This document shows, in pieces, positions 1 to 54,550 of a DNA stretch of 54,550 bases. The position numbers and the translations under genes are program-made. Within the stretch, counting starts at the first letter, position 1. Every line of letters begins with the position of its first letter. The stretch spans positions 1 through 54,550 of the forward strand of contig JBBTVG010000002.1 in NCBI GenBank assembly GCA_038063375.1, given 5' to 3'. The stretch is from Patescibacteria group bacterium (GTDB taxonomy: Bacteria; Patescibacteriota; Minisyncoccia; Phycocordibacterales; JANLHH01). The notes beneath the pieces were generated by a model. It saw only the letters and a list, made by a program, of their open reading frames with translations. It ran no database searches and was not told the DNA's origin.

Positions 1-51
1 GAACTGGCCCGTCCTAAGGGCTCGATGTAGGTTCGATTCCTGCCGAGGGCA
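1..51 (+). tRNA. tRNA-Arg(CCT), 5' part outside window
   Basis: The 3' half of a tRNA gene is visible. The anticodon stem GGCCC/GGGCT (6-10/18-22) closes a 7-nt loop (11-17) with T at position 33 and anticodon CCT, which reads AGG (Arg). A 4-nt variable loop, a 5-bp T stem (27-31/39-43), the loop TTCGATT, the acceptor 3' strand (44-50) and an A discriminator (51) follow. CCA is not encoded at this end: TAA follows the discriminator. A second 3'-end-like stretch at 193-209 does carry CCA. Confidence 0.85.
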
Positions 52-78
52 TAAAGTGAACGCATGTGAGCGACTGTT

Positions 79-95
79 CTCGGCAGGAATCGAAC
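79..95 (-). repeat. inverted copy of tRNA-Arg T-arm/acceptor segment
   Basis: These 17 nt are the exact reverse complement of 31-47 in the tRNA-Arg gene (T loop, T stem 3' strand and start of the acceptor strand). The tRNA 3' half and its trailer could therefore fold back on each other. A GGAA-capped hairpin (107-124) and a 9-bp AT-rich hairpin (138-158) follow in the trailer. This is a direct sequence observation; the function is unknown. Confidence 0.8.
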
Positions 96-176
96 GGGAG
101 GGGGTCGGGGAACGGAAGTTCCCCGTGGAGGAAAATATTAAAAACCGCGGGTTTTTAAAGAGGAGCCGTGCGACGA

Positions 177-209
177 GTTCGATAGCAAAGCGTCCTGCCG
201 AGGGCACCA
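177..209 (+). repeat. second, interrupted copy of the tRNA-Arg 3' end, with CCA
   Basis: GTTCGA (177-182) is followed by a 10-nt interruption, then by 14 nt (193-206) identical to 38-51 of the tRNA-Arg gene, and then by CCA. It reads like the original 3' end of the tRNA displaced by an insertion of about 155 bp. The tRNA-Ser locus shows the same pattern. No integrase is nearby. Confidence 0.65.
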
Positions 210-213
210 CAAT

Positions 214-250
214 CAAAAACTGTTCCGATATAATCGGAACGGTTTTTTTG
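214..250. terminator. bidirectional rho-independent terminator
   Basis: A perfect 8-bp stem (222-229/233-240) with a 3-nt loop is followed by GG and seven T on the + strand. The other strand has five T after the stem (A-run 216-220). It can end both the tRNA-Arg transcript and the convergent glutaredoxin gene. Confidence 0.85.
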
Positions 251-264
251 ATACGTAAGAAGGA

Positions 265-504
265 TTAGAGCCCGAGTAATTTTGAGAGTTTCTCCTGGTC
301 AAAACCAATAACCAACTCGTCACCTATGGCAATCACCGGAACGCCCATCTGGCCGCTTTTCTCTATCATTTCACTGCGCTTTTGTGCATCAGACGCAACA
401 TTATATTCTGTATATGCTATTTTATTTTCGTCGAAAAATTCTTTTGCCGCCCTGCAGTACGAGCATGTCGGTGTACTGTATATTGCTACGTTCTTCATAT
501 GCAT
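265..504 (-). CDS. glutaredoxin-like thiol-disulfide protein
   Basis: The 79-aa protein is about the usual length of the NrdH/glutaredoxin family. A beta-strand (VAIYSTPT) leads into the redox motif CSYC at residues 14-17, and the thioredoxin-fold cis-proline motif GVPVI lies at about 54-58. Glutaredoxin-like proteins of this type reduce disulfides in the cytoplasm, including those of ribonucleotide reductase. The AdoCbl-dependent reductase at 8164-10443 could be a client, but this is inference. The start is either of two closely spaced ATG codons (MHM); no Shine-Dalgarno site is visible. The gene converges on the terminator at 214-250. Confidence 0.85.
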   Translation of the reverse strand: MHMKNVAIYSTPTCSYCRAAKEFFDENKIAYTEYNVASDAQKRSEMIEKSGQMGVPVIAIGDELVIGFDQEKLSKLLGL

Positions 505-571
505 TTTAAATATTTGTTAATAGATTTGTATTATAGCACAGCCGTTATATTTGCAAAAAGTACTCTTTTGG

Positions 572-642
572 TGCGGATAGGGAGAATCGAACTCCCGTCC
601 GATGCTTGGGAAGCATCCATTCTACCACTAAACTATATCCGC
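572..642 (-). tRNA. tRNA-Gly(CCC)
   Basis: On the minus strand the acceptor GCGGATA/TATCCGC encloses a standard cloverleaf. The anticodon stem GATGC/GCATC holds loop TTCCCAA, anticodon CCC, reading GGG. The T loop is TTCGATT. The discriminator is A, and CCA is encoded (569-571). Bacterial tRNA-Gly usually has U73; A73 is typical of tRNAs served by the dimeric eukaryote/archaea-like glycyl-tRNA synthetase, so this lineage may use that enzyme (inference). Confidence 0.93.
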
Positions 643-657
643 GTATTCCATTATGTC

Positions 658-1053
658 TCACTCGCCACCGGTAAACACATAGAAGAGAGAACGCCAAAAT
701 CCTTTTTTTTGCCCTTCATTGTCGACAATATTTTGCCCATCAAGAACGGTCGGTTCAACGATGACCATCACTTCTTCCCCTTTCTTGGCAACCCCAAACC
801 GTTTCCGCAATTCTTCCTCAACGCCCCGCTCAGTATTCAGTCGCGCTATGTCAACAGAAAGGTCACGTTCCCGCTCTTGTAGCTTTTGAATTTCGTTTGA
901 GACGATCTCTTCGTTCTGCCGCGCTTCACTGTATTTCTGATAGACATTCCATGTCGCATTCCCCAGAAACAGAGCAACGATACTCAATATGAATAGCACC
1001 ACTTTTGAGTACATCGCTTTGCGTAATTTCTTTTTTTGCTGGAAGTCTAACAT
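658..1053 (-). CDS. FtsB/DivIC-like septum formation initiator
   Basis: The 131-aa bitopic protein has a short basic cytoplasmic N-terminus, one transmembrane segment (about residues 16-34), a coiled coil rich in E, R, Q and L (about 38-80) and a C-terminal tail. This is the layout of the FtsB/DivIC family, which joins FtsL and FtsQ in the divisome. Length fits the family. A TATAAT box lies about 25 nt upstream of the ATG. It diverges from the 34-aa gene at 1113. The assignment rests on architecture and a family-like sequence; the exact orthologue (FtsB, FtsL or DivIC) is not certain. Confidence 0.75.
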   Translation of the reverse strand: MLDFQQKKKLRKAMYSKVVLFILSIVALFLGNATWNVYQKYSEARQNEEIVSNEIQKLQERERDLSVDIARLNTERGVEEELRKRFGVAKKGEEVMVIVEPTVLDGQNIVDNEGQKKGFWRSLFYVFTGGE

Positions 1054-1112
1054 GGTAAATATCTATTGCATATTATATAGTATATCTTATACTATACATT
1101 TAATACTCCCTT

Positions 1113-1217
1113 ATGTTCAACAAGAAACACAAAAAAACCATCAAGGTCATCTGGTCAATTCTGGCCATTTTTATTGCTATTAGCATGGTGCTTCTCTACA
1201 GCCCTATCTTCCTTTAA
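1113..1217 (+). CDS. 34-aa single-pass membrane protein
   Basis: A short open frame starts at ATG 1113 and ends in TAA. The N-terminus is strongly basic (MFNKKHKK), followed by one hydrophobic segment (about residues 12-28) and a short tail ending SPIFL. The basic head plus single helix is that of a small N-in membrane protein. It lies between divergent ftsB-like and convergent lepA, with AT-rich promoter-like sequence just upstream. No family is recognised with certainty. It could be an accidental ORF, but the clean amphipathic design and its fit in an otherwise empty gap argue for a gene. Confidence 0.55.
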   Translation: MFNKKHKKTIKVIWSILAIFIAISMVLLYSPIFL

Positions 1218-1229
1218 GACTCTGTAAGG

Positions 1230-3029
1230 TTAGCTGTCGTTCCCTCCTCGGATCATCTTCAGGAACACCTCTTGGGGAATGTGTACCTTGCCTCCTTGCT
1301 TCATTCTTTTCTTTCCCTTTTTTTGTTTTTCAAGCAATTTCATTTTTCGCGTAATATCACCTCCGTAGAGCTTTGCCGTCACATCTTTTCGCAGTGCGGA
1401 GATCGTCTCTGAAGCGACGATGCGTCCAAGCACTTTGCCCTGGATCTTTACGACAAATAATTGGCGAGGAAGCACTTTATAGAGGCGCCCTACCGCTTCT
1501 TTGGCTTCTTCTTCGGCACGGCGCGAAGACACTACGCGGGAAAATGCCGGCATAACCTCCTCGGCAACCAAAATATCAAGCCGTGCCACGTCCGCCTTTC
1601 GTGAATCTATGATCTCATAGGCGAGGGACGCAAATCCCGAAGAAACACTTTTCATCTCATCAAAAAAGTTCCGCATAAGCTCCCGAAGCGGCATAACTAC
1701 CTCAAGGGAAACACGATTATCGCCGAACGTTTCCGAATTCCCCATTTCCGCTTCATGGTCATGGAGTATTTGCATGATTCCGCCCAAATATGTACCGGGA
1801 GTAATGATACGCGCCGAAACCCACGGCTCGCGCACTTCTTTGTATGTTCCGTGGTCGGGAAATAAAGCGGGAGAATAAACTATTTTTTTCTTGCCGTCCA
1901 GATATTCCACCTCGTATGTGATAGACGGGGTTGCAACCACGAGATCCAGGTCAAATTCCCTTCTCAAACGTTCCGAGATAATCTCCAGATGAAGCATACC
2001 CAAAAAACCGCACCGGAAACCGCGGCCGAGCGTCCCTGACGTTTCTTCCTCGTACGAAAGCGACGGATCTGATAATTTAAGTTTTCCGAGAGCACTCCGA
2101 AGGAGCGGAAAATCATCCTGACTCTCCGTATAAATGGACGCCCACACGACAGGCCGCGGGTTCATATATCCGGGAAGGGCCGGGAGGGGCGCTTTGGTCA
2201 ATGTAATCGTATCTCCCACCGACGCGGCCCCCGCTTTTTTTATCCCCGTTATTATGTAACCGATCTCTCCCGCAGATAATGAGTCTTTCGGGATTGGGGC
2301 GGGAGAAAAAATTCCTGTCTCGATCGCTCCAAAATGCTCTTTTGTCTGAATGAGTGTAAGTAAGGATCCTTTGGCAATCGTGCCGTCCAACACTCTCACA
2401 AAAACAATAACGCCTTTGTGGTTTGAATATTGGAAATCAAAGATAAGCGCTCGTGCGCTGTCTGTCCCCGGAAATGCTTCATGCGGGGGCGGTATGCGCG
2501 CGATGACCTCCTCCAAAAGCTTTTCTACCCCCTGTCCGGTCTTGCCGGATACTTCAAAAATGGAGGAGTTATCGCATTCCAAGAGTTTCGCGACCTCCCC
2601 TCTCACTTCTTCTATGCGAGCAAGGGGTGAATCAATTTTGGAGATAACAGGAATAATGACAAGTCCCAGCTCGCGTGCCATTGCAAGCACGGTCAATGTC
2701 TGGGCTTGCACGCCTTGCGTGGCATCCACCAAGAGAATGGATCCCTCCACCGCTTTGAGCGCGCGGGATACCTCGTATGAAAAATCAATGTGTCCGGGCG
2801 TATCAATAAGATTGAGCGTATATTCTTCTCCATGGGAATTGTAACGCATACGCACCGGCTGCATCTTGATGGTGATGCCGCGCTCGCGCTCAAGGTCCAT
2901 ATTGTCCAAGACCTGCTCTTTCATTTTGCGCGCCTCAATCGTGCCCGTCAGCTCAAGCATGCGGTCAGCAAGCGTTGATTTGCCGTGATCAATGTGGGCA
3001 ATAATGGTGAAATTTCTTATATTCTTCAT
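1230..3029 (-). CDS. lepA: elongation factor 4 (LepA)
   Basis: LepA is a ribosome-bound GTPase that resembles EF-G without domain IV and helps ribosomes under stress or during initiation. The 599-aa protein from ATG 3029 matches the family length of about 600; an upstream in-frame ATG at 3236 would add 69 unrelated residues and is rejected. G1 AHIDHGKST (11-19) and G3 DTPGHIDF (76-83) are intact. G4 reads SKID (130-133) where nearly all translational GTPases have NKxD. The C-terminus carries the LepA-specific basic domain (KMKLLEKQKKGKKRMK). No strong ribosome-binding site is seen. Confidence 0.96.
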   Translation of the reverse strand: MKNIRNFTIIAHIDHGKSTLADRMLELTGTIEARKMKEQVLDNMDLERERGITIKMQPVRMRYNSHGEEYTLNLIDTPGHIDFSYEVSRALKAVEGSILLVDATQGVQAQTLTVLAMARELGLVIIPVISKIDSPLARIEEVRGEVAKLLECDNSSIFEVSGKTGQGVEKLLEEVIARIPPPHEAFPGTDSARALIFDFQYSNHKGVIVFVRVLDGTIAKGSLLTLIQTKEHFGAIETGIFSPAPIPKDSLSAGEIGYIITGIKKAGAASVGDTITLTKAPLPALPGYMNPRPVVWASIYTESQDDFPLLRSALGKLKLSDPSLSYEEETSGTLGRGFRCGFLGMLHLEIISERLRREFDLDLVVATPSITYEVEYLDGKKKIVYSPALFPDHGTYKEVREPWVSARIITPGTYLGGIMQILHDHEAEMGNSETFGDNRVSLEVVMPLRELMRNFFDEMKSVSSGFASLAYEIIDSRKADVARLDILVAEEVMPAFSRVVSSRRAEEEAKEAVGRLYKVLPRQLFVVKIQGKVLGRIVASETISALRKDVTAKLYGGDITRKMKLLEKQKKGKKRMKQGGKVHIPQEVFLKMIRGGNDS

Positions 3030-3061
3030 AATATCTACCAAGCATATCATAGATACATGCA

Positions 3062-3089
3062 AACAAAAACGGCGCGAAACGCGCCGTTT
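3062..3089 (-). terminator. terminator upstream of lepA
   Basis: On the minus strand AACGGCGCG-TTT-CGCGCCGTT forms a 9-bp stem (3068-3076/3080-3088) followed by TTTGTTT. It lies downstream of the small membrane protein gene at 3115-3324 and separates it from lepA. Confidence 0.8.
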
Positions 3090-3114
3090 AAAAAGTAAAA
3101 AGGTTCCGTAGTCG

Positions 3115-3324
3115 CTATTTAAAAACGTTTCGGTCGGCTTTTGTTTTGTCCGAGTTGGACAGGTAATAGACAGCTGCGAAAAAAAAGATGAGCGCAATGG
3201 CGAGCAGTACAATACCGCTTTTATGAAGCCTTTCATAAAAAAACCAGACAGAGGTCATAATACTGGCGATGGACAACAACGAACACCATGTGGCCAGCTT
3301 ATTTGCGTCTTTCGTGTCTTTCAT
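3115..3324 (-). CDS. small two-TM membrane protein
   Basis: From ATG 3324 the product has 69 aa. That start is chosen because a strong AAGGAGG Shine-Dalgarno sequence sits at the right spacing, one of the few clear ones in the window. The N-terminus is charged (MKDTKDANK), followed by two hydrophobic segments (about 12-30 and 36-55) and a polar tail. No family is recognised. It has its own terminator and lies between lepA and murJ. Confidence 0.65.
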   Translation of the reverse strand: MKDTKDANKLATWCSLLSIASIMTSVWFFYERLHKSGIVLLAIALIFFFAAVYYLSNSDKTKADRNVFK

Positions 3325-3402
3325 GTCTCCTCCTTTTTGTGAGAACAAAGTGCTAACGCCATTAAAGCACACTATCTGCAAGAAGTCAACACATTCGGCA
3401 TC

Positions 3403-5091
3403 TTACAGTTCCTCCTGATCAGGCGCAATGACACGCACCTTAAAGAGACGGCGTTTGAGGTTGGCGCTCACTTCTTCCAGTTCTCTGTTCCCGAGCATCT
3501 TGAGAACTACGATGCAGGCAACAACACCAAGCCCTCCGGCAAAAAGTCCCTGCAGGAAAATACCCCAGAACGTGTTGATATCAAACATGTTGCCAAACAC
3601 CGAGAGAAAGCGGTATGCCACAAAACCCATAATGACCGACGCCGCAAAGATGTGCGCAAAGACTCGTTTCAAAGAAAGAGAGAACTCCTTAAAATCTCTG
3701 CTGAAAAACAGTCCCAACAGAGTGGCGTTTATGATCATCCCCATTGAATATGCCAGCGGCAACATGACGATTGCGCTTCCGGGAATGTCGTCAATTCGCA
3801 AAAGGGATTCCATAAAATAGCGGAACATCTCGTTTGTTTGAAACATTTTCATGAACACAAAACCAAATATGATGATCAACGCCGATGAAAAAGTATTCAT
3901 CACGAGCGGAATTTTTGTTCTTCCCGCCGCGTAGTATCCTCTCACGAACAAAAGCACGAGCGCCTGCGCCAGTATGGAAACCGAGAACACGGCAAGCGCC
4001 GCCGCCGTGAGACGGGTATCTGACCAGTCAAATTCTCCGGAGCCCAGAATGGTTCGCACGATCTGCGCGCGAAGAACAATAAAGAGAATAATGGCGGGGG
4101 TTGTCCAAAACACGATGTGCCTTGTCGCGGCTACAATATGTTCCGCGAATTTCATTCGTTCCCCGTTTGAAAAAAGTCTGGTCAATGTCGGGAACGCCGC
4201 GACAGAATATGAAACCCCGATGATAGAGAGCGGTACCGACTGAAGATTGAAAGAAAAGTTAAAAACAGCGATGGATCCTTCCACCATGTATGAGGCAAGG
4301 GCAATGAGTGCGATCAGGGAGATGTGATTGGATGAAAGAGCAATGGTGCGCGGCAGTGATAATACCACCACTCGCTTTATGTCGGAGAAGTTCATGTGCC
4401 ATTTAAATCGCGGAACGAGCCCGTGTTTCATGACCACGGGAAATTGAACCAGAAGATGCAGGAGGGCTCCGAAAATAACGCCCATCACCATGCCGACAAC
4501 GCCAAATAACGGGAAAAAAAATATAATTCCCGTAATGATGCCCAGATTATACAGAACCGGCGCTCCGGCATATACAAAAAATTTCCGGTATGTCTGCGTG
4601 ACGGACCCCAAGAGACTTGAAATACCGAGCAGTACCGGTGATACCAAGAGGATCCTTGTCAGATCAACGAATATTTTTTTCTCTTCCAGGGAGAATCCCG
4701 GAACAATAAAACCCGCAAGGAACGGTGCCATGAAAAAAGCGACCCCGCTTACAAAAAGAATGGTGAGAAAAAAGAAACTGAACACGTCGCTCAAGAACGC
4801 ACGGGCGCGCTCCCCTCCATATTCTGAATTCTGGTCTATTTTTTCCACCAAAAACGGTATGAGAACCGTAATGGACACAAACGAAGCAATTGAAATATAA
4901 ATGAAATCAGGGATACGAAATGCCGCATAATACACATCCAAGGTAGTGCTTGCTCCAAAGACATGCGCGAGTAGTCTGTCGCGGAAAAGCGCGAGCACTT
5001 GGGAAAGGAGCGCAAAGGCACCGAGCAGGTATGCCGCTTGGTGAAGCCCTGTAAACTCTTTATTGAAAATGTTTAAAATTCTTTGAACCAC
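3403..5091 (-). CDS. murJ: MurJ/MviN-type lipid II flippase
   Basis: This 562-aa polytopic protein belongs to the MOP (MATE-like) superfamily, with about 14 predicted membrane helices. MurJ moves the peptidoglycan precursor lipid II across the cytoplasmic membrane. The N-terminal segment with FRDRLLAHVFGAS and the DVYYAAFRIPDF motif is typical of MviN proteins. The start is GTG at 5091; no ATG in frame fits better. The Wzy-like protein lies upstream on the same strand, 80 nt away, so the two may be co-transcribed. Confidence 0.93.
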   Translation of the reverse strand: MVQRILNIFNKEFTGLHQAAYLLGAFALLSQVLALFRDRLLAHVFGASTTLDVYYAAFRIPDFIYISIASFVSITVLIPFLVEKIDQNSEYGGERARAFLSDVFSFFFLTILFVSGVAFFMAPFLAGFIVPGFSLEEKKIFVDLTRILLVSPVLLGISSLLGSVTQTYRKFFVYAGAPVLYNLGIITGIIFFFPLFGVVGMVMGVIFGALLHLLVQFPVVMKHGLVPRFKWHMNFSDIKRVVVLSLPRTIALSSNHISLIALIALASYMVEGSIAVFNFSFNLQSVPLSIIGVSYSVAAFPTLTRLFSNGERMKFAEHIVAATRHIVFWTTPAIILFIVLRAQIVRTILGSGEFDWSDTRLTAAALAVFSVSILAQALVLLFVRGYYAAGRTKIPLVMNTFSSALIIIFGFVFMKMFQTNEMFRYFMESLLRIDDIPGSAIVMLPLAYSMGMIINATLLGLFFSRDFKEFSLSLKRVFAHIFAASVIMGFVAYRFLSVFGNMFDINTFWGIFLQGLFAGGLGVVACIVVLKMLGNRELEEVSANLKRRLFKVRVIAPDQEEL

Positions 5092-5171
5092 GGCTCAGGG
5101 CGTTTAGGGTTCTCTGTTTGATATCTCTCTTTGGTCGCTTAGCTACTCAACAGTAACCACGCCTTTTATTA

Positions 5172-7526
5172 TCATTCTCCTTCTATTGGCAATGTGTCCC
5201 GTTTTTCCGGCAGAGGAAGCGGGGGTGCCACGTCTGTGAATGGCTCTCTATCCCCCCGCAAGTTCTTGAGAATCTTCTTCACCTCGCTGTTTTCCGGATT
5301 GAGCTGTTCAATACCTTCAAATTGAGTGATCGCATCCTCTCTTCTCCCTACCTGGTCATAGCTTAATCCCAAGAAATATTTCGCATTCGCGTACACAGGG
5401 TTAAGCGTGACCGCGCGTTCAAGCGCCGCAATAGCTCCGCCATAATTTCCGTCTTTGTATTTCAAAAATCCGAGCTGGAAGAACACGCCGATATCGTTCG
5501 GGGCGATCAAAGACGCGCGCTCCGTGGATTCAATTGCCGCTTTGATGTTTCCTTCGTTTGCCTCGATCTGCGAAAGAAAGAAGATCGCTTGCGCGTAGTC
5601 CTGCTTCTGCGCGAGTGATTCTTCTATGCGTGCGCGCGCTGTTTCAATATTGCCGCGCGCAACCTCGAGACGCGCGAGAGTGAGATAGAGCGCCGGACTC
5701 TTGGGATTTCTTTCCAATGCTTTCTCGTAGGCGGCAAGTGCGTTGTCGTACGCGCCTTCAATATTAAGCGAAACAACGGAAGCGTAGACATTTCCGAGTG
5801 ATACCCAGTTTAAATAGTTGGTGGCATCCACTTCGGTTGCCCGGCGCGCATAGGCGATGGCTTCGCCGAGCGCATTCTGAAACTGCGCGCGCAATACGTC
5901 TTCGCTCACGTCGCTTGTGGAAAGAATGTTGCTTAAACGCGCGGTTTGCAGCTCGGAAAGCGAGCGGAGATACAGGTCATACTCGTAGAGTTCCTTGGCG
6001 CGCAGCATATGTGATTCTGCGGTATTGATATCCCCGCTCACATTAAATGTCGTAACTCCTTTGCTGAACGTATGCACGGAAAGAAACCGCTGTACGAAGA
6101 AGTATTCCAAAACGGCAGACGCAACGATCATGATGATCAAGAGAAGGACTATGATAAAACCGATTCTGGGATTATCAATGGCTGATACTCTGTAGTTTTT
6201 TGCCAGGCCCCCTTTAATGAACATTGCCACGAATATTCCCGTAAACAGAAAAGCGAGACTCAGATTGACGATATTAGGGACATAAAACACCGCCACGATC
6301 CATAAGTAGAGAGCCAACAAAAGGGATGAGAAAATGAAGTAGTTGGTGATCCTGTCCTTATGCGGAGTAACGAGCGCTTTTGCGCCCGTATATAAAAATG
6401 AGAGCAGGAACAGCATCCACGCAAGGATTCCCGCTATACCAAGCGTTGTCGCAAAGGTTGGTATCATGCCGATACCAAACGCAAATCCCGTATCCCAAAA
6501 GGGCGTATCGTTGATGCCGTCCGGTTTCAAGAAAAACCACTGCTGTTCAAACCTGTTCGGACCAATCCCAAGCACCGGATTGAGAGAAAGCGTGCGTGAA
6601 GTAATTTCAAGTGTTGCTTCCCACGAGGGTCGCACTTCAACCTGCGAAATACCGAGGCTCGTACTTAATATATTTCCAAGATTACCCGGCAACAAGAATA
6701 AAAGAGAAACGATCGCGACGGCAAGAGGGGTAAATGGTATGTGGTTGACCGCTGTGGGAACATCGCTTGTCTCTTGCGCACGCCTTCTCTCAAACGAGAG
6801 TCCGTAGACGAGGATCACTACGGAAAATGTCCCCACCAATATCCATGCAAGGGAGAAATTGGCAAGAGCAAGGAAAAACAAAGAGGCGAAGAGGAGGGCG
6901 TGAAGGATTACCTTCATACTGCCGCGGAGTGTGAGCAACTGAAGCGTCACTTGCGAAAAAACTGCCGTAAGCCCAAAAAAGAGAGCCATGTCGTTATATT
7001 TCCCAAAGAGGTTGGCGGCGGAAGAAGTGAAAGTATTAAATGAAAGAAAATCAATACCGAATATGAGGCGAGCGCCTTGATACAATGCCAATACAAAAGC
7101 AGACATCACGAGAGCCGAATAAACGTACAGTATCTTGTCCATGTTTTGGAAAAATACGGAGGAAAGAAACATAAGCAAGAATAAGACAAGGAAAACGGCA
7201 AAAGTTCCCGTCTCATGACCAAGCCCAAGCAGTGAGATTTTCACTGCGGGAGAAAACAAGGATGAAGCAAGAAATACCGCGGTGACGACGCCCATACTGA
7301 AGAGAATGAAACTCTTCGGAATGGCAAGTACCCCTTCTCGTAAGCGCGCAATGAGCCACAAGAAAAAAGAGAGGGAGACCAGTATCGCCAAAAGACCCCC
7401 TTTGGCAAAATCAACGGAAAAACTGTTGGTGGAGAGGAAGAAAACAGGAAGCAGGAACGTTGCGATGATGAGTAAGCCGAGAGCAATCGCGTCTAAGGGA
7501 AAAAATGAATTATTCTGTTTATTCAT
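5172..7526 (-). CDS. O-antigen-ligase/Wzy-like membrane protein with C-terminal TPRs
   Basis: The 784-aa protein has about 12 hydrophobic segments (residues 10-480), including the large extracytoplasmic loop with the LGIGPNRFEQQW region seen in Wzy_C/WaaL-type polymerases and ligases. A soluble part of about 290 residues follows, with at least four tetratricopeptide repeats (for example AIAALERAVTLNPVYANAKY). Such proteins act on lipid-linked glycans outside the membrane; the TPRs likely recruit partners. The substrate is unknown. The ATG at 7526 has GGAAG upstream, and a sigma70-like promoter lies at 7565-7592. Confidence 0.8.
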   Translation of the reverse strand: MNKQNNSFFPLDAIALGLLIIATFLLPVFFLSTNSFSVDFAKGGLLAILVSLSFFLWLIARLREGVLAIPKSFILFSMGVVTAVFLASSLFSPAVKISLLGLGHETGTFAVFLVLFLLMFLSSVFFQNMDKILYVYSALVMSAFVLALYQGARLIFGIDFLSFNTFTSSAANLFGKYNDMALFFGLTAVFSQVTLQLLTLRGSMKVILHALLFASLFFLALANFSLAWILVGTFSVVILVYGLSFERRRAQETSDVPTAVNHIPFTPLAVAIVSLLFLLPGNLGNILSTSLGISQVEVRPSWEATLEITSRTLSLNPVLGIGPNRFEQQWFFLKPDGINDTPFWDTGFAFGIGMIPTFATTLGIAGILAWMLFLLSFLYTGAKALVTPHKDRITNYFIFSSLLLALYLWIVAVFYVPNIVNLSLAFLFTGIFVAMFIKGGLAKNYRVSAIDNPRIGFIIVLLLIIMIVASAVLEYFFVQRFLSVHTFSKGVTTFNVSGDINTAESHMLRAKELYEYDLYLRSLSELQTARLSNILSTSDVSEDVLRAQFQNALGEAIAYARRATEVDATNYLNWVSLGNVYASVVSLNIEGAYDNALAAYEKALERNPKSPALYLTLARLEVARGNIETARARIEESLAQKQDYAQAIFFLSQIEANEGNIKAAIESTERASLIAPNDIGVFFQLGFLKYKDGNYGGAIAALERAVTLNPVYANAKYFLGLSYDQVGRREDAITQFEGIEQLNPENSEVKKILKNLRGDREPFTDVAPPLPLPEKRDTLPIEGE

Positions 7527-7564
7527 GGTATCTTCCTGTAAAAATTAACGTAGGTAATGTGTAC

Positions 7565-7592
7565 ATTATACAAGAATATAAGTGCGGAGCAA
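7565..7592 (-). promoter_or_regulatory. sigma70-like promoter of the Wzy-like gene
   Basis: On the minus strand TTGCTC (7587-7592) and TATAAT (7565-7570) are separated by 16 bp, about 40 nt upstream of the ATG at 7526. It is divergent from the rnpB promoter. Confidence 0.65.
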
Positions 7593-7612
7593 AGCGGTAA
7601 TATTGTACACAG

Positions 7613-7640
7613 TTGCAATTTCCATATCTTGTTGTATAAT
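7613..7640 (+). promoter_or_regulatory. rnpB promoter
   Basis: TTGCAA (7613-7618) and a perfect TATAAT (7635-7640) are spaced by 16 bp. The predicted transcription start, 6-7 nt further on, coincides with the first base of RNase P helix P1 at 7647. Confidence 0.85.
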
Positions 7641-7646
7641 GTTTAC

Positions 7647-8095
7647 GTTGTATCGGGCAGTTGCCCCGACATTGTCGGGGAGGAAAGTCCGAACACTCCC
7701 CCGTCTTAGACGGGGAGCAAGGTAGCGGGTAATCCCCGTCCGGAGCAATCCGAGAGGTGCGAGCAGAGACGCCACACAACGAAAGGCGTGTGGGCGCTTC
7801 CATAAGGAAGCGTAGCCGAGCACCATCTGTGTCTCTCTCACAAGAGATAGAGATGGTGCTCGGGTGAAACGGCTAAATCCTTACCCGGGTGCAAGGCCGT
7901 ACTCCGCTGTTTTAAGAGCGGAGGGTGCCGCTTGAGCCGCGCAGTAATGCGTGGCCCAGATAAATAACTGTCGCCGAGCACCATTTGTGCGTTTATATAG
8001 TTTTGGTATCAAGACAACTTATTACGTTTTTGTCTTACCAATACTACATAGTGCCTAAATGGTGCTCGGTACAGAATTCGGCTTATAGATACAAC
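7647..8095 (+). ncRNA. rnpB: RNase P RNA (bacterial type A-like), about 449 nt
   Basis: RNase P RNA is the catalytic RNA that trims tRNA 5' leaders. P1 pairs GTTGTATC (7647-7654) with GATACAAC (8088-8095). The P4 strands are the universal GAGGAAAGTCC (around 7680) and ACAGAATTCGGCTTAT (8071-8086). P2 pairs CAGTT (7658-7662) with AACTG (7966-7970). The conserved GTGAAA after P12 is present (7865-7870). Two long hairpins share almost identical 13-nt arms: one at the variable P12 position (7816-7863) and one of 96 nt (7974-8069) between P2 and P4, where other bacteria have only a short joining strand. The RNA is flanked by a good promoter and terminator. Confidence 0.95.
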
Positions 8096-8106
8096 ACATA
8101 ACTATC

Positions 8107-8136
8107 AAAAACCTCCGCTGCAAGGCGGAGGTTTTT
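8107..8136 (+). terminator. rnpB terminator
   Basis: CCTCCGC/GCGGAGG stem (8112-8118/8125-8131) with a 6-nt loop, preceded by five A and followed by five T. Confidence 0.9.
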
Positions 8137-8163
8137 GCTGATATCGCTATGTTGCGTTTTGAT

Positions 8164-10443
8164 CTATATCTCGCACACGCCGGCAACACAAGCAAGTTCT
8201 TTTTTCACTTCCGTGGCGTCGGACTTTTCGTGGAGAACGATCTTTGAAAAATCAATTGTGCCGAAGCGCTTCACCATTTCATCATATCGCTTCTTATCAA
8301 TGGCCTCGTACGGCGCAAGCTGATAGACATGATTATCACGCGGGAGGAATGAAAGACCGCCGATTAGATCCCAGTTCTCATAAAGCCAGTTGGCTACTCC
8401 CACCCATTCGTTTTCTCCAACCGAGATAGTGATGGAAGGGTTGTGCTCGGTATAACTTTGTTTCACTTTTTTCCAGTGGTCAAGCTGGTCAAAAGCCGAC
8501 AAGTGATCTTTAAAGATGGAATGTGCGGGCGCCTTGACCGGAAATTCAATCACATAGGTATTTGCCGTTTCCATTGACTGTCCAACCTCGGGATAGTACA
8601 AAACCCCCTGCTCTTTCATCATGGCGAAAAGCGGATCATGAGCGGCGATGCGCACTCGGCGAATATAGTATTCGGAATGTCGCGGGTGCATGCCTGAAGA
8701 GGAATCCACAAGCTGTGAAAGCGTGCCTGAAGGCTTCACAGCCGTGATGCATGTTGATTGATTGGTGCCAAAACGCTCTGCGTACTTTTTATTTACTTTG
8801 ATCGTTTCCTCTTTGAGTTTCGCCAATACCTCCGGATCACGCGCTACCGGAGAGTCCCACTGCCCCGTGATGGAGACACCGAGTAGTCGTTCTTTCTCGC
8901 AATTCTCTTTCCACTCTTTTGAAAGGTAAGGAAAATACGTCAATGTTGACTGATAGGTGCCCAAAATGGTGGCGACTCGTATCTTCCGAAGTAAAGATTC
9001 CTTGGTATCTTCGGGACGAGCGACTACCTCCGAGAGGTTGCAAAACTGCTTTGACTGCAGCAATATCTCGCCGCAAGGGTTGGTGCCGATAGGTCGCACA
9101 TCCCCCTTGAGTGCCTTCAAGCGGCGTTCGGGGAGCGTTTTGTGCAAACTCCCCCTGTTGAAAATACCACGTTCGCCTGAACCGCTTTTCATAAGCGCGA
9201 TCCATTCGTCCAGAAATTCCTCATTCGTTGGCTTTTCCATGTATACGGCAGAGTTGTTCGCCATAGAGCGTTGCGGTTCCGTCAAATAGAACTGGCCTTT
9301 CTTCGCGTCACGCATCTTCACGTCGTCAAGATCGGAAAGAGAGATAAGCGCGCTTCTGCGCACGCCGCCGGCAACAACAACTTCGCCAATCTTGCAGATA
9401 ATATCGTGTACATCAATATTGGAGAGTCTTCTTCCTTGTTTATTCAGTATCTTCGCGCGCGTAAAGGAGAGCACGCTTCGCAGAGGTTCGGGTCCGGAAG
9501 AGCGCCCGCCCATGGTCTTTAATTTCGCACCCGCCGCGCGGAGCTTCCCAAAATCAAAGTCCACGTCTTTGCCGCCAAACCACGTCTTCATGCCATACAC
9601 GAGCGAATCAGCCCACCCTTCTTTCGTGTCCGGAATAACATGAGTCGGTAATTTTTTGCTCGTCTGGAATTTGATCTGCGGAAGCTGCTGTACGTTATAA
9701 CTCTCGGCGGCAAATCCGGCGCCCGTACCGCACATCAAAATATACATGATCTCGCCAAAATCCTGCAGTTTAGTGGGCGCGATGAACGAACAGTTGTAGG
9801 CGCACACATTTGTTCTGCGCGTGGCAGGTCCCGCAAACTGAAGTAGTCGCATGGACGGCATCGCTTCATGATTGAGAATCGCTTCGCGTACTTCTTTGTA
9901 TTCTTTCGGCTCGAGCTTTTTACCAAGATTTTCTTTCATGAAGTCCATGTAGCGATCCACGGTTTCTATCCATGTCTCGCGTCGCCCCTCATTTTCAATC
10001 CATCGCGCATAGGTGCGATAGAAAACAAACTCGGCAAGTTGGTTGCGAAAATATTTACTGCTCTCTTCGGTAAGTTTTCGCACGTGCTCGGGAACAGCGA
10101 TCCCTTCCGCGCGCGCTTGCGCTCTTTTCTCGCGGTACAAGATATACGCCTTTGCGGTATCGGCAAAATCCTCCCAAATGAGCTCACGCTCCACCGTGTC
10201 TTGGATCTCTTCCACCAAAGGAGTGTAGAGGCTGTCTTTGATGTTGGATTTATAAAGGTGCAGCACCACTTTTTCAGCGATCCGGTGCGCGTCAAATTCG
10301 TTTCCTTCCCCGGTAACTTTCATCGCTTTCCCAACGGCGTCGGAAATTCTTGTGATATCAAACGAGACAACAGTGCCGTCTCGTTTTTTGACCCTTTTTA
10401 AGAGCTTCGTGATATTTTTCGCTGCCTCCACGCCTTTGACCAT
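8164..10443 (-). CDS. nrdJ: adenosylcobalamin-dependent ribonucleoside-triphosphate reductase
   Basis: This 759-aa class II reductase makes deoxynucleotides using a radical from adenosylcobalamin. An ATP-cone regulatory domain comes first (about residues 15-105). The catalytic barrel contains NPCGEI (455-460) and QFCNLSE, with C457 and C468 spaced 11 apart like C408/C419 of the Lactobacillus leichmannii enzyme; C218 (NCSF) likely matches its C119. The C-terminal pair C752/C757 has the CX4C spacing of the thiol shuttle. It needs a thioredoxin- or glutaredoxin-like reductant; a candidate is at 265-504. No cobalamin synthesis or uptake gene and no B12 riboswitch is seen here. Confidence 0.94.
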   Translation of the reverse strand: MVKGVEAAKNITKLLKRVKKRDGTVVSFDITRISDAVGKAMKVTGEGNEFDAHRIAEKVVLHLYKSNIKDSLYTPLVEEIQDTVERELIWEDFADTAKAYILYREKRAQARAEGIAVPEHVRKLTEESSKYFRNQLAEFVFYRTYARWIENEGRRETWIETVDRYMDFMKENLGKKLEPKEYKEVREAILNHEAMPSMRLLQFAGPATRRTNVCAYNCSFIAPTKLQDFGEIMYILMCGTGAGFAAESYNVQQLPQIKFQTSKKLPTHVIPDTKEGWADSLVYGMKTWFGGKDVDFDFGKLRAAGAKLKTMGGRSSGPEPLRSVLSFTRAKILNKQGRRLSNIDVHDIICKIGEVVVAGGVRRSALISLSDLDDVKMRDAKKGQFYLTEPQRSMANNSAVYMEKPTNEEFLDEWIALMKSGSGERGIFNRGSLHKTLPERRLKALKGDVRPIGTNPCGEILLQSKQFCNLSEVVARPEDTKESLLRKIRVATILGTYQSTLTYFPYLSKEWKENCEKERLLGVSITGQWDSPVARDPEVLAKLKEETIKVNKKYAERFGTNQSTCITAVKPSGTLSQLVDSSSGMHPRHSEYYIRRVRIAAHDPLFAMMKEQGVLYYPEVGQSMETANTYVIEFPVKAPAHSIFKDHLSAFDQLDHWKKVKQSYTEHNPSITISVGENEWVGVANWLYENWDLIGGLSFLPRDNHVYQLAPYEAIDKKRYDEMVKRFGTIDFSKIVLHEKSDATEVKKELACVAGVCEI

Positions 10444-10597
10444 ACTTTTTGAGTGTCTTCCCCTTACCCCACTACCCGGAAAGGATGAGGAGCACTGAAC
10501 AGACGAGAATTAATTATTAATGAGTTTCGTACACTCATTGTATCGCAGGTTGCTCCCGTAAAAAAAGTGGATAACTCTAAAAATGAGTGACAAAAGA

Positions 10598-10630
10598 TAA
10601 AAAGGGACGTCTGTAAAGACGCCTCTTTGT
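10598..10630 (-). terminator. probable terminator of the M16 peptidase operon
   Basis: The imperfect hairpin GGACGTCT/AGACGCCT (10605-10612/10617-10624) is followed on the minus strand by CCCTTTTTATC. It lies about 45 nt past the end of the second M16 gene. One internal mismatch lowers certainty. Confidence 0.6.
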
Positions 10631-10675
10631 TTCACATTGTTCTGTTTGCGTTATTCGCATCGGTTTTTGAAGACA

Positions 10676-11998
10676 TTACCTTTTCTTGTTTTTTGAACCG
10701 ATCGTCCCTACGGTGATCTGGACCACATGTTGCGGGTTCATGTATCGCAAAATGGCGCGATTCACCTGGCTTTGCGTGATAGCGTTGATGAGAGCTGGAA
10801 AATGGTCAAGGAAACCCCTCTCTCTGCCCTCTTCTTTGTTGTTTAAGACAAGAGCGGCCAATTCGTGCGTGCTCTCAAGACTCACATCAAAAGAACCTAT
10901 TATGGTTTCTTTGCGTTCACGCAATTCTTTGGCACTTATTCCTTTTTTCACAAAGTGAGAGAGCTCTTCTCTTGTCGCATCCTCTCCTTTTTGCAACAAT
11001 GCTGGAGCAAAACTTCCATTGATGAACCAGAAACCGTCAGCACCACTCTCGGTACCGACAAGCCGTGAATAAATACTGTATGTTAACCCCTGTCTTTCGC
11101 GTACCTCCATCATCAAGCGTGCACAAAAATCTCCACCAAGTGCCTGCACGCCAAGCAATAAGGGATAATAATCGGGATGAGTATTATTAATACCGACAGA
11201 CTGCCCCATCAATACATTCACGCTTGTCTTGTCGGGAATATACACTCTCTCTTTTTTTCCGCGAGATACAATTTTTCTCTGGTAGGAACCCTGAAGCGGC
11301 ACGAGTGGGGATTGCCGCCATCCACTAAAGATATGTTTCACTTTTTTTTCTACTTCTTTATGGGACACGTCGCCAACAGCAACAAGATTGCCTGATCCAA
11401 ATCCATAATTCTTTTTATGAAATTCTTTGAGCGCGTGCACCTTTGTCTGCTTGATCGCTGTTATTAATTCTGGAATACCTAATTGATAATTTGGGTGATC
11501 TTTGGGAAACAACGATTGAGAAAGAGCGATAGCCCCGACTTTTTCCGTATCTTCTTTCGCAAGCGAGAGCTCCGCGATCAACCGCTTTTGTATGATCGCG
11601 AACTCGGCCGCTCCAAACTTTGGAGAGCGCAGTTGTTCGGAGAGGAGTGCGAGCACTTTTTCAATATCCTTGCTCATGCACCTTACCGTAAAATTCACCC
11701 TGAACTCACTGGAAGAAAATTGAATGGACGCGCCAAAATGTTCAAGTTCATCATTGATGGCGTTTTTATCTTTTTTTACGGTACCTTGGTCAAGCATCGC
11801 CACCACCAGGTCAGCAAGTGCGGGGTTTTCTTTTGGGCTATACATGCGCCCTCCTAACATACTCCCCATGATGATGACGATCCTTTCCGCGCTATTTTTC
11901 AGGGTAAAGAGGTGCATTCCTTCCACGGGAGTACTTTCCTTGATGTGCTCGGAGATATGCACTCCCCCTTTATGCGATTGTGTAGCTTGATCTTTCAT
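10676..11998 (-). CDS. M16-family peptidase homologue, catalytically degenerate subunit
   Basis: The 440-aa protein has the two-lobed M16 (pitrilysin/MPP-like) fold and the C-lobe signature around RQGLTYSIYSR. The zinc motif HXXEH of the N-lobe is replaced by ADLVVAML, so it cannot bind catalytic zinc by the usual residues. In the M16B subfamily an inactive subunit with the R/Y pair partners an active one. Here the active subunit is encoded directly upstream, 9 nt away, so a heterodimer is the likely product. Substrates are unknown; there is no evident signal peptide. Confidence 0.85.
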   Translation of the reverse strand: MKDQATQSHKGGVHISEHIKESTPVEGMHLFTLKNSAERIVIIMGSMLGGRMYSPKENPALADLVVAMLDQGTVKKDKNAINDELEHFGASIQFSSSEFRVNFTVRCMSKDIEKVLALLSEQLRSPKFGAAEFAIIQKRLIAELSLAKEDTEKVGAIALSQSLFPKDHPNYQLGIPELITAIKQTKVHALKEFHKKNYGFGSGNLVAVGDVSHKEVEKKVKHIFSGWRQSPLVPLQGSYQRKIVSRGKKERVYIPDKTSVNVLMGQSVGINNTHPDYYPLLLGVQALGGDFCARLMMEVRERQGLTYSIYSRLVGTESGADGFWFINGSFAPALLQKGEDATREELSHFVKKGISAKELRERKETIIGSFDVSLESTHELAALVLNNKEEGRERGFLDHFPALINAITQSQVNRAILRYMNPQHVVQITVGTIGSKNKKR

Positions 11999-12007
11999 AA
12001 AAACCTG

Positions 12008-13324
12008 TTATTTTGCAACGAAATATCCAATCGTGCTTTGATCGTCTGTGAGATATTTTCTTGCAACATCTCTTACCTGTTTCGCGGTCACCGCGCCGAT
12101 CTTTGCGGGAAGATTCGTGAAGAATGTCCAGTCCCCTATTGCCAGCGCTTCATTGAGACTTCCCGCCATCGTGTATGATCCGTCCCGAGCAAATAAAATA
12201 CTTGATTGCAACTGCGCGATGGCGCGCTTGAGCTCGGAAGAACTGATCTCCTCGTGTTTGATTTTTTCGTACTCCCGCACTACCGCATCCTCTACTTTTT
12301 TGGGAGACGTCCCTGGAGTAAGAAAAGCGTACGTGATAAATAAACCCGGATCACGAAATGGATGGTCGGACATATCCACACTCGTGGCAAATCCCTTGTC
12401 TACCAGAGAGCGATACAACCTGCTCCCCTTGCTTCCTCCCAACAATTGCGAGAGCACTAAAAGCGCGCACGTGTCCTTGTGCAGGCCTTCGGGAGTTTTG
12501 TGCGCGACACCGACAATGTTCGTCTGTCCTTGACGTTCCACTCTGACCCGTCTTTGCCCTCGTTGCCTCGGCTCTTTGGTATACACATCCGGAATTTCAT
12601 GCGGCGCGCGTTTGTGTACGCCAAAGTATTTTTTCACCAGCGCCAAAATGTTCACTCTATCAATGTCGCCGATGACCGTGACCGTCGCGTTATTGGGCCA
12701 ATAAAAGGTGTCGTAGAATTTTTTTAACCGTTCAATGGAAACATGTTCAATGTCCGATTTCCATCCGATGGTCGGATGGTGGTATGGATGCGCTTGGTAC
12801 GCGGAAGCCCAGATGTCCCTATCAACCGCTTCAATGGGGTTGTTCTCTCCGCGCTCAAATTCATTGCGCACGACGGTCATTTCCAACTGCCGGTCTTCCT
12901 CTTTGATGAAGGCGTTGCGCATCCGGTCTGCTTCAAACGCGATCGCGGTTTCCACATACTGCACCGGTACTGTTTCAAAATAATTGGTGCGATCAAGCCA
13001 TGTGGTCGCGTTCAATCTCGCCCCTTTGGTTTGCAATAAATTCCAAATTTGTTTTTTGTTTTTCTTGTTATATTTTTTGGATCCCTTAAACATGAGATGT
13101 TCAAGGAGATGCGTCGCGCCGGTATGGCCGAGGGCCTCGTTGCGTGAGCCCACATGATAGGTGACCATCACCGTTGCCACGGGAGCAAAATGATCTTCCT
13201 TCAAAAGCACTCGAAGACCATTTGAATTCAATGTGTATTCATCGATCCCACCGGCAGACCTTTTGTAGGTATATCCCTCTCTGGCAGAAATTCCTTTTGT
13301 TTTATTTGTTTTCTTTGTGGTCAT
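12008..13324 (-). CDS. M16-family zinc metallopeptidase, active subunit
   Basis: The 438-aa protein carries the inverted zinc motif HLLEH (72-76) and the third ligand in VVRNEFE (E155), as in processing-peptidase-like M16B enzymes. It should degrade or process peptides together with the degenerate subunit encoded next. The start at ATG 13324 is chosen because a TATAAT box lies 37 nt upstream and the family homology begins soon after. A longer in-frame version from 13447 would overlap the promoter and start of divergent lnt, and is rejected. Confidence 0.9.
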   Translation of the reverse strand: MTTKKTNKTKGISAREGYTYKRSAGGIDEYTLNSNGLRVLLKEDHFAPVATVMVTYHVGSRNEALGHTGATHLLEHLMFKGSKKYNKKNKKQIWNLLQTKGARLNATTWLDRTNYFETVPVQYVETAIAFEADRMRNAFIKEEDRQLEMTVVRNEFERGENNPIEAVDRDIWASAYQAHPYHHPTIGWKSDIEHVSIERLKKFYDTFYWPNNATVTVIGDIDRVNILALVKKYFGVHKRAPHEIPDVYTKEPRQRGQRRVRVERQGQTNIVGVAHKTPEGLHKDTCALLVLSQLLGGSKGSRLYRSLVDKGFATSVDMSDHPFRDPGLFITYAFLTPGTSPKKVEDAVVREYEKIKHEEISSSELKRAIAQLQSSILFARDGSYTMAGSLNEALAIGDWTFFTNLPAKIGAVTAKQVRDVARKYLTDDQSTIGYFVAK

Positions 13325-13360
13325 GGACGTTCGCGGGGCTTTTTTCGGTATTGTTGAGGT

Positions 13361-13366
13361 ATTATA
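13361..13366 (-). promoter_or_regulatory. -10 box of the M16 operon
   Basis: A perfect TATAAT on the minus strand, 37 nt upstream of the chosen ATG at 13324. The -35 region (TTTCAA at 17 bp spacing) is weak. It supports the shorter start of the active M16 subunit. Confidence 0.55.
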
Positions 13367-13409
13367 TCCTTTGTGCGGAGCTTTTGAAAGCAGATGTTTC
13401 AAGAGTGAA

Positions 13410-13438
13410 TTGAGCGTGAAATTCACGCGTGATATAAT
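13410..13438 (+). promoter_or_regulatory. lnt promoter with very short leader
   Basis: TTGAGC (13410-13415), a 17-bp spacer and TATAAT (13433-13438) predict transcription from about 13445, only about 8 nt before the ATG at 13453. The mRNA would have almost no leader, which fits the absence of a Shine-Dalgarno site and excludes the TTG at 13438 as start. Confidence 0.75.
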
Positions 13439-13452
13439 TGCTCTCATATATT

Positions 13453-14952
13453 ATGCATACCATTAAAGAACTTGGTGGCGGAAAATTATTTATCCTTCCT
13501 GTCATTTCCGGCGTTCTTCTCGCGTTTACTTTGCCGCCATTTAATCTCACGTGGCTGGTGTGGTATTCTCTTATTCCTCTCTTTCTGTTCATCAATACTT
13601 CAGGCATTTCTTCCAAAAAAGTATTCTGGGGCGGAGTGGTCGCCGGAGTGATCTACTTCGGAAAAGTGACGTACCCTCTCCTTTCGCTCAACGCGTGGGG
13701 GTGGCTTAAAGTCAGCGGAATCCTCTGGGAGAACAAAATACTGATCCTCTTTCTTATCCTCTCTGCGGCAGTTTTATTCAGCGGCATACTGTTGGGACTT
13801 TTTTCCCTTCTCTTTAAGAGGATCACGCGGGAAGACTTTTCTCCGATTGCCCCCCTGACCATTCTGCCACTGTGTTGGATCTTGTTCGAATACCTGCGAG
13901 CAAAAATATCCCTCGGATTCACATGGGGAAATCTCGGCTACGCGCTTCATGATTCTCCATTTCTTCTCCAGCTTTCAGTTTTCGGAGGAGTCTACGTGTT
14001 AAGTGTTTTGGTGGTTTTCGTGAATATCATTCTTTTTTTCATTGCCCGAGAAACTCTGCATCATATCGGCAAAATGAAAGGCGTCAATTTGTTCCACGCG
14101 ATGTGCGGCTCTTTCTTTCGGAATCCTCATCTCTACGTCTTCATAGGTATTATTCTCTTTGCGAACGTGTATGGGTACTTCTCAATAAAAAATCTCCCAA
14201 CCATACTGCCTCAATCTTATCTGTCCATTGCTCTCGTACAGCCGGGACGTGATTATGTTGCCGAAAATGAGCCACGCGTCTTGCGAGATATCACAAAAGC
14301 ACTGAGGAAAAACCCCGCGATGATACTCATTCCCGAAAGTGCTTTTCCTTCAATTCTCCTCAACGAAGATACGGGGGAACCTCAAAAACACACGGAAACA
14401 ACACAACCGGCGGTAAGGAGCTCATATCAACACCTCATTGATCTGTCGGAAACGTACTCCGACACTTCGTTCGTTGTTGGGTTAGTGAGCATGCAAGACA
14501 AATCCCGCTACAGCTCTCTGGTAGTGCTGGAGGGTGGGCATATCACAAGTATCTATCACAAAAGAATACTGTTCCCGTTCTCAGAACGGTCAGTCGCTTG
14601 GTTTCCCTTTAAGACAGTCGGAGCGCTTGCGGAGGGAGAAAACGCCAAAGGGATAACCATAAAGGGAGATGCTGTTTCAGCTCTCATCTGTTCGGAAATT
14701 CTGTTCCCTAAACTTATCAAGAGCGATACATCTCGCTTTATTGTTGCCATAGGAACCGACGGCGTGTTTGACAGTCCTCTCGTTGCGGAACAAAATCACA
14801 TCATCGCAAAATTCGCCGCGGTTTCCACGCGGAAGTATCTTTTGCGAGCCATGAAAACCGGCGTCTCAAGCATTATTGATCCCTCCGGAAGAGACCTTGT
14901 CCGGTCGCGTTCGCAAGAAAAAGAATTACTCTACGGAGAGATCTTCCCTTGA
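13453..14952 (+). CDS. lnt: apolipoprotein N-acyltransferase
   Basis: Lnt adds the third acyl chain to the N-terminal cysteine of lipoproteins at the outer face of the cytoplasmic membrane. The 499-aa product has about six N-terminal membrane helices (residues 10-240) followed by a nitrilase/CN-hydrolase domain. The catalytic triad is visible as E295 (IPESAFP), K370 (YHKRILFPF) and C413 (ICSEILFP), with spacings close to E. coli E267-K335-C387. The gene ends 25 bp before the first copy of the tRNA-Ser 3' end. Confidence 0.92.
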   Translation: MHTIKELGGGKLFILPVISGVLLAFTLPPFNLTWLVWYSLIPLFLFINTSGISSKKVFWGGVVAGVIYFGKVTYPLLSLNAWGWLKVSGILWENKILILFLILSAAVLFSGILLGLFSLLFKRITREDFSPIAPLTILPLCWILFEYLRAKISLGFTWGNLGYALHDSPFLLQLSVFGGVYVLSVLVVFVNIILFFIARETLHHIGKMKGVNLFHAMCGSFFRNPHLYVFIGIILFANVYGYFSIKNLPTILPQSYLSIALVQPGRDYVAENEPRVLRDITKALRKNPAMILIPESAFPSILLNEDTGEPQKHTETTQPAVRSSYQHLIDLSETYSDTSFVVGLVSMQDKSRYSSLVVLEGGHITSIYHKRILFPFSERSVAWFPFKTVGALAEGENAKGITIKGDAVSALICSEILFPKLIKSDTSRFIVAIGTDGVFDSPLVAEQNHIIAKFAAVSTRKYLLRAMKTGVSSIIDPSGRDLVRSRSQEKELLYGEIFP

Positions 14953-14977
14953 TATATCTTACTCGCTTTCACACACG

Positions 14978-14998
14978 TGGCGGAGGAGACAGGATTTG
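14978..14998 (-). repeat. stray copy of tRNA-Ser 3' end (attL-like)
   Basis: Identical over 21 nt to 17362-17382 and in the same orientation as the tRNA-Ser gene. The next bases differ. It has no other tRNA arms around it, so it is not a functional tRNA. Confidence 0.85.
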
Positions 14999-15130
14999 GT
15001 CAGGAATCCGTTAAAATTATATTCACTTCGCTCATTAATTTTATACGGCTCACGACCCTGACTCGGCGGTATGAAAAATTTTTCAAATTTTTCTCCGCCT
15101 CCGTCTTTCAAATCCAGCCCCCCACAATCG

Positions 15131-15183
15131 ACTGGCTATATTAACCATACCTCCAAGTATTCGGTATGGTTAATATAGCCAGT
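15131..15183. repeat. 21-bp perfect hairpin
   Basis: The arms 15131-15151 and 15163-15183 are perfect reverse complements with an 11-nt loop. There is no T-run on either side, so it is not a typical terminator. It could be the end of a small transposable unit, a recombination site or an RNA structure. Confidence 0.85.
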
Positions 15184-15362
15184 GCGGAGAGGGTGTCCTA
15201 AACTTTGAACCAAAACTTCTTATAAAACACTTAACTTTCAGGACCCTTGATCCGATTATAAAGCAATTACGGGCTATATTCAAAGTTCATCCTGAATGGT
15301 TTGAAGTGTCGAAGCCAAAGTTTGGTAAGGGAAAGAATGAAGTCATCTACTCAACTTTTTAA
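15180..15362 (+). pseudogene. decayed C-terminal coding fragment
   Basis: One frame stays open for about 60 codons up to a TAA at 15360-15362 and reads like natural protein (for example LDPIIKQLRAIFKVHPEW and KFGKGKNEVIYSTF). No start codon or ribosome-binding site precedes it, and the 21-bp hairpin interrupts the frame upstream. The parent family is not recognised. It may be what is left of a mobility or cargo gene of the island. Confidence 0.4.
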
Positions 15363-15381
15363 CTAAAAAATAACTTAGCAA

Positions 15382-16812
15382 CTATTCCTCAGATGGGTAA
15401 ATAATTTGAGCACCACCCGTGCTACCAATAGCTTGTATATCCCTATCAGTAATTGCGGAATACCTTACATCCGGAAGTTTTTGTGAAGAAGTGAGTCGTC
15501 TTTTTAATTCATCAGTATCAGTAATTTCCAAAGCATGACATAACTGCATTGCTTTCGGATAATCAACAGCTTCTGATATAAAGACTGGAGTGTCTTGCAT
15601 GTATATAACGGAATGAGGATACCATTTCAAATAATATTCACCATTTGAGGTTCCTTTGCCATGTAAGTACAGAAAAAAATCTGCTTGCATAAAATCTTTA
15701 AACGGAATAGTGGTCGAGAGTTCTTCTTTTTCATGCCGAGTTTTTAATAAATCAGCTTGCAGTGATACTCTTTGTGGATTTCTTCTCTTACTCTCCTCAG
15801 AAAGTAGAGGAGAATAATGTGCCAGTTCATTCCATCTCTCTTTTCTTTCTTGCGGAGAGTGGCTTGTCGGACCAACTTTTAAGTTCTCTTTTAAAAGTAT
15901 TCCTAATTCTTTGAATTTTTCTTCTCTCAAAAAAGGCACTGCAAAAGAAACAAACAAGTCATGTCCCAGGAATCGAAAAAAATCACCATCTGCGTTTGAT
16001 GTTCTCCCTGATGTATTTGCAGGAGGGTCATATTTTGTAAGAATCTTTCCAAACCACTGAAATATTTCCATTGCCGATTCAGAATCATTCATGAGCACCA
16101 CTGTTTCAGATAGTCTTGCAAATTCTATAGCCACATTTTCTGTTGTTGGTATAGCTGACAACAATTCCTTCACAGTTCCACCGTCTCGAAACATTGGAGG
16201 TTGCAACTTCTCCAATCTAACCAATAAATCAGACAGATACTTCCGTAAATCAATTTTTTTACTTGGAACGTTATTTTTAATAACATCAATTATGCTGGGA
16301 GATATTTCTCTTGGAATCTCATGGGAAAAACCCGAAAGTAATGCTGACTTAAAATCTTTAGCCAATTCTTTTTTAATTGAAGAACGGTCCACAAGAGACT
16401 CAGAACATTCATACGTGATAGTTCTGTGCATTCTTAAGTCAAATGGTAATTTTTCTATCTTACCAAACGCAGTATTAAAAACCAACACTATACGCTCATG
16501 CCCCAATGCTTTCAGGGCATACCCCAATTCTATTAAAACATTCGGATTAGGTACTGCACGCTTTTTCGCACTTCCAATAATGGAGACATCGGCAACAAAT
16601 ATATCCGCTGAATCAATTTTCTTAAAAATGGCTGTTGCAATATTTGGTGCACCAGCTACACCTTGAGTATCTCTGTCGATAACAGGCTCGATATTAGTAT
16701 CTTCATCACTCCCTATTTCTTTGGCAACATCCTTCAAAACACCTTCAATAAGAGTACGATTTGTACCATTAGGTAAATCTGACTGCCAAGAATAAAAGAC
16801 GATCTTTTTCAT
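15382..16812 (-). CDS. TIR-like-domain protein, putative defence effector
   Basis: The 476-aa protein starts with an alpha/beta nucleotide-binding domain (residues 1-150) of the TIR/nucleoside-deoxyribosyltransferase-like type. A first strand ends in FYSWQSD (6-12); then come VADVS (73-77) and NPNVLIELGYAL (89-100), whose E95 occupies the position of the catalytic glutamate in TIR NADases. Proteins with this N-terminus are common in bacterial defence islands, where TIR domains cleave NAD or make signalling nucleotides. The rest (150-476) is not recognised; it is helical at first and later has a WYPHS segment. It lies 7 nt after the membrane-anchored partner gene, so the two form an operon. 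A role in phage defence is inferred from domain and island context. Confidence 0.65.
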   Translation of the reverse strand: MKKIVFYSWQSDLPNGTNRTLIEGVLKDVAKEIGSDEDTNIEPVIDRDTQGVAGAPNIATAIFKKIDSADIFVADVSIIGSAKKRAVPNPNVLIELGYALKALGHERIVLVFNTAFGKIEKLPFDLRMHRTITYECSESLVDRSSIKKELAKDFKSALLSGFSHEIPREISPSIIDVIKNNVPSKKIDLRKYLSDLLVRLEKLQPPMFRDGGTVKELLSAIPTTENVAIEFARLSETVVLMNDSESAMEIFQWFGKILTKYDPPANTSGRTSNADGDFFRFLGHDLFVSFAVPFLREEKFKELGILLKENLKVGPTSHSPQERKERWNELAHYSPLLSEESKRRNPQRVSLQADLLKTRHEKEELSTTIPFKDFMQADFFLYLHGKGTSNGEYYLKWYPHSVIYMQDTPVFISEAVDYPKAMQLCHALEITDTDELKRRLTSSQKLPDVRYSAITDRDIQAIGSTGGAQIIYPSEE

Positions 16813-16819
16813 AGAGAAA

Positions 16820-17317
16820 CTATTTTCTAAATTCGCACTTTCCAGAAGATACTATCACTCCTGTTCCGAGTGTAGCAATATCAATAAATTCTCCTTTGTT
16901 ATCCAGAACATCTCCGGTGGCAACCTTGAACATCATTGCTTGACCTTGCGATGGAGTAAATTGCGTAAATTCTCCAGAAATATTTACTTCAACTGGGTAT
17001 GAATCACATCCTTTAGCATCACACCTAAAATAGGTTCCACTCTCTGTTCCATAATCTACGAAATAGTAAGTTGCTGGAACGGAAGCCGTACAGCTACCTC
17101 CACCGCAATCAAACCGACTTGCCGGGAAACAAGAAAGCTCCGCGATATCTGCCATTGCGGAATGTTGTGAAGATTCTTCATAGGCAAATCTTAATGACTC
17201 GCTGGGCGTGATGATTGTGGTTGTCGTTAGAATCTCTCCTTTATTTTGAAGAGCTAAGTACAGAGAAATACCCAATAAAAGTATAAGTATGCCAATAATA
17301 ATATTTTTCTTTTCCAT
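16820..17317 (-). CDS. membrane-anchored exported protein of the TIR island
   Basis: This 165-aa protein has an N-terminal membrane helix (about residues 5-23) and an extracytoplasmic part with six cysteines (C58, C66, C71, C92, C97, C162 by approximate count), including DCGGGSC and CDAKGC. The C-terminal part is beta-rich. No family is recognised. It is the first gene of a two-gene unit with the TIR-like gene and starts about 45 bp from the tRNA-Ser 3' end. It could be a sensor, an unrelated surface protein, or cargo. Confidence 0.6.
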   Translation of the reverse strand: MEKKNIIIGILILLLGISLYLALQNKGEILTTTTIITPSESLRFAYEESSQHSAMADIAELSCFPASRFDCGGGSCTASVPATYYFVDYGTESGTYFRCDAKGCDSYPVEVNISGEFTQFTPSQGQAMMFKVATGDVLDNKGEFIDIATLGTGVIVSSGKCEFRK

Positions 17318-17361
17318 ATATTTGAAATGTCCTTATTTGCTTTGGTTCAAAGTAGGACATC

Positions 17362-17382
17362 TGGCGGAGGAGACAGGATTTG
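17362..17382 (-). repeat. tRNA-Ser 3' end, attR-like copy
   Basis: The 21 bp that match 14978-14998 exactly. They cover CCA, discriminator, acceptor 3' strand and part of the T arm of the functional tRNA-Ser gene. Confidence 0.85.
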
Positions 17383-17451
17383 AACCTGCGGAGGGCGTAA
17401 ACCCTCACATGCTTTCCAAGCATGCGCCTTAAACCGCTCAGCCACTCCTCC
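17365..17451 (-). tRNA. tRNA-Ser(GGA)
   Basis: A class II tRNA on the minus strand. The acceptor is GGAGGAG/CTCCTCC; the anticodon stem CATGC/GCATG holds loop TTGGAAA, anticodon GGA, reading TCC/TCT; a long variable arm (GAGGGTTTACGCCCTC) and T loop TTCAAAT follow. The discriminator is G and CCA is encoded (17362-17364). Its 3' end is repeated at 14978-14998. Confidence 0.95.
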
Positions 17452-17522
17452 AATCATCAAGTTATACACTATGGGAATGACGAATGCAAAAAATAACGAA
17501 AGGAAAATCCGTATTCCTACTA

Positions 17523-18416
17523 CTAGCTACGCAAAGCTTTGATCCGTTCCTCTACGGGCGGATGTGTCATGAAGAGCTTGCCGAAAAAGCTTGCCGCTTT
17601 TTTCCCTTTGAATGGGTTGGATATATAGAGATGAGCGGTTGCGTGATTGGCGCGCCGCATCTCTGTACTGTCAGCGGCAATCTTTTGGAGCGCTGCTGCC
17701 AACCCTTCCGGATAGCGCGTCAGAAGCGCACCCGAGGCATCGGCAAGAAATTCACGCTTGCGCGAAATGGCGAGCTGGATAAGAGTAGCGATAATGGGCG
17801 CCAAAATTGCGAGCACAATGCCGATGATCATAAAAATTGCCTGCGCACGTCCATCACGATCTCCTCCCCTGCCTCCCCCCCAAAAAGTAGAGCGAATGAA
17901 AAAATCAGAAAGAAGCGTCACGAATCCGACAAGCACCACTACGACAGTGGAAACAAGAATATCTCTGTTGCCGATGTGGGAAAGCTCATGCGCCATCACC
18001 CCTTCAAGTTCGGTGCGATTCAATATCGCCAAAAGACCAGTGGTCACCGCCACCACTGCGTGTTCTTTGTCGCGTCCGGTGGCAAACGCATTCGGCGCCG
18101 GATCAGTAATAATGTACACGCGCGGTTTCGGAAGCCCGGCGGTGATAGCAAGATTTTCCACGATATTGTGCAATTCGCGATACTCTCTCTCTGGAGCGGG
18201 TGCTGCGCCGGAGATCTTCAAGACAATTTTATCGGAATACCAATAACTAAATACGTTCATGAAGACGGCAAAGATCACCGCGAAATACAGAATTCCTTGC
18301 GCTTGGAGAATATAAGAAAACGCCCACCCGATAAAGATGACCACGATCAAAAACGCGGTCATCAACATCCACGTTTTTCTGATGTTCCTGTCTTGTTCTG
18401 TGTAGAGTGTCGCCAT
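17523..18416 (-). CDS. htpX: HtpX-like membrane zinc metalloprotease (M48)
   Basis: The 297-aa protein has two N-terminal membrane helices (about 16-34 and 42-58), the zinc motif HELSH (143-147), two further hydrophobic segments around a Gly/Arg-rich loop (FWGGGRGGDRDGR) and the third zinc ligand in REFLADASG. HtpX degrades damaged membrane proteins from the cytoplasmic side. It is the last gene of a lemA/pyrophosphohydrolase/htpX operon, with 2 nt between it and the preceding gene. LemA-HtpX pairs are common. Confidence 0.93.
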   Translation of the reverse strand: MATLYTEQDRNIRKTWMLMTAFLIVVIFIGWAFSYILQAQGILYFAVIFAVFMNVFSYWYSDKIVLKISGAAPAPEREYRELHNIVENLAITAGLPKPRVYIITDPAPNAFATGRDKEHAVVAVTTGLLAILNRTELEGVMAHELSHIGNRDILVSTVVVVLVGFVTLLSDFFIRSTFWGGGRGGDRDGRAQAIFMIIGIVLAILAPIIATLIQLAISRKREFLADASGALLTRYPEGLAAALQKIAADSTEMRRANHATAHLYISNPFKGKKAASFFGKLFMTHPPVEERIKALRS

Positions 18417-18418
18417 AT

Positions 18419-18739
18419 TTATTCAGTTCGTTCAAGAAAAATTTTCTGAGTGAATGCCCCTCGTTCTTTCCTTCGCTTGCGAGCCATTTTAGTGACATCG
18501 CCGCGCGCAATATCAAATGCTTTATAGATCGCGGTAAGTACTTCTTGCACGTCGCTCAATTCCTTTACTGTCTCTAATTTTCCTTTTGCCTCAAAAACTT
18601 CTTTTGCCTCTTCTTGAAGCTTTTTAAGAAGTTCTTTTTTATACTCAATTGCGGATAGTTTACGCGTAACCGGCCGTTCTCCGTTTGAACGAATAATGTC
18701 AGGAATATTATCGCGTACGAGTTTATGGTATTTCTGCAT
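18419..18739 (-). CDS. MazG/PRA-PH-like nucleotide pyrophosphohydrolase
   Basis: The 106-aa all-helical protein begins KYHKLVRDNIPDII and has the acidic EEAKEVFEAK plus ELSDVQE motifs of the MazG/phosphoribosyl-ATP pyrophosphohydrolase superfamily, which bind magnesium and hydrolyse NTPs to NMP and PPi. A house-cleaning role is likely; a histidine-pathway role is unlikely because no his genes are present. The gene abuts lemA directly (adjacent nucleotides) and precedes htpX. Confidence 0.8.
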   Translation of the reverse strand: MQKYHKLVRDNIPDIIRSNGERPVTRKLSAIEYKKELLKKLQEEAKEVFEAKGKLETVKELSDVQEVLTAIYKAFDIARGDVTKMARKRRKERGAFTQKIFLERTE

Positions 18740-19294
18740 TTAGAAACTTACTTTCACCGGCTCTTTTGCTTCCGCGCCTTCTTCCAACTCAAAGAATTCT
18801 CTTTTTGTGAACTTGAACATGTTCGCGATGAGGTTTGAAGGGAATGTGTCCACTTTAATGTTCAGATCGCGCACGTTGGTGTTATAGAATCTGCGCGCCG
18901 CCTGAATCTTATTTTCCGTATCGGAAAGTTCGCGCTGGAGCTCAACGAAGTTCTGGCTTGCCTTGAGATCAGGGTAACTCTCCGAAACAGCAAAGAGGGA
19001 TTTTAATGCGCCGGTGAGCATATTCTCCGCGGCGGCGTGTTCGGCAACCGTCTGCGCGCCCATTGCCTTCGTGCGCGCTTCGGTCACTTTTTCCAGTGTC
19101 GTTCGCTCGTGGGACACATACCCCTTCACTGATTCTATAAGGTTGGGAATAAGGTCATAGCGGCGCTTGAGTTGGACATCAATATCCGCCCATGCCTCAC
19201 CGGCACGAGTAATAAGCCGGATAAAACTGTTGTATACGGCAATGATCCATAGAATTATAACGGCGGCGATCGCAAGAATATAGATGAGTTCCAT
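18740..19294 (-). CDS. lemA: LemA family protein
   Basis: The 184-aa protein has one N-terminal membrane helix (about 3-22), then the LemA core with WADIDVQLKRRYDLIPNL and a long helical bundle ending in the FPSNLIANMFKF motif. Function is not established; LemA is often paired with HtpX or other membrane quality-control genes, as here. It is the first gene of the operon. A TATAAT box on the minus strand (19334-19339) lies 40 nt upstream. Confidence 0.92.
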   Translation of the reverse strand: MELIYILAIAAVIILWIIAVYNSFIRLITRAGEAWADIDVQLKRRYDLIPNLIESVKGYVSHERTTLEKVTEARTKAMGAQTVAEHAAAENMLTGALKSLFAVSESYPDLKASQNFVELQRELSDTENKIQAARRFYNTNVRDLNIKVDTFPSNLIANMFKFTKREFFELEEGAEAKEPVKVSF

Positions 19295-19374
19295 AGATGA
19301 TAATAGAGAGTATTAAATATTGATAATTTTTATATTATACAACAACAAATCGTTCTTTAGCAATGAAATACATT

Positions 19375-19403
19375 TTGACGAAATATAAGTGTCATGTTAT
19401 CCT
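19375..19403 (+). promoter_or_regulatory. promoter of the 68-aa Cys-rich gene
   Basis: TTGACG (19375-19380), a 17-bp spacer and TATCCT (19398-19403). The leader of about 55 nt contains an AAGGA ribosome-binding site before the ATG at 19464. Confidence 0.65.
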
Positions 19404-19463
19404 GCAGACAGTTTTTGTTCTTTGTTTCCATGATACAGACCATCCATTATAAGGAACCTACTC

Positions 19464-19670
19464 ATGACAGCGCAGAGATTTCAGCCACCGAAGACGCAAG
19501 AGGTCTCGGACACGGAAAATACCGGGCTTTATCATGTTTTTTGTCCAACATTCGCTACACGTAAGACGATGACCCTCTCGCACCCTGCCGGGGATCTATG
19601 CCCCATTTGCAGGCGGCTTCGGGGAAAAAATACGCACGAATGTGATCCAAAAATGACGCGGCTCACCTAA
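19464..19670 (+). CDS. 68-aa cysteine-containing protein, putative zinc ribbon
   Basis: A small soluble protein with C27, a CPIC pair (about 46-49) and a later HEC near the end, spacing that could bind one zinc ion. No family is recognised. It is a complete stand-alone unit with a good -35/-10, a clear AAGGA ribosome-binding site and a strong terminator at 19693-19724. That careful packaging of a tiny gene supports real expression. It diverges from lemA and converges on groEL. Confidence 0.6.
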   Translation: MTAQRFQPPKTQEVSDTENTGLYHVFCPTFATRKTMTLSHPAGDLCPICRRLRGKNTHECDPKMTRLT

Positions 19671-19692
19671 TGCTTTCCGCTCCATAAACTCC

Positions 19693-19724
19693 AAACGCTC
19701 GACACCTGTGTCGAGCGTTTTTTT
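19693..19724 (+). terminator. terminator of the 68-aa gene
   Basis: AAACGCTCGACAC/GTGTCGAGCGTTT arms (19693-19705/19708-19720) with seven T (19718-19724) on the + strand. A separate 10-bp hairpin at 19739-19760 lies just past the groEL stop and may stop groEL transcription. Confidence 0.9.
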
Positions 19725-19763
19725 AAATTAAATATTCCGCGCCTGTCTATAGGCAGGCGCTCT

Positions 19764-21756
<1,993 letters not shown>

Positions 21757-21807
21757 ACTCATAATGCCGAAGATTATACAAATTGCTAAAAGTCTAAAAG
21801 TAGAAAA

Positions 21808-21835
21808 ATTATACGGCATTTTGGGCTATAGTCAA
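21808..21835 (-). promoter_or_regulatory. groESL promoter
   Basis: On the minus strand TTGACT (21830-21835), 16 bp, TATAAT (21808-21813). A second TATAAT (21773-21778) lies closer to the gene with no clear -35. The arrangement is of housekeeping type. Confidence 0.7.
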
Positions 21836-21905
21836 CACGTTTCGGACATGCTATTGTAGCAACAGATACAAAACCCCACTCATCCCACTACAGGAGGATT
21901 TGGAA

Positions 21906-22541
21906 ATGATTTCCTATAAAATATTGGTAACCGCGAAAAATCAGGAAGATTCTTGGATCTTTGTGGACGGTAAGCGTTTTTCTATCCCCAAACTCGGAGA
22001 AAACAAAGACGGGCTGCGAACAGTGCTCACAGAAATGCTCGCACACCTTGTCCGTGAAAACGTGCTCAAGGTCAAAGCTTTCTCTACGCAAAACGAGGGA
22101 CAAAAGATCACCAACCTTGCGGAAATGCTGCGAATTGAGGTGATTGTGGGTACCAAAGACAGCTATCACAGTCCGCAGGAAATTCCCCAGCATCTAGTCA
22201 AAGCATTCGTTCTCCTCGCATGGATCCACAGTAAACACTTCTGGCAAGACGAACGTTTTGGGAGCTGTATCTGCGGAGTGTGCAGAGATACCACGAGAGG
22301 AAAAGAAGGACCCCGGCCCAATCTTTCGGAGAATCCGATCTTCTGGTGTCCGGAGCACTGCTTGAACATTAAGTGTTTCTCTCACGAGATCGAAAAAATG
22401 ATCAATCCCAACTACGTGATTCCCGAAGAAGCGTACGAGGAGGAACGGAAGCGAGAAGCATTCTCCAAAGAGGTTACCGCTCTTGCAGAGCGTCCGGAGG
22501 TAGGCGGTACATTCAGGCATTGGCGTGGCGGCAAAAGATAG
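21906..22541 (+). CDS. 211-aa protein with cysteine clusters, unknown function
   Basis: ATG 21906 has a textbook AGGAGG ribosome-binding site 8 nt upstream; a TTG at 21900 is the alternative. The N-terminal half reads as alpha/beta, followed by a cysteine-rich middle (CICGVCRD, then WCPEHC and IKC) that could hold one or two zinc ions, and a basic C-terminus. No family is recognised. It stands alone between divergent groES and secG, with its own terminator. The strong translation signal, rare in this genome, suggests high expression. Confidence 0.6.
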   Translation: MISYKILVTAKNQEDSWIFVDGKRFSIPKLGENKDGLRTVLTEMLAHLVRENVLKVKAFSTQNEGQKITNLAEMLRIEVIVGTKDSYHSPQEIPQHLVKAFVLLAWIHSKHFWQDERFGSCICGVCRDTTRGKEGPRPNLSENPIFWCPEHCLNIKCFSHEIEKMINPNYVIPEEAYEEERKREAFSKEVTALAERPEVGGTFRHWRGGKR

Positions 22542-22557
22542 TTCAAATCGGGTTTAC

Positions 22558-22583
22558 GGGCGGCACAGAGTGTCGCCCTTTTT
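22558..22583 (+). terminator. terminator of the 211-aa gene
   Basis: GGGCGGCAC/GTGTCGCCC stem (22558-22566/22570-22578, one G-T pair) followed by five T. Confidence 0.85.
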
Positions 22584-22599
22584 CTATCCGCAGTCCCCA

Positions 22600-22627
22600 T
22601 TGCGTTTCCCGTAAACCCTGCTATAAT
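22600..22627 (+). promoter_or_regulatory. secG promoter, nearly leaderless
   Basis: TTGCGT (22600-22605), 16 bp, TATAAT (22622-22627). Transcription should begin near 22634, about 3 nt before the secG ATG. Confidence 0.7.
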
Positions 22628-22636
22628 GCTTTTTAA

Positions 22637-22867
22637 ATGGAATGGGTAACTAATATATTGCCGTGGGCACAAATTACTCTCTCTGTGCTTCTCATAGCGA
22701 CCATCTTGCTTCAGCAGACAGGAGCAAATCTTGGCGGTGCATTCGGAGGATCAGACAACAGTACCGGTTTTCACACTCGCAGAGGCGCAGAGAAAGTGCT
22801 TTTTTACGCTACAATCATCATAGCGATTCTTTTTGCCGCCTCGGCTCTCTTAGCTCTCATCGTGTAA
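22637..22867 (+). CDS. secG: preprotein translocase subunit SecG
   Basis: The 76-aa protein has two membrane helices (about 8-25 and 52-75) joined by a Gly/Ser-rich loop with the SecG hallmark LGGAFGGSD. SecG assists protein movement through SecYEG. It is predicted to be translated from an almost leaderless mRNA. Confidence 0.92.
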   Translation: MEWVTNILPWAQITLSVLLIATILLQQTGANLGGAFGGSDNSTGFHTRRGAEKVLFYATIIIAILFAASALLALIV

Positions 22868-22927
22868 CTTTTTATCTTGAGCAATTAAAGACCACGACCG
22901 CTCGCTTTTTATCCCAAAAAGTCTCCA

Positions 22928-24751
22928 GTGGGTAGAATACACGGTCGTTACTCAATTGCTCTTCCTACCATAGTGAACAATCATCTTTTCAACTCACCTG
23001 TGCGCTCCAGCGCATTCGTGCAAAAAATAACCCGTATTATTGCATCCTTTTCGTACATTGAACGAATTGCGTTTTTTCTATTCGTTTGGATCTTCGCCAT
23101 AGGTTCCCTTGTTCTATTATGGAACATTAACAAAGCATTTTTGATAGAGATTCCGGCGGATGGCGGCTCTCTCACCGAGGGCATTATCGGAGCGCCTCGT
23201 TTCATCAATCCGCTTTTGGCAATTTCCGATGCGGACAGGGATCTTACCATACTCACGTACTCGGGTCTCTTGCGCGCGACCGCTCTGGGAACGCTTGTTC
23301 CCGACCTTGCGCAAGAATATTCCATTTCAGATGACGGATTGACCTATACTTTTGTTCTGCGAGACAATATTTTTTTCCACGACGGCACCCCCATCACCGC
23401 TGACGATGTGGTCTTTACGGTCACCAAAGCGCAAGACTCCGTGTTAAAAAGTCCGAAACGCGCCAATTGGGACGGGGTCGTGGTGGAAAAAGAAAGCGAT
23501 AAGGTGGTTATATTCAGACTCAAGCAAGCGTATGCTCCTTTTTTGGAGAACACCACGTTAGGAATACTGCCTAAACACATCTGGGAGAAAGCCGATCCGG
23601 AACAATTCAGTTTCAGTCAATTTAACATCACTCCTGTCGGATCGGGACCTTATACCGTAGATAACATTGAAAGAGATTCTTCCGGCATACCGGCATCCTA
23701 TGACCTCCGCGCGTTCAAAAAATACGCGCAGGGGAAACCCTATATTACGGAACTCCACATCAGATTCTACGCAAACGAAGAAGAGTTGACCAATGCTTTC
23801 AAAGAAGGAGAGATTGAAAGCATTAACGCGATCTCCCCCAAGACCGCGGAAGCACTGAAGGAAAAGGGGTATCGCATAGAGCGTTCTTCTCTTCCCCGCA
23901 TATTTGGCGTTTTCTTCAATCAAAACCAAGCATCTCTTTTTACCGACCTTACGGTTAGGAAAGCACTCTCCGTGGCGGTTGACAAAGAACGTATCATAGA
24001 CGAAGTGCTCTCCGGTTACGGCACACCGATAGACAGCCCAATTCCACCGGGATCCATCGGGTATACCGCCCCTGACAGCCGCAAAACTCTGGCAGAGGTG
24101 GAGGCGGAGAGTTCTCCCGAAACACCGGGGAGAGTAGCGGAAGCGCGCGCCATTCTTGAACGGAATGGATGGACGTTTAATGAAGAGAAAGGGGTTATGG
24201 AGAAAAAGACCAAGACAGGAACGACCGAACTCGCGTTCGCGCTTTCCACATCTGACGTCCCTGAATTGAAAGAGACCGGCGAGCTCGTGAAAAAACAGTG
24301 GGAAGCGATAGGCGCGCGCGTTGATCTTAAAGTATTCGGGACAGGAGACCTTAACCAAAATGTCATCCGACCGAGAAAATATGACGCGCTCTTGTTTGGA
24401 GAGATCGTTGGGCGCGATTCCGACCTCTTTTCTTTTTGGCATTCGTCACAAAGAAACGACCCAGGGCTTAATGTCGCATTGTACGCCAATATTACCGCTG
24501 ACAAGCTCCTTGAAGAAGCGCGCACCATTTCGGACACCGATGAACGGATCAAAAAATATCAGGAATTCAAGAAGGAGATCGCGCGGGATATACCGGCTGT
24601 ATTTATTTATGCTCCCGACTTTATATACGTACTCCCTGAAAAGATACAAGGAATCACCGTCGGTCCGGTAAAGACACCGTCGGAAAGATTTCTGAACATA
24701 CCTTTGTGGTTCATTGAGACCGATCACATATGGAAGTTTTTTGTGAAGTAG
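22928..24751 (+). CDS. family 5 extracellular solute-binding protein (oligopeptide type)
   Basis: The protein belongs to the DppA/OppA family. A membrane anchor (about residues 42-67) is followed by the bilobed binding domain, with YSGLLRATALGTLVPDLAQ, DGLTYTFVLRDNIFFHDGTP and ADDVVFTV as family blocks. It should capture peptides at the cell surface. The start is GTG at 22928 (607 aa) or the GTG at 22973 (592 aa); neither has a clear ribosome-binding site. No permease or ATPase partner is adjacent, so import depends on genes elsewhere, or the protein has another role. Confidence 0.85.
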   Translation: MGRIHGRYSIALPTIVNNHLFNSPVRSSAFVQKITRIIASFSYIERIAFFLFVWIFAIGSLVLLWNINKAFLIEIPADGGSLTEGIIGAPRFINPLLAISDADRDLTILTYSGLLRATALGTLVPDLAQEYSISDDGLTYTFVLRDNIFFHDGTPITADDVVFTVTKAQDSVLKSPKRANWDGVVVEKESDKVVIFRLKQAYAPFLENTTLGILPKHIWEKADPEQFSFSQFNITPVGSGPYTVDNIERDSSGIPASYDLRAFKKYAQGKPYITELHIRFYANEEELTNAFKEGEIESINAISPKTAEALKEKGYRIERSSLPRIFGVFFNQNQASLFTDLTVRKALSVAVDKERIIDEVLSGYGTPIDSPIPPGSIGYTAPDSRKTLAEVEAESSPETPGRVAEARAILERNGWTFNEEKGVMEKKTKTGTTELAFALSTSDVPELKETGELVKKQWEAIGARVDLKVFGTGDLNQNVIRPRKYDALLFGEIVGRDSDLFSFWHSSQRNDPGLNVALYANITADKLLEEARTISDTDERIKKYQEFKKEIARDIPAVFIYAPDFIYVLPEKIQGITVGPVKTPSERFLNIPLWFIETDHIWKFFVK

Positions 24752-24863
24752 AGAGTACGCTAGCTACAGTTTCAATTCTTTATTATTTATAAGCATATTA
24801 TTTATTAATTTTTACGTTTCTTTAGGCATACAACCCTGAGGGAATCGCATTCGCAACATACCT

Positions 24864-26813
24864 ATGAACAACCAAGACAAAAACACGGGAAGAAATCCGG
24901 GACCATCCGGCCACAAAAGTGCTCGGCACAGAAGAGGTAGCAGCGGGAAGCCGGTGCATGCGGCGCGCGCAGGGCAAACCGGACAACATCACCCGCGAAG
25001 AGAGGCGGGAGGAGCCACTGGGGGAGGCGCTGGTTCGCGGCGAAGAACACATGGCGGCGGATCGCGGAAACCCACACCGCACGGAAAGTTATTGTATGCG
25101 AAAACGTCTACAAAAAAGGAAGATATCATACCGGACATCGGCGATAGTATTCGTATCATCCCTCTTGGGGGCGTTGAAGAGATCGGGCGCAATATGACGG
25201 TCATTGAATATAAGAATGACATCGTCGTGGTTGATATGGGATTTCAATTCAAAGAGCCGGACACGCCGGGCATTGACTATATCCTGCCAAACACCAAGTA
25301 CCTTGAGGACCGCAAACATAAGGTACGGGCGGTCGTCATTACCCACGGGCATTTAGACCATATCGGCGGTATTCCTTATATTCTGGGAAGAATCGGAAAT
25401 CCGCCCATCTACTCGCGTAATTTGACCACACTTCTGATCAAAAAACGCCAGGAAGAATTTCCTCATGTGCCGAAGCCAGACGTTCGCATCGTTGAAAAAG
25501 ACGATACGATCAGGATCAGTGACACTATGTCCTTAAAATTCTTCGCCGTAACCCATACGATTCCGGACGCCATGGGGATCATCATACAAACGCCGCATGG
25601 CAGTATCGTACACACAGGAGACCTGAAACTTGACCATGTGAATGGCGTACCCACGGAGAAAGAGGTGGACGAGTTCAAAAAATTTGAGAAAGAAAATGTG
25701 CTCCTGCTCATGGCCGATTCAACCAACGTTGAACGACCGGGTTTTTCCATTCCGGAAGACATGGTGAACAAAAATATTGATGAAATCATCAAGAACACGA
25801 GCGGGCGCATTATTATCGGAACGTTCGCTTCACAACTTGAGCGCATCATGAAGATCATTGAGAGCGCGGAGACGTACGGCAGAAAGGTTGTCGTGGAAGG
25901 AAGAAGCATGAAAACAAACGTGGAAATAGCAAAAGAGGCGGGAATATTGAAAGCAAAAGACGGCACACTGCTCACGATAGAAGAAATGCACGCGTATGAT
26001 CCCAACAAGATCCTTATCTTGGCAACAGGCGCGCAGGGAGATGAATTCGCCACGCTCATGAGGACGGCGAACAAAACCCACAAACAGCTCAAAATTACTC
26101 CCAAAGACACGATCATCCTTTCTTCTTCCATCGTGCCCGGCAATGAACGAAGCGTGCAGAAACTGAAAGACAATCTCTCGCGCCAAGGAGCACACATTAT
26201 TCACTACCAGGTGTCTGATGTGCATTCTTCGGGGCACGCAAATCACGGCGAAACGTTGTGGATACATAAAAAGATCAAACCTAAATTCTTCATCCCGATC
26301 CACGGATATCACTACATGTTGCGCGTCCACGCTGATATTGCCAAGGAAGCCGGTATGCCTGAGCAAAATGTCATCATTCCTGACAACAGCATGGTCATTG
26401 AGATCATTGAAAATGGCACGAGGATGGTGAAGCTCGCTGAAAGCGCCCCATCGAGCATCGTGTTGGTTGATGGATTTTCCGTCGGCGACATTCAGGATGT
26501 CGTATTGAGAGACCGGCAAATGCTCGCGCAAGACGGCATCTTTGTTGTCATCGCAACGGTGGACATCAATACGGGCAAACTGCGCAAGTCGCCCGATATT
26601 ATTTCACGGGGATTTGTGTACTTAAGGGAATCACAGGAACTGCTCCATGACGCGCGCCATATCGTCAAGAAAACTATTGAAGACTCGCTTGTGGGTATGC
26701 ATCCGATAAACCTTGAATACGTAAAAGACAAGGTGTCTGACGACATAGCCCGATTCCTCCTTCAAAAAACCGCCAAACGCCCCATAGTCATCCCGGTGCT
26801 TCTCGGGGTATAA
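24864..26813 (+). CDS. rnj: ribonuclease J
   Basis: RNase J is a metallo-beta-lactamase/beta-CASP nuclease with 5'-3' exonuclease and endonuclease activity in mRNA decay and rRNA maturation. The 649-aa protein has an unusual N-terminal extension of about 85 residues rich in G, R, H and S (disordered, probably RNA-binding), then the MBL domain with the zinc motif HGHLDHIGG, HTGDLKLD, the beta-CASP segment, and HANHGETLW before the C-terminal domain. The MFS gene follows 8 nt after the stop. Confidence 0.95.
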   Translation: MNNQDKNTGRNPGPSGHKSARHRRGSSGKPVHAARAGQTGQHHPRREAGGATGGGAGSRRRTHGGGSRKPTPHGKLLYAKTSTKKEDIIPDIGDSIRIIPLGGVEEIGRNMTVIEYKNDIVVVDMGFQFKEPDTPGIDYILPNTKYLEDRKHKVRAVVITHGHLDHIGGIPYILGRIGNPPIYSRNLTTLLIKKRQEEFPHVPKPDVRIVEKDDTIRISDTMSLKFFAVTHTIPDAMGIIIQTPHGSIVHTGDLKLDHVNGVPTEKEVDEFKKFEKENVLLLMADSTNVERPGFSIPEDMVNKNIDEIIKNTSGRIIIGTFASQLERIMKIIESAETYGRKVVVEGRSMKTNVEIAKEAGILKAKDGTLLTIEEMHAYDPNKILILATGAQGDEFATLMRTANKTHKQLKITPKDTIILSSSIVPGNERSVQKLKDNLSRQGAHIIHYQVSDVHSSGHANHGETLWIHKKIKPKFFIPIHGYHYMLRVHADIAKEAGMPEQNVIIPDNSMVIEIIENGTRMVKLAESAPSSIVLVDGFSVGDIQDVVLRDRQMLAQDGIFVVIATVDINTGKLRKSPDIISRGFVYLRESQELLHDARHIVKKTIEDSLVGMHPINLEYVKDKVSDDIARFLLQKTAKRPIVIPVLLGV

Positions 26814-26821
26814 TGTGAAAG

Positions 26822-27991
26822 ATGAATCAAAGACTCCAAAACGGGAAGAACGCGTTCTACGTCCTCTACTTGCTCGGGTTTATATTTACGGTTCACATGG
26901 CCCTGCCTGCGTATATCAACTCAACCTTTTTGAGCGGGTACGCGACTGAACGATTTGTGGGCATCATTTACGCCGTCTCGTCGGTAGGGATCATTATCGC
27001 TCTTGCGATTATTCCCATATTTTTGCGCAGATTTGGAAATTATCGCGTCACCACATTTCTCACGTTCGTTCAAATACTACTTCTCTTGGGGCTGGCATTT
27101 TCTAAGTCTATCTTTCTCGTTGTACCGATATTCATCATCTCCCTGGTCGCCATCATGCTGATTGACTTCACGGCGGATATCTTTTTGGAAAGTTACTCAA
27201 ACGACGGCGAAACAGGAAGCATCCGGGGCGCGTATCTTACCGCGAAGAATGTCGCTTGGGTAATCTCCCCTATGATAGCGGGCTTCATACTCACCGATGG
27301 CGATTACTGGAAGGTGTATCTTGCGGCGGCTATCTTCATGGTGGTGGTGCTTTTTCTCTTGATATCAAATTTGAAACACTATGAGGACCCGGAATATGCG
27401 CGCGTCCCCTTCTGGAGTACTCTCAAGGAAGTATGGCGTAACAAAAATATCTACAAGATATTCATGGCGAACTTCCTGCTTAAATTTTTCTTTGCGTGGA
27501 TGGTCATTTATACCCCCATATATCTCCATGAGCATATCGGTTTTGAGTGGAGTGTGATCGGCATCATGTTCACCATCATGCTTCTCCCCTTCGCGCTTTT
27601 TGAAATGCCCATCGGAAAGCTCGCAGACACCACATGGGGAGAAAAAGAGTTTTTGACCATTGGTTTTGTGATCATGGCATTCTCGGTGGGAACACTCGCT
27701 TTTATTACCGATGCGAACTTTATCCTGTGGACGGCACTGCTTTTCATAACACGCATCGGCGCGAGCATCGTTGAGATAATGACGGAAAGCTATTTTTTCA
27801 AACAGATAGACGCTACTGACGCCAACCTGCTCGGGTTTTTTAGAAATACATATCCGCTTGCCTATATTATCGCTCCGCTATTCGCTACGGGAATACTCGC
27901 AGTTATTGACTATCGTTTTCTCTTCTTGGTTTTGGCGGGCGTTATGCTTCTTGGGCTCCGCTACAGCTTGGCACTCAAAGATACGCGCTGA
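26822..27991 (+). CDS. major facilitator superfamily transporter
   Basis: The 389-aa protein has about 12 hydrophobic segments in two six-helix halves and the loop 2-3 region with RRFGNYRVT typical of MFS permeases. A second conserved loop has FEMPIGKLADTTWGEKE. The substrate cannot be predicted. It is probably co-transcribed with RNase J (8-nt gap) and converges with the cupin gene 15 nt away. Confidence 0.85.
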   Translation: MNQRLQNGKNAFYVLYLLGFIFTVHMALPAYINSTFLSGYATERFVGIIYAVSSVGIIIALAIIPIFLRRFGNYRVTTFLTFVQILLLLGLAFSKSIFLVVPIFIISLVAIMLIDFTADIFLESYSNDGETGSIRGAYLTAKNVAWVISPMIAGFILTDGDYWKVYLAAAIFMVVVLFLLISNLKHYEDPEYARVPFWSTLKEVWRNKNIYKIFMANFLLKFFFAWMVIYTPIYLHEHIGFEWSVIGIMFTIMLLPFALFEMPIGKLADTTWGEKEFLTIGFVIMAFSVGTLAFITDANFILWTALLFITRIGASIVEIMTESYFFKQIDATDANLLGFFRNTYPLAYIIAPLFATGILAVIDYRFLFLVLAGVMLLGLRYSLALKDTR

Positions 27992-28006
27992 TATTAAGAA
28001 TACCCT

Positions 28007-28399
28007 TTATTCCGTTGTCTTCCCGTCAAAGTGTTCAACGCTTCCAAGCGCGTCAGCTTTCGTTTTGTGCACCGTGCCGTCTTTATGTTCCGGCGGAGAA
28101 TAGACCGTATAGAGCTTCATATCGCCCTCCCCCGTATTGATGATATTGTGTTTGGTGCCCGCGGGAATAACAATCGCATAATCGTCCTCAATCGGGTGCG
28201 AGATACCGTCCAGTACGGCTTCCCCTTTTCCTTCTTCAAGCCGGATGAATTGATCAAGGTGATGCACTTCTTCGCCGATATCCTCCCCGGGTTTTATGTT
28301 CATGACAACCAATTGACTGTTCTTGGCAGTGTAGAGCACGCGCCTAAAATATTCATTCCCTTTCGTTTCTTTTTCTATATTGATTACGTATCCTTTCAT
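28007..28399 (-). CDS. small cupin-domain protein
   Basis: From ATG 28399 the product has 130 aa. It shows the two cupin motifs: PGEDIGEEVHHLDQFIRLEEGKG and, later, PAGTKHNIINTG, which provide a likely metal site in a beta-barrel. Cupins include isomerases, dioxygenases and sugar-binding proteins; the reaction here is unknown. An in-frame ATG five codons upstream is less likely. Confidence 0.85.
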   Translation of the reverse strand: MKGYVINIEKETKGNEYFRRVLYTAKNSQLVVMNIKPGEDIGEEVHHLDQFIRLEEGKGEAVLDGISHPIEDDYAIVIPAGTKHNIINTGEGDMKLYTVYSPPEHKDGTVHKTKADALGSVEHFDGKTTE

Positions 28400-28457
28400 G
28401 GTATTGATACACAATTAACGAATAAAGTTTCTGTGTGTTTCTATTCTAGCATACACC

Positions 28458-29441
28458 CTATGAGTTTTTTTGAGCAGCCGCCTCTTTGAGGATCGCATCC
28501 TGGAGTCCCTTGATCGCGACATCATCGTACAAAGAAATGGCAAACACGACGGGGGCAATCTTTTTCATTTTTTTGAGTATTTTGGAGAGGATTGCCGGGT
28601 CTTCAATAAGGTCCGTCTTAGTGAACACGATAATCTCTTTTTTATTGAGAAGTTCAGGATCAAACGCTTTGAGCTCCTGACGAACTATCTTGTACGTCTC
28701 TATCGGGTCCTCGTTTTCAAGCGAGATCAAATGCACCAGTATCTTCGTCCTCCTGACGTGACGCAAGAATTTATGCCCAAGCCCCTTTCCTTCCGCGGCT
28801 CCTTCAATGAGCCCAGGAATGTCCGAAATAATGAAGCCGTAACACTCTCCTAGGTTCGGTTCGAGAGTCGTAAACGGATAATCTCCCACCTTTCCTCTGG
28901 CGCTCGTGAGTGCGTTCAAGAGACTTGTCTTGCCGGCGTTCGGCAATCCGATAAGTCCGATATCGGCGATAAGCTCAACTTCAATATAAAATTCTCCCTC
29001 CTCCCCGGGTCTCCCGGGAGTCCAGTCTTCCGGGGAGCGATTGGTTGAACTTTTGAATGACTCATTACCCCGACCGCCAAAACCTCCTTTCAACAAGAGG
29101 AGGCGCTCCCCTTCCTCTTGCAGTGATATTTTTTTACCGGTCTTCAGATTGGTAACAATTGAACCGATCGGGAGCAAAATATCCAAATCTTTCCCGTCAG
29201 CTCCATGACAGCTATCGCTCTGTCCGCTCTGCCCGTTCTCCGCCAAGAATTCTTTCTTCGTGCGATATTTTGAAAGCAAATGCACATCCCGAACAGCGCG
29301 AAGATACACGTTGCCGCCACGCCCGCCGTCTCCGCCGGACGGGCCTCCAAATTCCTTGCTCTTCACGTGAAGCCAACGAACAACGCCGTTTCCTCCATCG
29401 CCTGCCTTTGCGTATATTTTTAATTCATCTACAAATGCCAT
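28458..29441 (-). CDS. obg: Obg GTPase
   Basis: Obg (CgtA) is a GTPase needed for 50S ribosome assembly and stress responses. From ATG 29441 the protein has 327 aa: the glycine-rich Obg fold (1-158, for example GGDGGRGGNVYLRAV), then the G domain with G1 GLPNAGKTS (165-173), switch II DIPGLIEGAAEGKGLG (207-222) and G4 TKTD. The C-terminal OCT domain of some Obg proteins is absent. An upstream in-frame ATG (29513) would add an unrelated 24 residues and is rejected. Confidence 0.96.
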   Translation of the reverse strand: MAFVDELKIYAKAGDGGNGVVRWLHVKSKEFGGPSGGDGGRGGNVYLRAVRDVHLLSKYRTKKEFLAENGQSGQSDSCHGADGKDLDILLPIGSIVTNLKTGKKISLQEEGERLLLLKGGFGGRGNESFKSSTNRSPEDWTPGRPGEEGEFYIEVELIADIGLIGLPNAGKTSLLNALTSARGKVGDYPFTTLEPNLGECYGFIISDIPGLIEGAAEGKGLGHKFLRHVRRTKILVHLISLENEDPIETYKIVRQELKAFDPELLNKKEIIVFTKTDLIEDPAILSKILKKMKKIAPVVFAISLYDDVAIKGLQDAILKEAAAQKNS

Positions 29442-29581
29442 AGTATACTGTATGCTCTTTCGTAGAACTATATCACAAAGTGAAGGTTTTTGCCCCTCTG
29501 GCGCACGCGACATTGTTTTCTTATGAGCAGAGCGAATTAGAGAACAAGAAGTACTCCTGTGGTGTGTGGTGGCATATTAAA

Positions 29582-29611
29582 AAAGAACGGCATAATGCCG
29601 TTCTTTTTTAA
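29582..29611. terminator. bidirectional terminator
   Basis: AGAACGGC-ATAAT-GCCGTTCT stem-loop (29583-29603) flanked by A-runs and T-runs on both sides, so it works on either strand. It ends the small basic-protein gene at 29637-29786 on the minus strand. Confidence 0.85.
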
Positions 29612-29636
29612 CCTCTCCGGACAGGCCGGATGGTTG

Positions 29637-29786
29637 CTACTTCTTTGCTTTCTTTGGTTTCTTTGTTTCTTTCTTCTGCTTGTCTCTTCCTTTCGCCATA
29701 ATGGTTGGTACGTCGACTACCGCGACGCGTGCTTCTTGGTTAACAATATCGACCCATTCTCTTAAATCATCGTAGTAAAACGACAA
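29637..29786 (-). CDS. 49-aa protein with lysine-rich tail
   Basis: The frame runs from TTG 29786, with GGGGAT about 6 nt upstream as ribosome-binding site, to TAG 29637-29639. The N-terminal half looks folded (REWVDIVNQEARVAVVDVP) and the C-terminal 20 residues are almost all K, plus R, D, Q and E (MAKGRDKQKKETKKPKKAKK). An internal ATG (29699) would give only the basic tail. A TATAAT (29822-29827) lies upstream and a terminator follows 25 nt downstream. Lysine-rich tails of this kind suggest binding to RNA, ribosomes or DNA (inference). Confidence 0.65.
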   Translation of the reverse strand: MSFYYDDLREWVDIVNQEARVAVVDVPTIMAKGRDKQKKETKKPKKAKK

Positions 29787-29888
29787 TAAAATCCCCTACG
29801 ATTTAATCAGATTGTGCCTTCATTATATATTATTTTTTTAAAAAAAAAGTAGCGACCTGCGGGTGTGGAAAACTTTTGGTCTCTCAAT

Positions 29889-31553
29889 CTACGACAAAAA
29901 CAATCGTGCGAGGCGGATGTCCTCAAAAGAATATGCGCCGCCCAACTTTTTGTGTACAGGAGTAAGCTTCGTATCGCCCGTTGCCTGAAACGCTTCTTTT
30001 ATTTTTTTAAGGTCTTTCGCTTTTGGCTTGAATGGCTTGAGGTTGATCTCGGCCTTCAACTCCTTCAGCTTCTCGAGATGCGCAATGATAGTTCCTTCCG
30101 TCATGCCTCGCTTTGTCGCAATCTCGGAAAGAGTCAGCCCTTCGTTTATGAGTTCTCGCGTTTTTTCATGGGTGGGAATACGATTCTCCGGCAACGCGCT
30201 TTCTTTTTCCTTGTTCTTTGCTATCTCTTTTATATCAAGAGTACCTCCACACTTGACGACAAACTCTTTATGCATGACCTGAAGCTCTTCGTCTGAAAAC
30301 CTTTTTAATACCTGTTCCCATTTCGCGGATTCGGAAAGAAGATGTTTATCAAGAAAGGCCACATGGGGGTGCACCGCAAACGCCGTATCGTTAATACCCA
30401 CGAGTGAGAGCCCTGCCAGATTGCGAAGTCGGGAGAGTGCCACATATCCCTGTCCGGGCACGAATGCTTTTGAGAGATCAATCTCCGCGGCATCCATGCT
30501 CATGCCCTGGCTCTTGTGTATGGTGATAGCCCAGGCAAGCCGAAGCGGCAACTGCTCCACAAGAGCGAGCGTCTTCCCGTCTTCTTCAATCTCCCAGCGT
30601 GTCGTGTGCACGGAAATCCTGGTGCCTGAAAATGTCCGGACGATAGGCAATCCCTCGTCAAAATCCTCCACGATGCCGAGCGTCCCATTCACGTATCCCT
30701 CGTCAAAACTATTCTTTACAAACATCACGATTGCGTCTTTTTTCAAACGGAGCGTCTCCGGCGCAAGAACACTTTTCTTTAGCGTGAGAACGAGGTTGCT
30801 ACGCCCTTTGGTGTTCATTTCATACACCTGGAGCGCGCCCGGCAATTTCGCGAGTTCCCTGTCGTTCTCGGCATCAACATCGGCATTGTGCGTGTAAAGC
30901 CGCGTCGGTACGATATCTTCCTTCATCTTCTTCTTGCCAAGCGTAGTGAGCATTGCCCGCGTAGCGGAAGACACCTCGCCGGTGCGCATTTCGTTTAATA
31001 TCGCTTCAAGTGTGCGGTCGTCGTGGCGAAACTGCTCTTCCAAGTAGCACACGCGAATATCCATGGATCTCCACGCGTCCGAAATATTCACAAATTCCAC
31101 TTCCGACCCGTCACGCACGATGGGAGGAAGCTGAAAAAAGTCCCCCGACAACACGACCTGCATCCCGCCAAAAGGATCTTCTTTCCGCTTCAAGGCGCGA
31201 CACACCCGCTCCACGCTATCCAGCATCCGCGGAGAAAGCATGGACACCTCGTCTATGATCAGCACATTCGCTTTATCAAACCGCTTCCATAAATATTCTT
31301 TTTGTTCCAACGCCTCGATCTCTGCGTCAGAAAGCGTGTCTCTGATACCAATGCCGGACCATGAATGGATGGTCACACCGCCAATATGCGTAGCCGCGAT
31401 GCCCGTTGACGCAGTCACTCCTACGGAAACGCCGCGGTGTTTCAGATACGCGATGTACTCATTTAAAACATGAGTTTTCCCGCTACCGGCAGCCCCGGTA
31501 AGATACACATTCCGCCCCGCCTTGAGTATGTTGAGCGCTTCTTTTTGCTTCAT
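29889..31553 (-). CDS. Pif1-like SF1 DNA helicase with C-terminal HTH
   Basis: The 554-aa protein has Walker A GAAGSGKTHV (20-29), motif Ia TASTGIAA, Walker B LIIDEVSML, GDFFQLPPI (motif III) and the SF1B C-terminal motifs ITIHKSQG and YVALSRLR, as in Pif1/RecD2-like helicases. Residues from about 420 form a helix-turn-helix-type region (LINEGLTLSEIATKRGMTEGTI) like the one found after several RecQ and Pif1 proteins. It probably unwinds DNA or resolves G-quadruplexes. An inverted repeat begins immediately upstream of its ATG. Confidence 0.9.
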   Translation of the reverse strand: MKQKEALNILKAGRNVYLTGAAGSGKTHVLNEYIAYLKHRGVSVGVTASTGIAATHIGGVTIHSWSGIGIRDTLSDAEIEALEQKEYLWKRFDKANVLIIDEVSMLSPRMLDSVERVCRALKRKEDPFGGMQVVLSGDFFQLPPIVRDGSEVEFVNISDAWRSMDIRVCYLEEQFRHDDRTLEAILNEMRTGEVSSATRAMLTTLGKKKMKEDIVPTRLYTHNADVDAENDRELAKLPGALQVYEMNTKGRSNLVLTLKKSVLAPETLRLKKDAIVMFVKNSFDEGYVNGTLGIVEDFDEGLPIVRTFSGTRISVHTTRWEIEEDGKTLALVEQLPLRLAWAITIHKSQGMSMDAAEIDLSKAFVPGQGYVALSRLRNLAGLSLVGINDTAFAVHPHVAFLDKHLLSESAKWEQVLKRFSDEELQVMHKEFVVKCGGTLDIKEIAKNKEKESALPENRIPTHEKTRELINEGLTLSEIATKRGMTEGTIIAHLEKLKELKAEINLKPFKPKAKDLKKIKEAFQATGDTKLTPVHKKLGGAYSFEDIRLARLFLS

Positions 31554-31668
31554 CCCGTTAGAGGCAGGCCGCGGTTATACCGCTCCATGCTCGATTATTT
31601 TTATAATGTTGTGTTTGACTCCGCATCATGATTTCTGTTGTATTAAAGCGGTCGTGGCCTCTAACGGG
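31554..31668. repeat. inverted repeat with CCCGTTAGAGGC arms
   Basis: Perfect 12-bp arms (31554-31565 and 31657-31668) face each other 91 bp apart, starting at the base next to the helicase ATG. The core CCCGTTAGAG recurs as a palindrome inside the secreted hydrolase gene at 51832-51887. The 324-bp gap between helicase and the next gene otherwise holds only this element and the hairpin at 31804-31846. Confidence 0.75.
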
Positions 31669-31803
31669 ATTCATAGAGGGTATTGTAACACTCCCGAGGA
31701 GGGGTACCAAACGAGGCTACACCCAAGGAATAATATATGGTACTATAAAGGTTCTCGGGGCAGAGTCACGCGGTATTGAACCTGTATTAGCTCCTCGGCT
31801 CAA

Positions 31804-31846
31804 ATACGCACGTGAATGTTCCCGAAAGGAACATTCACGTGCGTAT
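31804..31846. repeat. 19-bp perfect hairpin upstream of 31878
   Basis: Arms 31804-31822 and 31828-31846 are perfect reverse complements with a 5-nt CGAAA loop. There is no T-run. It lies 32 nt upstream of the next ATG, so it may be an mRNA leader structure or a barrier between the divergent units. Confidence 0.85.
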
Positions 31847-31877
31847 CGTTCGCCCTACGTCGCTAATAAAGAAAAAT

Positions 31878-32288
31878 ATGATGAAAAAGATTATCCACTT
31901 TTTTGACAAACTGGAGGACAAAATAAGGGCACGATTAAGCCGTGCGCCGCTTCTCTATGCTTTGATCGGCGGCGTGGGATTAGTGCTTTTCTGGCGCGGA
32001 GTCTGGCACACGGCGGATTCCATTGCGTTTTTAAACGGCCCCGTATCAGTCGTCGTTGGTACGGTCATCCTTCTCATGACGGGTGTATTTGTTTCAACCT
32101 TCATCGGGAACAAGCTTATCATTACCGGTCTCTCCGGCGCTAAAAAAATTGATGAAAAAACAAGAGAGGAGGTTGAAGAGGAGGAGTCTCAAATAAAAGA
32201 TATTCAGGGCGTGCTCAAAAATATAGAGCACGATTTGTCGGACATAAAGTCAGAGATGGAGCGCGATAACGCGTCCTCTTCAAAGTAA
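31878..32288 (+). CDS. 136-aa two-TM protein with acidic coiled coil
   Basis: Starts at ATG 31878 or the next codon (MMKKIIHFFDKLEDKI). Two hydrophobic segments (about 27-45 and 56-78) are followed by a charged coiled coil (EEVEEEESQIKDIQGVLKNIEHDLSDIK). No family is recognised. The longer frame from 31812 would run through the 19-bp hairpin and is rejected. It converges on the Kazal-like gene with a 5-nt gap. Confidence 0.65.
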   Translation: MMKKIIHFFDKLEDKIRARLSRAPLLYALIGGVGLVLFWRGVWHTADSIAFLNGPVSVVVGTVILLMTGVFVSTFIGNKLIITGLSGAKKIDEKTREEVEEEESQIKDIQGVLKNIEHDLSDIKSEMERDNASSSK

Positions 32289-32293
32289 AGGGT

Positions 32294-32617
32294 TCATTTT
32301 GTCGTATTGTCGGTTCCCGAGCACTCGCCGGCGATATACGACGAAACAAGCGGATTACCGCATGCACTACACGCGTTGGGAAAAGTCTCCTGTATCGGGT
32401 CGCATGGTGTCGTGATACATTGAATGTTCACTGTTGCGCATACCGGCTGATAGATTTGTGCGCAGACCTCCGCATTCCTTTGCTCGGGCGTACAGGTAAA
32501 CACTTGGCTTTCCGGAGGTATGGTTTTATCCGGCGCAATACGCGGAGCAGACAAAAATCCCAGCGCTAAAACCGCGACAATGACGACACCTATTATTATG
32601 AGCTTTTTGGTAGACAT
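32294..32617 (-). CDS. secreted or anchored Kazal-like domain protein
   Basis: The 107-aa protein has an N-terminal membrane helix/signal (about 5-23) and a cysteine-rich domain with VCAQIYQPVCATVN, then TFPNACSACGN and a final AGEC, the cysteine spacing of Kazal-type protease inhibitors. Kazal domains block serine proteases. In an episymbiotic CPR cell such a protein could protect against host or community proteases (inference). Confidence 0.75.
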   Translation of the reverse strand: MSTKKLIIIGVVIVAVLALGFLSAPRIAPDKTIPPESQVFTCTPEQRNAEVCAQIYQPVCATVNIQCITTPCDPIQETFPNACSACGNPLVSSYIAGECSGTDNTTK

Positions 32618-32644
32618 AGGAAAAGTATACCAGAAGTGACGGAT

Positions 32645-33073
32645 TTACGCCTCCGCTTCCAACGCCAGACAAACAGAGTTGATGCAGTGCCTTTTCCCGC
32701 CTTTCTCGGCTGGGCCACCCGCCTTGACTCGGCGAGGCAGGTCGTCAAATACGTGTCCCAGGTGCGAACCGCACTTTGAGCAGACCACTTCCGTGCGTTT
32801 CATGCCATGACTCGTGTCTAAAACATATTTCACACTGCCCGGTAACGCGTCGGTAAAAGAGGGCCATCCTGTTCCGGATTCAAATTTTACCTCGGAAGAA
32901 AACAACGCATTTCCGCATGCGGCGCATGTATACATTCCCTTTCTTTTCTCTTTTAAGAGAGAGCCGGTAAATGGAGCTTCCGTACCTTTCTTGCGCAACA
33001 CTTCGTACTGTTCCCTAGTGAGCATCTCCTTCCACTCTGCTTCCGTCTTTGGCATTGGTTTTTTGTCTTTCAT
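32645..33073 (-). CDS. msrB: peptide-methionine (R)-S-oxide reductase, with in-frame repeat
   Basis: MsrB reduces methionine-R-sulfoxide. From ATG 33073 the protein has 142 aa with both zinc pairs (C50/C53 and C98/C101), GWPSF, the HLGHVF motif and the catalytic C130 in RHCINS. Between GHVF and the active-site cysteine there are eight extra residues (112-119, LPRRVKAG) encoded exactly by a 24-bp palindromic repeat; removing them restores the common DDGPAEKGGKR sequence. The gene starts 1 nt after the msrA stop. Confidence 0.94.
   Translation of the reverse strand: MKDKKPMPKTEAEWKEMLTREQYEVLRKKGTEAPFTGSLLKEKRKGMYTCAACGNALFSSEVKFESGTGWPSFTDALPGSVKYVLDTSHGMKRTEVVCSKCGSHLGHVFDDLPRRVKAGGPAEKGGKRHCINSVCLALEAEA
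32718..32741 (-). repeat. palindromic repeat, copy A (inside msrB)
   Basis: Left arm CCTGCCTCG, one centre base and right arm CGAGTCAAGGCGGG on the minus strand, 24 bp. Identical over all 24 bp to copy C at 54219-54242. It keeps the msrB frame open. Confidence 0.9.
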
Positions 33074-33074
33074 A

Positions 33075-33641
33075 TTACTTTTCTTTTTCGTTAGCATTGA
33101 GAAGCTCCGCAAATTTTTTCTGCACCTTTTCCAACTTGGGATTAATAATAAGCTGGCAATATCGATTCTCCGGATTTCGTTCAAAATAATCTTTATGATA
33201 ACTTTCGGCTTCATAGAACACGAGAAGCGGCTTCACTTCGGTCACCGCAGGGAGGCCCTCTTTGTTTGACGCGTTCACTTCCTCTATGAAACGCAGCGCT
33301 TCCTCTTTTTGTGTCTCATTGGTATAGAGAATGATCGAACGATACTGGGTACCCACATCATTGCCTTGCCGATTTACGGTTCCGGGATCATGGGTCGCAA
33401 AGAAAACCGTGAGCAGGTCGCGAAAAGAAACTACACTGGGGTCATACTCAATACGGATCACTTCAGCATGCCCCGTCGTGCCGTCGGAAACCTCATCATA
33501 GGTTGGGTTTGGTTTTGTTCCTCCCGCATATCCTGGAGCGACAGAGCGCACCCCTTTGAGCATTTTAAACACCGCCTCGGTGCACCAGAAACACCCGCCG
33601 CCAAAAATCGCTTTTTCTGTATTTATTTCTTGCTTTTGCAT
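33075..33641 (-). CDS. msrA: peptide-methionine (S)-S-oxide reductase
   Basis: MsrA reduces methionine-S-sulfoxide in proteins. The 188-aa protein has the catalytic GCFWCTE motif (16-22), GYAGG, HAEVIRIEYDP and the QGNDVGTQYRS block. It forms an operon with msrB (1-nt gap), giving repair of both sulfoxide diastereomers. The protective role against oxidants fits a surface-living cell. Confidence 0.96.
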   Translation of the reverse strand: MQKQEINTEKAIFGGGCFWCTEAVFKMLKGVRSVAPGYAGGTKPNPTYDEVSDGTTGHAEVIRIEYDPSVVSFRDLLTVFFATHDPGTVNRQGNDVGTQYRSIILYTNETQKEEALRFIEEVNASNKEGLPAVTEVKPLLVFYEAESYHKDYFERNPENRYCQLIINPKLEKVQKKFAELLNANEKEK

Positions 33642-33706
33642 TTATTTTCCATTTCTCAATATTCTATAATACCGCCTTCAAAAATACACAAGGGCGTGGT
33701 CACGAA

Positions 33707-34156
33707 TTAATTCTTTGCGCCAACCGGCATATGTTCCAGAACAAGCTCTCCGGAAGAAGCGTCAAGAAAACGCACAAATGAAGGAGTCACTTTAAACATT
33801 ACGAAATCCGGGGCGCCTTTCACGTAATATTTGCTCGGATTTTTTGATTCAAAAAAGCCAAGCATTTCGGCTGTTTTGTCTTCCGGGATAAATTCAACTT
33901 TGCCGCGAATTTCAATCGCCTTAAGCGGGTCTAGTTTTTCTTCCACGACGGTAAGCGAGACATACGGGTGGCGTTTGATGACCGAATACTTGCCGAAGGT
34001 CTTACGAGTGCCGAAATATACGTTCAAGTCGTCATCTATAGCGTAGAGCATGAGGGAAGTGGTCGGGTGTTCATCGTCCCCTACCGTTGAAAGCACCGCC
34101 TTGCGATGGCCGTTTAAAAAATCTTTGATAATCCCGCTCAGTTCTTTTTCTGACAT
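33707..34156 (-). CDS. pyridoxamine 5'-phosphate oxidase-like flavin protein
   Basis: The 149-aa split-barrel protein shows the PNPOx-like pattern AVLSTVGDDEHPTTSLMLYAIDDDLNVYFGT, followed by VSLTVVE and a C-terminal strand pair. These proteins bind FMN or F420 and serve various reductases; this one is not specifically PdxH. It lies between msrA and a methyltransferase on the same strand. Confidence 0.85.
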   Translation of the reverse strand: MSEKELSGIIKDFLNGHRKAVLSTVGDDEHPTTSLMLYAIDDDLNVYFGTRKTFGKYSVIKRHPYVSLTVVEEKLDPLKAIEIRGKVEFIPEDKTAEMLGFFESKNPSKYYVKGAPDFVMFKVTPSFVRFLDASSGELVLEHMPVGAKN

Positions 34157-34186
34157 ATTTTTTATCTTTTTTAATTTAGTTTAATG

Positions 34187-34951
34187 TTAGCATTTTTTTG
34201 CCTCAAGCATAAGAAACAGGGGAATCTCCTTGCGGGAAATGTCTTCCGCGCTCTGCCGCGGACCGCGCTCGCTTCTTTTGTGTGATATCCATTCTTCAAG
34301 CTTGGCGATGGCGAAACCTTCTTTCGCCATCATCTTTGAATAGTCCTGGAGAGAACGGTGGTATGAAATGGTCTGCGCGCTTCCTTTTTTGCCCGGGTGC
34401 ATGTCTATCTTCGTTTCAAAAGCCGAAAGATATCTTCCGACGCGGCGATACTGCGTCTTCTCCGCCTCGTCAAAATCCCAATCTGACCGCTTCGGCACGC
34501 GAAACGCCGGATGGTTCATGACAATAATGAAACGTCCTCCGGGGAGTAGCACTCGCGCCGCTTCGCGACATACGCCTGCAAGATTTTTAATATTCTGGAT
34601 CGCAAGCACGGAGGTTGCGACATCGTACGACGCGTCTTTCGCGAAAGAAAGATCATCCGCTGACGCAATGTGAAAAATTCCGCCGGCGGTACTTCGCGCA
34701 CGGGCAATAGCGATAAGCTCGGGAGCGATATCAACGCCATCGGCTGTCGCGCCCGCTTCGCGGAATGCGCGCGTGAAAAAACCCTGTCCGCAGGCGATAT
34801 CAAGCACCCGCAAACCCTTGCGAGGAGCGACAAGACGCACAAGGTTAGGCAGGATTACCTGACGTTGATAACTGTCCTTTTCTCCTTCCAGATATTCGTC
34901 GTACCATGTAGCAACTTTTCCCCACGATGTTTTTTCTTTTTTGGTGGCCAT
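34187..34951 (-). CDS. class I SAM-dependent methyltransferase
   Basis: From ATG 34951 the protein has 254 aa: a leading WYDEYLEG segment, motif I VLDIACGQGFFTRAF, motif II around GVDIAPELIAIAR, and the late LLPGGRFIIVMNHP strand typical of UbiE/Methyltransf_11-like enzymes. An alternative ATG at 34984 lies directly after the stop of the upstream rRNA methyltransferase. The substrate is unknown. Confidence 0.85.
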   Translation of the reverse strand: MATKKEKTSWGKVATWYDEYLEGEKDSYQRQVILPNLVRLVAPRKGLRVLDIACGQGFFTRAFREAGATADGVDIAPELIAIARARSTAGGIFHIASADDLSFAKDASYDVATSVLAIQNIKNLAGVCREAARVLLPGGRFIIVMNHPAFRVPKRSDWDFDEAEKTQYRRVGRYLSAFETKIDMHPGKKGSAQTISYHRSLQDYSKMMAKEGFAIAKLEEWISHKRSERGPRQSAEDISRKEIPLFLMLEAKKC

Positions 34952-34986
34952 ATGAATGAATGCGTGGGCGTGCTCCGCGCTCATAT

Positions 34987-35745
34987 TTATTCTTTCGCTT
35001 TTAACGCACCCGGATGTTCGGCGCTCCACGCGTACAGCGCCACTGCGGATGAGGCCGCGACATTGAGCGATTCACAACGGGGATCGGTAGGGATAGAGAG
35101 CAACACATCGCAAAGTTCGCGCGTTTTAAGACGGATGCCCTTTGATTCATTGCCTACGATAAACAAAGTCGGCGCGTCAAATTTTTCTTTCGTAATATTA
35201 TTCGGCGCATCCCCTTCAAGACCGTATATCCAAAAGCCCCTATCTTTGAGGTCGCGGATCACCGTGTTGACGTTCCCCACGGAAACAAGCGGGACGCGAA
35301 ACACCATGCCGGCCGACACCTTTACCACCGCACCGCTCACCTGCGACTGGTTGTGTTCGGGAATGAGTACGCCGGAGATGCCGAATGCCGCCGCAGAACG
35401 TATCACCGCCCCCACGTTATGCGGGTCTTGCAGTTCATCAAGAAGCACAAGGGCGGTGTCAGCCCCGACAGTAAGATTGTGTGCAAAAGACTGATATGAG
35501 CGCATGAGTTTTGAGGGAGAAATTGAGGCGATGACACCTTGATGAGATGCGTCAGGACTAACACCCCCGGGTGCCTTTTTCGGCTCAAATGTTCCGCACG
35601 TAATGCCCGCCTGGGAGATAAGCAGACGAAGCTCCGTATCATCAACCTGCGGGGAGAGGAAAACTTTTTCCACTGCTTCCGGCTTGTGGCGTAACGCTTC
35701 TTTTAGGGCGTGCTTCCCGTAAATGTAAGTTTTTTGTTCTGCCAT
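34987..35745 (-). CDS. rlmB: TrmH/SpoU-family RNA 2'-O-methyltransferase (RlmB-like)
   Basis: From ATG 35745 the protein has 252 aa: an N-terminal RNA-binding domain starting YIYGKHALKEAL, then the knotted SPOUT domain with LQDPHNVGAVIRSAAAFG (motif 1), FIVGNESKGIR (motif 2) and SLNVAASSAVALY (motif 3). RlmB methylates G2251 of 23S rRNA; a different RNA target is possible. An upstream in-frame ATG at 35775 is less likely. Confidence 0.9.
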   Translation of the reverse strand: MAEQKTYIYGKHALKEALRHKPEAVEKVFLSPQVDDTELRLLISQAGITCGTFEPKKAPGGVSPDASHQGVIASISPSKLMRSYQSFAHNLTVGADTALVLLDELQDPHNVGAVIRSAAAFGISGVLIPEHNQSQVSGAVVKVSAGMVFRVPLVSVGNVNTVIRDLKDRGFWIYGLEGDAPNNITKEKFDAPTLFIVGNESKGIRLKTRELCDVLLSIPTDPRCESLNVAASSAVALYAWSAEHPGALKAKE

Positions 35746-35826
35746 AAAGCCACAGTATATCAAAAAGAGCAACAAAAGCGAGGCCAGCTCATTTACCAGC
35801 CGCCTATTCTATGCTGTAATGGACCA

Positions 35827-36534
35827 ATGAAACAAAGGGGGGTCAAGAACGAAGGCAAGACATTCTGGAATAAAGAGTACCGGCAAGGAGAACACCTCGC
35901 GCTTTCCACGCGTGAGAGCGAAGACCTTGTGAAATTCACCCTGTGGCTCAAACGCGAATACGGCGGCGATTTCCTCAACCCTTCCGACTCCGTACTTGAT
36001 CTCGGTTGCGGCAATGGAAGAAATCTCATCTATCTCGCGCAAACATTCGGTGTGCACGGAGTGGGCTACGACATATCAGCGGAAGCGATCGCTCAAGCAA
36101 AAGAGCAGAGCGGGAAACTGCCCCTTGCATATAGCGCCTGCTCTGTCACCGAACCTCTCCCCCTCCCTGATGAATCGCAAACGCTCGTGCTTGATATGAT
36201 GGTTTCGCACTTTTTAAGCAATGAAGAACGCGCGCGTCTGCGAAGCGAAGTAGCGCGCGTTCTCAAACCGAACGGCTGGCTTTTTTTGAAAACATTTCTC
36301 CTTGATGAAGACCGCCATGCCGAGCGCTTCTTGCGCGAGCACCCGGGAAAAGAAGCGGGGTCATATATCCATCCTGTATTTGGCGTTACCGAACACGTAT
36401 TCACCGAAAAAGAACTCACTGAAATGCTTGGTTCTCTTTTTACAGTTCATAAAAAAGTGCGTTCGCACCGCCATCTCAAAGACGGACGAGCATTCAAACG
36501 CCGCAGCATCTCCATCTACGCGCAAAAGAAATGA
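35827..36534 (+). CDS. class I SAM-dependent methyltransferase
   Basis: From ATG 35827 the protein has 235 aa. The N-terminus FWNKEYRQGEHLALS, motif I VLDLGCGNGRNLIYLAQ, GYDISAEAI and LKPNGWLFLKTF are typical of tellurite-resistance/Methyltransf_25-type enzymes. The substrate is unknown. It diverges from rlmB with an 81-bp gap and converges on the ABC-F gene. Confidence 0.85.
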   Translation: MKQRGVKNEGKTFWNKEYRQGEHLALSTRESEDLVKFTLWLKREYGGDFLNPSDSVLDLGCGNGRNLIYLAQTFGVHGVGYDISAEAIAQAKEQSGKLPLAYSACSVTEPLPLPDESQTLVLDMMVSHFLSNEERARLRSEVARVLKPNGWLFLKTFLLDEDRHAERFLREHPGKEAGSYIHPVFGVTEHVFTEKELTEMLGSLFTVHKKVRSHRHLKDGRAFKRRSISIYAQKK

Positions 36535-36548
36535 GTATCAACGCACTT

Positions 36549-38036
36549 CTACTTGGCGCTTTTTTTCGCTTTCTTCATCGGTTTTAATTTTTCCAGATCA
36601 AGAGTTTCGTCGATGCGGATCTGACGCACAAATTCCGGAACGTGGGAAACGAGAACCATCGCCCCTTCGTATAGATCAAGCGCTTTTGCAATGACCGGCA
36701 GATGCCGGAAGTTGATGTGATTCGTCGGCTCATCAAGAAAGAGGAGGCCCGGTCTCTGCAGTACGAGTTGCGCGAACGCCACCAAGCCCTTTTGCCCCTC
36801 CGAGAGAGAGCCGATCTTCGCGTGCATGAGCTCGCTCGTGATCAAAAAGCCCGCCGCCGTTGAGCGCAGTTTCTCTTCATCCGGTTTTTCCATCACCGAG
36901 AGAAGCGCGTTGTATACCGTATCCTCAAAGTTGAGCGTAGAGAAATCCTGCCGGTAATATCCCACCGTAACGCCTTTTGCTATCGCCTCGCCTTTCGCGT
37001 CCCCATGCGCGAGCGATTCAAGCAGGGTACTTTTTCCGATGCCGTTGGGGCCGGTCAAAAAGAGATGCCTGTTCTTCGTTAAAGAAATGTCTGCTTTTCG
37101 CTCCACCGGCTCGTGGTCGCTCATGACCGAAAGAGAAGTGACGCGCAATATCTCCCCCGATAAGCTTCCTTGCGCGGGAATAGTGAAATCCCGAATGGTC
37201 TTGTCTTCCCTGCGCACGTCCACCTTCGCCTCTTCCATCTCGTCGGCTTTTTCCCGCATACGCTTTGCCACCATACGCATCTGTCCGCCCTTCATGGCAA
37301 AAAAGTTCGCTTTGTCTTTGTTCGCTTGGATCTGTTTTTCGTACTGCGCGTTTTTCATCCGCTCTTTTGCCACGCGCGCGGTAATCTCTTTTACCACATC
37401 GGAATAGTTGCCGACATATTGCTCCACTTTTCGAGTGAACACGTCCAGATACAGCACGCCATGGGTGAACGCGTTCAAAAAGTCGGCATCATGGGAAATG
37501 ACGATCACGGTCTTCGGATATTCAACAAGAAACTTCGTCAGATGCGCGATGCCTGCTTTGTCCAGGTTGTTCGTCGGCTCATCAAGAAGAAGAAGATCCG
37601 GGTCTTGTATAAGCGCGGAAGCCAAGAGGAGCCGCGCTTGCTGTCCGCCGGAAAATGATTTGATGGAACGGTCGCGCGGCGCGTGAAGGTTCACCACTTC
37701 CAGGACATTGTCTATCTTTGGGTCAATATCATACACCTTGTCTTTAAAACTTTTTTCAAAAAATTCACGCACCGTAAGATTCATTTGGTCGCGCGGTATC
37801 ACCTGGCTTGAAACAGCAATGGAGAGTCGTGGCGCAATGTGGATGTCGCCTCCTTCGGGTTTGAGCGCTTCGGTTATGAGCTGAAAGATGGTGCTCTTTC
37901 CCGCGCCATTTTGTCCCATGAAGGTGATCTTCGCTCCCCGGCGTACGGAAAAAGAAACCTCATCTAAAATGGGCTTGTTGTGGCCGTACTCAAACGACAC
38001 CTCATTAAATCTGACAATAACTTCTCCGTGTGACAT
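36549..38036 (-). CDS. ABC-F family ribosome-associated ATPase
   Basis: From ATG 38036 the 495-aa protein has two ABC ATPase domains and no membrane segment. Domain 1 has GQNGAGKST, SGGQQARLLLASAL and LLLLDEPTNNLD; the linker is a charged helical stretch; domain 2 has GPNGIGKST, LSEGQKGLVAFAQ and LLFLDEPTNHI. ABC-F proteins act on the ribosomal E site in translation control or antibiotic protection. Its 5' region contains long inverted repeats, reminiscent of attenuator leaders of other ABC-F genes. Confidence 0.92.
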   Translation of the reverse strand: MSHGEVIVRFNEVSFEYGHNKPILDEVSFSVRRGAKITFMGQNGAGKSTIFQLITEALKPEGGDIHIAPRLSIAVSSQVIPRDQMNLTVREFFEKSFKDKVYDIDPKIDNVLEVVNLHAPRDRSIKSFSGGQQARLLLASALIQDPDLLLLDEPTNNLDKAGIAHLTKFLVEYPKTVIVISHDADFLNAFTHGVLYLDVFTRKVEQYVGNYSDVVKEITARVAKERMKNAQYEKQIQANKDKANFFAMKGGQMRMVAKRMREKADEMEEAKVDVRREDKTIRDFTIPAQGSLSGEILRVTSLSVMSDHEPVERKADISLTKNRHLFLTGPNGIGKSTLLESLAHGDAKGEAIAKGVTVGYYRQDFSTLNFEDTVYNALLSVMEKPDEEKLRSTAAGFLITSELMHAKIGSLSEGQKGLVAFAQLVLQRPGLLFLDEPTNHINFRHLPVIAKALDLYEGAMVLVSHVPEFVRQIRIDETLDLEKLKPMKKAKKSAK

Positions 38037-38048
38037 AAATAGACCCAC

Positions 38049-38193
38049 TGCGTAATAATTTTTCGTAACGAAATGAGGAATTTTCGAGCGAAAACAGCGA
38101 AGCGCGAGAAGATGAATACAGCGTATTCATTGACGAACGATGAGTTGTTTGCAGCCGAAAATTCCTCATTGCAGTAGAAAAGGTTATTGCGCA
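38049..38193 (-). promoter_or_regulatory. structured leader upstream of ABC-F
   Basis: Perfect 15-bp arms (38072-38086/38156-38170) enclose an inner 8-bp hairpin (ATGAATAC/GTATTCAT, around 38112-38130), and outer 10-nt arms with one mismatch (38049-38058/38184-38193) bracket the whole. The nested stems fill the region between the GIY-YIG terminator and the ABC-F ATG. A leader RNA or a DNA cruciform are both possible. Confidence 0.55.
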
Positions 38194-38201
38194 GGGGGTT
38201 T

Positions 38202-38227
38202 AAAAAACGCCCGGCAAAAGGCGCGTT
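38202..38227 (-). terminator. terminator of GIY-YIG gene 1
   Basis: On the minus strand an ACGCGCC/GGGCGT stem with one bulge and loop TTTTGCC is followed by six T. Confidence 0.7.
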
Positions 38228-38297
38228 TATCCCCCTACTGTACCCTATTTCACTGAAAATACGAAATGGAGAGCAGCTCATTCTCGTGTGGTTCCCT

Positions 38298-38555
38298 CTA
38301 TTTCTTCCCTTTGGCGGCTTCTCGCACAAAATGAAGCTTCTCCTCGCGGCGCCATCCCTTTATCTCGGCTTCGCGCTTCTGAGCACTGCTTCTGTCTTTT
38401 TGTTTCTCCGTGTAGAGAAGTTTTACCGCTTTTCTTGAGCTGGTGTAGTGTCCGCCTTTGCCATTCTTATGTTCCTGGAATCTCCGTTCAACATCGGTCG
38501 TTATGCCGGTGTAGATCGTACCATCACCGCATTGGAGAAGATAAACATAATACAT
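38298..38555 (-). CDS. GIY-YIG nuclease domain protein, copy 1
   Basis: The 85-aa stand-alone GIY-YIG protein (UPF0213/YhbQ-like) begins YYVYLLQCGDGTIYTGIT and has the conserved R in DVERRFQEHKNGKG and the basic KREAEIKGW helix. Such proteins cut DNA in repair or mobile-element contexts; most stand-alone ones are uncharacterised. It is almost identical to the gene at 39882-40157 except for the last residues. Confidence 0.9.
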   Translation of the reverse strand: MYYVYLLQCGDGTIYTGITTDVERRFQEHKNGKGGHYTSSRKAVKLLYTEKQKDRSSAQKREAEIKGWRREEKLHFVREAAKGKK

Positions 38556-38558
38556 ATA
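38304..38558. repeat. 255-bp direct repeat, copy 1 (GIY-YIG)
   Basis: Matches 39906-40160 with three mismatches, a period of 1602 bp. The repeat covers nearly the entire GIY-YIG gene and stops within a few bases of its ATG. Confidence 0.92.
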
Positions 38559-38593
38559 CCTTGTTTGCCAGTCTCTTATTTATTGAATTACGG

Positions 38594-38704
38594 CTATGTC
38601 ATAAGCGCTACCGATATGGCAACGCCTGGCAATATTTCATTGAGGTGCGGCTTGGTTATGGCAAAGGCGGCGGCGAACTCGGATATAGCCGCAACAATTG
38701 TTAG
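38594..38704 (-). pseudogene. fragment of a DUF389-like membrane protein
   Basis: One frame on the minus strand reads SEFAAAFAITKPHLNEILPG and continues VAISVALM before a stop. This closely resembles the membrane segment of DUF389 proteins (...LPGVAIAVALVPPL...). There is no start codon, and the frame overlaps the stop of the META gene. It looks like a remnant of a gene broken when this segment was rearranged. The match is from memory of the family pattern. Confidence 0.45.
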
Positions 38705-39612
38705 CGAAAAACGGAAGACCCGCTATCAAACTTCAGGTCAAAGATCAGTTCGCCGCGGCTGGTAAAGAAGAACGACTGCACTTCTCCGAGCATTGATGAA
38801 AACGCTTGTTCCTGCGATCCTTCGCAAAACCTTCGCGTCGCGACAATATCCTTAAATGTTATCTGGTGGTCTTTGACCTCATAGGTTCCGCCCATAGTAT
38901 TGCAATCCGTTGTCGCAGAGAATGATCCGTCCTCCCTGAAAGTAAGTGTAAAAGTTTCGGTTTTTTTCGGCACCAGCTCGGTGTCATTGTTGTACGTTGT
39001 CTTGATCCACTTCCATGTGTGCATATCAAGCGTCATGCGGCTGGGGTCGGCTTCGCCTTCAAAATTTTGAACGACTTCGCCAAATTGCATAGTCTTCGGA
39101 TCAAGTTTCAGCCAAATGCTTTTTCCAGCCGATGGTGGTGTAGCAAAACTTTCTCCCGGATTTCGATCCGCGTAATTAACGACAATGACATTTTTATGAT
39201 TTGGGTTTTGGCTGAGTTCCGTCGTCTGCGGAGCGATACGATCGCCAAGGAGCAGCCCCTGGGAGCCGATATATCCCTCGGGCGTATCAAGCGCCGCGAC
39301 CACGTAGTAAAAAGTTCCGCTCCCGCCTGTCTCTTGCGTCAGGAGAAACACGACGTCTTCCCTGCCGTCTTCATTGAGATCGTGGCGCACCTCGTTGCCA
39401 AAATATCGCGTGATAATTTTTGACGCCGAGCCGGGCGCGGCCGGAGTCTCAGACACGCCGCCCGAAAGCGCAACGGATTCCCCGTTGATCACATAGGTCG
39501 CGTTGCGAGGATCGGAGATAATGTTCCCATTCTCCGGAGTGCCGCCAAGGAAATATAATGCTCCCAGAAAAACAAGAATCAGAACAATGATTATCGTGAT
39601 TATCTTCTTCAT
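38701..39612 (-). CDS. membrane-anchored META-domain protein
   Basis: The 303-aa protein has an N-terminal membrane helix (3-22), a middle region with a dockerin/EF-hand-like D-rich stretch (DLNEDGREDVVFLL) and a C-terminal META domain (about 195-300) beginning WKWIKTTY, with GSFSATTDCNTMGGTY and FCEGSQEQAF. META domains occur in heat-shock lipoproteins such as HslJ and in secreted proteins. It lies between the two GIY-YIG copies. The first 80 bp of the gene are duplicated just upstream. Confidence 0.8.
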   Translation of the reverse strand: MKKIITIIIVLILVFLGALYFLGGTPENGNIISDPRNATYVINGESVALSGGVSETPAAPGSASKIITRYFGNEVRHDLNEDGREDVVFLLTQETGGSGTFYYVVAALDTPEGYIGSQGLLLGDRIAPQTTELSQNPNHKNVIVVNYADRNPGESFATPPSAGKSIWLKLDPKTMQFGEVVQNFEGEADPSRMTLDMHTWKWIKTTYNNDTELVPKKTETFTLTFREDGSFSATTDCNTMGGTYEVKDHQITFKDIVATRRFCEGSQEQAFSSMLGEVQSFFFTSRGELIFDLKFDSGSSVFR

Positions 39613-39617
39613 GGCAG

Positions 39618-39725
39618 TTAATTGTATTCCGTCAATTGCCAGAAGATTGGGAAAAAGAAAAGGAAATATAACGCGCCCAGAAAAATAAGAGTCAGAACAA
39701 TGAGTATCGTGATTATCTTCTTCAT
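39618..39725 (-). pseudogene. truncated duplicate of the META gene 5' end
   Basis: Positions 39661-39744 repeat 39548-39632 with about 10 differences in 84 bp, including the ATG and the upstream sequence. The duplicate frame (35 codons) begins MKKIITILIVLTLIFLGALY and then leaves the homologous sequence and stops 5 nt before the real META ATG. It is a relic or a tiny membrane peptide. Confidence 0.6.
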
Positions 39726-39881
39726 TATAGTTAATTATATCCCGTTTTCCACAAAATACCAGTACTACACCCTTGAAAGAGAAAAGCGAGAGTAAGGATC
39801 ATGGGCCACAAAACCGCGGTAACGATCAAAGCATTTCTTTGGTTTCCTGCGGTCCTTTTTATCTAACAGTGATCGCAAGCT

Positions 39882-40157
39882 CTACAATGTCCCCAGCGAA
39901 GATCCCTTCCTTTTGGCGGCTTCTCGCACAAAGTGGAGCTTCTCCTCGCGGCGCCATCCCTTTATCTCGGCTTCGCGCTTCTGAGCACTGCTTCTGTCTT
40001 TTTGTTTCTCCGTGTAGAGAAGTTTTACCGCTTTTCTTGAGCTGGTGTAGTGTCCGCCTTTGCCATTCTTATGTTCCTGGAATCTCCGTTCAACATCGGT
40101 CGTTATGCCGGTGTAGATCGTACCATCACCGCATTGGAGAAGATAAACATAATACAT
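39882..40157 (-). CDS. GIY-YIG nuclease domain protein, copy 2
   Basis: The 91-aa protein is identical to copy 1 over the first 82 residues and then ends in RKGSSLGTL instead of GKK, because the repeat stops and the frame runs into unique DNA. It has the same GIY-YIG catalytic elements. Since only the tail differs, either copy could be the parent. Confidence 0.9.
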   Translation of the reverse strand: MYYVYLLQCGDGTIYTGITTDVERRFQEHKNGKGGHYTSSRKAVKLLYTEKQKDRSSAQKREAEIKGWRREEKLHFVREAAKRKGSSLGTL

Positions 40158-40160
40158 ATA
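39906..40160. repeat. 255-bp direct repeat, copy 2 (GIY-YIG)
   Basis: Matches 38304-38558 with three mismatches. Together the copies bracket the META gene, its truncated duplicate and the DUF389-like relic. Confidence 0.92.
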
Positions 40161-40197
40161 TTCCGTGGTTCTCTATTGCACAGTGACCAGCCCCCTT

Positions 40198-41229
40198 TCA
40201 GTTCTCGTTCTCAATGTCCCGCAAACGCTCTTCAGCTTTTTGGGTTGCCTCTTCGGCGCGCTCCTGTTCTTTTTTCAAGCGTTCTGATTCTTTCTCATCC
40301 CTTTCACCTATTTTTTCTTCCTGTCCTTCTTTAAGCTCCTCTTCTTGTTCCTCCGCCTCTTTTAAATCTTCAGCGGCATCTTTTACGACTTCAAGGCTTT
40401 TCTTGGCTTGTTTGGCAAGCTGTTTGGCGCCTTGATAATTTTCGCGGTCAAAAAGTTCTTTGGATTGAGCCAATAGTCGGTCAAATTTCTCAAATGCGGA
40501 AGCAGGCACAGCAACACCTTCCTTGGCGGCTTCATTCAATATCTCCTGTTTCTTTTTTTCAGCTTCGCTGATAGCCTTTTGCGCTTCTTCTTTATCCTCC
40601 ATTTCCTCCTCAAGTCGCTCTTCTTCTTTCTCTAACGCTTCTTCTTGTTCGTCCGTTTTGAGTTCCAAGAGTTCTTTTTGCACTTTGAGCTCATCAAGTT
40701 CTTTTACTAACGAATCAACAAGAGTGGTATTGCCAACCTGTCGCGCTTCAACAATCTTTGCTTTTAATTCTTTTTCTTTGGCTTCAAGTGCGCGCTTTTC
40801 TGCCTTGAAAGCCTCCTTGAGCGCGGATTTTGGACCATCAAAGTCATCGTCAAGTTCTTTGGCGAGCGCGCTTACGTCTTCTCCATCGGCCTTTTGATCG
40901 GCAAGGATGGCATTGATTCGTTCAAGGTTTCCTTGGAGTCTTGCTTGAGCTACTTCAAGGCCTTTCGCATCCACGCCTTTCGTTTCCAAAACAACTTTGA
41001 TTTCCGCTACACGCTCCGCGGCAAAAGCAATTTGAAGTCGGGCCTTGCCTTCCGGGTTAAAGCTGAAAAATTCTCGCAAAAATTCACCGAATGTGTCAAG
41101 AAAATAAAATGTGCTTTCGGGTGTCAGGCCGGCTCTCGGGAGCACAGCCTGTTCCCCATGTGCAAAAACGGTGCCGCTCACAAACAAAGCAAGGGCGAGC
41201 ACTGATGTTAAAAAGGTTTTTTTAATCAT
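40198..41229 (-). CDS. exported DUF5667-like coiled-coil protein
   Basis: The 343-aa protein has a signal peptide (1-23, ending VFAHG), the segment LPRAGLTPESTFYFLDTFGE that marks DUF5667-type proteins, and then about 280 residues of charged coiled coil rich in E, K and A. Function is not established; similar CPR proteins are thought to be periplasmic or surface structural proteins. The composition suggests an elongated rod. Confidence 0.75.
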   Translation of the reverse strand: MIKKTFLTSVLALALFVSGTVFAHGEQAVLPRAGLTPESTFYFLDTFGEFLREFFSFNPEGKARLQIAFAAERVAEIKVVLETKGVDAKGLEVAQARLQGNLERINAILADQKADGEDVSALAKELDDDFDGPKSALKEAFKAEKRALEAKEKELKAKIVEARQVGNTTLVDSLVKELDELKVQKELLELKTDEQEEALEKEEERLEEEMEDKEEAQKAISEAEKKKQEILNEAAKEGVAVPASAFEKFDRLLAQSKELFDRENYQGAKQLAKQAKKSLEVVKDAAEDLKEAEEQEEELKEGQEEKIGERDEKESERLKKEQERAEEATQKAEERLRDIENEN

Positions 41230-41305
41230 AGTTTTATTGTTTTATACAAAATAATAAAGTACGTACCTCATGTCCCAATTTGATTTAATAATTATACCAC
41301 CATAA

Positions 41306-41332
41306 ACAAAAAGCCCCTATGGGCAGTTTTTT
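41306..41332 (-). terminator. possible terminator of the peptidoglycan-binding gene
   Basis: A short GCCC/GGGC hairpin (41313-41324) is followed on the minus strand by five T. The stem is weak. It lies 120 nt past the stop of the gene at 41451-42608. Confidence 0.4.
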
Positions 41333-41450
41333 GTTTTGAATATCGGACTCATCGGGTATGCTTTTTGGGAATAGTTACCAATACGCCTCAAAGTATTACC
41401 ACTCTTCGTTTGTCTACATTAGCGTAGCTTCGATTTCTTACTTGAGAAAA

Positions 41451-42608
41451 TTATTTGAATATTTCTTGAAGCTTCGCGCGTGTTTTCGGTCCCACAGAAC
41501 CATAACCAGCGTCCTCGTCTGAAGTTACAACGCCGTGTTTGATTTGGAATCTCTGTACCGCCTCTTTGGTCATTTGACCGAAGTACCCCGAGACAACGCC
41601 CTCCGGATATATCTCGTTATCAGTTGCGAATAGTTGTTGCAACCTATAGACATTAGAAGAACGCATACCAAACTTGAGATTTTCCGTAAACAAAGCATTG
41701 TCGGTTACGGCTGGAACCGAAGAACCAGTTGAAGTAGGAGTAGCCGCGCCAAATACTTCTTCAAATTTTGCGCGGGTTTTGGGACCAACGTTGCCGTAGC
41801 CCAAATCACTCGGAGTAGCAACGCCATACTTTACCTGAAATCGCCCCACGGCTTTTTGAGTGAGAGAACCAAAGTAGCCGGAAATAGTACCTTCAGGATA
41901 CACATCTGTATCGGACGCAAGTAATGTTTGGAGTCGGCGCACATCTTCCGACGACATACCGAGAGACAAATTTTTCAGAAAAGCAACAGAAGAGGTAGAA
42001 GGAATAGTTGCCGAAGGTGTTGTTACATTAGGAGTAGATGTATTCGGATGGCAGAGCCCGCCAGAAAGCGTATACCCGGGGCCACAAGGCACAATTATGC
42101 CCCCGCCGCCAACTGGAACGCAGGTTGCGCTGCCGCCAGAGCCCGATAGTCTGTATCCGGCATTACAACTCGCCGCACCGCACGTTGGAAAGGAATTATA
42201 CGAAGCAACATTTGATAATGCTGTACACAAACTCGTACACTGGGTGGTCGCAGAGGGCGATACGGTATACGTCCCCGCTGTCGTCGGAAGGGTGGCATAT
42301 GAGGTTCCTGGCGTGGAATTTTCGGAACAAACTAGCGTAGTGCCTCCCTGCGTGACTTGAATTGATTTCACCGCACTATCGGATGATCCGACTTGGAACA
42401 CAGACCCCGGATTAGTAACAGTAAAAGTCCCGCTTGAAAATAACCAGCTTTCTGACTCGGAGCCACTCAGAATCAGCATATCTGCAGTACCTGCGCCGAA
42501 TGTAATCCCAGCTACTGTGATGTTGCCGTTTGCAACAAAATCGTTCGTGGCAGCAAAAACCACAACGGGTAGGAACAGCGACAAAATTGTAATGAGGGCC
42601 TTTTTCAC
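41451..42608 (-). CDS. secreted protein with two peptidoglycan-binding domains
   Basis: The 385-aa protein has a signal peptide (1-19, ending VFAAT), a beta-rich N-terminal region, cysteine-containing repeats (CNAGYRLSGSGGSATC, CGPGYTLSGGLC), a Ser/Thr/Pro linker and two PG_binding_1 domains (about 210-290 and 308-385). Each has LxxGMxSxxVxRLQ, YPEGxxSGYFG and the VGPKTRAK ending. It should anchor to cell-wall peptidoglycan. The next gene upstream, 25 nt away, is another exported protein. Confidence 0.88.
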   Translation of the reverse strand: MKKALITILSLFLPVVVFAATNDFVANGNITVAGITFGAGTADMLILSGSESESWLFSSGTFTVTNPGSVFQVGSSDSAVKSIQVTQGGTTLVCSENSTPGTSYATLPTTAGTYTVSPSATTQCTSLCTALSNVASYNSFPTCGAASCNAGYRLSGSGGSATCVPVGGGGIIVPCGPGYTLSGGLCHPNTSTPNVTTPSATIPSTSSVAFLKNLSLGMSSEDVRRLQTLLASDTDVYPEGTISGYFGSLTQKAVGRFQVKYGVATPSDLGYGNVGPKTRAKFEEVFGAATPTSTGSSVPAVTDNALFTENLKFGMRSSNVYRLQQLFATDNEIYPEGVVSGYFGQMTKEAVQRFQIKHGVVTSDEDAGYGSVGPKTRAKLQEIFK

Positions 42609-42633
42609 AAAAAGTAGAGAAATAAACCGAGCA

Positions 42634-43242
42634 CTATCGCACCGCCATCCATGACCAGAGATTATCTGCAGGATTTACCGCACCTGTATACCCGACATTG
42701 TGTACAGCTATTTGGATAGTGTTATCGGCCGTTGAAGAAGCGCTAACCATGAAGATGCCGTTATTGGTGATATAGGGAGTGACAAAGACCTTATGACTGG
42801 TAGTGACACCCGTTGCGGTACAGGTAGTCATTGCCGTGGTGCTTGCCGTTATAGAGCCGATGGTGACAGTACATGTGCCGTGTTGAATATCGGCCACAGT
42901 GTCGCCAACACTACTTACCTTGACGCTATCGAGCGTTGCCAACCCGGTTGATGAGGCGGTAGTTAAAGTAAGCGCGCCAGCCAGTGTTAGCGCTCCTGTA
43001 GAGGAAAACGTGGATGTTGCCGTTGCCCCGAAGTATGCATTATTGAATACAGAGAATTGCGTAGAGGAGGCGTTACCGAATGTTGAGAGTCCGGCTACAG
43101 ATACGGTACCGTCGGTGCTGATGTTGGTGCCTATGGTAGTTGCAGCTTGAACCACCGTGACCACAAACAAAACGGAAAATATAACTGAGAGTATTACAGA
43201 AACGGGACCTGTTCTTTTGTAGAAAGTGCTGATTTTTGACAT
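42634..43242 (-). CDS. secreted Ser/Thr/Ala-rich surface protein
   Basis: The 202-aa protein from ATG 43242 has a basic head, a membrane/signal segment (about 12-33, ending VVQAATT) and repeats of the type STFGNASSTQFSVFNNAYFG and ATSTFSSTGALTLAGAL, typical of Parcubacteria surface proteins and phage-tail-like beta-structures. The C-terminus is a compact beta-domain with four cysteines' worth of CTVTIGS/CTATG strands. Function is unknown; it probably forms a fibre or coat. Confidence 0.7.
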   Translation of the reverse strand: MSKISTFYKRTGPVSVILSVIFSVLFVVTVVQAATTIGTNISTDGTVSVAGLSTFGNASSTQFSVFNNAYFGATATSTFSSTGALTLAGALTLTTASSTGLATLDSVKVSSVGDTVADIQHGTCTVTIGSITASTTAMTTCTATGVTTSHKVFVTPYITNNGIFMVSASSTADNTIQIAVHNVGYTGAVNPADNLWSWMAVR

Positions 43243-43551
43243 AAGCAATCTAGTTAATTATTAATAAATAAAAACACAAATGCCTCAAATTTTGATTTTC
43301 AAGGGGTTAAAAAACTTTCTATCTTCAATAGGAAGATTAATTTTATTATACCCCACCCCTCAAAAAAACAATAATTGACTGTGGACAACGCTCTTATTAA
43401 GAGAGGAAAGCCTTGTAGAAAAGTGAAGAATGTTTTGCTTGGCGGCGAGCATTAGCGAGCGGCGGCGAGGCGGCCTCATTCGTCGGGATTCGTTTGGTAA
43501 AAAGTTCGGATTTTGTTCAGGAGGGACAGCAACCTTTCCCATTCAATATGA
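43243..43551. other. 309-bp non-coding stretch
   Basis: AT-rich promoter-like sequence near 43250-43370, then a GC-rich patch (around 43440-43475) with short GGCGGCGAG repeats. No gene, RNA or perfect hairpin is seen. Confidence 0.6.
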
Positions 43552-43578
43552 CTGCGGGACTTGGACTCGAACCAAGAT
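43552..43578 (-). repeat. stray copy of tRNA-Gln 3' end
   Basis: These 27 bp equal 43622-43648, the discriminator, acceptor 3' strand and T arm of tRNA-Gln, in the same orientation and 70 bp away. Beyond them the sequence forms a 7-bp CAGAGAA/TTCTCTG hairpin instead of a normal anticodon arm, so the copy is a decayed tRNA or an insertion footprint. Confidence 0.85.
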
Positions 43579-43621
43579 GACAACTTTCAGAGAACCCTAT
43601 TCTCTGTTTTTGCGTGCACAG

Positions 43622-43692
43622 CTGCGGGACTTGGACTCGAACCAAGATACTCGCCTCCAGAGGGCGATGTCCTACCATTAGACGATCCCGCA
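43622..43692 (-). tRNA. tRNA-Gln(CTG)
   Basis: The minus-strand acceptor is TGCGGGA/TCCCGCA with discriminator G. The anticodon stem CGCC/GGCG holds loop CTCTGGA, anticodon CTG, reading CAG. The T arm has TTCGAGT. CCA is not encoded (GCT follows the acceptor). Partial copies of its 3' end (43552) and 5' end (43786) flank it. Confidence 0.93.
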
Positions 43693-43740
43693 ACTATAGA
43701 CACAAAGAACAACGAGAATTTCTCCGCAAAGCGAAGAATC

Positions 43741-43772
43741 GGATGAAAAGCAAAGCGATTTGCTTTTCATCC
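43741..43772. repeat. 14-bp hairpin with GCGA loop
   Basis: Perfect arms GGATGAAAAGCAAA and TTTGCTTTTCATCC close a GCGA tetraloop. There is no T-run. It lies 49 bp upstream of the tRNA-Gln 5' end, next to a 10-bp copy of that end (43786-43795). Confidence 0.85.
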
Positions 43773-43785
43773 CCACCACTTCGAT

Positions 43786-43795
43786 GATCCCGCAA
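43786..43795 (-). repeat. 10-bp copy of tRNA-Gln 5' end
   Basis: GATCCCGCAA repeats 43685-43694, the start of tRNA-Gln plus 2 flanking bases. Ten bases alone could be chance; the presence of the 3'-end copy on the other side makes a shared origin plausible. Confidence 0.5.
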
Positions 43796-43928
43796 TGATA
43801 AAACTTGGACAGAGCCAAGTCTAATGAATGGATAATACCACATTCGCTCCTCTTCGTAAAAGCTTCCCTTTTATGCCGAAAAGGTATAGAAATAATGGTA
43901 GTTGAACATTTTTAGGGAGATACATGAC

Positions 43929-44537
43929 ATGAATATCGTCTTAGGCCGACACACGTGGATCATTCCAATAGGATTGGTGGTCTATTGGTCCGTCTTCGTC
44001 TCCCTATGGGGATTTTGGGGATGGAACGACGCGGTGCTCTTTAGCGAATGGTGGCTCTTTGATACGCTCGGACACGCGTGCTTCGGATTTGGAGGGACGC
44101 TGACCTTTCTGTATCTGTACCGAAATTACACGTTGCGCGGATGGTTTCTGTTCGGAGGCCAGAAGTTTCTGGTCATGGCTATTGTCACGGCAGTCGCGTT
44201 CACGGGAGTGCTGTGGGAATTTTTCGAAGGAGCCTGGGATCTCGCTCATTTGGACGAAACATCTCATGTCAACGCGCAGGCGGCATCGTTGGACACCACA
44301 ATCGATATCCTCGCTGAAACCTTCGCCTCGTTTCTTACGATGCTCGGGTATGTGGGGATCAACAAACTGTACGAAAAAAAATATCCGGACGAATCTCTCC
44401 AGTTTGAGATAGAGAAATTGGAAGCATTGTCTTCTCATCTCGCCCGTGAGATCCTTACATATAAACAGGAGACCAGAAGAAACATCTACCGTAGAATACG
44501 GAGAACGTTGCGCCAGGGTCTCCGGAACAAAGAGTAA
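43929..44537 (+). CDS. 202-aa polytopic membrane protein
   Basis: ATG 43929 is chosen because AGGGAGA lies 8 nt upstream; a TTG at 43902 is the alternative. Three or four hydrophobic segments (about 8-30, 40-62, 78-100, 118-140) carry GHACFGFGGTLTFLYLY and LWEFFEGAWD, then LDTTIDILAE, resembling the DUF2238/YjdF-type layout. The C-terminus is a basic helical tail. Function is unknown. It ends at a strong terminator. Confidence 0.65.
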   Translation: MNIVLGRHTWIIPIGLVVYWSVFVSLWGFWGWNDAVLFSEWWLFDTLGHACFGFGGTLTFLYLYRNYTLRGWFLFGGQKFLVMAIVTAVAFTGVLWEFFEGAWDLAHLDETSHVNAQAASLDTTIDILAETFASFLTMLGYVGINKLYEKKYPDESLQFEIEKLEALSSHLAREILTYKQETRRNIYRRIRRTLRQGLRNKE

Positions 44538-44543
44538 CGAGTA

Positions 44544-44573
44544 AGCCCGCTTGCATGCAAGCGGGCTTTTTTT
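44544..44573 (+). terminator. terminator after the 202-aa gene
   Basis: AGCCCGCTTG/CAAGCGGGCT perfect 10-bp stem (44544-44553/44558-44567) with CATG loop and seven T. Confidence 0.92.
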
Positions 44574-44580
44574 ATGGCAA

Positions 44581-46278
<1,698 letters not shown>

Positions 46279-46302
46279 GTTGCTCTTCCGCTTACACTTT
46301 TA

Positions 46303-47229
46303 TCAAACGCGCAGATACTTCCGCACTGCCAACATGCTTGAAATGGTTCCGAGCACCACTCCTGATGAGGTGATGATCAGAAGAATTTGGGTGAAATTTG
46401 AAACGTAATATTCAAAAAGGTTGATTCCGCCAAAGAAATTATCAGTCACATCGCCAAGCCAGAGGGTGATCGGATAAAACAGTATCAACGTAATAGCCGC
46501 GGAGAAGAGGCCGTACATAATACCTTCCACCACGAAGGGGCCTTGTATATATTTGTTGCCGGCACCCACGAGCCGCATAACGGCGATCTCATCTCGAGAA
46601 GTGTAGATGGCGAGTCGTATTGTATTGAACGTTATGATGATTGAAATGAGCACCAAAAATATCGTCACCGCAAAACCGATCTTTTCGGCTCCGGCTAAGA
46701 TATTGGTGAGCCTGTTGATCGCCACCTTGTTTTGCTTGTAATTTATCTTATCAATGATGGAATACTTCCCTTTCGCGAGAACGCTTTGCTCTTCCAAGAA
46801 TTTCGCGATGCTTTCGTATTGCGCGGTTTCTTTTGCTTTGATGCCTACGGAGGCACCGAGCGGATTGTCGTCAAGCTCATCAAGGGCCTGAATGGTGAGG
46901 TAATCATCTTTGTGCCGCTCTCTGAAATTTGCGAGCGCTTCTTCGCGCGATGTGTATGATACGGAGGCCACTTCGGGAAGCTCGCTTAAGGAATCGCGCA
47001 GGATGAAGATATCTTCCTCTGAAGCATCGGTGACAAAGTAAACATTCACATCCACTTTGCCTCTTATTTGCTCAAGGGAGCTCTGGAACAAAGCGCCGAG
47101 AAAAATAACAAACCCGATCACAAAAAGCGTTACGGTCATGATCAGCACTGACGCCAAAGAAATTACTCTATTGCGCCAGAAGCTGATGAATCCTGCGCGT
47201 ATAACGCGTCGTGTGTTGGTTAGAAACAT
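46303..47229 (-). CDS. ftsX: cell division protein FtsX
   Basis: From ATG 47229 the 308-aa protein has one N-terminal helix (about 20-45), an extracytoplasmic domain (50-170) with the FtsX motif YFVTDASEEDIFILRDSL and DNPLGASVGIK, and three C-terminal helices forming the FtsX/MacB core. With FtsE it controls peptidoglycan hydrolases at the septum. The start is set by the ftsE stop 10 nt upstream; the longer frame from 47322 overlaps ftsE and is rejected. Confidence 0.93.
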   Translation of the reverse strand: MFLTNTRRVIRAGFISFWRNRVISLASVLIMTVTLFVIGFVIFLGALFQSSLEQIRGKVDVNVYFVTDASEEDIFILRDSLSELPEVASVSYTSREEALANFRERHKDDYLTIQALDELDDNPLGASVGIKAKETAQYESIAKFLEEQSVLAKGKYSIIDKINYKQNKVAINRLTNILAGAEKIGFAVTIFLVLISIIITFNTIRLAIYTSRDEIAVMRLVGAGNKYIQGPFVVEGIMYGLFSAAITLILFYPITLWLGDVTDNFFGGINLFEYYVSNFTQILLIITSSGVVLGTISSMLAVRKYLRV

Positions 47230-47239
47230 AATAATATTA

Positions 47240-47920
47240 CTATAGCACGTATCTGCCTTTCTCATCATCCCGAATAATCTTCCCCCCTTCCATCGTGATG
47301 ACCCTTTTCTCCAATGAGTCAATGACCCCTTTATTGTGCGTCGTCAGCACGACCGTCGTTCCCATGTCATTGATCTTCTGCAGTATTTGAATGATCTCAA
47401 ACGTGTTGATTGGGTCAAGGTTACCAGTCGGCTCGTCCGCAATCAAAAGATCGGGCTGATTGATGATCGCACGAGCGATTGCAACCCGCTGGCGTTCGCC
47501 GCCCGAGAGCTGATGAGGAAAGTTCCACACCTTCTCTCCCAGATCAACAAGCTCAAGCACTTGTGGCACATCCGAGGCGATCTCTGCGTCGGTGCGTCCC
47601 GCCGCTTCCATTGCAAAGGCGATGTTTTCATAAGCGGTCTTGTTCGGCAGAAGCCGAAAATCCTGAAACACAATGCCGATGCGCCGGCGTAAATCGGTGA
47701 CGCTCCTTTTATTGAGCGTATGTATGTCAACGGATTCAAAAAACACCGCCCCTTCCGTCGGGCGCTCTTCCGCTAAAAGCATTTTTACCAGCGTGGTTTT
47801 CCCGGCACCCGAATGGCCGACGATGGAAACGAACTCTCCCGGCGCGACGCTGAAGCTCACTTGGTCAAGCGCCATTGTGTTATCGTTGTATTTTTTTGAA
47901 ACTTTATCAAAGTAAATCAT
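47240..47920 (-). CDS. ftsE: cell division ATP-binding protein FtsE
   Basis: The 226-aa ABC ATPase from ATG 47920 has Walker A GHSGAGKTT, Q-loop, signature LSGGERQRVAIARA, Walker B LLIADEPTGNLD and the H-loop TTHN. MIYFDKVSKKY at the start is typical FtsE. It pairs with FtsX. An ATG at 47947 would overlap the prfB end by 8 nt and is the second choice. Confidence 0.95.
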   Translation of the reverse strand: MIYFDKVSKKYNDNTMALDQVSFSVAPGEFVSIVGHSGAGKTTLVKMLLAEERPTEGAVFFESVDIHTLNKRSVTDLRRRIGIVFQDFRLLPNKTAYENIAFAMEAAGRTDAEIASDVPQVLELVDLGEKVWNFPHQLSGGERQRVAIARAIINQPDLLIADEPTGNLDPINTFEIIQILQKINDMGTTVVLTTHNKGVIDSLEKRVITMEGGKIIRDDEKGRYVL

Positions 47921-47939
47921 TGCGTCTTCTTTTTCAAAA

Positions 47940-48836
47940 TTAACCATGTTGCTCGGCATTAATGAATTCGTCAATATCTCCGTCTTCCAGCACTTTCTGC
48001 ACGTCACGCACTTCAACTCCCGTCCTGTGGTCCTTCACCATCTTGTACGGATGGAGCACGTACGACCTGATCTGATTTCCCCATTCTATTTCCGTTGTTT
48101 TGCTGATAGAAAGCCCGGCCTCTTTCTGTTTTTGTTCTTCTTCCCTCTTTTTATAAAGTTTTCCTTTCAGAATTTCAATGGCCTTCTCTTTATTTTGCGC
48201 CTGACTGCGTTCTGAATCAATATGCGCGGAAAGATTTGTCGGGATGTGGATAACACGCACTGCGGTTTCCCTCTTGTTCACATTCTGCCCGCCGGGACCG
48301 CCCGCGCGCGAGAGTTCTACTCTCAATTCCGCCGGCGGTATTTCAATCGCGCCTCGTTCTTCAAACTTCGGTATGACCTCAACCATGGAAAACGAGGTGT
48401 GGCGCAATTTTTTTGAACTGAAGGGAGAGATGCGTACAAGCCGATGCACTCCCGATTCATTCTTGAGCGTTCCGTAAGCACCTCTGCCCCGCACCTCAAC
48501 CGTGATGTTGCGATAACCGCCGTGGTCGTTCTCGTTTTTGTGGAGGAGGTGCGTTTCCCATCCTTTCCTCTGAAAAAATTTAAGGTACATTCTGTAGAGC
48601 ATTGCGGAAAAGTCCTCGGCGTCATCGCCGCCCGCACCGGAAAATATGGTCATCACCGCGCCGCCCTTATCATATTTTCCTTGTCCGGACAGGGCATCCT
48701 TTAAGCCCTGCAGTTCCTTGACCATGTTCTGCGCGGCCACCTTGTCAGACCAGAAATCAGACTGCGCCATGGCCTGTTCAATCTCCTCTACCCGTTCCTT
48801 GGTGCTGTCTTTCCCGCTTTCCCGTGTGCCGCTCAT
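47940..48836 (-). CDS. prfB: peptide chain release factor 2, short form
   Basis: RF2 ends translation at UGA and UAA. The 298-aa protein carries the RF2 recognition tripeptide SPF (137-139) and GGQ (182-184). It is about 65 residues shorter than E. coli RF2, mainly within helical domain 1. The usual programmed +1 frameshift is absent: a promoter (TTGAAA-16-TATAAT) places the transcription start at the ATG itself, so the short N-terminus is genuine and the mRNA leaderless. Its presence argues against UGA reassignment in this organism. Confidence 0.94.
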   Translation of the reverse strand: MSGTRESGKDSTKERVEEIEQAMAQSDFWSDKVAAQNMVKELQGLKDALSGQGKYDKGGAVMTIFSGAGGDDAEDFSAMLYRMYLKFFQRKGWETHLLHKNENDHGGYRNITVEVRGRGAYGTLKNESGVHRLVRISPFSSKKLRHTSFSMVEVIPKFEERGAIEIPPAELRVELSRAGGPGGQNVNKRETAVRVIHIPTNLSAHIDSERSQAQNKEKAIEILKGKLYKKREEEQKQKEAGLSISKTTEIEWGNQIRSYVLHPYKMVKDHRTGVEVRDVQKVLEDGDIDEFINAEQHG

Positions 48837-48842
48837 GGAAAG

Positions 48843-48870
48843 ATTATACCAAAATAGTCCGGAATTTCAA
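48843..48870 (-). promoter_or_regulatory. prfB promoter, leaderless
   Basis: On the minus strand TTGAAA (48865-48870), 16 bp, TATAAT (48843-48848). Position +1 falls at about 48836, the A of the prfB ATG. Confidence 0.8.
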
Positions 48871-48911
48871 AAAGAAAGAAACGGCCTTTTGTCAGGGCCG
48901 TTTCTTTCTTT
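48871..48911 (-). terminator. terminator of the tRNA-Thr(CGT) transcript
   Basis: 16-bp perfect arms AAAGAAAGAAACGGCC/GGCCGTTTCTTTCTTT (48871-48886/48896-48911) with a 9-nt loop. On the minus strand the distal arm and following bases are T-rich (TTTCTTTCTTTTT). It is packed directly against the prfB -35 box. Confidence 0.7.
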
Positions 48912-48986
48912 AATATTCTAAGGCAAGCAGTTGCCTTGGCTTAGGTGTTCCCCTCTCACGAGTTTACTGTGCGGGGGAATCGCTGG

Positions 48987-49059
48987 AGCCCACGATCAGA
49001 ATTGAACTGATAACCTACGGTTTACGATACCGTTGCTCTACCATTTGAGCTACGTGGGC
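48987..49059 (-). tRNA. tRNA-Thr(CGT)
   Basis: The acceptor is GCCCACG/CGTGGGC with discriminator T and encoded CCA (48984-48986). The anticodon stem ACGGT/ACCGT holds loop ATCGTAA, anticodon CGT, reading ACG. T loop TTCAATT. Confidence 0.93.
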
Positions 49060-49081
49060 TTTCCTCCCGAATTACACACTA

Positions 49082-49540
49082 TCACTGTTTTTTCTTCCTC
49101 TCAAGCAAAGATCGGGCTTCTTTCACCCTATTACTCAATGCCCGATGTTTTCTGCCATTTCCTCGATTGAGGGCGGCATATGTCGGAGTTAATGAATCGC
49201 AATTTGGGCAAAGAAGGCGAAGATTTCTTTCGATATTATTGCGCCAATTACCGTCAATGTGGTCCGCAACCAGTGGAACTTTTCCTGTCTTTTTGTTTTT
49301 CTCTGCCCATCCGCATAAACAACATTTATCCATGAATTTCCCGCGTAAATATCGCTTTATGTAGGGTGAAACGGTCCCTATGCTTTGTAATCCATCCGCT
49401 TTCCCAACTTTCCACTCTTCAATATACACACGATATTGGAACTCCATTTGACATACATTGCTGCAGTACTTATATCCTGCACGGGCTGGTTCCTTGCCAC
49501 AAACGAGACATGGTTTTCTAAATTTTCTAGAGTTTGACAT
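49082..49540 (-). CDS. stand-alone HNH endonuclease
   Basis: The 152-aa protein has an N-terminal zinc-finger-like motif (CLVCG...YCSNVC), then the HNH core with CCLCGWAEKN, LVADHIDGNWRNN and LRLLCPNCDSLTPTY, in which paired cysteines bind structural zinc and DHIDG holds the catalytic histidine. This architecture is common in phage and mobile HNH nucleases. It lies between tRNA-Thr(CGT) and a chimeric tRNA relic, which suggests that the nuclease entered the tRNA cluster as a selfish gene (inference). Confidence 0.9.
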   Translation of the reverse strand: MSNSRKFRKPCLVCGKEPARAGYKYCSNVCQMEFQYRVYIEEWKVGKADGLQSIGTVSPYIKRYLRGKFMDKCCLCGWAEKNKKTGKVPLVADHIDGNWRNNIERNLRLLCPNCDSLTPTYAALNRGNGRKHRALSNRVKEARSLLERKKKQ

Positions 49541-49578
49541 GAGTCAAGCGTATCAAGGTTGTCAACCGGTGTCAAATT

Positions 49579-49630
49579 CAGAAGTGGTCGGAGATTGAAG
49601 GGATTACTCTATCAACTGAGCTACGTCAGC
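49579..49630 (-). pseudogene. chimeric tRNA relic
   Basis: The minus-strand 5' half is a good tRNA start (GCTGACG acceptor, TA, D arm GCTCAGTTGATAGAGT), but after ATCCC it jumps into a T-loop/acceptor-like end (TTCAATC, then TCCGACCACTTCTG) that cannot pair with the 5' acceptor. It looks like two tRNAs fused by a deletion. No anticodon arm remains. Confidence 0.65.
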
Positions 49631-49732
49631 ACAAAAAAGTTACAAGTTAAAAAGTTTATGCAGTTGAAAGTAAATACACTTGCATTCACTTTATAGATTT
49701 TACAAACTTTATGGACTTTTCACTTTATGTGG

Positions 49733-49805
49733 AGCCAAGACCGGGAATTGAACCCGGGACCTCATCCTTACCATGGATGTGCTCTACCAACTGAGCTATC
49801 TTGGC
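49733..49805 (-). tRNA. tRNA-Thr(GGT)
   Basis: Acceptor GCCAAGA/TCTTGGC, discriminator T, CCA encoded (49730-49732). The anticodon stem CATCC/GGATG holds loop ATGGTAA, anticodon GGT, reading ACC/ACT. T loop TTCAATT. Its acceptor sequence is copied in three hairpins just upstream (49869-50005). Confidence 0.95.
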
Positions 49806-49868
49806 GCGTTGTTTGCCTCGCACGCGCACTTTCTTTCATGATACCCATTCCGCAGCCCGTTAGATTCT

Positions 49869-49888
49869 GCCAAGACAGCTATCTTGGC
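49869..49888. repeat. tRNA-Thr-acceptor hairpin 1
   Basis: GCCAAGA-CAGCTA-TCTTGGC: both strands of the tRNA-Thr(GGT) acceptor joined by 6 nt. The right half AGCTATCTTGGC is identical to the + strand at the tRNA 5' end (49794-49805). Confidence 0.85.
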
Positions 49889-49907
49889 GTATTTAACTTT
49901 CGACCTA

Positions 49908-49935
49908 CCTGCCTCGCCTTGCGAGTCAAGGCGGG
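49908..49935 (+). repeat. palindromic repeat, copy B (intergenic)
   Basis: Left arm CCTGCCTCG, 5-nt centre CCTTG, right arm CGAGTCAAGGCGGG, 28 bp. It lies between two tRNA-Thr-acceptor hairpins. This is the only copy in non-coding DNA and the only one whose length is not a multiple of three. Confidence 0.88.
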
Positions 49936-49954
49936 CCAAAACAGCTATCTTGGC
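49935..49954. repeat. tRNA-Thr-acceptor hairpin 2
   Basis: GCCAAAACAGCTATCTTGGC; one arm has drifted (two mismatches) and the right 12 nt still equal the tRNA-Thr 5' end. Confidence 0.8.
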
Positions 49955-49985
49955 GTTATGTTTTTTCTGTAACCAGTCAGATTCT

Positions 49986-50005
49986 GCCAAAACAGCTGTT
50001 TTGGC
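49986..50005. repeat. tRNA-Thr-acceptor hairpin 3
   Basis: GCCAAAACAGCTGTTTTGGC, a perfect 20-bp palindrome. It shares the preceding AGATTCTGCCAA context with hairpin 1. The arms have changed together, keeping the pairing. Confidence 0.8.
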
Positions 50006-50060
50006 AAACAGACACAAAAGGAATGATAATACATTATCAATGTATTATCAAATGAGAGAA

Positions 50061-52325
50061 TTAGAATACAGCAGCCGAGAGTCCGTCAACCACCCCGCGC
50101 TCAACACTATCAAGGTTATCAAAAAAACTTGACGAAGATAGATCAAACCCGGCCGCCGTGTGAAAGATATAGCCAGCGGCACCCGCATTATGTGCTTCAA
50201 CAGCGGCTTGAATGAGTTCTGCTACAGTGAAGTATCCTCCGTCATAGCCATTGCGATTCTCTTCCTGAACATACACGGGCATCAAACTCCCGACTGAAGA
50301 TAAATACGCTTTCACTGCTGCCACATTTTGATCAACACGATCATACCAATTGCTGACACGCAGGAAATGTGGAGCAATAAGGTCAATCCCCGTTGCAACC
50401 TCCCCGTTAATATTTCCGCCGTCGGCATTCCAACCACCAGTGAGAATGTGCGGCTCGCAAGCGCTCGAGAAGGTAATAATGGCGTTCGGCGCCGCGGAGC
50501 GCGCAGTATTCATAAGGTCTCCCATGGCAGAATGTGATCTGCTCCAACTGCCACAGTTGTGCTCATTGACGAGGTCAAAAAAAACGTTCGGTTTGGTTCC
50601 GAAGGCCGAAACCGCGTTGCGGATAGCAACCTTCATATCGCTTCCCAGGAGATTGACGCTGAGGGCATGCAGAATGGTTATATCAACGATGATGCCTTGC
50701 GTGGCGGAGGCATGGATGAGATCACGGATAGTCTGCGTTTCTGTTGGCTTCAGATTCCCGGCCATATCGAAGATGCTCTCGGCGTCGTTACCGTTATCAG
50801 TCTTCCAATCCAGAAAGATACGGATGAGGTTAAAACCGCGCGCATGGAGTCCGTCAAGATCGGAGGTTCTCCAGTCGAGGGCATCAAAGTAGCTGACGCC
50901 AAGGAGAAATGTTGGCGTGCCATTAATGGTAAATTTATCTCCGCTTATACCAAGTACCGATGAAGAAGTGCTCGGCGCCGTCACCGTCACCGTCACATTC
51001 TTGGACACACTCTCATTCGTAGCGTTCATACACGTTAACGTGTATGTGGTGGTTTGAGAAGGTATCTTGGCGCTGGAACCTTGGAGCGATTTCGTACCCG
51101 TCCAACCACCGGAGGCCGTGCAGGATGTGGTATTCGTGGAGACCCATGTAAGGGTGGTGGATTGTCCTTGGGTAAGGGTGGTGGTGTTGGCGGAAAAAGA
51201 GAGTGTTGGCGTGGTGGAAGGAGGCGGTGTGGGAGGAGGAGGTTCCGTCACCGTTATCGTGATCTCTTTGGCGATGGTGTCGCCTTCAGTACCGGTGCAA
51301 AGAAGGGTGTAGGTGGTGGTTTGGGTGGGAGAGAATACAACCGAGCCACTCGCGGCTTTGGTGCCTGACCATCCTTCCCCCGCAGTACAGGTGGAGACAT
51401 TCGTGGTGGACCAGGTGATTGTCACGCTCTCTCCTTTCGTGAGAGAGGAAGAGGTAGCGCTGAATGAAAGTGTGGGCGTAGAAGTGGGAGGAGTAACGGG
51501 TGCGGGAGGTGGGAGAGGTGTTGGCGTTGAGAGAGCCGCTTTAACCAATACGGCAATGGTATAAGTGGCAAAAAGGTCACCATCTGAAACGGTGAGAGTG
51601 ATCTGATAGGTGCCCGGAGAAGAAAACGCGGCAATAGTATCTTTGGTATTGAGGGAGGAAAAAATAACCGAACCGGGACCGGAAGCTTTTTTCCAGAAGT
51701 ATGCGAGGGGAACTCCCGGGACACCATCGTCAGTGGCAAGACCTGAGAGTGATGCGCCATTGGGAAGGAAAACAACACGGTCTCCCGTGATGGAGAGGTT
51801 CGGTGAGCGGTTGGGGGCGGGGGTATTGGGGCTTGCCCCGTTAGAGCTAGGCTCCGTTGGAGCCGTGAGCTCTAACGGGGTGGCAAGGAGAGAGTTCAGT
51901 GTTGTTCTCGTTTTGGGACCCACGGTGCCATAGCCGGTAGAAAGAGGCGTGCCGGAAGAGACGATATTGTGCTTTTGTTGGAAGCGTTTGACGGCCGCTT
52001 CGGTCAGAGAGCCATAGTAGCCGGTGATGAGACCTTCGGGGTAGAGAGTGCCATCCTTGGCGAGATATTGTTGGAGTTTTGTAACGTCACTCCCTTCGCT
52101 TCCTTTTCCCAAGGTGGTGGTGAAGAAAGTGGCAGACGGTGATGTTTGAACCTCCACAACAGACACTGCAGCTTCTCCGGATTTCAGATTTTGAAGTTCA
52201 GTTTGGAGTATCTGCAATTCGGAAAGCAGTGAAGCGATACGCAACTCAATATCGGAAACAGTGGCGGCGCCCAAAAGAAGCGGGAGAGAGAGTGTGATGA
52301 TGAGTGTGGGGAGGAGTTTTTTCAT
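50061..52325 (-). CDS. secreted modular glycoside hydrolase with peptidoglycan-binding domain
   Basis: The 754-aa protein has a signal peptide (1-20), a short coiled coil (24-48), a PG_binding_1 domain (about 75-148), a linker holding a palindromic repeat, a PKD domain (about 172-262), two Ig-like modules of about 80 residues each with the pattern LSFSA...TLTW...CTA...GW.GTK, and a C-terminal TIM-barrel-like hydrolase (about 460-750). The barrel has VSYFDALDWR, FDLVNEHN (acid/base E, about 590) and PVYVQEENRNG (nucleophile E, about 690), as in GH5-like enzymes. It likely binds the cell wall and cuts a beta-linked polysaccharide. It follows the beta-helix gene by 3 nt. Confidence 0.85.
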   Translation of the reverse strand: MKKLLPTLIITLSLPLLLGAATVSDIELRIASLLSELQILQTELQNLKSGEAAVSVVEVQTSPSATFFTTTLGKGSEGSDVTKLQQYLAKDGTLYPEGLITGYYGSLTEAAVKRFQQKHNIVSSGTPLSTGYGTVGPKTRTTLNSLLATPLELTAPTEPSSNGASPNTPAPNRSPNLSITGDRVVFLPNGASLSGLATDDGVPGVPLAYFWKKASGPGSVIFSSLNTKDTIAAFSSPGTYQITLTVSDGDLFATYTIAVLVKAALSTPTPLPPPAPVTPPTSTPTLSFSATSSSLTKGESVTITWSTTNVSTCTAGEGWSGTKAASGSVVFSPTQTTTYTLLCTGTEGDTIAKEITITVTEPPPPTPPPSTTPTLSFSANTTTLTQGQSTTLTWVSTNTTSCTASGGWTGTKSLQGSSAKIPSQTTTYTLTCMNATNESVSKNVTVTVTAPSTSSSVLGISGDKFTINGTPTFLLGVSYFDALDWRTSDLDGLHARGFNLIRIFLDWKTDNGNDAESIFDMAGNLKPTETQTIRDLIHASATQGIIVDITILHALSVNLLGSDMKVAIRNAVSAFGTKPNVFFDLVNEHNCGSWSRSHSAMGDLMNTARSAAPNAIITFSSACEPHILTGGWNADGGNINGEVATGIDLIAPHFLRVSNWYDRVDQNVAAVKAYLSSVGSLMPVYVQEENRNGYDGGYFTVAELIQAAVEAHNAGAAGYIFHTAAGFDLSSSSFFDNLDSVERGVVDGLSAAVF
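51832..51887. repeat. palindrome with CCCGTTAGAG core inside the hydrolase gene
   Basis: Nearly perfect arms (51832-51848 and 51868-51887) surround a second small stem GGCTCC/GGAGCC. It encodes the linker TPLELTAPTEPSSNGASP between the peptidoglycan-binding and PKD domains. The core CCCGTTAGAG is shared with the inverted repeat at 31554-31668. Confidence 0.8.
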
Positions 52326-52328
52326 GCA

Positions 52329-54550
52329 TTAGAAATTAAAGAGGGTGTCGGCCCATGTCCATATTTTATCATTGATACCCAAACCGGCTCTCTGCCCAAC
52401 TCCTGTCGCACACTGATTGTAATGGGGACTTGCCGTGGTTGTTTTTCCCAAAGGAATACAGACTTGTTCGGGATTGGTCAGGAGTTTGCGATAGAAGCAG
52501 TACTCGGTGTTTTTTGAGTCAGAGGCGGATGAGCGAGTGATGTCCTCCGCTGGGGAAGCCGTGGTGAACGCAGGGGTGTTATAGAAAGCATTTTTGGTAA
52601 TAACCACGCCACTCCGCAAATCACCATCAACCACGCCTTCAAGATTAATGAATTGGTTACATTGCGTGTCATGAGTGTTCCCCCATCCAAACCGATGCAA
52701 GACTCCTGAATCTATAAAAGCATTAAAGTAGGTCTCCGCGAGATTAGTGGCGCCAAAGTCTAGTGTCACGGTATCAAAACTCCAATCCCAATTTTTACCT
52801 TTGATCTTCCAGAAGATATTTCCAATGATAGAAATGTGGTCTGCGACAGGAAATACGGGAGATACGCCCTCGCCACTGTCAAATATTATATTTTTATCTA
52901 TGCGCACATAATCACCTCCGTAATAACCTTGTTGTACCTGTAATCCATCCGAGACTCCGGTATTACTAAGTCCAATTGAAGAACCACTTCCATTCAGCGT
53001 TAAACCAAGATTATCATCTCCATTGCGCGAACCCCATAATCGGTTATTGAAGATGCGCGACGGGTTCTCTGCAATACCGCCCGCTTTAAGTGAAATGAGA
53101 TCTTCGGTAATGGCACACGGGCCGGTCCCGTTATAGTTTCCTTTGCAATCAGTATATGCCGCAGTGGTGGCATACACGTCGTTATTTTCAATAATAAGTC
53201 CTTCATGCGTCCATACACCATCACCAATAGCTATGCCTTTTTGACAATTATATATTTCGTTGTTGACGATATGAAGCCTCGGGCCGCCTGACGCGTTGAT
53301 ACACTGCGCTTCAAACTGACGACTGATGACCGGGTTTCTCAACACGCTATTTTGAATCGTGTTGTCGGGGTGGCCGTTATTACCCATCTGAAAGAAATGT
53401 GCTTCATCGTTTTGGAAAAGCAATCTGTCAAAAATATTAAAACTGCTTCCTTTATTTCCATCCCCCCACGAAAAACGAACAGACGCATTTACATTTGCGC
53501 CTCCTGCGTCAAAGGTGAGCCGATGAACCAGCCAGTAACTCGCGCTGTTTTTAAGTTGCACGGCAAAAAGACGCGCGCGTTTATTGGGAGATTGGCGTAC
53601 CGGATGCGCTCCATCGTCCGGCGAATCATAATATCTGAGCACCTTACGATTGTTGGAAGTTCCGGAGAACAGAAGATAAAGAACGTTCTTGTTGGTATGA
53701 TCCCCCGCCGCAATACAATAGGTAGTATATTCTGGATGATCTTCAATTTTGCTCCAGTCGGAGTCGGAGGGATAGACAATCGTATCGCAGGATTTCTTCG
53801 TCAGTGTTTCAATATCCACATCGCAATTCGGATTCCCTTTCCGGCATTCGTACTCGGCGACATAGCCATTGAGGTCAGCGCCGGCGATTGGTTGCGGTAT
53901 TGGACTCGGTGCAGGTTCAACCGCCGTCACAACCACCGTCACGGACTTTGCCACCACGTCTCCCGCGCCTCCTTTACAGGAAAGCGTATAGGTGGTGGTG
54001 ATTACAGGAGTGAGGGTGGTGGAACCGCTTGCTGTTTTGGAGCCTGTCCAGCCATTGGAGGCGGTGCAGGAAGTGGTATTGGTGGAACTCCAGGTAAGGG
54101 TGGTGGCAGTGCCTTTCGTGAGCGTGGTTTTCGTTGCCGTAAAAGAGAGCGTTGGCGCGGGGAGTGTAGGAGTCGTGGTGGTGGCGGGAGGAGTAGTCGT
54201 AGCGGGAGTAGATGCGGGCCCGCCTTGACTCGGCGAGGCAGGAGCGGCGATAATCCCTATGGTATACGAAGCGAAGAGGTCGCCATCGGAGACAGTGGCA
54301 GTGATCTGATAGGTGCCGGTAGAGCTAAAGGTGAGAGTGGTGGTGTTGGCGGTGAGAGAGGAGAACGTAACGGAACCGGGACCTCCTGTTTTACTCCAGA
54401 GGTAGGTGAGTGCGCCTCCCGGTTTCCCATCATCAGTGGCTATGGCAGTCAGTGTGGCTTTGTTCGGCAGGGTGACAAAGCGCTCTCCGGTGATAGAGAG
54501 GTTTGGTGAGCGGTTGGGCCCGCCTTGACTCGCGTCAGTCGAGGCAGGCC
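52329..54550 (-). CDS. secreted PKD/Ig-like protein with parallel beta-helix, N-terminus outside window
   Basis: The frame stays open to the window edge, so the start lies beyond 54550; at least 739 codons are visible. From the edge it encodes a repeat-coded linker, a PKD domain (NRSPNLSITGERFVTLPN...) closely related to that of the next gene, a second repeat-coded linker, one Ig-like module (LTWSSTNTTSC...GWTGSK) and about 520 residues of right-handed beta-helix with rungs such as IIENNDVYA and IIGNIFWKI. Such proteins bind or degrade polysaccharides or serve as adhesins. A start at the internal GTG-like codon near 53957 would cut the Ig-like module and is rejected. Confidence 0.85.
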   Translation of the reverse strand, partial: PASTDASQGGPNRSPNLSITGERFVTLPNKATLTAIATDDGKPGGALTYLWSKTGGPGSVTFSSLTANTTTLTFSSTGTYQITATVSDGDLFASYTIGIIAAPASPSQGGPASTPATTTPPATTTTPTLPAPTLSFTATKTTLTKGTATTLTWSSTNTTSCTASNGWTGSKTASGSTTLTPVITTTYTLSCKGGAGDVVAKSVTVVVTAVEPAPSPIPQPIAGADLNGYVAEYECRKGNPNCDVDIETLTKKSCDTIVYPSDSDWSKIEDHPEYTTYCIAAGDHTNKNVLYLLFSGTSNNRKVLRYYDSPDDGAHPVRQSPNKRARLFAVQLKNSASYWLVHRLTFDAGGANVNASVRFSWGDGNKGSSFNIFDRLLFQNDEAHFFQMGNNGHPDNTIQNSVLRNPVISRQFEAQCINASGGPRLHIVNNEIYNCQKGIAIGDGVWTHEGLIIENNDVYATTAAYTDCKGNYNGTGPCAITEDLISLKAGGIAENPSRIFNNRLWGSRNGDDNLGLTLNGSGSSIGLSNTGVSDGLQVQQGYYGGDYVRIDKNIIFDSGEGVSPVFPVADHISIIGNIFWKIKGKNWDWSFDTVTLDFGATNLAETYFNAFIDSGVLHRFGWGNTHDTQCNQFINLEGVVDGDLRSGVVITKNAFYNTPAFTTASPAEDITRSSASDSKNTEYCFYRKLLTNPEQVCIPLGKTTTASPHYNQCATGVGQRAGLGINDKIWTWADTLFNF
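54219..54242 (-). repeat. palindromic repeat, copy C
   Basis: 24 bp identical to copy A in msrB, but read in another frame: here it encodes PASPSQGG in the linker after the PKD domain. Confidence 0.9.
54519..54548 (-). repeat. palindromic repeat, copy D
   Basis: Left arm CCTGCCTCG, 7-nt centre ACTGACG and right arm CGAGTCAAGGCGGG, 30 bp. It encodes PASTDASQGG in the linker just before the PKD domain. Confidence 0.88.

Follow-up and report, generated by a model that had tools for sequence, protein, structure and literature searches.

In-frame insertions of a short, apparently mobile palindrome in MsrB and other proteins of Patescibacteria

A 24-nucleotide insertion in the msrB gene of a Patescibacteria group bacterium is best read as one copy of a non-autonomous mobile palindrome, which would insert untargeted and without duplicating its target, and which would survive inside genes almost only in frame; we give this reading a probability of roughly 0.8. 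The family of this element consists of imperfect palindromes, most of them 21–36 nt long, with the typical form CCTGCCTCG-N-CAAGGCGGG. The insertion was first noticed in a stretch of 54,550 nucleotides (the window) from the source genome, G000, in a reading made from the letters alone. The observation made there is confirmed, and its interpretation, a family of apparently mobile in-frame palindromes in CPR bacteria resembling the Rickettsia palindromic elements, is supported.

Results

The insert in MsrB

The following features of the window are relevant here.

32645..33073, minus strand: msrB, peptide-methionine (R)-S-oxide reductase (Pfam SelR, E 2.1e-46; solved MsrB relatives; fold match)
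32718..32741, minus strand: 24-nt palindromic element in msrB, CCTGCCTCGCCGAGTCAAGGCGGG on the minus strand; in frame; exact 24-nt difference from the empty site of the same genus
49908..49935, plus strand: 28-nt element in CCTGCC orientation; spanned by no ORF of at least 100 aa and judged to lie outside genes
52719..54550, minus strand: part of the ORF of a protein judged to be of surface type from its repeats and linkers; stop-free frame of 610 aa, open at both ends of the stretch read
54219..54242, minus strand: 24-nt element identical to the msrB copy; in frame (PASPSQGG) in the large, putatively surface-type protein
54519..54548, minus strand: 30-nt element (PASTDASQGG) in the same putatively surface-type protein; one and the same copy as C19:24-53, owing to a contig overlap

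Both identical copies of CCCGCCTTGACTCGGCGAGGCAGG, at 32718-32741 and 54219-54242, were located as claimed in the sequence-only reading, and 100 shufflings of the window gave no match to this sequence. With the start codon of msrB picked to match the residue numbering used in that reading, the protein reads HLGHVFDD-LPRRVKAG-GPAEKGGKRHCINS across the insert. The eight residues LPRRVKAG are contributed by the element and lie in a loop about ten residues before the RHCINS motif, the Cys of which we take to be catalytic. The earlier statement that the repeat encodes these residues exactly stands for the count (8 residues, 24 nt) but not for the register: the extra codons occupy 32740-32717 and the repeat 32741-32718, an offset of one base that places the repeat within a codon. 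With an ancestral GAT, the insertion point in this codon would be GA^T; some relatives have GAT here (e.g. locus L066), and G001, a genome of the same genus, has GAC. The frame in which MsrB reads the element is a minority one, used by 9 of the 102 in-ORF copies of the pooled tally described below.

The predicted structure of MsrB (mean pLDDT 79) matches the fold of solved MsrB structures, and the insert is absent from both aligned solved sequences. The block 111-120, which comprises most of the insert, has a mean pLDDT of 54 (below 50 for residues 113-115); it is preceded by a strand that ends at residue 107 and followed by strand 126-129, which holds the conserved Cys. Judging from the intact frame and the conserved motifs, the enzyme is probably still functional.

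MsrB in related genomes

In the order to which the source genome belongs, 78 MsrB matches were found; 70 loci were read out, and 69 of these were readable at the loop, G038 being the exception (L424 repeats a copy already in L085). The element is present in only two of the 69, those of the source genome and of G034, and absent from the other 67, in line with the earlier expectation that some close relatives would lack it cleanly. In G001, with an MsrB 89% identical to that of the source genome, exactly 24 nt are missing at the insert site. That removal of the repeat restores the family consensus was likewise borne out, as 25 of 27 aligned MsrBs are without the element. G034 belongs to another family, and between its MsrB and the source MsrB the identity is only 59%; the corresponding place (GA^TGG) is occupied here by a variant of 27 nt, CCTGTCTCGCCGACAAGACAAGGCGGG. 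The one similar peptide found in a distant MsrB is itself encoded by a variant of the palindrome, and not by a sequence without nucleotide similarity to the repeat. Vertical inheritance of the insert was considered unlikely, given its absence in the same genus and the variant in another family, a judgement made from this distribution and from the MsrB identities.

At the same site, four relatives (G048, G016, G058 and G063) have unrelated longer loops, which indicates that the site tolerates insertions; selection may account for part of the coincidence between the source genome and G034. The same loop in G077 MsrB reads LPDGKAG, which may be a decayed copy and was left out of the element tally.

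The element family in the source genome

The search of the whole genome suggested by the sequence-only reading revealed copies across the genome and a clear frame rule. The strict arm, TTGACTCG, gave nine matches (eight distinct) and the wide-arm pattern CCCGCCT-N(2-30)-AGGCAGG gave 13 (12 distinct), one match of each set being a contig overlap counted twice; both reversed-pattern controls gave none. Eight of the 12 copies have the TTGACTCG arm, and four (LeuRS, RpiB, AlaRS and C19:54) have looser arms. When a 14-base arm was searched for with as many as two mismatches allowed, the gain was only four sites, while the control gave three matches. Ten of the 12 copies, with lengths of 21, 24, 30 or 33 nt, lie in frame in ORFs, and their hosts are MsrB, AlaRS, LeuRS, GatB, RpiB, Dus and surface proteins. 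The two others (28 and 32 nt) were judged to be outside genes; the 32-nt copy is found in an open stretch just ahead of a likely GIY-YIG gene start, and counts as an exception to the length rule in the pooled tally.

An assembly artefact, a contaminant or a chance likeness of an ordinary indel could be suspected, since contig C2 ends at a copy and most records are MAGs. The element occurs, however, in many different assemblies and projects, in frame and with variable middles, and the control counts in the source genome are zero, which leaves this explanation with a next to negligible probability.

Other repeats were observed in the same region. Around the 28-nt element, at 49848-50005 and adjoining a tRNA-Thr gene, another palindromic repeat (like GCCAAGATAGCTGTCTTGGC) is present in three register copies, and two direct repeats of 255 nt, 99% identical and 1.6 kb apart, are located at 38304-38558 and 39906-40160. 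Contig C2 ends inside the gene of the surface-type protein with an exact 55-bp overlap (window 54496-54550) with contig C19, and the two contigs probably adjoin; in C19 a second element follows the overlap copy in tandem.

Empty sites and junctions

At six enzyme sites (MsrB, AlaRS, LeuRS, GatB, RpiB and Dus) relatives were found without exactly the element, the difference in length being equal to the element length. Besides the MsrB copy, the elements measure 33 nt (AlaRS, junction GAT^TA), 21 nt (LeuRS, GA^GAA), 30 nt (RpiB, inverted, GG^CGG), 30 nt (GatB, GAT^TA) and 24 nt (Dus, AG^CCG). The empty sites of AlaRS, LeuRS and RpiB are in G001, that of GatB in G003 and G031, and that of Dus in four relatives; for GatB and Dus, which had no match in G001, the comparison was with other families. 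A target duplication was looked for at all six sites by comparison with the empty orthologues, and no extra bases were found. At MsrB and LeuRS, we infer one base of the ancestral codon. In G034, GatB is one residue shorter than the other empty sites, and the RpiB site has an unrelated longer loop.

Length and reading frame

A pooled tally was made of all loci collected, with copies less than 150 bp from an end dropped and in-gene copies defined by an ORF of at least 100 aa. The length is divisible by three in 97 of 102 in-ORF copies, compared to 23 of 60 others (odds ratio 31, p 1.5e-15), which implies that a copy inside a gene is retained almost exclusively when in frame; we infer selection against frame-breaking copies. 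The five that break the rule lie in ORFs of 100, 169, 100, 106 and 564 aa. Without the copy-rich genome G090 the counts are 97 of 101 and 23 of 41 (p 2.4e-8), leaving some excess of lengths divisible by three among the non-ORF copies, perhaps due to short genes. In the first 80 stretches from a scan of one genome per species, 82 distinct copies were found, of which 75 have a length divisible by three; for copies within an ORF of 100 aa or longer the figure is 63 of 64. In 20 whole genomes, picked for carrying the element, the same holds for 112 of 140 places (p 1.1e-29), after four nested rows of 144 had been removed by hand.

In G090, 27 of the 44 copies were examined. None of the 18 classified copies with a length of 1 mod 3 is spanned by an ORF of 100 aa or more, and three further copies are without any ORF; three of four copies of 0 mod 3 and one of two of 2 mod 3 lie inside such ORFs. 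Many copies in this genome (L249-L268) are 22 nt long and outside genes, and several have similar flanks, with ACTGGA before and TTCCCGCCT after, as if they sat inside a longer composite repeat.

The share of copies in ORFs is 63% (102 of 162; 101 of 142 or 71% without G090), compared to 83% when positions in these loci are drawn at random. Genes are thus not a preferred target of insertion, and the copies within them appear to be filtered.

Mitochondrial bypassing elements are known as sequences inside genes that are missing from the protein. The present element, a hairpin within genes, could likewise be removed from the mRNA or skipped by the ribosome, so that the protein would be made without it. 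Divisibility by three would then be needless, yet it is found in 97 of 102 copies, and the frames are open; we consider such removal very improbable.

Host proteins and the added peptide

In one orientation and one frame the element encodes PASPxxSQGG, and this peptide is found in 67 of the 102 in-ORF copies. Among 40 scanned host proteins, part of the 62 distinct hosts from the first 80 scan stretches, the element lies inside a Pfam match in 23 and between or outside domain matches in the other 17. The former include RNA polymerase beta', GAPDH, TypA, topoisomerase I, TsaD, Pth, LeuRS, RecG, deoxyhypusine synthase and a recombinase of the phage integrase family.

The predominance of one peptide could mean that the inserts are kept because they are useful, either as a peptide or as an RNA hairpin, in regulation, stability or protein solubility. 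In one orthologous pair, of which the proteins are 80% identical, the element is also identical at 27 of 27 positions apart from three extra nucleotides in the middle, against a background of 76%; but 33 of 1048 other 27-nt windows of this pair are identical as well, so that the conservation is only suggestive. Moreover, the element is patchily present with empty orthologues, its host genes are unrelated and, as shown by the shares above, copies are not enriched in genes. A benefit to the host is accordingly regarded as improbable.

Distribution

A scan of one genome per species yielded at least 115 stretches with the element. Among the matches listed, most are from Patescibacteria according to the record titles (Giovannonibacteria, Nomurabacteria, Levyibacteriota, Gottesmanbacteria, Howlettbacteria and others); further titles are WOR-3, Omnitrophota and Ratteibacteria, and also Bacteroidetes, Ignavibacteriales and Burkholderiales as putative hosts. 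With the source genome included, strict arms are present in 13 of 379 genomes of a phylum sample and in three of 98 genomes of the order. Wide arms are present in 29 of the 98, part of which may be chance, as the reversed wide-arm pattern gave 14 matches across 13 of these genomes; in the 20 element-bearing whole genomes this control gave one match in one genome. Up to 44 wide-arm copies were counted in G090, 42 in a WOR-3 genome and 23 in a Wildermuthbacteria genome. G175 (L365, L377, L381, L383 and L385) has five copies of a 28-nt variant, CCCGCCTTGATGAGCAAAGCGAGGCAGG, one with a single change, which suggests a genome-specific subfamily. Carriage by viruses was also considered and not retained: the strict pattern had no exact match in viral contigs.

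Discussion

Spread and mechanism

Identical middles are more common in pairs of copies from the same genome (0.128) than between genomes (0.036), a difference reached by 1 of 2000 permutations in a hand-typed subset, and this supports copying within genomes. The pattern CCYGCCTYG-N-CRAGGCRGG was found at 155 places in 24 genomes. In the 75 of these that were listed, the arms are of one main type in 68 and of single variants in six and one, and a fully Watson-Crick complementary arm pair was not found among them. Such a conserved mismatch would be in keeping with a hairpin that is recognised as single-stranded DNA, and descent alone could also explain it; the conserved arms may reflect recent common descent. 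By inspection, the main-type arms are stop-free in five of six frames, and inside genes the middle varies by whole codons.

We propose that an element of mostly 21–36 nt, in which the arms are fixed and slightly mismatched and the middle varies, would be moved in trans. From the comparison of six sites with their empty counterparts, a copy would enter between two bases, with the target not duplicated, and its landing would not be aimed at genes. Within a gene it would survive almost only if its length is a multiple of three and its frame open, in which case it would be translated straight through, adding 7–12 residues, usually PASPxxSQGG, at tolerant positions in hosts that presumably keep functioning.

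The element could be a true REP, moved by the REP-associated Y1 (HUH) transposase (RAYT) of the same genome. Its size and imperfect hairpin fit, and HUH transposition is not expected to duplicate the target, in agreement with the sites compared. Y1_Tnp is present in 25 of 29 wide-arm genomes of the order compared to 34 of 69 others (p 6e-4, from a hand count in which some wide matches are due to chance), and in 15 of 20 element-bearing genomes elsewhere. On the other hand, the flanks of 91 copies (15 bases on each side) show no GTAG/CGTC tag and no conserved tetranucleotide, and the wide-arm palindrome is absent from all 50 Y1 loci inspected (153 kb) and from the sole Y1 locus of the source genome. 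Palindromes of other kinds border several of the Y1 genes. Among a further 19 Y1 stretches, part of which were picked for holding both, the nearest wide-arm palindrome is about 0.6 kb away (two of these regions gave no ORF; one of the two was included in the follow-up and the other, L236 of G048, was not). No Y1 was found in the element-bearing G043, nor in five of the 20 other genomes, although MAGs are not complete. With an association at the level of genomes, yet no copy in 50 Y1 loci, RAYT was not adopted as the mobiliser, and we regard this origin as unlikely, though it deserves more weight than the other alternatives. Rather, the mobile palindrome would be moved by something that recognises its imperfect hairpin as single-stranded DNA; this is a guess, which seems the most likely one and is held at less than even odds.

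In G071, a Y1 transposase gene was observed with CCCGCCCTATGTACATAGGGCGGG-type palindromes on both sides (L237, 6592-6615 and 7358-7381), which is probably a transposon of its own.

Relation to known elements

The Rickettsia palindromic elements are dispersed palindromes found in frame in unrelated genes, with a length of about 150 bp according to a review of MITEs (PMC10969869). The analogy drawn in the sequence-only reading holds for behaviour: the present palindrome is dispersed in one genome (12 distinct copies, control 0) and is inserted in frame in unrelated protein genes (ten of the 12) with empty orthologues. Family membership is a separate claim; compared by description, the present elements differ in being found in other phyla and in having one dominant peptide. 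Their length is mostly 21–36 nt, but RPE-4 and RPE-6 correspond to REP-type repeats according to PMC3733652, so that size alone does not separate the two.

The REPs of the GTAG and CGTC superfamilies (Di Nocera et al. 2013) are described there (PMC3733652) as palindromes of 20–40 bp in several phyla, some of them intragenic and translated; two Xanthomonas species have copies at approximately the same position of recB. The present element is likewise an imperfect palindrome within this size range, but lacks their tag. REPs are mostly intergenic and flank their RAYT gene, whereas this element is mostly intragenic, with G090 as the exception, and is absent from the Y1 loci inspected. With MITEs it shares the character of a short, non-autonomous palindromic repeat, but no target-site duplication was found at the six sites and no parent transposon was seen. 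Coding inverted repeats are also present in protein genes of Nematomorpha mitochondria, where both arms encode protein according to the abstract of PMC6649704; as described there, these are longer (up to 284 bp), mitochondrial, and not a dispersed bacterial family.

Going by these papers, in-frame palindromes in bacterial proteins are already known from Rickettsia and some REP-rich species, and the kind is therefore known. In the open-licence papers searched, no description was found of in-frame palindromes in the present phyla, nor of the letters of this element. To these known cases the present elements add a further family from uncultivated phyla, Patescibacteria among them.

Biological meaning

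These sequences could represent minimal mobile hairpins that cross phyla, of a coding-tolerant design, which colonise essential proteins, sometimes twice at one site, by machinery not yet described; this wider reading is speculative, and we hold it a little less firmly than the guess on the mobiliser. The same-site insertions and the exact junctions make the mechanism of movement testable. The presence of the family in RNA polymerase, tRNA synthetases, GAPDH and topoisomerase shows that short mobile DNA can repeatedly give rise to insertions in proteins, reduced genomes included. If the element is indeed a coding-tolerant hairpin, it would keep supplying the streamlined genomes of CPR bacteria with short protein insertions.

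Follow-up and report, generated by a model that had tools for sequence, protein, structure and literature searches.

A short imperfect palindrome inserted in frame into conserved genes of Patescibacteria and shared among bacterial lineages

Copies of a short imperfect palindrome found in a Patescibacteria genome arise by exact insertion of a hairpin and nothing else, and the same DNA element recurs across many bacterial lineages. The stretch analysed here (the window) is an entire contig, C2, of 54,550 nucleotides, belonging to genome G000 (701,876 bases in 36 contigs, about 99% complete). We consider it likely that the element is a minimal mobile palindrome, moved in trans and filtered by selection on reading frame and encoded peptide; the chemistry of its transposition is inferred.

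Four copies matching CCTGCCTCG-(1-9 nt)-CGAGTCAAGGCGGG lie in the window, starting at 32718, 49908, 54219 and 54519 (Table 1). The initial annotation had described four copies at these coordinates, with a 9-nt left arm, a 14-nt right arm and centres of 1, 5, 1 and 7 nt, all of which held; our analysis adds that the arms are near-complementary, so that each copy folds as an imperfect hairpin and is more than a gapped direct repeat. Overall, the element is an imperfect hairpin of 21-36 bp that begins with CCTGCC and ends with GGCGGG, with conserved arms, CCTGCCTCG and (G)AGTCAAGGCGGG, and a loop variable in sequence and length. Mismatches between the arms (T at position 3, C at position 8) persist in almost every copy, even though corrected versions would have passed the search. 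When fixed-length searches tolerated three mismatches, nearly everything retrieved was a near-perfect copy, and the reversed control was empty. Conservation of the arms is partly a matter of ascertainment, since the strict search pattern fixed them, and our counts are lower bounds. The motif never arises in shuffled window sequence, and no Rfam family matches at the element copies in the window.

In the whole genome, the pattern CCTGCCTCG-N(0-20)-GTCAAGGCGGG has nine matches and none when read backwards. These represent eight physical copies, because the overlap between C2 and contig C19 counts one of them twice: the last 55 bases of the window (54496-54550), at the repeat, are identical to the first 55 bases of C19, and from this exact overlap the two contigs are probably neighbours in the genome. 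The copy at 54519, which stops 2 nt short of the contig end, continues on C19, where it abuts a 21-bp copy. In the large repeat-domain proteins of the window, the copies sit in Pro/Thr-rich linkers. The copies at 54519 and C3:2061 have an identical centre and lie in paralogous genes, and may represent one insertion duplicated along with its gene. The copy at 49908 is overlapped only by chance ORFs, all shorter than 100 amino acids.

Table 1. Element copies and the genes that carry them in the window and elsewhere in genome G000 (window coordinates unless a contig is named)
Feature	Position	Strand	Length and centre	Context or basis
Palindromic element	32718..32741	-	24 bp; C (1 nt)	Inside msrB
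msrB-like ORF (peptide methionine sulfoxide reductase B), insert-bearing	32645..33214	-		Function inferred from conserved sequence and homologue alignment
Palindromic element	49908..49935	+	28 bp; CCTTG (5 nt)	Intergenic, between tRNA-Thr and ORF 50061-52325 (-)
Palindromic element	54219..54242	-	24 bp; 1 nt	Inter-domain linker (PASPSQGG) of large repeat-domain protein
Palindromic element	54519..54548	-	30 bp; ACTGACG (7 nt)	Same ORF as 54219 copy (PASTDASQGG)
ORF with 54219 and 54519 copies, open at contig end	52329..54550	-		Reading frame
Palindromic element			30 bp	In gatB
Palindromic element			24 bp	In dus
Palindromic element	C3:2061		30 bp	In C3 paralogue of the window-end repeat-domain gene
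Palindromic element	C30		32 bp	Outside genes, just upstream of GIY-YIG-like ORF
Same outer arms, other centre			21 bp	In leuS
Same outer arms, other centre			30 bp	In rpiB
Same outer arms, other centre			33 bp	In alaS
Same outer arms, other centre	C19		21 bp	Tandem

The insertions themselves are demonstrated by alignment with homologues that lack the element, available for msrB, gatB and dus and for the variant-centre copies in leuS, rpiB and alaS. In these six genes the inserts add exactly 21-33 bp, with no target duplication and no loss of codons. A genome of the same genus, G001, has no copies of the element and lacks the insert at all four comparable sites (msrB, leuS, rpiB and alaS), and empty sites for gatB and dus were found in genomes of the same order; the empty msrB site is seen at locus L234 of G001 and also at L241 and L242. 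For example, AlaS reads NWSLGD-YFKKEA when empty and NWSLGD-PASPDGIGEGG-YFKEEA when filled, and MsrB reads VFDD-GPIEKGG when empty and VFDD-LPRRVKAG-GPAEKGG when filled. For GatB, the reading frame across the element gives the predicted peptide GDPASPETSQGGYSL, which includes PASPETSQGG and is a translation of the sequence only. Host reading frames stay open through the insert, and the insert peptides are 7-12 residues long, Pro/Ala/Ser/Gly- or Arg-rich and mostly single. As a separate observation, gatB of the relative G037 (L223) carries an unrelated 30-nt in-frame insertion (AAPTDRLKDG) at the exact site of the G000 element, which may mark a hot spot for insertion or the decayed remnant of an earlier insert.

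Element length follows coding status. In G000 the in-gene copies measure 24, 24, 24, 30, 30 and 30 bp and the intergenic ones 28 and 32 bp. When copies across genomes were classified by ORFs and flanks, lengths were multiples of three for 48 of 49 copies placed in genes, 12 of 17 placed outside them and 20 of 27 whose status was ambiguous, the sole in-gene exception being the intergenic copy at 49908, misclassified through a chance ORF. A stricter rule based on flanks only gave 41/42 coding versus 8/14 non-coding copies. With the misclassified copy excluded, coding and non-coding lengths differ under both rules (Fisher, p = 7e-4 and 1e-4, respectively). Chance matches inside ORFs of GC-rich genomes serve as an internal control and have no such bias (6/26). 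Lengths of 24, 27, 30 and 33 recur everywhere, and lengths of 22, 23, 28, 29, 31, 32 and 35 occur nearly always outside genes. Because non-coding copies also lean toward multiples of three (p = 0.003 under the ORF rule, 0.09 under the flank rule), part of the length pattern is probably inherited from source copies in genes, or a matter of preferred sizes, and not made anew by selection at each site; the excess suggests that many source copies themselves lay in genes.

Reading-frame use is likewise unequal. Five open frames, on both strands, are used, and the sixth, which contains TGA, is not. Frame +0, encoding Pro-Ala-Ser...Ser-Gln-Gly-Gly (PASP..SQGG), accounts for 28 of 39 frame-kept copies where one fifth would be expected (p = 4e-12), and 33 of the 39 are in sense orientation. 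Since in-gene lengths are multiples of three and frames are used unequally, selection acts on the frame and apparently on the peptide too, although a target preference may add to the skew. The initial annotation had noted two stop-free frames among the coding copies of the window, which held (xxC CTG CCT... in msrB, CCT GCC TCG... in the 54 kb gene), and had proposed a spreading element filtered by selection for reading frame, which is supported. Of the two checks it named, the count of length against coding status, run across many genomes, bears it out with the qualification that non-coding copies lean the same way, and the presence/absence comparison among relatives does so through the sites empty in the same-genus genome and the clean insertions seen against homologues.

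Other features of the copies point to movement. They occur in both orientations, and their junctions prefer R^C, a purine before and C after the cut: the -1 base is almost never C, and the +1 base is C in 59%. Of the strand preference relative to replication and the fixed target tetra- or pentanucleotide that mark IS200/IS605-type (HUH) insertion, only this junction preference was seen, in draft contigs without an assigned replication strand. Loop and arm subfamilies have multiplied within a genome: in WOR-3 genome G120, CCTGTCTCGCCGAGCCAAGGCGGG is present about ten times, with no match in the other genomes searched with that pattern, and many further copies have centres CCTG, CCTA or CCCA. 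Exact head-to-tail tandem copies with differing loops are found at L099, L136 and L077, and one copy in G120 (L259) is apparently nested in the loop of another. The idea that targets are chosen so as to extend the hairpin was rejected, as complementary -1/+1 bases were observed 47 times against 41 expected, with no clear coupling. At L042 and L087, element copies or near-copies lie inside other hairpin-like repeats (GTCATTCTCGCG..GCGGGAA / TCCAG and GTCATCCCGACCGA..), where one repeat may possibly serve as the target of another.

A pattern scan of GTDB genomes found at least 118 matching stretches. By record title, the patescibacterial hosts include Nomurabacteria, Harrisonbacteria, Wildermuthbacteria, Giovannonibacteria, Daviesbacteria, Levybacteria, Howlettbacteria and others, and the motif also occurs in records of WOR-3, Omnitrophota, Ratteibacteria and Bacteroidetes. 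Nearly all these genomes are metagenome bins, and some phylum labels may reflect contamination. Matches in GC-rich genomes (Mesorhizobium, Microbacterium and similar) have no A ahead of GTC and are taken to be chance, and reversed-pattern controls gave zero in nearly all genomes tested. Some centres, such as ACTGACG, are common to unrelated hosts. The distribution is patchy: of 118 same-order genomes, only 5 carry the strict motif. Among possible carriers, viral contigs and phages yielded no element, and the plasmids searched yielded one weak partial match of 23 bases. The literature searched, which did not cover all journals, contained no description of the element in Patescibacteria.

Among known systems, the element most likely belongs with protein-coding palindromic elements; it behaves as Rickettsia palindromic elements (RPE) and intragenic REPs do, but fails the size test of the former and the GTAG/CGTC tag tests of the latter. 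Like RPE and their Wolbachia counterparts (Ogata et al. 2000, 2002, 2005, summarised in PMC2229807 and PMC3767692), it is a palindrome that interrupts conserved genes of unrelated function without shifting their frame and also lies between genes, predicted to be translated without stops and tolerated, and the RPE criterion of an in-frame palindrome in conserved genes with insert-free homologues is met (six genes; 48/49). No dedicated transposase for RPE is mentioned in the bearing sections of those two papers. However, RPE measure 105-146 bp and were described from Rickettsiales (PMC2229807), a size and host range not met here, where copies are 21-36 bp long and hosts are Patescibacteria and other bacteria. 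The present element also differs in sequence, has a free loop and is common to many bacterial lineages, and whereas different species reportedly have most RPE positions in common, four of its sites are empty in the same-genus genome G001. GTAG and CGTC REPs (Di Nocera et al. 2013, PMC3733652) are similar in being imperfect hairpins of 20-40 bp with variable loops and tandem pairs; some lie within genes, including replication and repair genes, and CGTC REPs have no dedicated transposase (PMC3733652). The GTAG criterion is not met, as neither element end carries GTAG, and CGTC REPs, defined by CGTC at one end, an 8-9 bp stem, a 4-5 nt loop and a CCA tail (PMC3733652), are not matched either, given the absence of the CGTC tag and CCA tail, the variable loop and the different arms. 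Neither a test of length by frame nor near-identical DNA across phyla is reported in the bearing sections of PMC3733652. RAYT/REPtron systems, related to the Y1 transposases of IS200/IS605, act on hairpins with conserved mismatches, leave no target duplication and are probably mobilised in trans, and in all these respects they resemble the element. The IS200/IS605-type (HUH) criterion of a hairpin substrate without target-site duplication is met (six genes; hairpin folding), and the REPtron arrangement, in which copies of the hairpin border a Y1/RAYT gene, is absent (0/31 Y1_Tnp loci). PARCELs (Roske et al. 2010, PMC2996958) are also palindromic DNA in coding sequences with patchy horizontal spread among distant microbes, but they are 25-residue amphipathic tandem protein repeats in unassigned ORFs (PMC2996958), a criterion not met by inserts of 7-12 residues, mostly single, in housekeeping genes.

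In our preferred explanation, the element is a minimal, non-autonomous mobile DNA. By inference, a transposase acting in trans recognises the hairpin, probably in single-stranded form; the enzyme has not been identified. An enzyme of the HUH/Y1 type would account for the hairpin substrate and the missing target duplication. Within genes, insertions that break the frame or bring an in-frame stop are removed, and the frame yielding a small polar Pro/Ala/Ser/Gln/Gly peptide is favoured. Natural DNA exchange is inferred to carry the element across species lines. The explanation has weak points: no helper was found, no phage or viral carrier was found, and frame selection by itself leaves the non-coding excess of multiples of three unaccounted for. 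A bolder reading, which we hold to be less likely than not, is that one untagged 21-36 bp family moves near-identical between phyla (Patescibacteria, Omnitrophota, WOR-3 and Bacteroidota), enters core genes without target duplication and relies on an unrecognised enzyme or integration route. If true, the element would be among the smallest mobile elements crossing phyla. The main known examples of protein-coding palindromes come from Rickettsia and Wolbachia, and here a much shorter element occurs in tiny-genome Patescibacteria and other groups, pointing to an undescribed transposition system within some of the most reduced genomes, to DNA exchange among them and to an ongoing supply of short peptides inserted into essential enzymes. 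Precise empty sites, the frame filter and subfamilies allow the origin of in-frame insertions to be measured directly. Annotation of proteins and phylogenetic work on these genomes may also be misled by the inserts.

The strongest rival, which remains possible, is that this is an ordinary REP family whose copies were mobilised by a RAYT (Y1) transposase that these genomes still carry. The element falls in the size class of REPs and, as they do, forms imperfect hairpins, pairs up in tandem and lies within some genes (PMC3733652), and Y1_Tnp is present in G000 and in 19 of 22 element-bearing genomes. Against it, the GTAG/CGTC tag is missing, and the 31 Y1_Tnp loci examined are flanked by other palindromes or by none, never by the element. 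Y1 genes in related genomes often lie between pairs of their own distinct palindromes, and the single Y1_Tnp gene of G000 (L010 1257-2022, contig C32) is both flanked and interrupted by palindromes of its own family (CAACCGAGGCCTTGCCTCGGTTG). Moreover, Y1_Tnp occurs in 74 of 118 same-order relatives, of which only 5 have the element, and is not found in G043, a nearly complete relative that bears it. A Y1/RAYT helper was accordingly rejected as a candidate, its presence failing to track the element. An all-against-all comparison of ORFs within 2.5 kb of copies revealed no recurrent mobile gene as a shared helper, and the GIY-YIG-like ORF beside the C30 copy looked suggestive as a helper, yet no such gene recurs near other copies.

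It is unlikely that multiples of three are a property of the element itself, with loops growing in threes, and not the outcome of frame selection. The non-coding lean and the recurrence of lengths from 24 to 33 in steps of three speak for this, but other lengths exist, almost only outside genes, the coding/non-coding difference is significant, and the open frames are used unequally. An inherited functional linker (PASxxSQGG) or other conserved coding motif that is not mobile draws support from the repeat-domain copies in Pro/Thr-rich linkers and from the pair perhaps copied by gene duplication; clean empty sites in unrelated enzymes, the use of five frames on both strands and the intergenic copies all but rule it out, and it is refuted for msrB, gatB, dus, leuS, rpiB and alaS. 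Chance matches or a sequencing or assembly artefact can be dismissed almost as firmly. The pattern does catch chance matches in GC-rich genomes, and two matches lie at contig ends, but the near-universal zero of reversed controls, the empty sites and the frame bias refute this reading; an adapter cannot yield variable loops, recurrence in many independent projects and frame preservation, and repeats at contig ends are expected from short-read assembly. Finally, the in-gene inserts might be skipped, by RNA removal or by ribosome bypass as in mitochondrial byps, inserts that the ribosome passes over. GC-rich hairpins within conserved domains of essential enzymes (AlaS, GatB) would fit, but we regard this as very unlikely: the frame is nearly always kept and in-frame stops are absent, neither of which bypass or excision would need, and skewed frame use indicates selection on the peptide.

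Other palindromes and inserts were seen in the window. The class A RNase P RNA at 7645-8101 (+) barely passes the score threshold; towards its 3' side it contains some 80-95 inserted nt with CCGAGCACCATTTGTG and AAATGGTGCTCGG as bounds, and a stem of nearly the same sequence as these bounds (CCGAGCACCATCTGTG / ATGGTGCTCGG) occupies 7816-7863; RPE have also been reported in RNase P RNA (PMC2229807). Three copies of the palindrome GCCAAaACAGCTaTcTTGGC lie beside tRNA-Thr, at 49869-49888, 49935-49954 and 49986-50005, and resemble the end of the tRNA-Thr gene as written on the + strand (GAGCTATCTTGGC); the element at 49908 immediately adjoins the middle copy. The related gene next to it contains, in a linker at 51830-51895, yet another long palindrome, CCCCGTTAGAGCT...AGCTCTAACGGGG.
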